Origin: a virus
Strand: one strand, 5' to 3'
IMG/VR virus record: IMGVR_UViG_3300035670_000703
Location: 1-36,180 of that record
DNA: 36,180 nt
The position numbers and the translations under genes are program-made. Every line of letters starts with the position of its first letter. The first letter of the stretch is position 1. Of the stretch, positions 1-36,180 are shown piece by piece. Under the pieces are notes generated by a model. That model was given only the letters and a program-made list of their open reading frames with translations, did not search any database and was not told the origin of the DNA.

Positions 1-95
1 GTCCCGACCGACGAGTTCCTTCGTTTCCTCAACTGGCTGGTCGACGAACTGAAACTCGCCGACGTGTTGGGTGGCGGTCCGGGAAACTGATCCGG
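1..95. repeat. Terminal direct repeat, left copy (circularisation overlap)
   Basis: Bases 1-95 are identical to 36086-36180. The repeat lies in the 3' end of the tail assembly chaperone gene and joins two halves of one coding region in a sensible way. This is best read as the overlap of a circular assembly, giving a genome of about 36,085 bp. A physical direct terminal repeat is possible but nothing else supports it. Confidence 0.93.
81..87 (+). promoter_or_regulatory. -1 ribosomal frameshift slippery heptamer GGGAAAC
   Basis: GGGAAAC has the canonical X XXY YYZ form and lies in register with the G frame as G GGA AAC, directly before the G stop codon TGA (88-90). Slipping by -1 gives GGG AAA CTG and opens the T frame, which stays open to 398. 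The same site appears at 36166-36172 in the right-hand repeat. Confidence 0.9.
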
Positions 96-398
96 CGGGC
101 ATGTCCCGCCGTCCGACAGATCCTCGACGCGGCGGCCATCTACGAACGACACACCGCTGTCACCGTCGCCGACTTCCGCCGGGAGTACGGCATCTCTTGG
201 GACGACCTTCTCGCATTGTCCGCGGCCGAGTTCACCGTCCTTCTCTACGGGCTGTCACCGGCATCTCGTCTAGTGCAAGCCGTAGAGCATGCCGCAACGG
301 TTCCCCCTGTGAGGTCGCCGCAGTCCGTCGAGGAGTTCGTTTCACGCATCCAACGGCATCGAGGCGCAGTCGTGGAGGTGGTGAGCCGTGAACCGTAG
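81..398 (+). CDS. Tail assembly chaperone T part of the G-T frameshift fusion
   Basis: This frame has no credible start of its own. It is entered from gene G (35795-36175) by -1 slippage at GGGAAAC. Translation continues as LIRRACPAVRQ... and ends at TAG 396-398, adding about 103 residues to the 126 of G, for a fusion of about 229. In lambda-like and many actinobacterial siphophages, G and G-T proteins coat the tape measure protein during tail-tube assembly and are lost from the finished tail. The frame overlaps the tape-measure start at 388, as expected for this gene order. Because the contig ends cut the gene, an automatic annotation of the linear sequence would miss it. The frame and heptamer are seen directly; the function follows from position and architecture. 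Confidence 0.85.
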   Translation, partial: GKLIRRACPAVRQILDAAAIYERHTAVTVADFRREYGISWDDLLALSAAEFTVLLYGLSPASRLVQAVEHAATVPPVRSPQSVEEFVSRIQRHRGAVVEVVSREP

Positions 399-2115
399 AT
401 CGCTGATGTCGGCGGTCGTTCGCATCCGCCCCGACCTCGAAGGGTTCCGCAGCGAACTGAAGAAAGGTGTCTCCCAAGCTGGTGACGACGCCCGCAAGGA
501 ACTCGTCGACGACATGGAGCGCGCCGGCCGAGAAGGCGGCCAAGCCGTCGGCGAAGGCATCGCCGAAGGCACCAAAGACGGCACCGACCGTGCGAAACGT
601 GAACTCGACACCCTCGAAGACAAAGCGAAACGCCTGAGCGCTTCCGGGTCGAAACTGATGGCGGCCGGCGGAAAGATGTCGCTCGCTGTGACTACTCCCA
701 TCGTCGGCGGGTTTGCCATGGCAATCAACCAGGCGTCAGACCTCGGGGAAGCGGTCAACGCTTCATCTGTCGTGTTCGGCGACGCCGCCGACGAGATGAA
801 CGCTTTCTCGCAGTCGGCGATCGACAACCTCGGTCTCGCCCGGCAGACGGTCCTGCAGATGGCGACCCCTCTCGGAGCGATGCTCACTGCGCAGGGCGTC
901 GACGTCGCAGAAGCACAGAGGATGACGGAGGATCTGATCACCCGGGGCCGTGACATCAAGTCGCTATTCAACGCTTCGTCAACCGAGGAGGTGTTGCAGG
1001 CGATCTCGGCCGGCCTACGAGGGGAGACCGAGCCGCTCCGCCGCTACGGCGTCCAACTGTCCGAAGCAGCTCTCCAGGCGGAGGCTCTGTCGTCTGGTCT
1101 GATCCAAGTGGAGGGCGACACGACGAAAGTGATGTCGGCACAGCTCGCCGCTCAGAAGGCGGCCCGTACGTACGCCGAAGCAGTTGAGAAGCATGGGGCG
1201 AACTCGTCGAAGGCTCAAGAAGCGCAGATGGCGATGGAGATCGCCAACCAGAAGCTGGCGGCCGCTATCGAGGACAAGTCGATCCCAGCTCTCGACGCCG
1301 AGACAAAGATGCGAGCCGCTTACAACATCATCATGGAGCAGTCGTCGATCGCTGAAGGCGACTACGCGCGGACGAAAGACTCGTACGCCAACCAGGCGGA
1401 ACGTGCCAAAGAGCAGACGAAGGAGATGGCTGCTGAGCTCGGCGAGAATCTGATGCCGACCGTGCAGAAGGTCCTCGGTTTCGTCAGCGATCTCGTCGAC
1501 AAGTTCAACAACCTGTCTGAGGGTCAGCAGAACGCCATCTTGATCGGTCTCGGCTTCGCCGCAGTTGCAGGTCCGATCACGACTGTGATCGGTGCTGTCC
1601 AGTCGCTGATGGGCGTGTTGACCGCTTTGGCAGCCCGATGGGGTCTCGTGTCGACTGCTGCGACTACTGCGGCAACAGCGCAGGGTCGGGCCGCCGCCGC
1701 TGGCGGAGCCGCAGCTGTCGGCGGCGTCGGATTTGGTAGCGCAGCGCTTGCAGGAACGGCAGCGTTCGCCGGCGGCTACCTCCTCGCCAAGGAGACCGGG
1801 TTCGCAGACTGGGCTGGCGAGAAGATTGCCAACTCTTTCCTTGGCAGTGCGATCTCGGCTGTTGTCCCCGGACTCGCCGAAGGTGGAACCACCACGTCAG
1901 CAGGAACCGTGCTGGTCGGGGAGGAAGGACCTGAACTGTTGACCCTTCCTCGAGGCGCGGAGGTTCGACCGCTCGACAAGACCGGCGACACGTACGTCAC
2001 CATGAACGTCAATGTGACCGGGCGTGCGGCCGACGACCCGGCGGCACTCGCACGTGAACTCGACCGCCTCCACCGGCGAGCAACCGCAACGGTTGGCACC
2101 CGGAGGCTCCCGTGA
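388..2115 (+). CDS. Tape measure protein
   Basis: This 575-residue protein sets tail length and helps DNA passage. The first ~100 residues are charged and helical (GVSQAGDDARKE...), followed by a TP901-type tape-measure core with helices rich in Ala, Glu and Lys. Near residues 380-470 there are hydrophobic Ala/Gly-rich stretches that could span a membrane. The C-terminal part carries GLAEGGTTTSAGTVLVGEEG, a motif typical of actinophage tape measures. The start is GTG 388 with GGAGG at 374-378; ATG 406 is an alternative. It directly follows the G-T chaperone and overlaps the distal tail gene by 4 bases. At roughly 1.5 A per residue the tail would be short, near 85-90 nm. Confidence 0.93.
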   Translation: MNRRSLMSAVVRIRPDLEGFRSELKKGVSQAGDDARKELVDDMERAGREGGQAVGEGIAEGTKDGTDRAKRELDTLEDKAKRLSASGSKLMAAGGKMSLAVTTPIVGGFAMAINQASDLGEAVNASSVVFGDAADEMNAFSQSAIDNLGLARQTVLQMATPLGAMLTAQGVDVAEAQRMTEDLITRGRDIKSLFNASSTEEVLQAISAGLRGETEPLRRYGVQLSEAALQAEALSSGLIQVEGDTTKVMSAQLAAQKAARTYAEAVEKHGANSSKAQEAQMAMEIANQKLAAAIEDKSIPALDAETKMRAAYNIIMEQSSIAEGDYARTKDSYANQAERAKEQTKEMAAELGENLMPTVQKVLGFVSDLVDKFNNLSEGQQNAILIGLGFAAVAGPITTVIGAVQSLMGVLTALAARWGLVSTAATTAATAQGRAAAAGGAAAVGGVGFGSAALAGTAAFAGGYLLAKETGFADWAGEKIANSFLGSAISAVVPGLAEGGTTTSAGTVLVGEEGPELLTLPRGAEVRPLDKTGDTYVTMNVNVTGRAADDPAALARELDRLHRRATATVGTRRLP

Positions 2116-2909
2116 ACCTACGTCAGATCACACTCATCCCACCGGTAGGCGACCCGATCACTCTCGGCTCTGTCACCTACACGAACGGTCAACCTGCCGG
2201 CTACACGCTCACCGATCTGAACCTCGACGCCGCCCCTCGAACACTTCGAGTTGCCGATCTACCGCTCGTGCCTGGCGGCATCGTCGCCCCCGGCTTACAG
2301 ACGTTTCGAACGGTCACGCTCGCCGGCACGGTCGTCGGAGCGGACGCCACCGAAGTACAGGTTGCTCGGGCGGCACTGATCTCAGCGTGCGCCGATCGGG
2401 GCGGCCAGACCGTCACGATCCGTTGGACAAGCGACGGTGCGACCCGAGAGCTGTACGGCTATCTCGACGGCGCGGTCGAGTTCACGTCCACCGGATCTCA
2501 CTTCCTGAACTATGCGCTGACACTCGTCTGCCCAGACCCGACGGCGGTATCTGCGACGGTTTCGTCTGTAGCAATCGGTGCGACCACCACGAACATCGGC
2601 TCCGCACCCGTTTGGCCGACCTTCACCGTTGAGCTCACCGGAACGGTGTCCAGCGTGAAGGTTGGCAACACGACGACCGGCGAATACCTCCAACTCGACG
2701 GCCTACCCGCCGGCGACGAACTGATCGTGGCGACGAAACCGGGTTTTGAGTCGGTGCTCCTTGACGGTGTGTCCGTGTTGCAGACGGTCGCAGTCGCATC
2801 ACGGTTCCCGGCGTTGCAGCCCGGTGCGAACAGCCTCTATGTGACAGTCCTCGCCGGCGGTGGGACTGCGTCTGGGACGGTGTCTTGGCGTTCCGGTTGG
2901 AGTGAATGA
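2112..2909 (+). CDS. Distal tail protein (Dit-like)
   Basis: This 265-residue protein follows the tape measure with a GTGA overlap and precedes the hub protein, the standard slot for the siphophage distal tail protein that joins tail tube to tip. It starts MNLRQITLIPPVGDP and is rich in beta-strand-forming Thr and Val. It contains TVTLAGTVVGADATEVQVARAAL, which resembles the N-terminal Dit core (an oligomerising beta-sandwich), then a second beta-rich part from about residue 150. No transmembrane segment or signal peptide is visible. The assignment rests on position plus fold-like composition; it could also be described as a minor tail protein. Confidence 0.75.
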   Translation: MNLRQITLIPPVGDPITLGSVTYTNGQPAGYTLTDLNLDAAPRTLRVADLPLVPGGIVAPGLQTFRTVTLAGTVVGADATEVQVARAALISACADRGGQTVTIRWTSDGATRELYGYLDGAVEFTSTGSHFLNYALTLVCPDPTAVSATVSSVAIGATTTNIGSAPVWPTFTVELTGTVSSVKVGNTTTGEYLQLDGLPAGDELIVATKPGFESVLLDGVSVLQTVAVASRFPALQPGANSLYVTVLAGGGTASGTVSWRSGWSE

Positions 2910-5900
2910 TGTCGACCACGATCACATCGGGGACGATGCCGACCGTTCAGGTGGGGGAGCAGTCGGTCGGCTATTTCGTCACCGACTACGTCGGACAGTC
3001 ACCGGTGTTTCTCGAGTTCTCGACGAACGGCACCACATGGGAAGACGTCAACCCGTCACCGACGTTTCTAGGTGACGCTCCCCAGGGGGTGTGGGCTGAG
3101 CCGGATGTAGGGAACTATGCGGTCGTAGCAGTTGCCATCACCCCGGAGGTGGAGGGTTCGGCGACGATCTTCATGCGGGCCCGAGTTGGTTCCGGAACAC
3201 CTGGACCCACGTACTCGGCGACGATCACGTCGTACGTTTCGATAGCTGGCGGGTTCACGCAGTCGCTCGAAGATTGGACGGGATCAAGTTGGCAGGTCTC
3301 CTCGAACGTCCTGATCTCACAACGTTTCACCGACCAAGTCGTCATCGCTTTCGGAGGGTCCGCTCGAACCAAGTTCCGTGTCGGCGCACAGGAGATCCTT
3401 CCGCCGGCCGGGGTCACCTCTGGGAACGTCGTAGTCGGTATTGACCTCGACGGGGTGGTCCAATGGTCTGCGTGGATCAACGGCGGAGCGATCGCGTCGA
3501 TCGACCAGGCGCCCGACGGCCGCATCTATGCGATGTTGTCCCTCACCGGGCAGACCCGCTCGTTCTACAACCAGGACGGCACATTCGCCTTTACTGATGT
3601 CTTCAGCGTCAACGGCAACCAGCTTCTGGTCGCAGAGTTGTATGCGACAGGGAACTGGACAGGTAATCGTTGCCGTGTCACGTTCGGCGGCACCCAGACC
3701 ATCGGTAACGCAGTGCTCCGCGCGTCAGCCAACCGGGTTCTGATAGCGGGACCTCTGTCATCAACTGCGACAGGAGTGACCGTCGCCGGTGTCGCACTGA
3801 GTTCTGTTTCCAGATCGGCGACCACAACTTGGGCTGCAGGTTTGACCCCACAGCTCGCCCACCTATGGGGATACATGTGGGCTCGTGGAGCATTTGAGGG
3901 TGCGGACATCGGGTCGGACGGTGTGTCCTATGTCCTCTCGCAACAGGCGACGAACTTCCCGAGTGTCGGCGGGGTGGTTTCGCCAACCCAGGGAGGCGTT
4001 GCTCGTATTGCGTTGAACGGCGCAGTCAACGGCCATGACGGTTGGCCTCCGTCATCGGTGACATCGGCGAGAGGGATCTACATCGCCGTCGACGAGTCTC
4101 ACTACTACTTGAGCGCTCGAACCACCAGCTCCTCACATTCCGCAGGCGCGACATGGACAGACGGCTCAGTGACTACGCCCGCGGCGACCGTGGCTGGAAC
4201 GTCGATAGCACTGTGGAAGCGAACTCTTGCCGGTATCACCGTCGACGCCACTCTTGTAAGCAATCTTGCTGGAACAACTTCGAGGCCCGAACCGATCGCT
4301 ATCTGTGGCTCGCTGAAGCTGCTGGTTCCGGTGAGCGCTAACGACTGGTCCAATCGAGGTACCAAGCTTTTCGAAGTAGACCCGGCAACCCTCGACACGA
4401 TCCAAAGCACATACGCCTATTGGACGCCCATCTCTGCAGACCAGAACATGTTCCAACAGGGCTTCACCGTTGACTCGCTCGGAAATGCGATCACAATTCT
4501 GTCGCCAGGTCCGATAGCTACGACGTCAACAACGATCGTCGACGCCGACGACACGACGACACAAGTTCTGTCCCCACGTAACCGTTGGGTGACCACGCTC
4601 AGCGAAGGTGTGTGGGGACAGCTCGTCGGCGGCGAACTCACCTTCGGACCGCCAACACCACCCGAATCAGACGACTGGCCCACCAGCCTCGTCGAAGGCG
4701 ACATCCTCATCGCCAACGTCACCGGCTACGACCCCGAAAACTCTGGCGGCACCGCCATCCTTGAAGTTCTCGCCCTCGACACCGGCACCTGGGTACCCAA
4801 CCCGACCGCACTCACCATCCCCGGGAAAGGCGTCCTGTCCGTCACGAAAGACGACCCGACGATCGACACCGGCGCCATCGTCACAGTCACCCCAACCAAC
4901 GACTGGTTCGGCACCCTTCGAGTATGGACACGCTGGCGCATCGTCGACCCCGACTACACGCTCCGCACCAGCGCCTCCTCGACGTTCATCACCGTCTACG
5001 ACAACGACCCCGAACCGCCCGCCGCGCCGACCGGCGAAATGCCCACAGTCCCCGAAGACACCACGTCGATCGGCACGTTCACCTTCACCGACCCCGACAA
5101 GGTCGGCACCTACACATGGCAGCTGTCGCCACAAACATCGAAGCCAGCCAACTGGGACACCCTCTACCCGGATCAGCCGCAACCCGACTGGCACACCACC
5201 ACCGGCACCACGATCACCGTCCTCGACGGCGACACGCCAGTCGGCACCGCAACCATCAGCTCGCAGAACAACACGAACCGCACCGGCTCCATCTCGTTCA
5301 CACCGAACGCCAACTGGAACGGCACCACCAAGTTCGACACCCGAGTATCCAACGGCCTCTGGTCGGCCTGGACGACCGTGTTCGTCACTGTCGACCCAGT
5401 TGGAGACGCACCGTCAACACTCGCCGGCAACATCCCCGACACCGACGAAGACACCCCAGTCGAATACGAACTCACGTGGACCGACCCCGACGTCGACCCG
5501 GCAGACGGCGCCGCCGGCTACACCATCGAACTCGCCGAAGTGTCCTCAACCGGGCCCGGCAGCTACGCACCGATCGCCTGGACCGACAGCGGCGAAATCG
5601 AAGTCGACAAGGCCGTGATCCGAGTCGTCGCCATGGCAGAGGACGATCTCGCTGTCACGATGCGAACCGAACCGTCCGCCAACGAATACGGCGCCTACCG
5701 GTATGCGGCACGAGTTCGAGAGGACTCGACCCCACCCGTCTACGGGCCGACACGGATCCTCGAAGGAACGATCGTTTCGGTGCCCGACCAGCCGGGCATG
5801 GTGCAAGGCCGAATGCCGGCAGCCCGATGGGGGCAGACGGTCGAAGGTCTGTTCACCACATACGACCCGGACACGGGGGAGACGTACGCCTTCCAGATCG

Positions 5901-7288
5901 AAGTGTCCGACGACTCGACATCGTTTGGTTCGGTGCTGTCACTTCCCGGCGGTGTCAACCTCGAAGTCGTCGACACCGACCTCACCGATCAGCAAGCCGT
6001 CGTCCGCATGACGCAAACACCGCCAGGCGCCACCGTCACCCGCTACACGTTCTGGGTACGTGCCCTCGACTCGTCGGGCCTCGCATCGAACCCCGTCAAG
6101 ATCACCGGTGTCATCGGCTCACCGACAACGGGAGTATGGCTCCAGAAGGTCGTCAGAGGGGTTGACGTCGCCACCGTAGAGACACGCACACCGCTCAGGG
6201 CGGTCAAGAGCCTGTCGTTCACCGATTCGTTGGACGGAGCGGGATACGCCGAGATTGAGGTTTCGACCGACGAACTGCTCCGCCGGGCCACCGATCTCGG
6301 CACCTCCGTCACCCAGCTCGTCGACTCGGCCAGCGTCGAAGTGCTGATCGCTATCGGCGGCCAACCCGTGTTCTGCGGCCCGATCACCGAAACAACGTGG
6401 CAGACGACAAGCGAAACAGCGACCATCTCTGCGGCCGGCCTCCTCTCATACTTCGACCAGCGCATCCTGACCGCGGACGCCTCCTACGTCGGAGTCGACA
6501 TGAGTGCCATCGTCGCCGACCTGGTCGCCGATTCGCAGGCACTCGACTACGGGAACCTCGCAATAAGCGATGCAACTTCACCGGCCGGCACGAACGCCAC
6601 CGTCACCTTCGACGCTGGCACCACCATCGGCGACTGTCTCGGCAAGATCGCCGAACGAGTCGGCGCACCCGAAATCTGGATCGACGCCCACCGGGAACTA
6701 CACGCCCAACCGACCCGAGGTATCGACAACCGTTCCCGGGTCCGGATCACGTCCGGCATGGCTGACGTCGCCTCCTGGTCAACCCGCGCCGAAGGAGTTG
6801 TCACCGTCGCACGTGTTGTCGGAGCCGACACGACCGGAGGGAACTACGTCGGAGTGGCAGAGAGCGCCGCCGGTCTCGCCATCTACGGCCGGGTCGAGAA
6901 GACGTATTCGGCTCCGCAGCTTCTGTCGAACGCCGACTGTGAACTGTTGGCCCAGCGGATCGTCGAGGCGTCCGCCACCCAGGCGCAAGCCCTTACTGTC
7001 GATCTGATCGTCACACCGGAACGACCGTTCGGCCTGACCGACCTCGGCGTCGGTGATGTCGTCACCGTCGACCTGCGAGACCGGCAGCTCGGCCAGATCT
7101 TGGGTCCGTACCGGATCATCAACCGGCAGGCGACGCTCATCGAAGAGTCATCCGGGTCGTATCGGGTGACCCTCGACTTGGAACCGGCCCGCTACGTCGA
7201 CGGGAAACTCGTCGGGTCACGATCCCGCCACAACCCGGCGCTCCTGACGGAGCTGTCTCGACTGGCGCTCACGCAGCGTCAGAGCTAG
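2906..7288 (+). CDS. Large minor tail protein: N-terminal adhesin domains fused to Gp37-like hub
   Basis: This is the largest gene, 1460 residues. Residues 1-~560 are beta-rich and suggest a propeller or host-binding module (repeated Gly, Thr and Ser with Trp). Residues ~565-1070 hold tandem cadherin/Ig-like units; segments such as VPEDTTSIGTFTFTDPDK (~713) and DTDEDTPVEYELTWTDPD (~845) recur, with Asp-rich loops that could bind calcium. From about 1077 (VWLQKVVRG) to the end the protein resembles the siphovirus ReqiPepy6 Gp37-like family, a baseplate-hub protein. Codon use changes across the middle: from about 4600 to 6100 third positions are strikingly C-rich, suggesting imported adhesin domains. 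The ATG overlaps the upstream stop; a second ATG follows at 2909. Probable role: tail tip, receptor binding and hub in one chain. Confidence 0.8.
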   Translation: MMSTTITSGTMPTVQVGEQSVGYFVTDYVGQSPVFLEFSTNGTTWEDVNPSPTFLGDAPQGVWAEPDVGNYAVVAVAITPEVEGSATIFMRARVGSGTPGPTYSATITSYVSIAGGFTQSLEDWTGSSWQVSSNVLISQRFTDQVVIAFGGSARTKFRVGAQEILPPAGVTSGNVVVGIDLDGVVQWSAWINGGAIASIDQAPDGRIYAMLSLTGQTRSFYNQDGTFAFTDVFSVNGNQLLVAELYATGNWTGNRCRVTFGGTQTIGNAVLRASANRVLIAGPLSSTATGVTVAGVALSSVSRSATTTWAAGLTPQLAHLWGYMWARGAFEGADIGSDGVSYVLSQQATNFPSVGGVVSPTQGGVARIALNGAVNGHDGWPPSSVTSARGIYIAVDESHYYLSARTTSSSHSAGATWTDGSVTTPAATVAGTSIALWKRTLAGITVDATLVSNLAGTTSRPEPIAICGSLKLLVPVSANDWSNRGTKLFEVDPATLDTIQSTYAYWTPISADQNMFQQGFTVDSLGNAITILSPGPIATTSTTIVDADDTTTQVLSPRNRWVTTLSEGVWGQLVGGELTFGPPTPPESDDWPTSLVEGDILIANVTGYDPENSGGTAILEVLALDTGTWVPNPTALTIPGKGVLSVTKDDPTIDTGAIVTVTPTNDWFGTLRVWTRWRIVDPDYTLRTSASSTFITVYDNDPEPPAAPTGEMPTVPEDTTSIGTFTFTDPDKVGTYTWQLSPQTSKPANWDTLYPDQPQPDWHTTTGTTITVLDGDTPVGTATISSQNNTNRTGSISFTPNANWNGTTKFDTRVSNGLWSAWTTVFVTVDPVGDAPSTLAGNIPDTDEDTPVEYELTWTDPDVDPADGAAGYTIELAEVSSTGPGSYAPIAWTDSGEIEVDKAVIRVVAMAEDDLAVTMRTEPSANEYGAYRYAARVREDSTPPVYGPTRILEGTIVSVPDQPGMVQGRMPAARWGQTVEGLFTTYDPDTGETYAFQIEVSDDSTSFGSVLSLPGGVNLEVVDTDLTDQQAVVRMTQTPPGATVTRYTFWVRALDSSGLASNPVKITGVIGSPTTGVWLQKVVRGVDVATVETRTPLRAVKSLSFTDSLDGAGYAEIEVSTDELLRRATDLGTSVTQLVDSASVEVLIAIGGQPVFCGPITETTWQTTSETATISAAGLLSYFDQRILTADASYVGVDMSAIVADLVADSQALDYGNLAISDATSPAGTNATVTFDAGTTIGDCLGKIAERVGAPEIWIDAHRELHAQPTRGIDNRSRVRITSGMADVASWSTRAEGVVTVARVVGADTTGGNYVGVAESAAGLAIYGRVEKTYSAPQLLSNADCELLAQRIVEASATQAQALTVDLIVTPERPFGLTDLGVGDVVTVDLRDRQLGQILGPYRIINRQATLIEESSGSYRVTLDLEPARYVDGKLVGSRSRHNPALLTELSRLALTQRQS

Positions 7289-7293
7289 TCAGC

Positions 7294-7299
7294 AACCGT
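7294..7299 (+). promoter_or_regulatory. Weak variant of the start-associated element (AACCGT)
   Basis: GCAACCGT lies 10 bases before ATG 7310. The spacing is longer than the usual 7 and the fourth base differs, so this is a doubtful member of the phage element set. Confidence 0.3.
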
Positions 7300-7309
7300 T
7301 GTCGTTGTT

Positions 7310-7639
7310 ATGAGTGCAGCGGCATGGGCTTTCCTTGGAGCGTTAGTCACCGGCCCGCTATCTGCGCTGATCGCGTCGCTGCTCACTCGCAAGAAGTTGG
7401 GCGCGGAAACCGAACAGGTCATCGCCGCCGGCGCCCATGCGGTGGCCCAGGGCGCCGAGACTCTCGTCGGTTCGATGTCCGATGCGATCGAACAGCTGCG
7501 AAGCCAGTTGGAGGAAACCCGAAACGAGTTGGCGCAGACCCGTACGGAGCTCGCACGGACCCGCGCCGAAGCGGACGCTCTCGCCCTTGAAGTTCACAAG
7601 CTTCGCCTCGAACTCGCACGCCGCAGCAACGGTGCCTGA
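7310..7639 (+). CDS. Small membrane-anchored coiled-coil protein
   Basis: This 109-residue protein begins with a hydrophobic helix (AAAWAFLGALVTGPLSALIA, residues ~3-24), then a basic patch (LLTRKK). Residues ~50-105 form a long heptad-like helix with repeated units (LEETRNELAQTRTELARTRAE), a clear coiled coil. The topology suggests an N-terminal membrane anchor. It lies just after the tail genes and immediately before the holin, so a lysis-accessory or second holin-like role is possible, but I do not recognise a named family. The end of the gene contains the promoter-like element of the next gene. Confidence 0.7.
   Translation: MSAAAWAFLGALVTGPLSALIASLLTRKKLGAETEQVIAAGAHAVAQGAETLVGSMSDAIEQLRSQLEETRNELAQTRTELARTRAEADALALEVHKLRLELARRSNGA
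7628..7633 (+). promoter_or_regulatory. Start-associated -10-like element AACGGT (holin gene)
   Basis: GCAACGGT lies 7 bases before ATG 7641, inside the end of the preceding gene. Seven bases separate the hexamer from the start codon, as at most other copies. Confidence 0.6.
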
Positions 7640-7640
7640 C

Positions 7641-7829
7641 ATGTTCAAGTCGTACGCCAAAGTCTTCGCCGCCACCATCCTGAGCCTCTTCCTCGCTGAC
7701 GGGGGAGACATCGCCGCTGTGTCGCTCGGCGATCTGCGCACCTGGCTTGCTGCCGGCACCGCCTCGATCTTGCCGCTCATCATCACCTGGCTCGACCCGA
7801 CCGACGACCGCTGGGGTCGCACCAACTGA
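7641..7829 (+). CDS. Holin, small two-helix type
   Basis: This 62-residue protein has two hydrophobic helices, about residues 6-19 (AKVFAATILSLFLA) and 33-51 (RTWLAAGTASILPLIITWL), separated by an acidic/polar turn. The tail is DPTDDRWGR. The size, two-helix plan and DPxDxRxGR ending match a common holin type of actinobacterial phages, which form inner-membrane holes to start lysis. There is no ribosome binding site before the ATG; AACGGT sits 7 bases upstream instead. The endolysin is not adjacent but about 11.6 kb away at 19403. Confidence 0.75.
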   Translation: MFKSYAKVFAATILSLFLADGGDIAAVSLGDLRTWLAAGTASILPLIITWLDPTDDRWGRTN

Positions 7830-7852
7830 CTTGCCTCTGCGAGAGCCGCACT

Positions 7853-7858
7853 GACGGT
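7853..7858 (+). promoter_or_regulatory. Start-associated -10-like element GACGGT
   Basis: CTGACGGT lies 7 bases before ATG 7866 and is preceded by a short gene-free gap. The same CTGACGGTT sequence occurs before the endolysin start at 19403. Confidence 0.65.
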
Positions 7859-7865
7859 TCGTCGC

Positions 7866-8720
7866 ATGAGCGTGCAGGGAGGGCCGTCTCGGCGTTGGCT
7901 ATCAGACATCGCCCGACTGGCAGACGCTCTCGCTGCTCTTCCCTCTGTCATCCAGCTTGTCGGCGCTGCTGAGAAAGCCGCGGCCGGAGATCCGAAGCGG
8001 TTCGAAGATGTGCTCGTCGACCTCCTTGTCGAGTCAGCCACACTGTCGGCCGACGTCGTAGCTGCTTCGGTCACGCTCGAGGACCTGCCGCCGGTGACCG
8101 GCTTTCACGTTGAGAAAGTGCCGGGGTCTCGCCGGCCTTGCGACGCATGGCTGGTCTGGGAGCATGCCGAGTCGGAGACCAGAGTGCCGGCGAACGTGAA
8201 ACTTGAGACCGACCTGAAGGCAACGAGACGAAACTTTGCTGTCGCTCTCGGGCCGCTTCTCTCCTGGCTGACCGATGCAGACGGTTCGATTGATCGGGCA
8301 CGTCGAGGCCTCGATCCGGATCGTGCCCTCATCGAACTTCTCGCCGGGACACGGAAACTTCATCCCGGTCGTGACTATCTCCTCTTCATCGCCTACCCAG
8401 GCAATGGGAAATCGGGACGTGTCGCCATAAGAAGCCTTGTAGCCCGCCATGCGCTGTCTGGTACCGGATTGGCGTTAGCGAGGCACGGAAGCAGAGACGT
8501 CGTGGTGTATCAGAGCAAATGGGGTGAGGTGATTGGCGCGGACTGCGACATCGCCCGAGAGTTGGCGGTGGCACTGCTACCCACTGGTGGAGCGACCCGG
8601 CTTGCAGCCGAACTGTTGGCTCTCACGCCGCCGTCGAAACGTCGCCGGCTGGCGAAAGCGTTGCTCGACGTCCCGGTCGACGTCTTCCTCGACGGGATCA
8701 CCGACACCCTGGAAAGGTGA
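7866..8720 (+). CDS. Unknown protein, possible PD-(D/E)XK-like nuclease fold
   Basis: I do not recognise this 284-residue soluble protein. An N-terminal helical part (~1-65) is followed by HVEKVPGSRRPCDAWLVWEH and then VPANVKLETD (~100-120). A 'D..hhhh...hhhhNVK' layout like this is seen in some PD-(D/E)XK nucleases, with Asn in place of the usual acid before the Lys. The rest is helical, with RDYLLFIAYPGNGKSG (~165) and a C-terminal helix-rich end (PPSKRRRLAKALLDVP). It is expressed from its own start-associated element, is followed by a strong terminator, and sits at the edge of the lysogeny region. It could be a defence or anti-defence gene; the nuclease idea is tentative. Confidence 0.55.
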   Translation: MSVQGGPSRRWLSDIARLADALAALPSVIQLVGAAEKAAAGDPKRFEDVLVDLLVESATLSADVVAASVTLEDLPPVTGFHVEKVPGSRRPCDAWLVWEHAESETRVPANVKLETDLKATRRNFAVALGPLLSWLTDADGSIDRARRGLDPDRALIELLAGTRKLHPGRDYLLFIAYPGNGKSGRVAIRSLVARHALSGTGLALARHGSRDVVVYQSKWGEVIGADCDIARELAVALLPTGGATRLAAELLALTPPSKRRRLAKALLDVPVDVFLDGITDTLER

Positions 8721-8749
8721 GACCCCCGGTCGTTCACACCGGGGGTCTC
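8719..8749. terminator. Bidirectional hairpin terminator
   Basis: GAGACCCCCGGT and ACCGGGGGTCTC form a perfect 12-bp stem with a 7-base loop (8731-8737). It overlaps the stop codon of the plus gene and separates it from the convergent minus-strand gene at 8777. T-tracts are short. Confidence 0.8.
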
Positions 8750-8776
8750 GTCTCACGCTGAACCGTGTTGTGAGAT

Positions 8777-8947
8777 CTAGTAGATGTCGAGGGCTGCTTT
8801 GCGCCACTCTCGGGCGGCGACCGCTTCGACGTCGTAGCAGTCTTCGCAGCGCTGCCGGGTCTCGTAGCGGTCGTATCGCTCGACGTACACCTTGCAGCTG
8901 GTCACCCATGTGACCATCTTGCATTCGTCGCATCGTGTGAGTTCCAT
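8777..8947 (-). CDS. Small zinc-ribbon protein, 56 residues
   Basis: A complete short gene, starting MELTRCDECKMVTW. It carries two CxxC knuckles, C6-D-E-C9 and C34-E-D-C37, the arrangement of a small zinc ribbon, plus C18. The remainder is charged and Tyr-rich (VERYDRYETRQRC) and ends RKAALDIY. The start ATG (8947-8945) has a clear ribosome binding site, AAGGAG on the minus strand. It is the last gene of the minus-strand group before the bidirectional terminator. The function is unknown; small zinc ribbons in phages often bind nucleic acid or host proteins. Confidence 0.75.
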   Translation of the reverse strand: MELTRCDECKMVTWVTSCKVYVERYDRYETRQRCEDCYDVEAVAAREWRKAALDIY

Positions 8948-9002
8948 TGCTCTCCTTTCCTCTCCAGCTACTTTCCGGGCTGGTGGAAAAGGCGCAAGTA
9001 GG

Positions 9003-9488
9003 TCAGCAGCCCTCTTCCAAGAGAGTCTGATTGCGCTTGTTTGCCACCCAAGAGATCCAGTAGGTCTCCAGGCTCGCTTTCATGAACTGAGCCTGCTCGT
9101 CCATGGTGAGACGTGCCAGCGAGTACCACTGCTTATTGGTCTCTTCCAACTTCATGATCAGGCCCACAGCAGCGTTGGTCGTTCGAAGCGGATCGGGGAT
9201 TTCAGTCAGGAGCGGTGGGGGAGGTGTTGCGAAAATGTCGAAGGCTCTGTTGATGTCACGGCAGCGGTGGTCATCGGCGGTCAACGTGCGTACTCCGATG
9301 ACAGAGCCGGCTACGAGCGCAACGATCACAACGAGCGTGAACAAGGGATTGACCTTGGGGAGACGAACAGTGCCACCTTGGCTCAGTTGCCTGAAAACCG
9401 GCAATCTGCTGAGCCAAACGGACAGCGCCTCCACCGGCGTCAGTCCGCGCCCGTGAGGAAGCGGCTCTTCTTCGCCGGCGGAGTTCAC
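9003..9488 (-). CDS. Single-pass membrane protein of unknown function
   Basis: This 161-residue protein has a cytoplasmic N-terminus of about 47 residues, one transmembrane helix (NPLFTLVVIVALVAGSVIGV, ~47-66) and an external domain of about 95 residues containing HRCRD and a C-terminal LLEEGC, so two Cys could form a disulphide. It begins at GTG 9488, overlapping the stop of the upstream gene (9485-9691), so the two are translationally coupled. Lysogeny-side location and topology suggest a lysogenic conversion or superinfection-exclusion protein, but that is inference. Confidence 0.7.
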   Translation of the reverse strand: MNSAGEEEPLPHGRGLTPVEALSVWLSRLPVFRQLSQGGTVRLPKVNPLFTLVVIVALVAGSVIGVRTLTADDHRCRDINRAFDIFATPPPPLLTEIPDPLRTTNAAVGLIMKLEETNKQWYSLARLTMDEQAQFMKASLETYWISWVANKRNQTLLEEGC

Positions 9489-9691
9489 GACTCTGACGCA
9501 GACTCTTCAGTATCCGGAGGAGTCAGGCCGGCCTCCTCCATCCAAGAGAAGTCCTCCGGGAGGAGGCACTCCTTGCGGCGAACCGTCGACTCCCACGAAA
9601 AGCCGGCCGCAGCAAGACCGCGGGCACCTTCTGCAAGGCGCTCAAGCTCCTCGAGCTCCTCCGGCGTGAAGTCATCGTCGGGATCAACCAT
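9485..9691 (-). CDS. Small acidic protein, 68 residues
   Basis: It starts MVDPDDDFTPEELEELERLA and is strongly acidic throughout, with one Ala/Gly-rich helix and a DFSWMEEAGL segment. No known domain. ATG 9691 is chosen because TATGCT, a canonical -10 box, ends 6 bases before it, which would give a leaderless mRNA; there is no Shine-Dalgarno sequence. It is coupled to the downstream membrane protein gene by a 4-base overlap, so the two may act together. Confidence 0.65.
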   Translation of the reverse strand: MVDPDDDFTPEELEELERLAEGARGLAAAGFSWESTVRRKECLLPEDFSWMEEAGLTPPDTEESASES

Positions 9692-9697
9692 GCAGCC

Positions 9698-9703
9698 AGC
9701 ATA
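9698..9703 (-). promoter_or_regulatory. Host-type -10 box TATGCT, leaderless
   Basis: On the minus strand TATGCT is followed by GGCTGC and then ATG 9691. TAnnnT with 6-base spacing is the class seen at the accessory genes. No convincing -35 box was found. Confidence 0.55.
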
Positions 9704-9713
9704 GAAAAGAAGA

Positions 9714-9733
9714 CACCCCGCCGAAGCGGGGTG
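9714..9733 (-). terminator. Rho-independent terminator of the 9739-10047 gene
   Basis: On the minus strand CACCCCGC, TTCG loop, GCGGGGTG is followed by a T-rich run TCTTCTTTTC. The stem has 8 perfect base pairs. Confidence 0.88.
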
Positions 9734-9738
9734 CCCAA

Positions 9739-10047
9739 TCAGTCTGAGATCGCTCTCACGTACACGTCGTCCCACTGGACGAACGCCTTCTCGATCGCAC
9801 GCAGATCCGAACCGAAGATCGGCAGGCCGTCGAGTAGCCCAGCGATGTCAGCCAACAGCGGAAAGGACCGCTTGACCTGACGTCGAGGAATGCGCACCGG
9901 TGTCTCAAAGTCGAGACCCGATGGAGGGAGCAACGGGATTCCTTCCGCCGCACTCTGCGACTCGAACATGGTGAACGCAATCCTGGTGATCACGATCGGG
10001 TCTAGATCATCTCCGCCGGTCAACTCGACCATCGGTAGCTGGCTCAT
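9739..10047 (-). CDS. Unknown 102-residue protein, candidate lysogeny or immunity factor
   Basis: It starts MSQLPMVELTGGDDLDPIVI and I recognise no family. The middle has a basic stretch (RIPRRQVKRSF, ~52-62), then a hydrophobic helix-like segment (LLADIAGLLDGL) and an acidic/aromatic end. No clear helix-turn-helix is visible. The gene has its own unit: a strong ribosome binding site (AGGAGG before ATG 10047), a palindrome-bearing promoter region upstream (10096-10110) and a terminator just downstream (9714-9733). It lies next to the integrase, where many actinophages keep immunity genes, but assigning a repressor role would go beyond the sequence. Confidence 0.65.
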   Translation of the reverse strand: MSQLPMVELTGGDDLDPIVITRIAFTMFESQSAAEGIPLLPPSGLDFETPVRIPRRQVKRSFPLLADIAGLLDGLPIFGSDLRAIEKAFVQWDDVYVRAISD

Positions 10048-10095
10048 GATTTCCTCCTAGAGGTGTGTGTATTGGACACCGCACACCATGAGAGC

Positions 10096-10110
10096 GTCAA
10101 GGGTTGACAC
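10096..10110 (-). promoter_or_regulatory. Palindromic operator-like site over a -35 region
   Basis: GTCAAGGGTTGAC (10096-10108) is a perfect inverted repeat with a 3-base centre. On the minus strand it reads GTGTCAACCCTTGACG, giving TTGACG as a -35 box with TCCAAT about 18 bases downstream towards ATG 10047. The 13-mer CAAGGGTTGACAC (10098-10110) recurs exactly at 34776-34788, also upstream of a minus-strand gene. This is a plausible repressor site or shared promoter. Confidence 0.5.
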
Positions 10111-10209
10111 AAGTGCAGCGGAGGATTTCCCACAATCCGTATAGGAGGAAGAACACGCCGGCCGACAAATACAGGGCCGCCGCTAAGTCGGGATCCTCCC
10201 GATCGAGGC

Positions 10210-11502
10210 TCAGCCGAACGCCTTGTCGAGAAGAGCGTTCCCGGTTGACACGTCAGCCGGCATCGCTCCGACATAGATGTCGAACAGCACCTTGACCGAG
10301 TGACCGAGTCGACGTGCGACCTCGGCAGCGGGCATGCCGGCACCGAGGGCGAGCGTCGCATGAGCGTGCCGCAGGTCGTACACACGCCATTGCTTCGCCC
10401 CACGGGCCCGACGCCATGCACGATCCAGGCGACTCAGATCGACCGGGCCGCCAGAAGCGGACCGACAGATCAGGCCCTCGGTGCGATCCCCGATGTGCGC
10501 GCGGATCATTTCGACAAGAACCGGAGACAGCGGCACCGTACGGTCGGCCGTCTTCGGCGGACCAATCGAAGAGTCGCCCGCCTCAGCGAAACGACCAGTC
10601 AACTTCGCCGCAGCTTCGATGCTTGCCTCGCCCCAACCTTCGTCGGGAAGGTCACATGCCTCGATGGTCAACGCCCGAGCTTCACTCGGACGGAAACCTG
10701 CGTAGAACACCATCGCACAGATCATCTGATACTCGACTGAGCGTGGCTGATGACTCTTCACAGCTTCGATCGCTGCCTTCGCTTCCTCTGCGGAAGGAAG
10801 CAGATCGACCCGGACCGCCTTCGACGACGTTTCCTTCCTGGTTCGCTTCCCTCGAGGAGCTACCGGCCAAGGGTTCGTCCGGAGCAGCTCACGTCGAACA
10901 GCGAAATCGAAGAACGGCCGACATGCCCGCCGGTAGCGGTTCACAGTGTTCGGCTTCTTCAGAGTCGACGTACGGTTGCCGTCTTCGTCGAGACAATGAG
11001 ACAGAACGCTCATCGCATCGGCGCATCGAGCCGGCGTGCATTCAGCCAGCGGCAGCGAATACTTGGCAAGCCATGCCGGCTGGTCACCTTTGTCCATCAG
11101 CCAGAGGGAGATGGCTTTGACGATCCCGGCCGGCGGCTCCGGGGCCCGAGAGGTAACAAGCTCGACGAGCATCTCCGCTAGCGGAACGATGTTCGACTCA
11201 CGAGTCTTCGGCTCCCAAGCCGACCGCTTCGAGTCCACCCACTGGCGGCACATGATCGCAGTGTTGATCTGCGAGAGCTCCATCGACAGTGGGAGACCAG
11301 TCTCGTTAGAGAAACGTTCCCCATTGCTGACTGCTTTGACGAGTTCGCTTTGGAAGCTGTTCGCCTGCTTCTGGTAGCGGAAGTTCGCCTCGTGGTTCCG
11401 TCCCCGGACGACCCAGCGGACCCGGTGGTACACCTTCGCCGTCTTCGGGTCCGTTCTCTTGCGGACCGTGAACACCTTGACCTCGGCGCCTCGCTTACCC
11501 AT
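10210..11502 (-). CDS. int: Tyrosine integrase
   Basis: This 430-residue phage integrase catalyses site-specific recombination between attP and attB. It has an N-terminal arm-binding part, a SAM-like core-binding part (~85-220, ending RRACRPFFDFAVRRELL), then the catalytic domain. Catalytic signatures are AGFRPSEARALT (first Arg, ~275), YDLRHAHATLAL (His-x-x-His/Arg region, ~380), LGHSVKVLFDIY (final Tyr, ~410). ATG 11502 is preferred over GTG 11505 because AGGAGG is then 7 bases away. It overlaps the excisionase stop, so the two are co-transcribed and coupled. attP lies just upstream of the pair. Confidence 0.96.
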   Translation of the reverse strand: MGKRGAEVKVFTVRKRTDPKTAKVYHRVRWVVRGRNHEANFRYQKQANSFQSELVKAVSNGERFSNETGLPLSMELSQINTAIMCRQWVDSKRSAWEPKTRESNIVPLAEMLVELVTSRAPEPPAGIVKAISLWLMDKGDQPAWLAKYSLPLAECTPARCADAMSVLSHCLDEDGNRTSTLKKPNTVNRYRRACRPFFDFAVRRELLRTNPWPVAPRGKRTRKETSSKAVRVDLLPSAEEAKAAIEAVKSHQPRSVEYQMICAMVFYAGFRPSEARALTIEACDLPDEGWGEASIEAAAKLTGRFAEAGDSSIGPPKTADRTVPLSPVLVEMIRAHIGDRTEGLICRSASGGPVDLSRLDRAWRRARGAKQWRVYDLRHAHATLALGAGMPAAEVARRLGHSVKVLFDIYVGAMPADVSTGNALLDKAFG

Positions 11503-11720
11503 CACTCCACCTCCTCAAGGGTGAGGAACCAGGCGTGCAGATCGGCACGCCGAATGCGCAGCTCCCCGTTGGGGAGCTTGCGGAACGAAGGGCCGCGGCC
11601 CTCGATACGCCACTTGTGCAGCGTGCTGCGGGAGATGCCGAGCTCGGCCAGGACGTCCTGCTGGGACATCCAGTCCGAAGCCTTCCGGCTCTTTGTATCT
11701 GCATGGGCAGTGGTGCTCAT
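11502..11720 (-). CDS. xis: Excisionase-like MerR/HTH_17 DNA-binding protein
   Basis: This 72-residue protein contains the winged helix-turn-helix typical of excisionases: SQQDVLAELGISRSTLHKWR (~19-38), then a wing with GPSFRKLPNGELRIRRADLHAWF. Such proteins bend DNA at attP and steer integrase to excision. The gene directly precedes and overlaps the integrase, and attP is about 150 bases upstream. AACAGT, the phage start-associated element, sits 7 bases before the ATG with no ribosome binding site, so the int-xis operon probably uses the phage-type start. It could also act as a transcription regulator. Confidence 0.85.
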   Translation of the reverse strand: MSTTAHADTKSRKASDWMSQQDVLAELGISRSTLHKWRIEGRGPSFRKLPNGELRIRRADLHAWFLTLEEVE

Positions 11721-11727
11721 GACAGCA

Positions 11728-11733
11728 ACTGTT
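11728..11733 (-). promoter_or_regulatory. Start-associated -10-like element AACAGT (xis-int)
   Basis: On the minus strand AACAGT, then TGCTGTC (7 bases), then ATG 11720. It has the same spacing as the plus-strand copies. Confidence 0.6.
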
Positions 11734-11802
11734 GAGGCGAACCACTACGTTGCATTCTCCGGGTACACACACATGGACGCTACTGGACACCTGAATCGAA
11801 CT

Positions 11803-11822
11803 GTGGGGACATAGTGGGGGAC
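11803..11822. other. Left arm-type repeat near attP
   Basis: GTGGGGACATAGTGGGGGA matches GCGGGGCTATAGCGGGGGA at 12023-12041 in 15 of 19 positions and in the same orientation. The two flank the tRNA-like core at about 60-100 bases, as expected for integrase arm-binding sites. Confidence 0.5.
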
Positions 11823-11879
11823 GATCGCCAGTGAGGCGACTCCTAGCCACCTGAGCAGGGGTTATCAGTGAAAGACCTA

Positions 11880-11925
11880 CGGTTTCCTAAACCGCAGGTC
11901 GCAGGTTCGATCCCTGCCGGGGGCG
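11880..11925 (+). other. attP: attP core: 3' half of tRNA-Arg(CCT)
   Basis: This segment matches the end of a tRNA gene. It has the anticodon stem CGGT/ACCG with 7-base loop TTCCTAA (11884-11890, anticodon CCT), a variable region, the T arm GCAGG-TTCGATC-CCTGC (11901-11917), the 3' acceptor strand CGGGGGC (11918-11924) and discriminator G. There is no 5' half, and CCA is not fully encoded. Temperate phages often carry such a fragment so that integration into the host tRNA restores it. The exact core length needs the host attB. The rest of the 308-base gap (11721-12028) holds only the flanking arm repeats and the xis promoter. Confidence 0.85.
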
Positions 11926-12022
11926 CCCAGCATAGAGGCACTTTTTCGACGAAATCCCTGGTCAAACTGACGGCCCGGGCGTCCCGCAAAGTCCCAGCGT
12001 GTACAAGCGTGTCCGACGATTC

Positions 12023-12041
12023 GCGGGGCTATAGCGGGGGA
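12023..12041. other. Right arm-type repeat near attP
   Basis: GCGGGGCTATAGCGGGGGA is the partner of 11803-11822. It runs into the 3' end of the sigma factor gene (12029). Confidence 0.5.
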
Positions 12042-12847
12042 AACTGGGCGCTCAGAGCCTCCCGGAGGCGCTCGGCCAGATCACGCTCAACCCGCACCAC
12101 CTGCGCCACGCTGACATGACAGCGCTCTGCGATCTCTCGATGACTCACACGATCACTCGACGTCGCCATCAAACGACTGAAAACGATGCGACGTTCCAAC
12201 GGTGTTGATGCGATCTCTGCAATCGCCTCACGCACCTCACGGGTCAACTCGTCAAGCGACGCGCCCTCGACGACGACATCCTCCGGCGATCTCCCGGCCG
12301 GCGTCTCGACCTCCCACAGTGTGTGTCCGTCCTCATCGACATGAGCATCCCCCGACACCACAGTCGGCTGCTCCACGATCCGGCGGATCCGATCAACCGA
12401 CACCGGCTTCCCATGAGCCACAGACACCGCCTCGGCGATCTCCTCCCACGAGACGTCACCACCGATCTGCTCCCGCTCCCGAATGAACCGCTGGGCGTCC
12501 GCACGCATACGCCGGTTCTCCCGGCCGACCCGCAGCGGCGCCTCCCTGGCCGAGATGTCCCATCGCACGCCTTGGAGGTACGGCTTCAGATAGGTGACGA
12601 ACTTGGCGACCTTCCCGCTCTCGCCGAGACGCAGCCGGTTGTACGTCGGGACTCGCTGCATGGCGACGATCACGAGCTCGGCGACGTACTCCTCCCGCAC
12701 ATGATCCGGCCAGTACGGAAACGCCGTCTGGGCGGCGTAGTAGCGGAGGAACGGCAGATGGGTCTCAACGATCCGCTGGGCGAGCGCCGATCGGGTCGCC
12801 TCGTCGCCGGCCGTCTCGTATGCGACCCAGAGGGCACCGTCGTCCAT
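12029..12847 (-). CDS. Sigma-70 family RNA polymerase sigma factor
   Basis: This 272-residue protein has sigma-factor layout. Residues ~20-105 resemble region 2 (IVETHLPFLRYYAAQTAFPYW, then EEYVAELVIVAMQRV and VAKFVTYLKPYLQGVRWDI). Residues ~115-170 resemble region 3 (VSWEEIAEAVSVAHGKPVSVDRI as a helix-turn-helix). Residues ~205-268 resemble region 4 (STPLERRIVFSRLM, SHREIAERCHVSVAQVVRVERDL). The divergent region 2 suggests an alternative promoter specificity. Its own start carries GACGGT 8 bases before ATG 12847 and no ribosome binding site, so it may regulate itself. It lies downstream of the RepA-like ATPase gene. It probably directs host polymerase to phage promoters; that role is inferred. 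A DNA-binding replication regulator is a less likely alternative. Confidence 0.8.
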   Translation of the reverse strand: MDDGALWVAYETAGDEATRSALAQRIVETHLPFLRYYAAQTAFPYWPDHVREEYVAELVIVAMQRVPTYNRLRLGESGKVAKFVTYLKPYLQGVRWDISAREAPLRVGRENRRMRADAQRFIREREQIGGDVSWEEIAEAVSVAHGKPVSVDRIRRIVEQPTVVSGDAHVDEDGHTLWEVETPAGRSPEDVVVEGASLDELTREVREAIAEIASTPLERRIVFSRLMATSSDRVSHREIAERCHVSVAQVVRVERDLAERLREALSAQFPPL

Positions 12848-12855
12848 GCCTGGGG

Positions 12856-12861
12856 ACCGTC
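12856..12861 (-). promoter_or_regulatory. Start-associated -10-like element GACGGT (sigma factor gene)
   Basis: On the minus strand GACGGT is followed by CCCCAGGC (8 bases) and ATG 12847. The sigma gene thus carries the element it may itself recognise. Confidence 0.6.
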
Positions 12862-12886
12862 ACGGCGACAGCCCCCAGGGCAAGAC

Positions 12887-13984
12887 TCAGAACGGGCTGT
12901 CGTCGAGCTCGACGTACGGCTTCACGAGCTTGACGAGCTTCGCCCCACGAGCACCATCCGTGATGGTGACGAAACCCTCCTCGGCGAGACGGTCAATAGC
13001 CGCCGCCACGAACGCATACTTGCGACCGACGCCCTTGACGACCTTCGCCTTCGACAGTGCCTCGTCTGCCGACTCAAGGAACTCTGAGACTGCCTTCATG
13101 TACCACGTCGGACGGAACTGTCCCGTCGGCGTCGTCGTCTCCGCCGGCTGCGAAACCTGGAACCGAACCTGGCCGTCGTCAACGTTCGTCATGAGAACCT
13201 CGCAGGCGACGCTGCCATGCTTACGCCAACCGAACCGGTCCTTCCGGGTCAGCAGCTTGAACTGGCCGTCCGAACACTTCGACGGTGCAGCGATCACGTC
13301 AAGGAAGTACGCCGACCCATTGATGGCGGCACGCTTACGCTGCGACCCGGAAGCGAACTCCGTGTTCCGAGAGTTCTCCCGGGCCTTCACCGTGTGGTCG
13401 AGGAGTATGACAGCGGCGTCCAGCTGCGCCAAGAACCTGGCGGTACCACGGAACCACTTGGCGACCTCCTCATCAGCGTTAGGAGACACACCATCGACAG
13501 CGAGCGCCTCACCGGTCGAGTCGAGAACAGCGACCGCAACGTCACGACCTTCGAGCGCCTCAGCGAGCGCATGCTCGCCCTGCTGCGACCACTTCTCCGA
13601 CGGCTGGATGTAGATGAGATGGTCAAGGATTGCCTCACGGGCGACACCCATCTGCTCGAGGCGGGCAACCTGCGACGCCGGATGGTCCTCGTAGTCGACC
13701 AGGATGACGTCCTCGCCGGCCAGGATGTGCTGCGCCATCACATGGAGAGCGAACCAGGTCTTGCCGCCGCCGCTGTCGCCGAAGATTGCGTTGATGCGGC
13801 CTCGGTAGAAGAGACAGATTTCGGCGCCGGTAACGCAGCCGACGTCAGGCATCGGAGGTTCGTAACCGTCAGCGAGAACGACCGACAGATCGACCGGCCG
13901 CCAAGAGTCACCGGGACGGCTGCGCTTCTCCACTTTGTCGACCGGAGGTGCCAGGTCGAAAGAATCAAACGTTGTCTCCGACAT
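12887..13984 (-). CDS. RepA-like hexameric ATPase (AAA_25), replication helicase or loader
   Basis: This 365-residue RecA-fold ATPase has Walker A GDSGGGKT (~69-76), Walker B VILVDYED (~93-100) and a second acidic strand VAVAVLDSTGEA (~148-159), then VILLDHTVKARE as a sensor-like element. This matches RSF1010 RepA-type helicases (AAA_25). A C-terminal winged-helix-like tail (~305-360; LSKAKVVKGVGRKYAFVAAAIDRLAEEGFVTI) is probably DNA-binding. It starts at ATG 13984 (GTG 13987 is possible) and overlaps the upstream winged-helix gene, so it belongs to one minus-strand early operon with it and probably the sigma gene. No separate primase or DNA polymerase is seen, so replication likely borrows host enzymes. 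Confidence 0.82.
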   Translation of the reverse strand: MSETTFDSFDLAPPVDKVEKRSRPGDSWRPVDLSVVLADGYEPPMPDVGCVTGAEICLFYRGRINAIFGDSGGGKTWFALHVMAQHILAGEDVILVDYEDHPASQVARLEQMGVAREAILDHLIYIQPSEKWSQQGEHALAEALEGRDVAVAVLDSTGEALAVDGVSPNADEEVAKWFRGTARFLAQLDAAVILLDHTVKARENSRNTEFASGSQRKRAAINGSAYFLDVIAAPSKCSDGQFKLLTRKDRFGWRKHGSVACEVLMTNVDDGQVRFQVSQPAETTTPTGQFRPTWYMKAVSEFLESADEALSKAKVVKGVGRKYAFVAAAIDRLAEEGFVTITDGARGAKLVKLVKPYVELDDSPF

Positions 13985-14229
13985 CACAACACCTCGGCCG
14001 AACCGGTGGCGATAACAGTCACCTCATAGAACGGCCGACGGCGGCCACCCCGACGCTTGCGATGCCAGACAATCTTCCCCTGGTTCTCAAGCGACGACAG
14101 CGCATACTCGACAGCTCGCAACGTGCAGCCACCAAGAAGCTCCTCGGAGATCTTCTCTGAGATCTGCAGACGAACTCCCGGCGGAAGAAGCACCAGGTGC
14201 TCCCACAAGGTTTCGGACAACGGCTTCAC
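13984..14229 (-). CDS. Small winged-helix DNA-binding protein
   Basis: This 81-residue protein has helices ~3-45 and a recognition/wing part LRAVEYALSSLENQGKIVWHRKRRGGRRRPFYEV (38-70), typical of a winged helix, with a very basic wing (RKRRGGRRR). It is the first gene of the leftward early operon and overlaps the ATPase gene. It starts at GTG 14229 with AAAGGA upstream. It may bind the adjacent 14230-14672 region as replication initiator or regulator. Confidence 0.7.
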   Translation of the reverse strand: MKPLSETLWEHLVLLPPGVRLQISEKISEELLGGCTLRAVEYALSSLENQGKIVWHRKRRGGRRRPFYEVTVIATGSAEVL

Positions 14230-14352
14230 TCTCTGTTCCTTTCTCTCGTCACCGGCCTTGTGGCCGGATCGGAGAGGGACCGTGAGCGCTATCGGAAAAG
14301 GCGCAAGGAGGTTGCTTGCGAAAGATCTCGGAGCCGCAACTGTCCTGGTTCG

Positions 14353-14397
14353 AGAGCCGCCCCGGGTTTTCTCCTCCTTTCTCCCTGGGGCGGCTCT
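14353..14397 (+). terminator. Hairpin, possible leader terminator
   Basis: AGAGCCGCCCC (14353-14363) pairs perfectly with GGGGCGGCTCT (14387-14397) around a 23-base CT-rich loop. No T-tract follows, so terminator activity is uncertain. Confidence 0.45.
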
Positions 14398-14479
14398 TCG
14401 CTATTCACCCACCTCCTCCCACCTCTTCCCGCACCTCTTCCCGGAGGCGGTCGTGTCACCCACCAACTGAGAGCCTCAA

Positions 14480-14519
14480 CCCCCTCCCACCTCCCTCTAT
14501 AGGAGGAGGTGGAGGGGGG
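14480..14519 (+). promoter_or_regulatory. GC-rich hairpin with buried AGGAGG
   Basis: CCCCCTCCCACCTCC (14480-14494) can pair with GGAGGAGGTGGAGGGGGG (14502-14519) with small slips, around CTCTATA. It sits about 150 bases before the Bet start and could act as an attenuator or protein-binding site. Confidence 0.4.
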
Positions 14520-14617
14520 AGGCGCTCAGTGGGGACACGGGGCTGCCGGAAGACGTCGGCGAGATCACCCGATCTCGGAAGAGGTCACCACCTACTTGCG
14601 CAATCGGAAAGAGCACC

Positions 14618-14623
14618 GACAGT
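14618..14623 (+). promoter_or_regulatory. Candidate phage-type promoter GACAGT upstream of bet
   Basis: GACAGT followed by 7 bases predicts a transcript start near 14631, giving a 42-base leader to the Shine-Dalgarno start at 14673. Confidence 0.4.
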
Positions 14624-14672
14624 CAGTCACGTGGCCGGGAGCCGGTCACAGGACAGAGAAAGGAGAACCCGA

Positions 14673-15584
14673 ATGTCCGAAATCATGAAGGCCAGCAGCG
14701 AGCTGGCGATCCAGCCAGGCCAGACCGCATTCACTCCAAAGCAGGTCGCCGCATTGCGCCAGATGGGTCTTGACAAGGCGAACGAAGCCGACCTCGCAGT
14801 GTTCTTTCACCACTGCGTGCGAACTGGGCTCGACCCGGTTGCTGGTCAGATTCGAATGATCGGCCGATGGGACGGTCGTGCGCAGCGAGAGAAGTACACG
14901 ATCCAGACCGGCATCGACGGCTATCGCCTAATCGCAGAGCGCACCGGTGCGTACGCCGGCAGCGACGAGTCGTGGGTCGAGTCCGACAAAGGCCATCCCC
15001 TGTCGGCCACGGTCACCGTTCACAAAGTCGTCGCCGGTCAGATCAGGCCGTTCACTGCGACGGCTCACTGGGCGGAGTACTGCCAGACGACGAAGGATGG
15101 CAAGCTGATGGGGCTTTGGGCGAAGATGCCGCACCGCATGCTCGCCAAGTGTGCAGAAGCGCTTGCGCTTCGTAAGGCGTTCCCTCAGGACCTCGCCGGT
15201 GTCTACACGGACGAGGAGATGAGTCAGGCGGACAGCACGCCGCGCGTTTCTGTTTCGCACGGCGCTATCGACGTCGAGACTGTCGATGAGGTCACTGAAC
15301 GTGCAGAGACCGCCAAGAAGGTTTCGCTGCTCGACGAGTCGCTCCTGGAAGGTGTCACCGCAAGCCAGGTGAAGCGCATTCACGTTCTTCGCAGTCAGGC
15401 TGGCCTCGACGATGAGAGGTACCGGGCCGGTCTTGAGAAGGTCGCCGGCGTGCGCAGCTCGAAGGATCTCACTCGTGCGCAAGCCGACGAGGTCATTGCC
15501 GCACTGGAGACTGCTGTCGCTCGACGCCAGAAGGAGACCCCCGAGTATTGGGAGGCAGCGCCGGTCGAGGAGATGGCGTCATGA
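14673..15584 (+). CDS. bet: Phage recombination protein Bet (RecT-family single-strand annealase)
   Basis: This 303-residue protein belongs to the Bet/RecT annealase family, which anneals single strands during phage recombination and replication. The core spans about residues 18-185 and includes LAVFFHHCVRTGLDPVAGQI (~41-60), YTIQTGIDGYRLIAERTGAY (~74-93) and MPHRMLAKCAEALALRKAFP (~152-171), all family signatures. The C-terminal ~90 residues are variable and helical. The start ATG has AAAGGAG upstream. It is the first gene of a rightward early operon and overlaps the next gene. No Exo-type nuclease neighbour is present. Confidence 0.93.
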   Translation: MSEIMKASSELAIQPGQTAFTPKQVAALRQMGLDKANEADLAVFFHHCVRTGLDPVAGQIRMIGRWDGRAQREKYTIQTGIDGYRLIAERTGAYAGSDESWVESDKGHPLSATVTVHKVVAGQIRPFTATAHWAEYCQTTKDGKLMGLWAKMPHRMLAKCAEALALRKAFPQDLAGVYTDEEMSQADSTPRVSVSHGAIDVETVDEVTERAETAKKVSLLDESLLEGVTASQVKRIHVLRSQAGLDDERYRAGLEKVAGVRSSKDLTRAQADEVIAALETAVARRQKETPEYWEAAPVEEMAS

Positions 15585-15874
15585 GCGCCTCTCGAATCGG
15601 TCTCGACGAGCAGATTCACCGGTCGCTGCAGCTTCTCGAAGACCTCGGCAACGAGGTCGAGAAGCTCAGGGCCCAGATCAATGAACTGTTGCCATGGGCT
15701 CAGCGTGCGCTAAGAGTCGTCGAGGCGAACGGTATCGACGACCCCATGAACCGTTTCCGTTCGGGGGCCCAGCCGATGATCACCCTGCTAGCACCAAACG
15801 ACGATTACTTGCAGGAGGCAAGTGGCCTTCTGGAACGCATCGAGTCCGGCGAGTTCGGAGAGGTGGCGTCGTGA
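15581..15874 (+). CDS. Small coiled-coil protein, paralogous tail with next gene
   Basis: This 97-residue protein starts at ATG 15581, overlapping the bet stop. It has a helical N-terminus with coiled-coil pattern (LQLLEDLGNEVEKLRAQINELLPW). Its INELLPWAQRA and terminal LLERIESGEFGE are echoed by VAELLPWATAG and LLRRIDAGEFGH in the next protein, so the two share a duplicated C-terminal module. Function unknown; translational coupling with bet suggests an early recombination or replication role. Confidence 0.65.
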   Translation: MSASRIGLDEQIHRSLQLLEDLGNEVEKLRAQINELLPWAQRALRVVEANGIDDPMNRFRSGAQPMITLLAPNDDYLQEASGLLERIESGEFGEVAS

Positions 15875-16440
15875 GTGACGACGTTTGGCCAAAGATGACC
15901 GACGAGGAATACCTGGCGCTCTACTGCGATGACGCTCCGAAAGACTTGCCGCAACTGCGGGACAAGTTCGCTGCTTCACCAGGCCCATTTGGTAGCGCAG
16001 ATGTTGCGGAATCGGTAGCGCAGGATGACCTCGTTACCAGACTGCGGGAGACCGACACGTACTGCTGCTATGCGTGCTCCGAGTACGGGAGTACGGCCGA
16101 CTGTGACTGCACCACGCACACTCCCCTTATGCGGGAAGCCGCCGCCGAGATTGAACGGTTGCGGAAAGAGAACCTGATTCTTCGTAAAGCCGTGGGGGAG
16201 GAGAACCGCGCCAACCGTCTGACAAGTTTGTATGAGTCGTCACAGACTGCGTATAAGCAGGCCATGTGCGAACTTGAACGTGTTATTGACGAAGTTGAAC
16301 GACTCCGCGGACAGGTCGCCGAGCTGCTCCCGTGGGCGACAGCCGGCGCAACCCGGGGCAGAACAGACTCCACGTGGGACGCCGCTGAGGAACTCCTCAG
16401 ACGTATCGACGCCGGCGAGTTCGGACACGCACAGCCCTAA
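15871..16440 (+). CDS. Cys-containing coiled-coil protein, paralogous C-terminal module
   Basis: This 189-residue protein starts at GTG 15871, overlapping the previous stop. The N-terminal ~60 residues are acidic. A Cys cluster follows (TYCCYACSEYGSTADCDC, ~62-79) that could bind zinc. A long coiled coil (~85-145; AEIERLRKENLILRK, ELERVIDEVERLRGQ) leads to the module shared with the preceding protein (ELLPWA...LLRRIDAGEFG). I do not recognise a family. It is the last gene of the bet operon. Confidence 0.65.
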   Translation: MSDDVWPKMTDEEYLALYCDDAPKDLPQLRDKFAASPGPFGSADVAESVAQDDLVTRLRETDTYCCYACSEYGSTADCDCTTHTPLMREAAAEIERLRKENLILRKAVGEENRANRLTSLYESSQTAYKQAMCELERVIDEVERLRGQVAELLPWATAGATRGRTDSTWDAAEELLRRIDAGEFGHAQP

Positions 16441-16466
16441 CCACACAATCGATGCGACCGGTCCAG

Positions 16467-16508
16467 TGCCGGCATGCCTACACCGAAACGGGTGCGGGTA
16501 TGCCGGCA
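16467..16508. repeat. Inverted repeat TGCCGGCAT/ATGCCGGCA upstream of lipoprotein
   Basis: Perfect 9-bp inverted repeats (16467-16475 and 16500-16508) flank CCTACACCGAAACGGG (16477-16492). The latter recurs with one change at 30701-30716, next to the other lipoprotein gene. It may be a regulator site for the promoter at 16514. Confidence 0.5.
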
Positions 16509-16513
16509 CGTCG

Positions 16514-16519
16514 TATTCT
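16514..16519 (+). promoter_or_regulatory. Host-type -10 box TATTCT, leaderless
   Basis: TATTCT, CAGGGC, then ATG 16526. TAnnnT with 6-base spacing and no ribosome binding site. Confidence 0.6.
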
Positions 16520-16525
16520 CAGGGC

Positions 16526-16876
16526 ATGTCACGTGCGCACCTTCTGATCGCAATCATCGGAGCAAGCGCCATGGCGCCACTCGCTGCATGCGGATCGTCA
16601 TCCTCGGATTCGGGATCAGGTGCAGCCGAAGAGATCGCCGCGTGCGTTGACGTCTACGCCCTCGGAGCGATCGTCCCCGAAGGCGACGACAACTTCTGCC
16701 TCGGACCTGACGGCGAGCGAACGTTCCTTGGTGTCGGTGAAGCCGAGTGTCCCGACGGGAGCACCATCGCCTACAACGATTACGCATTCTGGCGACCCGA
16801 GGATCGAAAGGTTGTCGCACTCTTCCCCGGCGAAGGTTTCTCGCAAGACGACATCGCCGCGGCCTGCGAAGCCTGA
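16526..16876 (+). CDS. Small lipoprotein (moron)
   Basis: This 116-residue protein has a signal peptide (MSRAHLLIAIIGASAMAPL) ending in the lipobox LAAC (Cys ~22), then a Ser/Gly-rich linker and a small acidic domain with four further Cys. It should be lipidated and anchored outside the membrane. The gene has its own -10 box and an inverted repeat upstream, independent of the bet operon, so expression from the prophage is likely. Phage lipoproteins of this kind can block superinfection or alter the cell surface; the specific role is not known. Confidence 0.78.
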   Translation: MSRAHLLIAIIGASAMAPLAACGSSSSDSGSGAAEEIAACVDVYALGAIVPEGDDNFCLGPDGERTFLGVGEAECPDGSTIAYNDYAFWRPEDRKVVALFPGEGFSQDDIAAACEA

Positions 16877-16922
16877 CAACGATCCGGCGTTGCCCGGAAG
16901 TATGCACCAGCGAGATCGACGA

Positions 16923-16928
16923 CACCGT
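16923..16928 (+). promoter_or_regulatory. Start-associated -10-like element variant CACCGT
   Basis: CACCGT lies 7 bases before ATG 16936, within the palindrome GACGACACCGTCGTC (16918-16932). Confidence 0.4.
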
Positions 16929-16935
16929 CGTCTCC

Positions 16936-17322
16936 ATGAACCCACACATCCAACGAGCAGTCGAAGCCACCACCAGCCACTACCGATACCGACTCAGCAC
17001 CAACCAGATCACGTCGCTCTGTCTCGCCTGGGGACTCATCTGGCAGCTCAACATCCGAGAAAGCGAACACCTCCCACCGGGGCTCAAGTGGGACCACTTG
17101 CGCCAGATCGCGGCCGGTGAGAAGCCGACCGATGACGCAATGTTCTGGGCGCTCGTCCTCGACATGAAAGTCGGCGTCATCGCCTCCGGTGGATTTGTCA
17201 GTCACATCGGCCTTGCTCGAAAGCCGGAAGACTTCGGAGTGCTCATCGACATCTGGTCGAAACTGCCGGACGTAGAAGGCGACCCGCTCGGCGACGTGTA
17301 CATGGCGGCCATCCACCGATAG
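16936..17322 (+). CDS. Unknown 128-residue protein
   Basis: It starts MNPHIQRAVEATTSHYRYRL and looks like a soluble alpha/beta protein with aromatic residues near the start (GLIWQLNIRE) and a hydrophobic centre (DMKVGVIASGGFVSHIGLAR). No signal peptide or known motif. The ATG is preceded by CACCGT at 7 bases, a variant of the start-associated element, and by no ribosome binding site. It stands alone between the lipoprotein and the winged-helix gene. Confidence 0.6.
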   Translation: MNPHIQRAVEATTSHYRYRLSTNQITSLCLAWGLIWQLNIRESEHLPPGLKWDHLRQIAAGEKPTDDAMFWALVLDMKVGVIASGGFVSHIGLARKPEDFGVLIDIWSKLPDVEGDPLGDVYMAAIHR

Positions 17323-17352
17323 CCGGGAGAATGCAATAACCGCGGCGCTAAG

Positions 17353-17358
17353 CACAGT
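17353..17358 (+). promoter_or_regulatory. Start-associated -10-like element CACAGT
   Basis: GCACAGT precedes ATG 17366 by 7 bases, but the frame from that ATG looks like a shadow (Arg/His/Pro rich). It may mark the transcript start for the winged-helix gene instead; a second copy, GACGGT at 17398-17403, lies 8 bases before ATG 17412. Confidence 0.4.
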
Positions 17359-17411
17359 CGCCCGGATGCGCCCATTTGCACACACCCATTCAGCGACGAC
17401 GGTTGACAACC

Positions 17412-17696
17412 ATGAAGCCGGTCGCCCATCAGATCCTCGTCCTCCTCGCCACCCAGGCGATCCCGAAGACAGCGCCGAACCAGAAATGGGCCGACCAGCT
17501 CGGCTGCTCCGGACGAACGTTCACACGACACCTCGCCGATCTCGCCGCCGCCGGCTACGTCACGATCGAACGGCGATCACCGAACCTCGACGGGCCCGGC
17601 ACCGACCCCACTGGACGAACCATCCGGCTCACCGACACCGGCTTCGAAAGGCTCAACAACTCACCGGAGCAGACCGCCGCGCCCACACAGATGTAG
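17412..17696 (+). CDS. Winged helix-turn-helix regulator
   Basis: This 94-residue protein begins MKPVAHQILVLLATQAIPKT and has a MarR/replication-initiator style winged helix: helix 2/3 PNQKWADQLGCSGRTFTRHL (~21-40), then AAAGYVTIERR as the wing and GRTIRLTDTGFERL. It probably binds DNA as an early regulator. ATG 17412 is chosen because GACGGT is 8 bases upstream; TTG 17376 would add 12 residues. It is followed after 6 bases by the next gene, which suggests co-transcription. Confidence 0.7.
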   Translation: MKPVAHQILVLLATQAIPKTAPNQKWADQLGCSGRTFTRHLADLAAAGYVTIERRSPNLDGPGTDPTGRTIRLTDTGFERLNNSPEQTAAPTQM

Positions 17697-17702
17697 GCGC
17701 CG

Positions 17703-18275
17703 ATGCGGCAACAAGAAACACCCCGAATACCCATCCGGTACTGGCCGAAGCTCATCTGCATGTACTGGCAACTGCGGCGCGCCGTGAGACGAAACAAGAA
17801 GGCACGCATGCTTGATCCCGAGTTCGAACCAGGTCTCCGCAACCGTGAAAGCATGGAGCAGGAACAAGACGACACCGGTGAGGTCATCGAAACCGCGGTC
17901 ACCTGCCTCGTGCTCTCCTCCGGGGCTGGCATGCCGTTCTGCACGATCGAACACCTGGCGAGCTACGCCCAAATCGACGGCCGACGTCTCGGCCCGTTCC
18001 GGATCGGTCAGAGCAAAGCTCGAGCCGCCTACTGCTCGCACTGCTACTGGTGCGGAACGATCATCCGCCGCCCCGAACGTTGCGTCATACACGCAGACCA
18101 GGCATGCCCGAAATGGCTGTGGGACAGAACCGAACTCGCACGCCAGGTCCTCTCAGAGTTCCTCGAGATCCACGGCCGGCCGGTCACCGACGATGAAGTG
18201 CCGCGCCTGATCCGGTTCATCGCTCAACACAAGGAGCACACGATCCGAGAGGTCGTCAGAAAGTTCGAAGAATAG
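17703..18275 (+). CDS. Cys-rich unknown protein, 190 residues
   Basis: The N-terminal 45 residues are basic and aromatic (RYWPKLICMYWQLRRAVRRNKK). The central part is acidic then hydrophobic. A zinc-binding-like cluster lies at about residues 110-140: CSHCYWCG and CVIHADQAC. The C-terminal part is helical (LARQVLSEFLEIHGRPVTDDEVPRLIRF). No family recognised. It may be a nucleic-acid-binding protein. It is 6 bases after the winged-helix gene. Confidence 0.6.
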   Translation: MRQQETPRIPIRYWPKLICMYWQLRRAVRRNKKARMLDPEFEPGLRNRESMEQEQDDTGEVIETAVTCLVLSSGAGMPFCTIEHLASYAQIDGRRLGPFRIGQSKARAAYCSHCYWCGTIIRRPERCVIHADQACPKWLWDRTELARQVLSEFLEIHGRPVTDDEVPRLIRFIAQHKEHTIREVVRKFEE

Positions 18276-18355
18276 GTGTCCAGCCCCTTGCGCCGGGCTG
18301 TCAAGCCTTGACTGTCTGAGGTACCCCACACCGGCAACCGCCGAACCACCCCAAA

Positions 18356-18371
18356 CCCCGAAGCATCGGGG
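18356..18371 (+). terminator. Weak hairpin after the 17703-18275 gene
   Basis: CCCCGA-AGCA-TCGGGG forms a perfect 6-bp stem. No T-tract follows, and it lies only 38 bases before the next start, so it may instead be a leader structure. Confidence 0.35.
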
Positions 18372-18409
18372 GCGTGGGGCTCCCGACTTCACATGAAGAA
18401 AGGAACCCC

Positions 18410-18724
18410 ATGTCCACCAGCTACGAACTCTCAGATCGTGCGCTCACCAAACTCCGCTGCTACGAGCTAGCCGAACTAATCGGCACCTACCAATGGCACG
18501 GCTGGAGCATCCCGATCGAGACCCTCGACGCCTGGGAAGCAGTGCTCGACGGCACTTACCTCGAATCGTTGGGGTACGGCCGCATCGCAGATGAAGTCGC
18601 CGAAACGGCACTCCTCAGGCGTCACGACGCCTACTACAACCACGACGTCTCGGCATGCGCCGACCACGAGATGTGGCACTCAGACGACGAAGACGTTCTC
18701 CTCGACATCGACTTCGTCTACTGA
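18410..18724 (+). CDS. Unknown acidic protein, 104 residues
   Basis: It starts MSTSYELSDRALTKLRCYEL with AAAGGA upstream of ATG 18410. It is acidic, Trp/Tyr-rich and ends in an Asp-rich segment (HSDDEDVLLDIDFVY), with a His/Asp cluster HDAYYNHDVSACADHEMWH (~74-92) that could bind a metal. No family recognised. A strong terminator follows. Confidence 0.6.
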   Translation: MSTSYELSDRALTKLRCYELAELIGTYQWHGWSIPIETLDAWEAVLDGTYLESLGYGRIADEVAETALLRRHDAYYNHDVSACADHEMWHSDDEDVLLDIDFVY

Positions 18725-18731
18725 CAACACA

Positions 18732-18757
18732 CGAAGCGGGGTATGCGCCCCGCTTCG
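18732..18757 (+). terminator. Rho-independent terminator
   Basis: CGAAGCGGGG and CCCCGCTTCG form a perfect 10-bp stem with a 6-base loop, followed by TTCATTTC. Confidence 0.85.
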
Positions 18758-18789
18758 TTCATTTCACCGTCAACCCAGAAAGGAAAGCC

Positions 18790-18972
18790 ATGACCCCACG
18801 AACCCACGCCGAATACATCGCCGCGTTCCTCGAAGCCGGTCGCCCCGACCTCGCCGACGCCTACATCGACCTCGGCATCAAAGTCGCGCGCCTCGCCCAG
18901 GTCTCGCAACAAGTACTCGAAAGGAGTCGACGTGACATCTCCGCAGCCGAGACACTCGAAAGTGTGGACTGA
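18790..18972 (+). CDS. Small helical protein, 60 residues
   Basis: It starts MTPRTHAEYIAAFLEAGRPD after a clear ribosome binding site (AAAGGA). It is almost entirely helical (DAYIDLGIKVARLAQVSQQV). Its last 41 bases overlap the start of the next gene in another frame. No function can be assigned. Confidence 0.55.
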   Translation: MTPRTHAEYIAAFLEAGRPDLADAYIDLGIKVARLAQVSQQVLERSRRDISAAETLESVD

Positions 18973-19375
18973 CCGCCTCGAACATCTCCTCGACGAGGCG
19001 CAACCCTGCTCGACAGTGTTCCTCATCTCGCAGTCGCTTCTCTCGATACTCGCCGCCGAACACGACGTCCCGAGCATCAGAACGCTTCTCCAGATAGGGC
19101 CACGCACCCTGGTCAACATGGATGCCAAGACGGCACACGTCCAACAGTTCGACACCGTCTACTGGCAGTGCCACTACTGGCGTTGCGACTGCCCGTCATG
19201 CGAACGAGGGAACTACTGCTACTGCCCGTCAACGAACCAGCCGACCGTCGGCCTACACAAACTGATCATCCCTCCGCCGAACCTGACCGTCGTCCAAGCA
19301 GAGGTGTACACGGTGCTCCGCCAAGACGACATGGATCCCGCCGACGCTGCCGAAGCCGCTCAACTTCTTGCCTAA
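18932..19375 (+). CDS. Cys-rich unknown protein, 147 residues
   Basis: It starts at GTG 18932 with AAAGGAG five bases upstream, inside the previous gene. The N-terminal half is helical. The middle has a dense Cys cluster (CHYWRCDCPSCERGNYCYC, ~80-98) that probably binds zinc. The C-terminus is helical and acidic. Family unknown; zinc-binding proteins of this size in phages are often DNA- or RNA-binding. Confidence 0.6.
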   Translation: MTSPQPRHSKVWTDRLEHLLDEAQPCSTVFLISQSLLSILAAEHDVPSIRTLLQIGPRTLVNMDAKTAHVQQFDTVYWQCHYWRCDCPSCERGNYCYCPSTNQPTVGLHKLIIPPPNLTVVQAEVYTVLRQDDMDPADAAEAAQLLA

Positions 19376-19395
19376 CAGCGCCAGGCGCTGACGGT
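19372..19395 (+). promoter_or_regulatory. Promoter of endolysin: CTAACAGCG-N9-GACGGT
   Basis: CTAACAGCG (19372-19380), 9 bases, then GACGGT (19390-19395), then 7 bases to ATG 19403. The identical arrangement occurs at 35764-35787 before gene G, so the upstream block may be a -35 or activator element for late genes. Confidence 0.6.
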
Positions 19396-19402
19396 TCCGG
19401 GC

Positions 19403-20143
19403 ATGCAACTGCCCATCGCCAAAGTCGTCAAGCCGTCGGCGCTCGCCGGCCAGGAGAACGGAAAGCTTGACCCTCAGCTACTCGTCCCGTGCGGGATCCG
19501 GTCGTTCAAGATGATCGCCCCGGCCGCACGAGCGATGCGTGCCCTTGTCGCCGTCGCCAAACAGGCCGGCTTCGACGTCGACGCCACCGGCGCCTACCGG
19601 TCGTATCAAGCACAGGTCAACTTGTTCCAATCTCGCTACGTCACCACCGAGCTCCCGGGTCGACCGAGCCGCGTGTGGAACGGTGTCCGCTACTGGCAGA
19701 AACCGAAGACGGCGGTCGCAGCTGTGCCCGGCACGTCTAACCACGGTCTCGGACTCGCCGTCGATCTCGCACTCCGCTCCCACACCGGTCAGCTCGTCGG
19801 CGTCTCCCACTTCTTCGTCGCCTGGCTGATCGCAAACGCCGGACGGTTCGGCTACTCGGCGGAGCTTCAGTCAGAACCGTGGCACTGGCGTTACGTCGCC
19901 GGCGACAAGATCCCGCAAGCGGTCGTCGACTTCGAGCAAGGTCAGGTACCCGCGCCGACCCCGACACCCGCACCAAAGCCGGCGCCGGTACCTGGCGACA
20001 CCTACGTCGTTCAGCCCGGCGACAGCTACTGGAAGATCTCCGCCCAGCTCCTCGGCTCCGGCGCCAAATGGAAGCGCATCGCCAACCTCAACGACAACAA
20101 GACCCTCCGACCCGGTGACGTCATCAAGGTGCCGCAGTCATGA
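19403..20143 (+). CDS. lysA: Endolysin: M15 peptidase with C-terminal LysM
   Basis: This 246-residue protein contains an M15B/VanY-type D-Ala-D-Ala peptidase domain (~30-175). The zinc site is visible as SNHGLGLAVDL (SxHxxGxAxD, ~112-122) and EPWHWRY (ExxHW, ~158-164). A Pro/Ala linker (PAPTPTPAPKPAPVP) follows, then a LysM domain (~198-245; YVVQPGDSYWKISAQLLG... LNDNKTLRPGDVIKVP) that binds peptidoglycan. There is no signal peptide, so export needs the holin at 7641, which lies far away. It starts with GACGGT 7 bases upstream and no Shine-Dalgarno. Cleaving peptide cross-links would release progeny. Confidence 0.92.
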   Translation: MQLPIAKVVKPSALAGQENGKLDPQLLVPCGIRSFKMIAPAARAMRALVAVAKQAGFDVDATGAYRSYQAQVNLFQSRYVTTELPGRPSRVWNGVRYWQKPKTAVAAVPGTSNHGLGLAVDLALRSHTGQLVGVSHFFVAWLIANAGRFGYSAELQSEPWHWRYVAGDKIPQAVVDFEQGQVPAPTPTPAPKPAPVPGDTYVVQPGDSYWKISAQLLGSGAKWKRIANLNDNKTLRPGDVIKVPQS

Positions 20144-20454
20144 AAGCGCTCGCACTTCTCCTCGGCTCGCTCGCCACGATCAGTGGCGCCGTCCTCTACC
20201 AAGACGCCGTCGACGCCTCCGCCGAATCTGCCGCCCTGGCGCAGGGCTTCCTGATCGCCGACGCTGCGTTCCTCGAATCGGAGTGGGGGACCACCAACTG
20301 GGAAGAAGCACTTCGGCATGCAGTCGACGGTGCTCGAGATCGAGAGAACCTCACCCTCGACGGGACGACACTCACCTGGACGGCCGGCGACTACTGCTTC
20401 ATCATCGACCTGCCGACAGTGACGTCGGTGCCCGACCCGCGGCCCTGCAGCTAG
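20140..20454 (+). CDS. Small secreted or membrane-anchored protein next to endolysin
   Basis: This 104-residue protein overlaps the endolysin stop by 4 bases. It begins with a signal-like hydrophobic helix (MKALALLLGSLATISGAVLY), then an acidic domain with two Cys. Translational coupling to the endolysin suggests a lysis accessory protein, for example a spanin-like or regulator role, but no family is recognised. Confidence 0.6.
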   Translation: MKALALLLGSLATISGAVLYQDAVDASAESAALAQGFLIADAAFLESEWGTTNWEEALRHAVDGARDRENLTLDGTTLTWTAGDYCFIIDLPTVTSVPDPRPCS

Positions 20455-20458
20455 CGGT

Positions 20459-20464
20459 AACGGT
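20459..20464 (+). promoter_or_regulatory. Start-associated -10-like element AACGGT (rusA)
   Basis: GGTAACGGT is 6 bases before ATG 20471, one base shorter than usual. Confidence 0.55.
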
Positions 20465-20470
20465 CGCCCC

Positions 20471-20836
20471 ATGACGACCCTCGAGCTGCAGTTCCCACGG
20501 CCAGGTCGAGCCGTCACCGCTAACGGTCGACACCACTGGGCTGAGAAGCGTCGGCTCCTGCAGCCGTGGATTCTCGCCACCCGGGCCGCGTGGATCGACG
20601 CCGGCCGGCCAACGGCTGTTGGTCCTTCTGTCGTGCAGATCCGTTTCGGTGTTAGCGACCGGCGACGTCGAGACCCGTCGAACTTGATGCCAACTCAGAA
20701 GGCGATCGTCGACGAGCTGGTGCGTTGTGGTTTGTGGCCGGATGACACGCCCGAGTGGGTGGAGGAGCGGATGCCGACGTTGGGTGTCGGCGACAACGTG
20801 ATCATCCGGATCACTCGGCGTGGGACTGACTGCTAA
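20471..20836 (+). CDS. rusA: RusA-family Holliday junction resolvase
   Basis: This 121-residue protein matches RusA endonucleases, which cut Holliday junctions and resolve branched DNA before packaging. It has PGRAVTANGRHHWAEKRRLL (~11-30), the acidic catalytic segment RRRDPSNLMPTQKAIVDELV (~65-84) with key Asp residues, and GLWPDDTPEWV (~87-97). It is somewhat separated from the early operon and expressed from its own start-associated element, just before the leftward accessory cassette, whose last gene overlaps its end by 4 bases. Confidence 0.9.
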   Translation: MTTLELQFPRPGRAVTANGRHHWAEKRRLLQPWILATRAAWIDAGRPTAVGPSVVQIRFGVSDRRRRDPSNLMPTQKAIVDELVRCGLWPDDTPEWVEERMPTLGVGDNVIIRITRRGTDC

Positions 20837-21228
20837 CAGAAGCCGTTGCGGACCTTCGAGCCGTCGCTGTATATCAAGTAGAGGCCGTACTGCTGAGAGT
20901 CGTTCTGCCAGACACAGATACTGTCCACGACCTGAGCCTGGGGACGAGTGCGAACGGTGACAGAGGGGGAGTCCACGGGACTGATGTAGCGGCTCTTATC
21001 TTCCGGCTTGTTGATCACACCGAAGTAGATGCCGGCGCCAGCGCCAATCAACCCAAGAAGAATCGCCAGGCGAAGTCCGAAACTCAAGGGCGGACGACCA
21101 GATGCCAGCGCTGAACCTGCTGTGGAGTTAGAGCCTCGACCCTGTGAAGGGGACTTCTCGGCATCGCTCAGCGAGTTGAGGTTTCTGAGCATGACCAGGC
21201 TGATGAGCCACTGTCCGATGCGCTTCAT
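20833..21228 (-). CDS. Single-pass membrane protein, cassette gene 3
   Basis: This 131-residue protein has a cytoplasmic part, one transmembrane helix (LRLAILLGLIGAGAGIYFGV, ~53-72) and an external domain with two Cys (SICVW and GFC at the end) that could form a disulphide. The 3' end converges with and overlaps the RusA gene. ATG 21228 has CAGGCT at a 6-base spacing, a weak host-like -10. Third gene of a minus-strand cassette with a PH-domain and a two-helix membrane protein. Confidence 0.65.
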   Translation of the reverse strand: MKRIGQWLISLVMLRNLNSLSDAEKSPSQGRGSNSTAGSALASGRPPLSFGLRLAILLGLIGAGAGIYFGVINKPEDKSRYISPVDSPSVTVRTRPQAQVVDSICVWQNDSQQYGLYLIYSDGSKVRNGFC

Positions 21229-21295
21229 GGACGGAGCCTGAGTCCGTACTCGAAGGGAATCACGAGGTCACCTCGCTTGAGTACTTGTTCCAACA

Positions 21296-21682
21296 TCAGT
21301 AGGGCCCGTTCTCTTTCACGACTCGACGCATCTCAGATTCGAGCAACGGGAGAAAGCGTGCGACCTGCTTCTTGCCGACCATGAAACGGGCGGTGCGCAT
21401 TTCGTGCGGGTGAACGATCAGCCAGGCGTTCCCCGGCGGCATCACGATGCGACCGGTCTCGACGCTGCGGATGGCGAGGAGGCCGTACCGGTGCCAAGCC
21501 TCGCCTCTCATCGAAACGAACAGGAGACGTTCGTTTGTGACGCCGAGTGTTCCCTCACGGTCGCTGCGGTCGATGTCAGCGACCATCTCGGAGATCGCCG
21601 GGATCGCATCGAGGAGACGCTCCGTCGGGTTCAGGTAAGGGTTGAAGAAACGGCCGTACATACGTTCAACGGGGCTGTTCAT
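21296..21682 (-). CDS. Bacterial PH-domain-like protein, cassette gene 2
   Basis: This 128-residue protein has the pattern of bacterial PH/GRAM-like domains: a strand GTLGVTNERLLFVSM (~44-58), then YGLLAIRSVETGRIV (~66-80), further strands around NAWLIVHP, and a C-terminal helix VARFLPLLESEMRRVV. Such domains usually help localise proteins near the membrane. It overlaps the upstream membrane gene by 4 bases. A second PH-like protein is encoded at 27565. Role unknown, probably lysogenic. Confidence 0.6.
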   Translation of the reverse strand: MNSPVERMYGRFFNPYLNPTERLLDAIPAISEMVADIDRSDREGTLGVTNERLLFVSMRGEAWHRYGLLAIRSVETGRIVMPPGNAWLIVHPHEMRTARFMVGKKQVARFLPLLESEMRRVVKENGPY

Positions 21683-21978
21683 GTCGAGCCACTCTCGTCC
21701 ACTGGATCGGTGCTCGTCGGCTTGGGCGGCTTCGGATGGGAGATTGTCCGTCCCGACGTTTGGCCGGAATGGGCGCTCATCTGAAGTCGAACCGTCCGCT
21801 CGTAGCGGCGACGACGAACGGCGATGGCGATGAACCAGATGATCGAGGCGAACAGGAACAGGTCGTTGGTGAGCGGATCCTCGGGGCCACCCTCACGGGA
21901 TGCGTTACCGAGGTAGATGAGAAGGAGGAAGCCGGCGACCCACGGTTCCCACTTCTTCGGCGGCGGCTTCACGGTCAT
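21679..21978 (-). CDS. Two-helix membrane protein, cassette gene 1
   Basis: This 99-residue protein has two transmembrane helices (PWVAGFLLLIYLGN, ~12-25, and LFLFASIIWFIAIAV, ~40-54), a very basic loop (RRRRYERTVRL) and a Pro/Ser/Thr-rich tail. ATG 21978 is preceded by TAGGGT, a -10 box with 6-base spacing, so the mRNA may be leaderless. It leads the three-gene cassette placed between RusA and the terminase. Confidence 0.65.
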   Translation of the reverse strand: MTVKPPPKKWEPWVAGFLLLIYLGNASREGGPEDPLTNDLFLFASIIWFIAIAVRRRRYERTVRLQMSAHSGQTSGRTISHPKPPKPTSTDPVDESGST

Positions 21979-21984
21979 GAGGAA

Positions 21985-21990
21985 ACCCTA
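21985..21990 (-). promoter_or_regulatory. Host-type -10 box TAGGGT, leaderless
   Basis: On the minus strand TAGGGT, TTCCTC, ATG 21978. TAnnnT at 6-base spacing; no -35 seen. Confidence 0.5.
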
Positions 21991-22061
21991 GTTACGGGTC
22001 CTGCAGGGCTTTGTGAGACTCAGGAAAACAGTCTGACCTTCCACCGGCTACCACGGTCAGC

Positions 22062-22067
22062 AACGGT
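22062..22067 (+). promoter_or_regulatory. Start-associated -10-like element AACGGT (terS)
   Basis: GCAACGGT is 7 bases before ATG 22075, at the head of the packaging operon. The preceding gap (21979-22074) may hold the packaging site, but no cos site was recognised. Confidence 0.65.
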
Positions 22068-22074
22068 GAACCAT

Positions 22075-22494
22075 ATGAGCAGAGACTCAGGCCGACGCCT
22101 CACGCCGGAGGAACGAGAGCAGATCATCACGCTCCGCCTCCAAGGCGTCTCCGTGCGCGCGGTCGCCGCACAGGTCGACACGTCCACCAAATCGGTTGTC
22201 GCAGTCACCAAAGCGTTCCTCGCAGAGCGAGCCGCAGCGTTCTCGGCGAAGACCGACGCAACGCTCAACAAGCTGGTGACCCGTCATCTCGCTGCTGCCG
22301 ATGCCGCCGCGGTCGCCGCAGAACGTGCCTTCGAGCTCGACGATCATGTGACCGCCACCAAGTATCTCGCAGAAGAGCGGGCCCGGCTGCAAGAGGTGGC
22401 GAAGCTGTCGGGTCTCTACATCGAACGTGTCGAACAGTCAGGCGGGTTTACCGTCGTCCGCATCGTCGAGGAGACGTCAAGCGAGGACGAATGA
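22075..22494 (+). CDS. terS: Terminase small subunit
   Basis: This 139-residue protein has an N-terminal helix-turn-helix (LTPEEREQIITLRLQGVSVRAVAAQVDTS, ~9-37) for recognition of the packaging site, followed by long oligomerising helices (~45-115) and an acidic tail (VEETSSEDE). Its 3' end overlaps the large terminase start by 4 bases. Position and layout make it the DNA-recognition subunit of the packaging motor. Confidence 0.82.
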   Translation: MSRDSGRRLTPEEREQIITLRLQGVSVRAVAAQVDTSTKSVVAVTKAFLAERAAAFSAKTDATLNKLVTRHLAAADAAAVAAERAFELDDHVTATKYLAEERARLQEVAKLSGLYIERVEQSGGFTVVRIVEETSSEDE

Positions 22495-23825
22495 AACGGG
22501 AAGTGACAGTCACGTGGCGGCCACTTCCGCATCAGACAATCCCGAAGGGCGGCTGGACGGTCTGCGTCTTGTATGGCGGGCGTGGTGTCGGGAAAACATG
22601 GAACGGGTGTCGCTGGCTGCTCACCCAGGCGCTCACATATCCGGGAACGACGTGGGGTGCGGTTGCACAGACGTGGGGTGACGCCGAGAAGATCTTGGCG
22701 CTCGGTTCCGGTGGCCTGCGTTGGCACATCATGGGCGACGAGACAACCGGCCGGCCGAACCTCGAGTTCACGTTGCAGGGCGGATCGTGGTCGACGGCGT
22801 TCCGATCGGCACCAGGTCGAATGGTGTTGCGGTTCGCTAACGGCTCCGAGATCCGGTTCGCCTCAGCGGAGAAACCGGACAGCCTTCGAGGCAACAACTT
22901 TCATGGGGCGCTCGCCGACGAGGTCGCCTTCTGGGACGAAGCAAGCTTCCATCAGGTCAACCTGCTGACCCGACTGCCGCTCCCGGATGGGAAGCCTCCC
23001 CGAGTGCTGTGTGCGACGACACCTAACGGACGGAACTGGTTCTGGCATCAATACTTGAACCCGGACATCCTTCCGATGCCAGGCCTGTCGTTCGTTGGTG
23101 GCGCCGCCGGCGGCCAGTTGCCACCATCGCCACCGCCGTCATCTCTTGACAACCCGTACACCGATGAAGCGTGGAAACAGAACCTCCTGTCGATGTACGC
23201 CGGTACTGACATCGGACGTCAGGAGATTTACGGCGAGATCCTCACGCCGGCCGGCGCCGTGTTCAAAGAGCTGTCGATCGCCCGTCACACTCGCAGCCGG
23301 CTCGACGTCTGGCCGGCCGCCTTCGACGATGTCGTGATCGGCCTCGATCTTGGTTCGGAGAACCCGACTGCTGCTGTCGTGCTCGGCCGGCGCGGCGACC
23401 GATGGCATGCGATCGCCGAAGCCGTCCAACCGTGCGCCACACCGGAAGCAGTACGAGACCTCCTCTCACCGCTCATCGACCAGTGGCAGCCTCGGATCGT
23501 CATCTCGGACACGAACTATCCGCAGACGTCCGGGGCGTTGCGCCGGTGGGGGATCCCGATCCAGGACGCCGACAAACGTGCCGGCTCCGTCCTCGACGGG
23601 ATCCGTGCCGTCCAATCGCTCGTCACTCAGGACCTGTTCGCTATCGACGAGAACGCCTGCCCGGTCTTGTGGCGAGAACTGATCGGCTATCGCTGGGCGG
23701 TCGGACATGACGGTCAGCCGCTCACACCGGAACGCCCGGTCAAGAAAGATGATCACACGGTCGACGCTGTCCGCTATGCGATCTCCGCGGTTACGAAGAA
23801 AGCGTTCCGTCTTCGAATGGCGTAA
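22491..23825 (+). CDS. terL: Terminase large subunit
   Basis: This 444-residue packaging motor has an ATPase domain with Walker A GGRGVGKT (~29-36) and Walker B ALADEVAF (~140-147, acidic pair DE). The RNase H-like nuclease domain has GLDLGS (~283-288), ISDTNY (~338-343) and DDHTVDAVRYA (~419-429), the usual acidic triad. It translocates DNA into proheads and cuts the concatemer. The start overlaps the small subunit. Confidence 0.96.
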   Translation: MKREVTVTWRPLPHQTIPKGGWTVCVLYGGRGVGKTWNGCRWLLTQALTYPGTTWGAVAQTWGDAEKILALGSGGLRWHIMGDETTGRPNLEFTLQGGSWSTAFRSAPGRMVLRFANGSEIRFASAEKPDSLRGNNFHGALADEVAFWDEASFHQVNLLTRLPLPDGKPPRVLCATTPNGRNWFWHQYLNPDILPMPGLSFVGGAAGGQLPPSPPPSSLDNPYTDEAWKQNLLSMYAGTDIGRQEIYGEILTPAGAVFKELSIARHTRSRLDVWPAAFDDVVIGLDLGSENPTAAVVLGRRGDRWHAIAEAVQPCATPEAVRDLLSPLIDQWQPRIVISDTNYPQTSGALRRWGIPIQDADKRAGSVLDGIRAVQSLVTQDLFAIDENACPVLWRELIGYRWAVGHDGQPLTPERPVKKDDHTVDAVRYAISAVTKKAFRLRMA

Positions 23826-23856
23826 CCCGTCCGTATGCAACACGACGGCACCTATG

Positions 23857-23862
23857 CACGGT
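23857..23862 (+). promoter_or_regulatory. Start-associated -10-like element CACGGT
   Basis: TGCACGGT is 7 bases before ATG 23870. Confidence 0.6.
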
Positions 23863-23869
23863 CGCGCGC

Positions 23870-24301
23870 ATGACAACCACACAAGCGGCCACGTCCGCGT
23901 TCCATCAGCTAGCAGCCCCACACCCATTCGAAGCTGGCTTCACCCGAATGTTTGTGATCGACGTCGAAGGCGACGTTCACATCATCGGCACCTACCCGGA
24001 ACCGGAGATCGGCTTCACTGACGTGATCGAACGTCGCAAGACGCTCGGCAACTTTCGTTACATCGGCATGGAATGCGGCGGTGTTGCCCGTCGGCTCGAC
24101 GACAACGACGAACCGACAGACGACTGTCAGCGCGTCTATGTCGTAGCGGTCGTCGATCGGAACCTCGACATCGGGATCTACTCGCTGTTCGAGTCGACAC
24201 CTGAGGATCCGCTCATCGAGGACAACCCGGAAGGGCAGATGTCGGAGTCGTTGAAGTCGACGATGGCGTGTGTCGTCTTGTTGGAGATGATGGGCGAATG
24301 A
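23870..24301 (+). CDS. Unknown 143-residue protein
   Basis: It starts MTTTQAATSAFHQLAAPHPF and is beta-rich in its first half (RMFVIDVEGDVHIIGTYPEP), with VYVVAVVDRNLDIGIYSLFE near the middle and a helical end (LKSTMACVVLLEMMGE). No signal peptide. It is expressed from its own CACGGT element between terminase and portal, and overlaps the next small gene by 4 bases. Not recognised. Confidence 0.6.
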   Translation: MTTTQAATSAFHQLAAPHPFEAGFTRMFVIDVEGDVHIIGTYPEPEIGFTDVIERRKTLGNFRYIGMECGGVARRLDDNDEPTDDCQRVYVVAVVDRNLDIGIYSLFESTPEDPLIEDNPEGQMSESLKSTMACVVLLEMMGE

Positions 24302-24501
24302 GCTGCGTGAAGATCAACGGCCGGATCGTGGAGCCGGGTACGGAGCTCAGCGTGCAGGGTGAGCCAGGCCGGTTCGTGTTTCGTTGGATGACCGGGTCGT
24401 ATTTGACGTGTTGGGGTGGCCGACCGGGTTACGAGAAGTTTCGGACGTTTCGCCCGGAGCAGGTGCGCCGCGTCCATTCGAAGTCGAAACGGAGGCCCTG
24501 A
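24298..24501 (+). CDS. Small basic protein, 67 residues
   Basis: It starts MSCVKINGRIVEPGTELSVQ at ATG 24298 overlapping the previous stop. Beta-rich, Trp-containing and very basic at the end (RRVHSKSKRRP), suggestive of nucleic-acid binding. Not recognised. Confidence 0.55.
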   Translation: MSCVKINGRIVEPGTELSVQGEPGRFVFRWMTGSYLTCWGGRPGYEKFRTFRPEQVRRVHSKSKRRP

Positions 24502-24591
24502 TCACGGCCGGTCCCGGATGTATGCGGCCCCTCCCGGGTTCTCCACTCTCGTCCATGCAGACAATCCCGTCTGCTTGAGAAAGGAGAAACC

Positions 24592-24852
24592 ATGGAGCCA
24601 TTCACTTGCCCGAGATGCGGAGGTGGAATCCCGAACAACGAGCACCGGGGCGCCCACCCCGGTGCGTTGTCCAGGGTGGACAACGAAACCGAAATCTGCT
24701 CGGACTGTGGCACCAAAGAGGCGTACGAAGTCTTCGTTCGGTACGAATGCGGACTGACGTCAGAGGCCGAAATCAAGGAAGCAGCAGAAGCCCTGTTTCA
24801 GGAGTCGCTGAGACAGTGGGCATTGTTCGAGAAGCGAGTGAAGAACCGCTGA
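24592..24852 (+). CDS. Zinc-ribbon protein, 86 residues
   Basis: The N-terminal half is a zinc ribbon: CPRCGGGIPNNEHRG (~6-20) and CSDCG (~36-40). Similar FTCPRCGGGIPN...ICSDCG proteins are common in actinobacteria and their phages. The C-terminal half is helical (EIKEAAEALFQESLRQWALF). ATG 24592 has a strong AAAGGAG. The same 16-base leader AAAGGAGAAACCATGG is repeated at 24875-24890 before the next gene. Confidence 0.75.
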   Translation: MEPFTCPRCGGGIPNNEHRGAHPGALSRVDNETEICSDCGTKEAYEVFVRYECGLTSEAEIKEAAEALFQESLRQWALFEKRVKNR

Positions 24853-24886
24853 CCGGACGCTCCGGCTGCATGACAAAGGAGAAACC

Positions 24887-25105
24887 ATGGCACCAAGCAA
24901 CACCGAAGAGCGGCTCGAAGAAATCTGCTGCGAACTCGGACTCGACCCGGACCGCTACCACAGCATCGCGGACCTCGTCTTCGACCGTGTCGACCTCATC
25001 AGGTACACGGCTCAAGAGTTCCTGAAACTGAGCGAAGAGCTGCTGTCAGAGAAGGACACGGAAAGGTTCCAGCGGGTCATCGACGCACTACAGACCGACA
25101 AATGA
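24887..25105 (+). CDS. Small acidic helical protein, 72 residues
   Basis: It starts MAPSNTEERLEEICCELGLD with the same AAAGGAGAAACCATGG leader as the preceding gene. It is acidic and helical throughout (LKLSEELLSEKDTERFQRVI). A strong terminator follows. Function unknown. Confidence 0.6.
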   Translation: MAPSNTEERLEEICCELGLDPDRYHSIADLVFDRVDLIRYTAQEFLKLSEELLSEKDTERFQRVIDALQTDK

Positions 25106-25130
25106 CCTGACGGCAACACCTAGCCGGCAC

Positions 25131-25164
25131 AAGGACCCCGCTTCGGCGGGGTCCTTTCCTTTTC
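25131..25164 (+). terminator. Rho-independent terminator
   Basis: AAGGACCCCGC, TTCG loop, GCGGGGTCCTT form a perfect 11-bp stem followed by TCCTTTTC. It ends the small-gene unit before the portal operon. Confidence 0.92.
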
Positions 25165-25186
25165 TGGCATCCCTAGCCATCGCCGC

Positions 25187-25192
25187 AACAGT
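25187..25192 (+). promoter_or_regulatory. Start-associated -10-like element AACAGT (portal operon)
   Basis: GCAACAGT is 7 bases before GTG 25200, directly after a terminator, so a new transcript probably starts here. Confidence 0.65.
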
Positions 25193-25199
25193 CCCCACC

Positions 25200-25427
25200 G
25201 TGAAACAGGCCCTCACCACGCTGTACGCCGCACGACTCGTCATCGCAGCAGTCGCCGGCACCATCCTCACCATCAGCGGCGCCGCCACCCTCGCCGGCCT
25301 CCTCGCCGCCCACTACTACGACACCTGGATCGGTATCGCCGCTGCAGCAACCGTCGGAGGAGCGGCCACCACCCGGGCAGCTCTCACCTGGTCCGGGTTG
25401 AGCGTCATAGAGGAGTCGTCGAAGTGA
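25200..25427 (+). CDS. Small membrane protein, 75 residues
   Basis: This protein has two hydrophobic helices (ARLVIAAVAGTILTISGAAT, ~11-30, and IGIAAAATVGGAAT) and no catalytic motif. It starts at GTG 25200 with the phage start-associated element and overlaps the portal start by 4 bases. A holin-like fold cannot be excluded. Confidence 0.55.
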   Translation: MKQALTTLYAARLVIAAVAGTILTISGAATLAGLLAAHYYDTWIGIAAAATVGGAATTRAALTWSGLSVIEESSK

Positions 25428-27496
25428 AACGCATCGTGAACAAGGCGACAGCAACCCCGACCCGCCGGAACGCTGCGCTGCTCTCCCCGGTGACACACGG
25501 TGCGACCGTCTACCGGCAACCATGGGACCGCCTTCGAGGGATCCGAGACGGCCACGATCGGGAAGCGATCGTCGCAGCGCTCACCCAGGCGATCGCCTCC
25601 GACTGTTCGAACACCGCCGAACTGCCGATCATGGCGGAAGCGCTCGGCACCGGCGACGACGTCACCGACCGCTCCCACTACTGCTACGCCCTCAACGTCG
25701 CCCCATCCGTCTCAATGTCAGCGGTGGCGTTCCGTCAGCATCTCGTCAACTCGCTCAACTACACCGGCGAGGCGTACATCATCGAGGCCCGCAAGACACT
25801 CACCCCGCTTGTCGGTGGGCGCGTGGAGATTCAGCCGGCCGGGATGGGATCGACTCATGCTGACGGCTCCCCGATGCTGGTCGCCGGGTATCGAGTTCTC
25901 GACGACGCCGGCCACCTGCGAGGCACCTACGACGGTGCTGGCCGTGCTGTCGGCGACGGTGCGATCGCCGGCTCGGTTCTTCATCGTGTCTACATTCCGC
26001 ATCCGGAGAACCCGTTGCGTGCGAACCCGCCGATCCAAGCGGCCGGTCTTCCCGTCGACGTGCTCCACTATCAACGGCAAGCCACCAAGAGCATCCTTGT
26101 CAACGACGGCATGCCGGCGGGTGTTCTGTCGATCACGTCGCCGGTCGATGGTGCCGATCTCGACCAGTCAGAGATCGAGGAGGCGGAACGACGTATCAAC
26201 GAGAAAGCGTCTGACACGACCAGGAAGGGTCGTGTGCTCGTCTTGAACGCTTCGACGTCGTATCAGCCACTCGGCGCGCCCGCCCTTTCCGCCGGCTGGG
26301 TGGAGATTGCAGAGAACGCGCGGCGTGAGATCCTCGCTGTGTGGCGTGCCCCTGAGTCGGTTCTCGGGATCGGCGGGAACCGCACCTATGAGAACCAGCG
26401 TGTCGAACTCGCCGCCTACTACCAGGCGACCGTTCTCCCTATCTTGAACTTGATCTGCGCCACGCTGAACCAGCAGGCCCGCCGCCTCGGCTACGTGTTG
26501 TGGGTTGACACGTCGAACGTCGCCGCCCTGAACGAAGGTCTCGACGAGGTCGCTACACGCGCCGCGTCGCTTGTCGCCGCCGGCATCGTGTCAATCAACG
26601 AGGCGCGGGAACTGCTCGGCTTGCCGCCCGTAGAGGCCGTCACCGAGGAGCCGCCTGCAGAGCCTGTCTTGGACGAGGGGAGAGGGGTCAGCAGAGATGC
26701 CACCCCTTTAGCTGGTCGCCGCTCAATCCAGGGCGACGAGTTCTCCGACCGTCTCGACCGGGCCGCCGCCACGTTTGAGGAGCAGCTGAACGTCTACGCC
26801 ACCCGCTATCACGCTCGTCTCGCCAGTCAGATCGCAGGCGGGTTGCGTCGCCGCGCCGGCGTGAACCGTGCGGACGGCTCTGAGACGCCGGTCCCGCAGG
26901 TGACAGCAGACGAGATCGTCGACGTCGACGCACGGAACAGTGAGCTGCTCGCCGACCTGGGCGGCTTGTTCGCCGATGCGTCCACTGTGATCGGCGAGGT
27001 TGTCGCAGACGCACTTGACGTCTCACTCTCTGACGCTGTGAAAGACGTGTGGCGGGAGATTGGGGCGAACCGTCTCGACAGGCTCGTGAACGGGTCGACG
27101 TCATATCCCGGGTGGACCCGTCAGATCGTCGACGACGTCACCGAGGCGATCCAGGCGGCGTATCAGGCTGGCGAATCGGTCGACGGTGCGATCGCCCGGG
27201 TCGAAGCGCTCGTCGGGCCCGACCGGGCGGAACGTGTCGCCCGCACCGAACTGTCCGGCCTCATGAACGAAGTGTCGTACCGACAGATGAAGGATGCCGG
27301 CGTCGAACGGAAACGCTGGTATTCGGTCGGGGATAACCGGACTCGGAGTTCACATCAGATGTTGAACGGGACGACGATCCGGTTCGACGAGAAGTTCACG
27401 GTGGGTGGCGTCGCTGCTGACGGTCCGCATGACACGGTGTTGCCGGCGTCTGAAGTTGTGAACTGCCGCTGTCGTCTTATCCCTGTGCTCGACTAG
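25424..27496 (+). CDS. Portal protein fused to MuF-type head morphogenesis domain
   Basis: This 690-residue chain joins two head functions. Residues ~20-410 form an HK97/SPP1-like portal (typical LPIMAEALG near 66, LLPIL-type helices, and WRAPESVLGIGGNRTYENQR at ~306-325, a portal signature). Residues ~415-590 are a linker with helices. From ~600 the sequence RAERVARTELSGLMNEVSYR, RWYSVGDNRTRSSHQMLNG and VVNCRCRLIPVLD matches the Mu protein F/head morphogenesis family (PF04233). Portal forms the DNA entry channel; MuF proteins act in head assembly or are injected. The start GTG 25424 has GAGGAG upstream. Separate genes are usual, so this is a fusion. Confidence 0.88.
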   Translation: MKRIVNKATATPTRRNAALLSPVTHGATVYRQPWDRLRGIRDGHDREAIVAALTQAIASDCSNTAELPIMAEALGTGDDVTDRSHYCYALNVAPSVSMSAVAFRQHLVNSLNYTGEAYIIEARKTLTPLVGGRVEIQPAGMGSTHADGSPMLVAGYRVLDDAGHLRGTYDGAGRAVGDGAIAGSVLHRVYIPHPENPLRANPPIQAAGLPVDVLHYQRQATKSILVNDGMPAGVLSITSPVDGADLDQSEIEEAERRINEKASDTTRKGRVLVLNASTSYQPLGAPALSAGWVEIAENARREILAVWRAPESVLGIGGNRTYENQRVELAAYYQATVLPILNLICATLNQQARRLGYVLWVDTSNVAALNEGLDEVATRAASLVAAGIVSINEARELLGLPPVEAVTEEPPAEPVLDEGRGVSRDATPLAGRRSIQGDEFSDRLDRAAATFEEQLNVYATRYHARLASQIAGGLRRRAGVNRADGSETPVPQVTADEIVDVDARNSELLADLGGLFADASTVIGEVVADALDVSLSDAVKDVWREIGANRLDRLVNGSTSYPGWTRQIVDDVTEAIQAAYQAGESVDGAIARVEALVGPDRAERVARTELSGLMNEVSYRQMKDAGVERKRWYSVGDNRTRSSHQMLNGTTIRFDEKFTVGGVAADGPHDTVLPASEVVNCRCRLIPVLD

Positions 27497-27552
27497 GTCA
27501 CACTGTTAGGCGAGCCGATTCGGACACTGCCAGCATCCGTTTTCAACGTCAC

Positions 27553-27558
27553 TACGAT
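27553..27558 (+). promoter_or_regulatory. Host-type -10 box TACGAT, leaderless
   Basis: TACGAT, CATCTC, GTG 27565. TAnnnT at 6-base spacing. Confidence 0.55.
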
Positions 27559-27564
27559 CATCTC

Positions 27565-28326
27565 GTGGGCGGCAAGCATCCTTACAACGAGGACAAGCTT
27601 TGGAACTCGGCGAGCTACATGCGGGACAGCTGGCTGTACCAGCGTTCGAAGCTTGCGATGCCGGCACTCAGCCACTGGCATGCAGCGAACATGGATGAAC
27701 TGGTTCGGGAGACCCGAATCAAGAGGAACTTCGAGGACTACTACTGGGGTGCGTTGCTCCTCACGGACTCGTACATCGCTTGGGGCGGAGCAAGTCTCAA
27801 CGCTTACACGATGATCGGCTTAGATCTCCGATGGGTCGACATGATCAGCCTCGTCTCGAGAAATCAGGCGGTCCCCGTTCGGCGACCCCCTCCTGACGAC
27901 TACTTGCAGTTGGTGGTTGTCATTTCGAAGAGGCCTTCGCCGAACTCGATCGTCGGGTTCCCCGGCGCACAGCCGCTGGATCGCTCCCGCCCGGTGACTA
28001 GCGGCTCGTCTGTCATCTGGGGATGGGCTGTGCCTCGAAGTCCGGCTGAGCAGATGATGGTTTACCTGAACCGTCAGCTCTCGGGCGGAGAGTTCGGCGA
28101 ATGGGTGTACGAGACGGATTCGTCGAAGAAGGTTCTCGCCCGTGTCGCCTCGCTGGAGGAGGAGCAAGAGCGGGAGCAGGCTGAGAGTTTCAGCCGACGT
28201 TTCGAAGGCTACGACGATGTTCAGATGCCGGACGAGGGTGGCGTGTTCTGCGGGCAGTGCGGTGTGAAGAACCCGTCGACGTCGAACTTCTGCGCCAAGT
28301 GCGGAGAGAGACTGGTGAAGCTGTGA
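27565..28326 (+). CDS. PH-like protein with C-terminal zinc ribbon (moron)
   Basis: This 253-residue protein interrupts the head genes. Residues ~60-170 resemble a bacterial PH-like fold (WGALLLTDSYIAWGG, then WVDMISLVSRNQAV and LQLVVVISKRP). A charged coiled coil follows (~190-215; SLEEEQEREQAESF), and a C-terminal zinc ribbon CGQCGVKNPSTSNFCAKCG (~231-249). GTG 27565 is preceded by TACGAT at 6 bases and no ribosome binding site. The host-type start and different gene content suggest lysogenic expression. Coupled to the membrane protein that follows. Confidence 0.62.
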   Translation: MGGKHPYNEDKLWNSASYMRDSWLYQRSKLAMPALSHWHAANMDELVRETRIKRNFEDYYWGALLLTDSYIAWGGASLNAYTMIGLDLRWVDMISLVSRNQAVPVRRPPPDDYLQLVVVISKRPSPNSIVGFPGAQPLDRSRPVTSGSSVIWGWAVPRSPAEQMMVYLNRQLSGGEFGEWVYETDSSKKVLARVASLEEEQEREQAESFSRRFEGYDDVQMPDEGGVFCGQCGVKNPSTSNFCAKCGERLVKL

Positions 28327-28583
28327 AAAAACTGATCGCAGTAGTGGTCGCCGGGTTTGCGATCGTGAACGGGTTCCGGATCTTGTTCACTGAGGACTGC
28401 AACACGGTGTCGTTCGATGCGGTTGGTGGCCGGCGTGTGTCAGCGGTGATGTGTTTCGCTGACGATTCGGGTGTGGTGCCGGGCTGGCTCGTTGGGGTCG
28501 GGTTGATCTTGTTCGGCCTGATCGTGTTGGCGGTTGGTTTCATGTCTCGTGGCCCGGGTAGTCGCCGCCGGCCGATGTATTAG
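28323..28583 (+). CDS. Two-helix membrane protein (moron)
   Basis: This 86-residue protein starts at GTG 28323 overlapping the previous stop. It has a hydrophobic N-terminal helix (LIAVVVAGFAIVNGFRILF), a short external loop with two Cys (DCNTV...AVMCF) and a second helix (WLVGVGLILFGLIVLAVGFM) followed by a basic tail. Probably partner of the PH-like zinc-ribbon protein. Function unknown. Confidence 0.62.
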   Translation: MKKLIAVVVAGFAIVNGFRILFTEDCNTVSFDAVGGRRVSAVMCFADDSGVVPGWLVGVGLILFGLIVLAVGFMSRGPGSRRRPMY

Positions 28584-28602
28584 CCGTGTGACAGCCCCGT
28601 AG

Positions 28603-28608
28603 TACTTT
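28603..28608 (+). promoter_or_regulatory. Host-type -10 box TACTTT, leaderless
   Basis: TACTTT followed by 7 bases and GTG 28616. TAnnnT; spacing one longer than at the other accessory genes. Confidence 0.5.
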
Positions 28609-28615
28609 GGCCATT

Positions 28616-29995
28616 GTGAACCGGCTCTATTACGGCGACAACCTCAACGTCCTCAAGAAGTACATCAAGGACGAGTCGGTGGACCTCGTCTACCTCGACC
28701 CGCCGTTCAACTCGGACCGCAACTACAACATCCTCTTCAAGCAAAAGGACGCCCCATCAGCCGGTGCTGACAACCCCCAGATCCTGGCATTCACCGACAC
28801 GTGGACATGGGGCAACGATGACGCCCAACTACTGAAGCAACTGCAGGAGACAGCGGCACCCCGAGTTTCGGACACCCTCACAGCTCTCTACAAGATTCTC
28901 GGCCAGTCAGACATGATGAGCTACATCGTGATGATGGCGCCCCGCCTAGTGGAACTCAGGCGAGTCCTCAAGCCGACAGGAAGCATCTACCTGCACTGTG
29001 ACATGTCGGCAGCGCACTACCTCAAGGTGCTCATGGATTCGATCTTCGGGCCCGAAAACTTCCTCAACAACGTGGTCTGGCTTTACGGGTTGGGCGGAAG
29101 CTCCAACCGGTACTGGCCACGAAAGCACGATGACCTTCTCTGGTACTCCCGAAAGCCGGACGGACAGTACTTCGAGGCGGATCGAGTTCCAGCGACGTCG
29201 AATCGACTGAAGGGTCAAGACAAGAAGGCTCCTGACTATTGGGACATCCCGACCATCAACAACATGTCGAAAGAGCGACTTGGCTATCCGACTCAGAAGC
29301 CTCTCGCTCTCCTAGAGAGAGTTGTTCGATCCTCATGTCCCGAAGGCGGCGTAGTTCTGGACCCGTTCTGTGGGTGTGGCACAGCAGTTGCAGCCGCCCA
29401 GGCGTTGGGTCGTCAGTGGATCGGTATCGACATCACGTTCCTGGCAGTGAACCTGATCCGGGAGCGAATGAGGAACATGTTTGGAAGCGAGTGTGAGTTT
29501 GAGCTCCATGGTGTGCCGGCAGACGTTGCCTCCGCACGTCAGCTCTTTCAGACGAATGCCTTTGACTTTGAGCGTTGGGCCGTCACCTTGATCGGCGGTC
29601 ATCCAAACGACAAGCAGGTGGGTGACAAGGGGATCGACGGGAAGGTTCGCTTCTGGGACACGCCAACGGAACTTGGCGACGTCATCGTGTCCGTGAAGGG
29701 GGGAGAAAAGCTGAATCCCTCCATGATCCGAGACCTCGTGGGGACCGTCCAACGTGTGGGTGCTCCCATGGGGTTGTTCATCTGTTTGACGGAGCCGACC
29801 AAGGGGATGATCCAGGAGGCCCAGTCGGCTGGACTGTACGAGCACTACTCGGGCAACTCCTTCCCGAAGATCCAGATCCTCACTATCGCCGATGCGCTGA
29901 AGGGCGTGCGTCCTCAGATGCCGACGCCTGAATCACCGTACAAAGCCGCTGAGCAACACATTGAGGCACCGCCGGAGCTCGAGCTGGGCATCTAG
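28616..29995 (+). CDS. Beta-class DNA methyltransferase with C-terminal nuclease-like domain
   Basis: This 459-residue protein has methyltransferase motif IV LDPPF (~27-31) before motif I DPFCGCGT (~249-256), the order of beta-class N6-adenine/N4-cytosine enzymes. Motif GYPTQKPLALLERV lies at ~224. From ~310 a second domain (FERWAVTLIGG, VGDKGIDGKVRF, VIVSVKGG, IRDLVGTVQRVGAPMGLFICL) resembles restriction-endonuclease-like/Mrr-type domains found fused to such methylases. The S-V-K in place of (E/Q)xK is common in that group, so cutting activity is uncertain. GTG 28616 is preferred to TTG 28607 since TACTTT lies 7 bases upstream. It sits between portal and protease and may protect phage DNA or act as an orphan modification gene. 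Confidence 0.85.
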   Translation: MNRLYYGDNLNVLKKYIKDESVDLVYLDPPFNSDRNYNILFKQKDAPSAGADNPQILAFTDTWTWGNDDAQLLKQLQETAAPRVSDTLTALYKILGQSDMMSYIVMMAPRLVELRRVLKPTGSIYLHCDMSAAHYLKVLMDSIFGPENFLNNVVWLYGLGGSSNRYWPRKHDDLLWYSRKPDGQYFEADRVPATSNRLKGQDKKAPDYWDIPTINNMSKERLGYPTQKPLALLERVVRSSCPEGGVVLDPFCGCGTAVAAAQALGRQWIGIDITFLAVNLIRERMRNMFGSECEFELHGVPADVASARQLFQTNAFDFERWAVTLIGGHPNDKQVGDKGIDGKVRFWDTPTELGDVIVSVKGGEKLNPSMIRDLVGTVQRVGAPMGLFICLTEPTKGMIQEAQSAGLYEHYSGNSFPKIQILTIADALKGVRPQMPTPESPYKAAEQHIEAPPELELGI

Positions 29996-30039
29996 TTGAG
30001 CGGGCGCGCCCAACTACGGGGAGTTCGTCATTGAGCCTC

Positions 30040-30657
30040 TCAGGGCTCGGCCGTGCCCTTCTGGACACCATCCCAACACGAACCACCAGTGCTCGGGAAG
30101 TACGTGTTCCGCATGATGCAGTCACCGGACGACGGACCAGTCAGATAGCCGGCCAGATCCGGGACGTTCGGGTTGAAAGCGGTGTACACGCCCGGAGCCA
30201 ACGCCACCAACTGCCCATCAACAACCTTGTCGTCAAACGAACTTCGAATACGACGGTCAACAGTCGAAATGTCGACGATCAGCGGGTAGCCAGGGAACAC
30301 CGGATCTCCGTTCGGCATGAACAACTGGCCGACCAGCTCAACGTTCTCGGGGCACAACACCTCGAATGCTGTCGTCAGAAGCTCGCTGTTCTTGGCTCCA
30401 GCATTGATCGCTTCAACGTCTCCTGTGCTGAAGAAGTCGCAGTAGTCCTCGAGGGCGCCGCGCTCCGCAGACGTGAGCTCCGGATAGCCGGCGGCGGTCA
30501 TCGCCGAATCGAGAGGATCGACAGTTGTCGTCGGCGCGACCGTCGTAGTGGCCGCCTTCGTAGTGGTCGACGGCACCACGGACTCGGCAGATTCCGAGTC
30601 GCCACCAGATGAACAGGCAGCAAGTAGAAGGACTCCAGCAAGGGCGAACATTCGCAT
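30040..30657 (-). CDS. Lipoprotein (moron), minus strand in the head region
   Basis: This 205-residue protein begins MRMFALAGVLLLAACSSGGD, a clear signal peptide and lipobox LAAC (Cys ~16). A Ser/Thr/Ala-rich linker (~20-50; VPSTTTKAATTTVAPTTTV) leads to a compact domain with Cys at ~79, 107, 181 and 196, probably disulphide-bonded. Start ATG 30657 has TACGTT 6 bases upstream on the minus strand, a host-type leaderless start; ATG 30651 is an alternative. Opposite orientation to the late genes and own promoter indicate lysogenic expression, perhaps in superinfection exclusion. Confidence 0.8.
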   Translation of the reverse strand: MRMFALAGVLLLAACSSGGDSESAESVVPSTTTKAATTTVAPTTTVDPLDSAMTAAGYPELTSAERGALEDYCDFFSTGDVEAINAGAKNSELLTTAFEVLCPENVELVGQLFMPNGDPVFPGYPLIVDISTVDRRIRSSFDDKVVDGQLVALAPGVYTAFNPNVPDLAGYLTGPSSGDCIMRNTYFPSTGGSCWDGVQKGTAEP

Positions 30658-30663
30658 ATCTCG

Positions 30664-30669
30664 AACGTA
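30664..30669 (-). promoter_or_regulatory. Host-type -10 box TACGTT, leaderless
   Basis: On the minus strand TACGTT, CGAGAT, ATG 30657. TAnnnT at 6-base spacing. Confidence 0.55.
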
Positions 30670-30700
30670 GCGACCACCAGCCCGGCCCGACTCCCGATCA

Positions 30701-30716
30701 CCTATACCGAAACGGG
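30701..30716. repeat. Element CCTATACCGAAACGGG shared with 16477-16492
   Basis: It matches 15 of 16 bases of the element upstream of the 16526 lipoprotein gene. Here it lies between divergent starts: the lipoprotein (30657, minus) and the protease (30743, plus). Both copies are followed by a GCCGGCA. Confidence 0.5.
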
Positions 30717-30729
30717 AGACGCCGGCAGC

Positions 30730-30735
30730 AACGGT
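30730..30735 (+). promoter_or_regulatory. Start-associated -10-like element AACGGT (protease)
   Basis: GCAACGGT, CCCGGGC (7 bases), ATG 30743. Confidence 0.65.
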
Positions 30736-30742
30736 CCCGGGC

Positions 30743-31480
30743 ATGGAGACCTCCGGCCAGCTCGTCCGACGTGACGGCATCGTCCTCGACACCCGCAACA
30801 CCACCATCACCGCCGGCGCACGCCACGACGAAAACGGCCGCCGCATCTACCGAGCCCTCGCCTACGACACCACCACCATCGACCGGCACGGCACCACCAT
30901 CGACAACAGCGCCTTCCGGGAACCCACCGAAGCCGGCATCCCGATCATCCTCTTCCACGACGCCGACCGCTTCCCCGTAGGTCGTGTCATCGAATGGTCG
31001 ATCAGCGACCAGGGCCCCGTCGCCGGCTTCGTGTTCGCCGACACCGACGAAGCTCGTGAAGCTGAACTCCTCGTCGCCACCGGCTTCCTCAACGGCGTCT
31101 CCATCGGGTTCCTCGGCTGGGAAGCGGAACGCCGTGACGGCATCCCCACCTACACCGACGTCGAAGTCGTCGAACTGTCGTTGACGCCGACACCGTCAAG
31201 CAGGGGAGCGCTCATCAGCCTGGAACGCAGCATCCGCTCCCTCGAAGCCACCATCGAAGGTGACGTCACCACCTCAGAGGCCACGGAAATCGAAACCGGC
31301 ACCGACACCGCGGCCGACACAACCGACGGTGACGCCCACTGCGAATGCTGCCGCCGCTTCAAGACCGGCGAACCCGTCGAAGACACACCGGCTGACGAAC
31401 CTTCCGACGATGCAGCAACAGTCGCCGACGGCGAGAACCGGCAAGCCCGGCTCAAGTCACTGCTCAACCGCCTGCGGTAG
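30743..31480 (+). CDS. Prohead protease (S78 family)
   Basis: This 245-residue HK97-type serine protease trims capsid proteins during maturation. The catalytic His is in ILFHDADRFPVG (~70-81) and the Ser in TGFLNGVSIGF (~112-122), with ELSLTPTPSSRG (~148-159) as the downstream signature. Beyond ~165 an acidic, Thr-rich tail with CECCRR may act as scaffold. It starts with AACGGT 7 bases upstream and no ribosome binding site, and precedes the capsid gene. Confidence 0.88.
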   Translation: METSGQLVRRDGIVLDTRNTTITAGARHDENGRRIYRALAYDTTTIDRHGTTIDNSAFREPTEAGIPIILFHDADRFPVGRVIEWSISDQGPVAGFVFADTDEAREAELLVATGFLNGVSIGFLGWEAERRDGIPTYTDVEVVELSLTPTPSSRGALISLERSIRSLEATIEGDVTTSEATEIETGTDTAADTTDGDAHCECCRRFKTGEPVEDTPADEPSDDAATVADGENRQARLKSLLNRLR

Positions 31481-31589
31481 AGCAGAGCTCGATCTCGGCA
31501 AACCCTTGTGAGGGAACGCCGACGGTAGCGACCGCACGAGAGAGCACCCGTCCCCGTCAGCAATACCTAACCCACAAGGAGCAATCATC

Positions 31590-32696
31590 ATGCAGAAGCG
31601 TGACGAACTCGTCGCAGAGTTCAACCAGCTGGCCGCCCGCGCGGCCGACCTCCGCAGCACCGACACTGGCGCTGAGGAACTCATCACCGTGACCGCCAAG
31701 ATGCGCAGCATCGAGTCGGAACTGTCCGTCCTGGACCGTCAGGAAGGCACCGCCAAAGTCGAGATCGTGACCCCTCGGGCCACCACTCTCGGTGACGACA
31801 TCGTCGCCACCCGGGTGCTTTCGCAGCCGGTCGGTTCCTCCACTGTCGTCGAGCGAGACATCTTCACCGGCACGCCCGGCACCGTCGGTGCGCAGCCGTG
31901 GATCAGCCTCGACACCGACCCCGGCATCTACGGTCTCCCGACCCTCCCGACCAGCGTTGTCGACCTTCTCCCCGTCATCCCGACTTCGAGCGATGTCGTC
32001 CGCTACTTCCGTCAGGACGCTTTCACCAACAACGCCGGCACCGTCGGCCAGTTGGCGGCTTCCGGCAAGTCGGACCTCACCTGGAGCTCTCAGTTCGCTG
32101 TTGTCTCCAAGGTCGCCCATCACATGGTCGTCTCGACCGACGCTCTCGCTGATGACCCGGCTGTCGCCGCTCTTATCAACCGTGACGGCGTCCGCGGCGT
32201 CCGTGAGGCGATCGAAGAGCAGCTGCTTTCTGGTTCGGCGTCGGCTGTCGGTTCGATCGTGGCCGGTGCGCAAACCGAAGAGTACGAGACCGGTTCGTCC
32301 GTTCTCGCCGCTATCCGCAAGGCGAAGACGAAGGCCGAGTTGGCTGGCTTGCCGGCCGACCTCGTGGTCGTCACCCCGCAGATCCGTGAAGCGATCGACC
32401 TGGTCGCTCTCCCCGAGAACGGTGGCGCCGGCGTGTTCGTCGGCGGTCCGAACACTCTGTTCGGTCTTCGCATCGTGACCTCGTACCGGATGCCGGAAGG
32501 CGTGAACTTCCTCGTCGGTTCCACCCAGGCTGTGAGCGTCCGCTCCCGCCAGGGCATCGAGGTCGAAACCTCGAACAGCCACGACGACTACTTCGTCAAG
32601 GACGGTGTGGTCGTGAAGGTGTCGGCGAAGCTCGCTCTCGCCAACATCCGCCCCGCCGCCTTCGTGAAGGGTGTCGAGGCCGCTCCGGCCGAGTGA
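31590..32696 (+). CDS. Major capsid protein (HK97 fold)
   Basis: This 368-residue protein has an N-terminal helical delta-like domain (MQKRDELVAEFNQLAARAAD..., ~1-50), then the HK97 core with VVDLLPVIPTSSDVVRYFRQ (~125), SKVAHHMVVSTDAL (~172), NTLFGLRIVTS (~288) and a C-terminal VRSRQGIEVETSNSHDDYFVKDGVVVKV (~315-342), all typical of actinophage capsids. ATG 31590 has AAGGAG upstream, and GACGGT at 31521-31526 may start a separate transcript. A terminator-like hairpin follows. Confidence 0.92.
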   Translation: MQKRDELVAEFNQLAARAADLRSTDTGAEELITVTAKMRSIESELSVLDRQEGTAKVEIVTPRATTLGDDIVATRVLSQPVGSSTVVERDIFTGTPGTVGAQPWISLDTDPGIYGLPTLPTSVVDLLPVIPTSSDVVRYFRQDAFTNNAGTVGQLAASGKSDLTWSSQFAVVSKVAHHMVVSTDALADDPAVAALINRDGVRGVREAIEEQLLSGSASAVGSIVAGAQTEEYETGSSVLAAIRKAKTKAELAGLPADLVVVTPQIREAIDLVALPENGGAGVFVGGPNTLFGLRIVTSYRMPEGVNFLVGSTQAVSVRSRQGIEVETSNSHDDYFVKDGVVVKVSAKLALANIRPAAFVKGVEAAPAE

Positions 32697-32722
32697 TTCG
32701 GCTAACGCCTAGTGCGTGAGAG

Positions 32723-32749
32723 AGACCCCCGGGCTTGTCCTGGGGGTCT
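32723..32749 (+). terminator. Terminator after the capsid gene
   Basis: AGACCCCC and GGGGGTCT form an 8-bp stem around GGGCTTGTCCT (which can add further pairs), followed by TTCTCT. It probably sets high capsid mRNA levels relative to the genes beyond. Confidence 0.75.
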
Positions 32750-32768
32750 TTCTCTATGTTTGGGCAGC

Positions 32769-32774
32769 AACGGT
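32769..32774 (+). promoter_or_regulatory. Start-associated -10-like element AACGGT (connector operon)
   Basis: GCAACGGT, CTGCGGC (7 bases), ATG 32782, placed just after a terminator. The 18-base block ending in ATG is identical to that before gene G at 35795. Confidence 0.68.
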
Positions 32775-32781
32775 CTGCGGC

Positions 32782-33183
32782 ATGCTGTTGACGTCGTCTC
32801 GGTTCACTCTGATCACCGGTGCGGCTGCACCTGAGTCGTTCGCTGATCTGGAGGCGCGTGTCGTCGCCCGTCTCGAGGTGTTGCTCGGTCGGACGCTTGT
32901 TCTCGATGAGGGGACGGCGGAGGGCTATACGGATGAGACGGTGCCGGCCGGTTTGGCTGAGGCGATCGCTTGGGGCGTGTTGACGCTGCATGATCCGCAG
33001 CTGTCAGCTCTGCCGCAGGGTGTGTCTTCGGTGAATGTTGCCGGCGAATACTCGACGGTGATGGCGTATGGGATGACGACTTCCGCTGATGGCACAGCGC
33101 TTCCGATCCGTTATGCGTTCGCCTCGGATTTGGGTGGGCGTTGCGTGACGTTGGCGTTGCGGTATCGGCGGGTGGCGTTGTGA
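32782..33183 (+). CDS. Head-tail connector (adaptor-type)
   Basis: This 133-residue protein is the first of four overlapping small genes between capsid and major tail protein. It is helical in the first half (FADLEARVVARLEVLLGRTL), then beta-rich. In siphophages this slot encodes the head-tail adaptor that docks under the portal. It starts without a Shine-Dalgarno sequence and has AACGGT 7 bases upstream. Assigned by position and size. Confidence 0.65.
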   Translation: MLLTSSRFTLITGAAAPESFADLEARVVARLEVLLGRTLVLDEGTAEGYTDETVPAGLAEAIAWGVLTLHDPQLSALPQGVSSVNVAGEYSTVMAYGMTTSADGTALPIRYAFASDLGGRCVTLALRYRRVAL

Positions 33184-33509
33184 TCGGCGGCCGATCTATT
33201 CATGTGAAGCGGCATTCCTCGACGTCGACGGACGTTGAGGGCCGTCCGGTCACTGGCGCACTGACGACGGTAGCGACGGTGACCGGACACATCTTTACGA
33301 GGACGATCACGGCGACCGCGGACGGTCGCATCGTTCTCGGTTCGCAGGTGAAGGCGCTGTTGCCGGCCGGGACTGACGTTCGAGTCACTGACGTGCTCGA
33401 AGTGCCGGACCGGCCTGGGGTCGTCTATCGGGTTCAGACGGTTGTGGAGCGTCCCAGCCCGTTCGGTGGGACGCATCATGTGAGTGTCGACTGTGAGGTG
33501 TCGAACTGA
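33180..33509 (+). CDS. Head closure (stopper) protein
   Basis: This 109-residue beta-rich protein begins at GTG 33180, overlapping the previous stop, and ends on the first base of the next ATG. It contains VTGHIFTRTITATADGRIVL and VRVTDVLEVPDRPGVVYRVQ, typical of head-closure proteins that plug the connector after packaging. Positional assignment. Confidence 0.65.
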   Translation: MIGGRSIHVKRHSSTSTDVEGRPVTGALTTVATVTGHIFTRTITATADGRIVLGSQVKALLPAGTDVRVTDVLEVPDRPGVVYRVQTVVERPSPFGGTHHVSVDCEVSN

Positions 33510-33919
33510 TGGACGACGTCTCGATCGAATACGACGAGCTTGCTGAGCGGCAGCTGCTCGGCTCGTCGGAGTTCCGCCGGTTCCTTGACCGGTTGGGGTT
33601 CACGATCGTCGGGCACGCTGTCCCGCATTCCGGTGTGGACACTGGTGCGTTGATGCAGTCGATGGGTCACCGTGTTGAGGACACTCCGGACGGGCCCGAG
33701 CTTGTCCTCGGTTCGGGTGCTGCGACCGGCGTACAAGAGATCTGGTATGCCGCTCCGCACTGGGCGAAGAAGAAGCCGCTCGTGCCGAGACCGGCGAACG
33801 CCAAGTCACGTAAGAAGCGGCCCCATCCGACGAAGCCGGCGCCGACGCGCCCGTGGACGAAAGCGATGAAGGCGCTCGGGATTTCGTACACCGTCGAGCC
33901 GGGAGGGTTCGAGTCGTGA
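33509..33919 (+). CDS. HK97 gp10-like tail completion protein
   Basis: This 136-residue protein is helical near the start (ELAERQLLGSSEFRRFLDRL), then has VPHSGVDTGALMQSM and a very basic Pro/Lys-rich part (KSRKKRPHPTKPAPTRPW). Size, place and the 'DTGAL..S' motif fit HK97 gp10/neck proteins that join tail to head. Overlaps both neighbours. Confidence 0.68.
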   Translation: MDDVSIEYDELAERQLLGSSEFRRFLDRLGFTIVGHAVPHSGVDTGALMQSMGHRVEDTPDGPELVLGSGAATGVQEIWYAAPHWAKKKPLVPRPANAKSRKKRPHPTKPAPTRPWTKAMKALGISYTVEPGGFES

Positions 33920-34332
33920 ACCACGAGCCCGTTTCCTTTGTGATCGGCTGGCTGAAAGCGCAGCCGTCGTTAGCGGGGATCGCATCACGCATCTCATCGC
34001 TGCTGTCGGAGAGCGCTCAGCTGCCCGCTGTCGCTGTCGTCAACGCCACCGGTGCGCCGGTCGCCGACCCGGGTGGGATCGACACCGTGTACGACTGGAC
34101 GGTCACGATCTACTGCATCGCCGGCCGCACCGGCGTCGGTTCCGACTATCCGGACTATCAGGCCGCCCACCAGGTCGCCTCGAACATCGTCACCGCGGTC
34201 CGCGCGTCTTCGCATGTGTCGACGTCGGGCGCACGCCTGGTCGACGCTGAGGTGGTGGCGATGACTAGAGCAACGGACGATGCAGGTAACGCTGTGATCA
34301 CGTTGACGGTTGATCTGCGGATAGCGGACTAA
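33916..34332 (+). CDS. Tail terminator protein
   Basis: This 138-residue protein starts at GTG 33916 within the previous stop. VSFVIGWLKAQPSLAGIASR, then a beta-strand block (YDWTVTIYCIAGRTGVGSDY) and a helix with VASNIVTAVRAS match tail terminators (gpU-like), which cap the growing tail tube. Last of the four-gene connector set. Confidence 0.68.
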   Translation: MNHEPVSFVIGWLKAQPSLAGIASRISSLLSESAQLPAVAVVNATGAPVADPGGIDTVYDWTVTIYCIAGRTGVGSDYPDYQAAHQVASNIVTAVRASSHVSTSGARLVDAEVVAMTRATDDAGNAVITLTVDLRIAD

Positions 34333-34338
34333 AAAGAA

Positions 34339-34362
34339 AGACCCCCGCCGAAGCGGGGGTCT
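34339..34362 (-). terminator. Terminator of the minus-strand 34382-34699 gene
   Basis: AGACCCCCGC, CGAA loop, GCGGGGGTCT form a perfect 10-bp stem. On the minus strand it is followed by TTCTTTTT, a strong T-tract. It may also stop plus-strand transcripts. Confidence 0.88.
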
Positions 34363-34381
34363 GACTGTCGACGAGAGGTCG

Positions 34382-34699
34382 TCACATGACGAGTTCAGGT
34401 GTGGCGAAGATTTCGCAGTTCTCGCCGTCTTCGGTCACGGAAACGACAGGTCCCGTCTTGAAGTTCAGGATGTCGATAGCCAGGTCGGCACAGCGGCCCA
34501 TCATGGCGGTCACAACTGCGACCCGGTTGGAGAACTCTTCGACGTAGTCGTTGTTGTTGCCGGATCCGGCATACACAAACGCATCACCGGGCGTCTCGTC
34601 CTGGTCGAGGTACCAGACGGCGAGAGTGATGAAGTTGGCCTGGTGCCGGCTGATTGCGTCTCCGACGATGTAGGAGATGGTTTCGGTACTGGCTTTCAT
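34382..34699 (-). CDS. Minus-strand moron between neck and tail genes, 105 residues
   Basis: It starts MKASTETISYIVGDAISRHQ with a strong AAAAGGAG before ATG 34699, and has its own terminator downstream. It is a soluble protein with aromatic and acidic residues (TLAVWYLDQDETPGDAFVYAG) and no signal peptide; a segment VVTAMMGRCADLAIDILNF is helical. Not recognised. It lies inside the late operon on the opposite strand, and the 13-mer GTGTCAACCCTTG upstream is shared with the 9739-10047 gene, so it probably belongs to the lysogenic set. Confidence 0.72.
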   Translation of the reverse strand: MKASTETISYIVGDAISRHQANFITLAVWYLDQDETPGDAFVYAGSGNNNDYVEEFSNRVAVVTAMMGRCADLAIDILNFKTGPVVSVTEDGENCEIFATPELVM

Positions 34700-34775
34700 T
34701 GGTGCTCCTTTTTGCACTGGTTGGGTTGTCACTTGACTGTGACGGCTCGAACCGTGGGCGCATAAGAACGGGCGG

Positions 34776-34788
34776 CAAGGGTTGACAC
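34776..34788 (-). promoter_or_regulatory. Shared 13-mer GTGTCAACCCTTG (second copy)
   Basis: This is the exact repeat of 10098-10110, again upstream of a minus-strand gene (34699). TATGCG lies 17 bases after TGTCAA on the minus strand and may be a -10. It could be bound by the same repressor or read by the same polymerase form. Confidence 0.45.
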
Positions 34789-34809
34789 GGCCCTTTTTCG
34801 GCAGGCAGC

Positions 34810-34815
34810 AACAGT
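34810..34815 (+). promoter_or_regulatory. Phage-type promoter AACAGT with short leader
   Basis: GCAACAGT, 7 bases, predicted start near 34823, then a 30-base leader with CAGGAG before ATG 34853. The element here drives a leadered gene, as at 14618. Confidence 0.5.
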
Positions 34816-34852
34816 CCCCGGCGGGCAACCCCCACGACCCCCAGGAGTAGAA

Positions 34853-35392
34853 ATGTCCGCTGTCACCACGAACCTCGTCCAGGGCCCGGCCCGAATCTTC
34901 GTCGCCGCCTCCGGCTCGAGCCTCCCCGTCGCCGCCGACCTGGCTGCTCTCAAGGCCGGCACCCTCGAAGACTGGACCGAGGTCGGCCACACCACTTCCG
35001 CCGTCACCCTCACCGACACGCCGACGATCGTCGAAGCGAATAGCCAGCAGGCCGCCCGCACGCTCGCCGTCGCCGTGTCCCGCTGGGAGACCACCCTCGA
35101 GACCACCTGCCGTGAAGTCACTCTCGAAGCGATCCGCCGCGCCGCTCACGGTGCCGTCACCTCCGGCACGTTGACCCCGTCGAGCACGACCGCCGCCGAA
35201 GTGTTGTCGTTCGCCATCGTCGGCCCGTGGTCCGGCGGCGACGAGTGCTTGATCGTCGTCGAGAACGGTGTCGTCACTAACGGTGTGAACATGGCGTTCG
35301 ACCGTGAGAACTACACCGAGGTGCCGATGACGGTTCGTGTGCTCGAGGGCGCCACGTTGCCGGCCGGCTACAAGGTCTCTGTCATCGCCTAA
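34853..35392 (+). CDS. Major tail protein (tail tube)
   Basis: This 179-residue beta-rich protein has SAVTTNLVQGPARIFVAASG at the start, then TEVGHTTSAVTLTDTPTIVE and GTVTSGTLTPSS-like strands, and ends EVPMTVRVLEGATLPAGYKV. Size and location before the tail chaperone match siphophage tail-tube proteins. ATG 34853 has CAGGAG upstream. Its stop codon TAA forms part of the -10 box of the next gene. Confidence 0.85.
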   Translation: MSAVTTNLVQGPARIFVAASGSSLPVAADLAALKAGTLEDWTEVGHTTSAVTLTDTPTIVEANSQQAARTLAVAVSRWETTLETTCREVTLEAIRRAAHGAVTSGTLTPSSTTAAEVLSFAIVGPWSGGDECLIVVENGVVTNGVNMAFDRENYTEVPMTVRVLEGATLPAGYKVSVIA

Positions 35393-35395
35393 TCT
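35390..35395 (+). promoter_or_regulatory. Host-type -10 box TAATCT, leaderless
   Basis: TAATCT, GGCTGG, ATG 35402. It overlaps the stop codon of the major tail gene. TAnnnT at 6-base spacing. Confidence 0.6.
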
Positions 35396-35401
35396 GGCTG
35401 G

Positions 35402-35755
35402 ATGCGGTCGCCGCAAACTAACGGCTCGTACTTCTACGGATCTGTGCTCGGCATCGCTGCGAGCGTGTACTTCAACATGCGTTTCGAGACGGGCATCGGA
35501 TCCTCCTGGTGGCATGGTGTCGTGTTCGCCGTATCTCTGGTCCTGCTGGTGCCACTAGCTATCAAGGTGTCTCTCTTCGCAAGCATGGGGCTCACCGCTG
35601 GTCTCGTCGTCGGCGGGACCGTCGCCGTGGTCGTCACGATCGTGAACGGCAACTGGGCGTATCTCACCGGCAGCCTTCTCACGTGTCTGATCTCGGTCTT
35701 CTTCTTCCAGGCGCAGAGACAGGCGTTGGCAAGTCTGGGTGGCCGCAGCCGTTAG
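35402..35755 (+). CDS. Polytopic small membrane protein (moron)
   Basis: This 117-residue protein has three to four hydrophobic helices: YGSVLGIAASVYF, HGVVFAVSLVLLVPLAIKV, TAGLVVGGTVAVVVTIV and LTGSLLTCLISVFFF. It is placed between major tail protein and tail chaperone, where no membrane protein is expected, and has its own host-type -10 box. Role unknown; membrane morons commonly confer superinfection exclusion. Confidence 0.7.
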   Translation: MRSPQTNGSYFYGSVLGIAASVYFNMRFETGIGSSWWHGVVFAVSLVLLVPLAIKVSLFASMGLTAGLVVGGTVAVVVTIVNGNWAYLTGSLLTCLISVFFFQAQRQALASLGGRSR

Positions 35756-35768
35756 CGTTTTCGCTAAC
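35751..35768 (+). terminator. Hairpin GTTAGCG-TTTT-CGCTAAC
   Basis: A perfect 7-bp stem with T4 loop overlaps the stop codon of the membrane moron and the upstream half of the next promoter element. There is no T-tract. Confidence 0.4.
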
Positions 35769-35787
35769 AGCGTCTAGCCGCAACGGT
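35764..35787 (+). promoter_or_regulatory. Promoter of gene G: CTAACAGCG-N9-AACGGT
   Basis: CTAACAGCG (35764-35772), 9 bases, AACGGT (35782-35787), 7 bases, ATG 35795. Same layout as at the endolysin (19372-19395). Confidence 0.65.
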
Positions 35788-35794
35788 CTGCGGC

Positions 35795-36175
35795 ATGACC
35801 GCAGAGAAACTCGTCACCGTCTACGAAATCGGCTGGGAACACGAACTCGTTGATGACGACGACGGAGTCCACATCAGCTACCTCGTCGACGAAGACGGCC
35901 ACCGGATCCGCCGCAGGTATCGCATCCCTGTCCGGCTGACCGCCCGGCAAGTGTTCGCCAGGTCGAAGCAGGTGTCCCCGGAGACGCTGCAAGGGTTGGC
36001 GTCCGGTGACCTCGAAGCGCTCATGGAGCTTCTCGACGCCATGGTCGGCGACCGGATCATCGAAACGGTCGGTACCGATCCGACCGTCCCGACCGACGAG
36101 TTCCTTCGTTTCCTCAACTGGCTGGTCGACGAACTGAAACTCGCCGACGTGTTGGGTGGCGGTCCGGGAAACTGA
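35795..36175 (+). CDS. Tail assembly chaperone G
   Basis: This 126-residue acidic protein starts MTAEKLVTVYEIGWEHELVD and ends LADVLGGGPGN just after the slippery site. It includes LTARQVFARSKQVSPETLQG and FLRFLNWLVDELKL helices. In siphophages the short form G and a frameshifted G-T form assist tail-tube assembly around the tape measure. GGGAAAC at 36166-36172 directs -1 slippage; the T part is 81-398 at the other end of the linear window. It starts without a Shine-Dalgarno sequence, 7 bases after AACGGT. Confidence 0.88.
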   Translation: MTAEKLVTVYEIGWEHELVDDDDGVHISYLVDEDGHRIRRRYRIPVRLTARQVFARSKQVSPETLQGLASGDLEALMELLDAMVGDRIIETVGTDPTVPTDEFLRFLNWLVDELKLADVLGGGPGN

Positions 36176-36180
36176 TCCGG
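36086..36180. repeat. Terminal direct repeat, right copy
   Basis: This is the second copy of the 95-base repeat at 1-95. Joining the copies restores gene G, its frameshift site and the downstream T frame without a break. Confidence 0.93.

Follow-up and report, generated by a model that had tools for sequence, protein, structure and literature searches.

A phage sigma factor gene and its surroundings

We analysed the whole 36,180-bp stretch of the virus record IMGVR_UViG_3300035670_000703 (hereafter the window). Its bases 1-95 are identical to bases 36086-36180, which indicates that the window is probably a complete genome, circular or circularly permuted, and the gene order across its ends agrees with that of a syntenic sister phage, IMGVR_UViG_3300034166_001837 (G1). 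As a sequence-only reading of this DNA had proposed, the minus strand encodes a 272-residue protein with the parts of a sigma-70 factor, and the GACGGT expected 8 bases before its ATG was found in place:

12029..12847, minus strand: gene of the sigma-70-family factor, 272 aa (open reading frame, profile matches, AF2 model, alignment)
12856..12883, minus strand: class I promoter of the sigma gene, TTGC (12883-12880), 18 bp, GACGGT (12861-12856), 8 bp to the ATG
12887..13984, minus strand: AAA/RecA-like ATPase gene directly upstream of the sigma gene, with an orthologue in G1
14279..14306, minus strand: class I promoter TTGC-N18-CACGGT of the leftward early operon (81-aa gene, ATPase, sigma)
11873-11930: 3' half of a tRNA-Arg(CCT) between xis/int and the sigma gene, probably the attP core

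The G1 orthologue of the ATPase, 65% identical, occupies the same place, the G1 sigma gene is preceded by the same class I layout, and the operon promoter has its counterpart at 28477 of G1. A complete tRNA-Arg(CCT) lies between the ATPase and sigma genes of G1 (L002:9849-9923); ARAGORN reported no whole tRNA at 11873-11930 of the window.

Two relatives of the window sigma are present in IMG/VR. That of G1 is 63% identical, and the two genomes share 27 orthologue pairs with 26-83% identity. The other, 39% identical, is carried by IMGVR_UViG_3300009504_000531 (L008), whose terminase and portal are 59% and 49% identical to those of the window. The comparison of this sigma family thus covers three genomes, L008 being a 14.6-kb fragment, with gene starts from a simple in-house caller and homology comparison. 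IMG/VR was also scanned with the terminase, portal and capsid and with a peptide pattern of region 2.3, which retrieved, beyond G1 and L008, only unrelated or remote phages, and no homologue of the sigma was found in GenBank phages (tblastn) or in 84,980 bacterial and archaeal species genomes. Judged by its sequence, the sigma is a new divergent lineage of a known kind of protein, far from any host family.

Sequence and predicted fold of the sigma factor

The TIGR02937 profile (sigma-70 family) matches residues 23-265 of the protein (E=6.5e-7; 29.1 bits, curated cut-off 42.9), and PHROG 351, "RNA polymerase sigma factor", matches at 3.6e-6. A Pfam search, the check that the sequence-only reading had put forward, matched r3 (0.027, a weak match at residues 130-190) and r4_2 (0.014), both with scores below the curated cut-offs. 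The AF2 model is of modest confidence (mean pLDDT 64.8, pTM 0.32, and below 50 pLDDT in region 2.4). When it was compared with the PDB by Foldseek, all 44 matches at E<=0.001 were sigma factors or models of them, including SigB, sigma32, sigmaS and sigmaA, with alignments that span roughly the whole chain and with regions 2, 3 and 4 in order. Taken by itself, region 4 aligns with SigW at 1.9 A across 64 residues, and the best named viral structural matches are annotated phage sigma factors. Region 2 comprises residues ~30-112, region 3 ~113-160 and region 4 ~199-268, with a linker at 161-198. The open reading frame, TIGR02937 and Foldseek thus bear out the three-region description, and the protein is very likely a working sigma factor.

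Two narrower classifications were rejected. Membership of the ECF factors (group 4) is contradicted by the helical block at 109-159 between regions 2 and 4, by the weak r3 match and by the whole-chain structural matches to SigB, sigma32 and sigmaS, and a sporulation-like (SigF/SigG) factor by scores of 20.8 bits for SigBFG (cut-off 234) and 13.3 for spore_sigF (cut-off 321).

Conservation within the family is uneven. Between the window and G1, 33 of 37 residues are identical in regions 2.3-3.0, making the -10-reading part the most conserved part of the protein, and 28 of 74 (38%) in region 4, where the recognition-helix residues vary despite the constant -35 TTGC described below. In the alignment, the aromatic residues of the A-11 pocket are retained, and G93 and W96 align with what we take to be Q437 and T440 of sigma70 (numbering of the E. 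coli RpoD sequence), the readers of T-12. The L008 sigma differs in region 2.4, with KMVRYKVEGSRGP where the window has QGVRWDISAREAP. The region-2.3 pattern FVTYxKPY[LIM] also retrieved a phage protein (L045/L047/L053) that is unrelated and clearly sigma-like, and the shared FVTYxKPYL supports our register of region 2.3. That protein is an independent 193-aa phage sigma from unrelated IMG/VR contigs, its open reading frame holding regions 2 and 3 only.

A recurrent -10 element

The hexamer AACGGT occurs 31 times in the window, against 17+-4 in shuffled sequences. In a scan made without gene calls, ACGGT ranks first among the 1024 5-mers at 7 or 8 bp before any ATG, both in the window (p=3.7e-6) and in G1 (p=1.8e-4; joint p=3e-9). 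An unbiased dyad scan of 86 upstream regions from both phages has TTGC-N19-ACGG at its top (9 versus 0.1, p=4e-15), the best among 1.57 million dyads; in the genome-wide scan of all regions, codon-driven CG dyads dominate and it is about the tenth distinct dyad. The class I pattern was first noticed by eye and the unbiased dyad scan came afterwards; as several tests were framed after looking, the unbiased 5-mer and dyad scans and the control contigs carry most weight. A Shine-Dalgarno variant is excluded, since AAAGGAG is a separate enriched motif, as is a plain host -10, the host-type TANNNT peaking separately at N6. A chance GC-rich hexamer is excluded by the 5-mer scan, the upstream dyad scan and the N18 spacing peak given below. 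The proposal of a recurrent non-host -10 element in this phage is therefore well supported, by the two scans and by the distinct TANNNT set.

Class I promoters

Class I promoters have the form TTGC-N18-NACNGT. With all spacings from N8 to N31 between TTGC and [ACG]ACNGT counted, there are 82 pairs; N18 accounts for 23 of them, compared with ~2.6 for other spacings (p=2e-13). Each of the three phages shows the N18 peak (10, 8 and 5 pairs), which is lost when TTGC is replaced by TTGA, TTGG or TTGT, and is absent from 303 kb of control phage contigs. Besides the two at the sigma locus, the window contains:

7831..7858, plus strand: TTGC-N18-GACGGT, N7, ATG of gene 7866 (284 aa)
14316..14343, plus strand: TTGC-N18-AACTGT, facing the RecT-side genes
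14596..14623, plus strand: TTGC-N18-GACAGT, upstream of recT (14673)
17376..17403, plus strand: TTGC-N18-GACGGT, N8, ATG of the replication-initiator-like gene 17412
18288..18315, plus strand: TTGC-N18-GACTGT
19368..19395, plus strand: TTGC-N18-GACGGT, N7, ATG of the endolysin gene 19403 (VanY+LysM)
34751..34778, minus strand: TTGC-N18-CACGGT, before the minus-strand gene 34699

Most class I sites of the window belong to its early half, with the ATPase-sigma operon, the recT side, the replication-like gene and the endolysin gene, and early operons have class I at their head in all three phages. Several have been retained ahead of orthologues shared by the window and G1 despite diverged flanks, and the class I -10s of L008 remain NACNGT. 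The RecT-like annealing protein (14316-15584) has a C-terminal stretch that matches GemA (Pfam 1e-8).

Some early class I spacers share a further sequence, TTTC[CG]GATAGCGC, at 14284-14303 (-) of the window and at 28477 (+) and 28178 (-) of G1 (L004/L005); the early promoters of L008 instead have TTGCGTCAC in common, together with a TTTCGCGCC spacer. TTTC[CG]GATAGCGC is possibly a repressor operator; no gene for a repressor was identified.

Class II promoters

Class II promoters are defined by CAGCAACNGT (logo C[AC]GCAA[CA]NGT) and have no detectable -35. CAGCAA, AGCAAC and CAACGG are the most enriched upstream hexamers after those of the Shine-Dalgarno sequence. The window sites, listed with a variant -10 before xis, are:

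2085..2093, plus strand: CGCAACGGT, before the tail (Dit-like) gene 2112, with a Shine-Dalgarno leader
7291..7299, plus strand: AGCAACCGT, before 7310
7625..7633, plus strand: AGCAACGGT, N7, ATG 7641
22059..22067, plus strand: AGCAACGGT, N7, ATG 22075 (gene before the terminase large subunit)
25184..25192, plus strand: CGCAACAGT, N7, GTG 25200 (gene before the portal)
30727..30735, plus strand: AGCAACGGT, N7, ATG 30743 (head maturation protease)
32766..32774, plus strand: AGCAACGGT, N7, ATG 32782 (gene after the major capsid)
34807..34815, plus strand: AGCAACAGT with a Shine-Dalgarno leader, before the tail tube gene 34853
35779..35787, plus strand: CGCAACGGT, N7, ATG 35795
11728..11733, minus strand: variant -10 AACAGT, N7, ATG of xis (11720); AACTGT in G1

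Class II sites of the window precede structural genes, and nine promoter pairs are kept before orthologues in the window and G1 though their flanks have diverged. The two classes divide by position: seven of nine class I sites and none of nine class II sites fall in the early region of the window (p=0.002), with a similar split in L008. The class II -10s of L008 are AAAAGT (3), AACAGT (2) and AAAGGT (1). L008 also has divergent pairs of class I (-) and class II (+) promoters at 6563/6574 and 8059/8081, with both types in one intergenic region. The motifs of neither class are enriched in the 303 kb of other phage contigs.

Most promoters of both classes are followed 7-8 nt on by ATG or GTG without a Shine-Dalgarno sequence, and a few have leaders of at least ~18 nt with one. 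A start codon at this distance from the -10, with no Shine-Dalgarno sequence, is the geometry of leaderless transcripts (PMC3160421), and the class II genes are probably leaderless.

The sequence-only reading had placed the element on all int-xis, head, tail, holin and endolysin genes. This holds in part: xis has the variant form, the endolysin and sigma genes have GACGGT together with the -35 TTGC, and the head protease, small-terminase candidate, tail and holin-candidate genes have the form AGCAAC[GCA]GT, but int and the major capsid gene have no element of their own.

Host-type promoters in the same genome

A third set of promoters resembles those of a bacterial host:

16514..16519, plus strand: host-type TATTCT-N6-ATG (16526), one of the set
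27565, 28616 and 35402, plus strand, and 21978 and 9691, minus strand: other host-type TANNNT-N6/7-start sites

Before ATG, TANNNT occurs five times at N6 and 0-1 times at other distances. Host-type promoters mostly stand before genes that are absent from G1, including a DNA methyltransferase (28616-29995): of the genes behind phage-type promoters 13 of 15 are shared with G1, compared with one of seven behind host-type promoters (p=0.002). The latter genes are likely to be expressed in the lysogen. For actinobacterial leaderless genes, TANNNT has been reported as the -10 (PMC3160421, PMC3898074). Because TANNNT-N6 coexists with NACNGT in the window and matches this reported -10, NACNGT is apparently not simply the host's usual -10.

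Discussion

Which sigma factor reads which promoter? A second -10 grammar in the window calls for a reader of its own, and among the products of the phage is a sigma factor. The best overall explanation, and a probable one, is that the divergent sigma joins the host core and directs polymerase to the phage NACNGT promoters. From the sequences compared here, reading of the NACNGT -10 by the phage sigma is the best inference and most likely correct at least in part, class II being its most secure part. We consider it likely that the phage sigma reads class II. It would bind host core RNA polymerase and send it to NACNGT promoters; class II (CAGC-AACNGT, no -35, start codon at ~+1) would then be the late promoter, with regions 2.4 and 3.0 of the phage sigma reading an extended -10. 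The phage elements lack T at -12 and keep A-11 and T-7, and the loss of T-12 would fit the replacement of Q437/T440 by G93/W96. Likewise, the altered region 2.4 of L008 appears to go with the shift of its class II -10s to mostly AAAAGT, a single contrast among three genomes.

Class I is less clear-cut. As it heads early operons, which must be active before any phage sigma is made, the first round must be host-driven. Class I keeps TTG, A-11 and T-7, so that host holoenzyme may read it with at least low efficiency, and the phage sigma perhaps later; poor conservation of region 4 next to a constant TTGC leaves room for a host sigma here. Given that the sigma promoter itself is class I, that class I heads early operons and that the region 4 helix is unconserved, a host sigma may start a cascade in which class I is read by the host, sigma is made and the late class II genes are turned on. 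That class I, including the promoter of the sigma gene, is read by the phage sigma as well is a real possibility that falls just short of even. Autoregulation, which the sequence-only reading had suggested, is unproven: the element stands before the sigma gene and is retained in G1, but has the early class I form that a host sigma may read. The simple switch from host to phage promoters suggested with it is not established, as the sigma gene shares class I with early operons and the late genes use class II.

We only tentatively advance the fullest form of this explanation, in which one phage sigma would run the entire lytic cycle through two architectures that share NACNGT, its region 2.4 and the late -10 co-evolving. 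The early and regulatory genes and the sigma gene itself would depend on a -35 (TTGC-N18), and the late leaderless genes on a CAGC extended -10. Such an arrangement, if true, would amount to a self-reinforcing sigma switch unlike both the host grammar and known phage cascades. A narrower form of the best explanation divides the readers, a host sigma taking class I and the phage sigma class II only, without autoregulation. It agrees with the class I heads of early operons in three phages, with a constant TTGC although region 4 is just 38% identical between the sister phages, and with L008, where the class I -10s stay NACNGT while class II moves to mostly AAAAGT. Yet both classes share an odd NACNGT unlike the TANNNT of the window, which with two readers would be a coincidence, and we regard this division as somewhat doubtful.

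A host sigma might instead read both classes, the phage sigma acting elsewhere, for instance on host genes in the manner of the sporulation-type phage sigmas. Some phage sigmas do act on host regulons, and the phage may be able to do without them (PMC9429907); the host itself might have a sigma with a NACNGT grammar. However, it would be unusual for the entire lytic programme to depend on an alternative host sigma, host-type TANNNT promoters are present in the same genome, the motifs are unenriched in 303 kb of other phage contigs, and in three of three phages the motif set occurs together with a sigma homologue. We therefore judge this explanation unlikely. It is very unlikely that the elements are operators of a phage activator or repressor and not core promoter elements: the extra sequences given above, which some early class I spacers share within the window and G1 and others within L008, would suit operators, but the fixed 7-8 bp to start codons without Shine-Dalgarno sequences, the 18-bp dyad spacing and the -10/-35 geometry are those of core promoters. 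Least probable is that the sigma homologue has decayed or been repurposed and has no promoter function: despite TIGR and Pfam scores below curated cut-offs, the open reading frame is intact in three phages (63% and 39% identity) and window-G1 conservation is strongest exactly at regions 2.3-3.0.

Phage sigmas are usually annotated without any idea of their targets. The orphan family described here comes with a nearly complete predicted regulon and with two promoter classes defined at single-base resolution; its novelty lies in the sigma lineage, the two-architecture promoter set with a -10 that lacks T-12, and the probably leaderless late genes. The regulon, three diverged genomes and an internal control, the host-type TANNNT promoters on accessory genes, make the pairing of sigma and promoters directly testable. 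The family is a natural test of how changes in region 2.4 shift -10 specificity, and sigma and promoters together could yield an orthogonal pair for high-GC, leaderless-translating bacteria.

How does this phage compare with known systems? SPO1 gp28 and T4 gp55 are phage sigmas that redirect host core to middle or late promoters, as proposed for the window sigma, and T4 late promoters, like class II, have no -35. SPO1 and T4 differ from the window phage in being lytic and large and in their promoter sequences, and no sequence relation was found between the window sigma and gp28 or gp55. PhiEco32 and 7-11 are not known to be temperate. As in the window, they encode a distant sigma-70 relative, their phage-specific promoters were recognised from genome repeats, and their structural genes are on phage late promoters with other genes read by the host (PMC4331800). 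Of the systems compared, they offer the best precedent for a phage sigma that is distant and has late promoters of its own. The elements of 7-11 are different, with a core of TGATGT (PMC4331800), and the window differs from both phages in its probably leaderless late promoters and in having a second, TTGC-N18 class, to which the promoter of the sigma gene belongs. Xpf of the PBSX prophage of Bacillus subtilis is a sigma-type positive control factor in a prophage, but belongs to group IV with regions 2 and 4 only, to which the window sigma adds region 3 (PMC10141391). A full sigma factor in a 36-kb temperate phage is less uncommon than had been supposed, since 13.4% of 4,350 phage genomes carry at least one sigma factor, with temperate phages among the carriers (PMC9429907). 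The sporulation-like sigmas of WBeta, SPO1 and Eldridge are also phage-encoded, some in temperate phages, but resemble host SigF/SigG, some acting on host sporulation genes (PMC9429907), whereas the window sigma is far from any host family. The SigF-like protein of Eldridge is among the structural matches of the window sigma.
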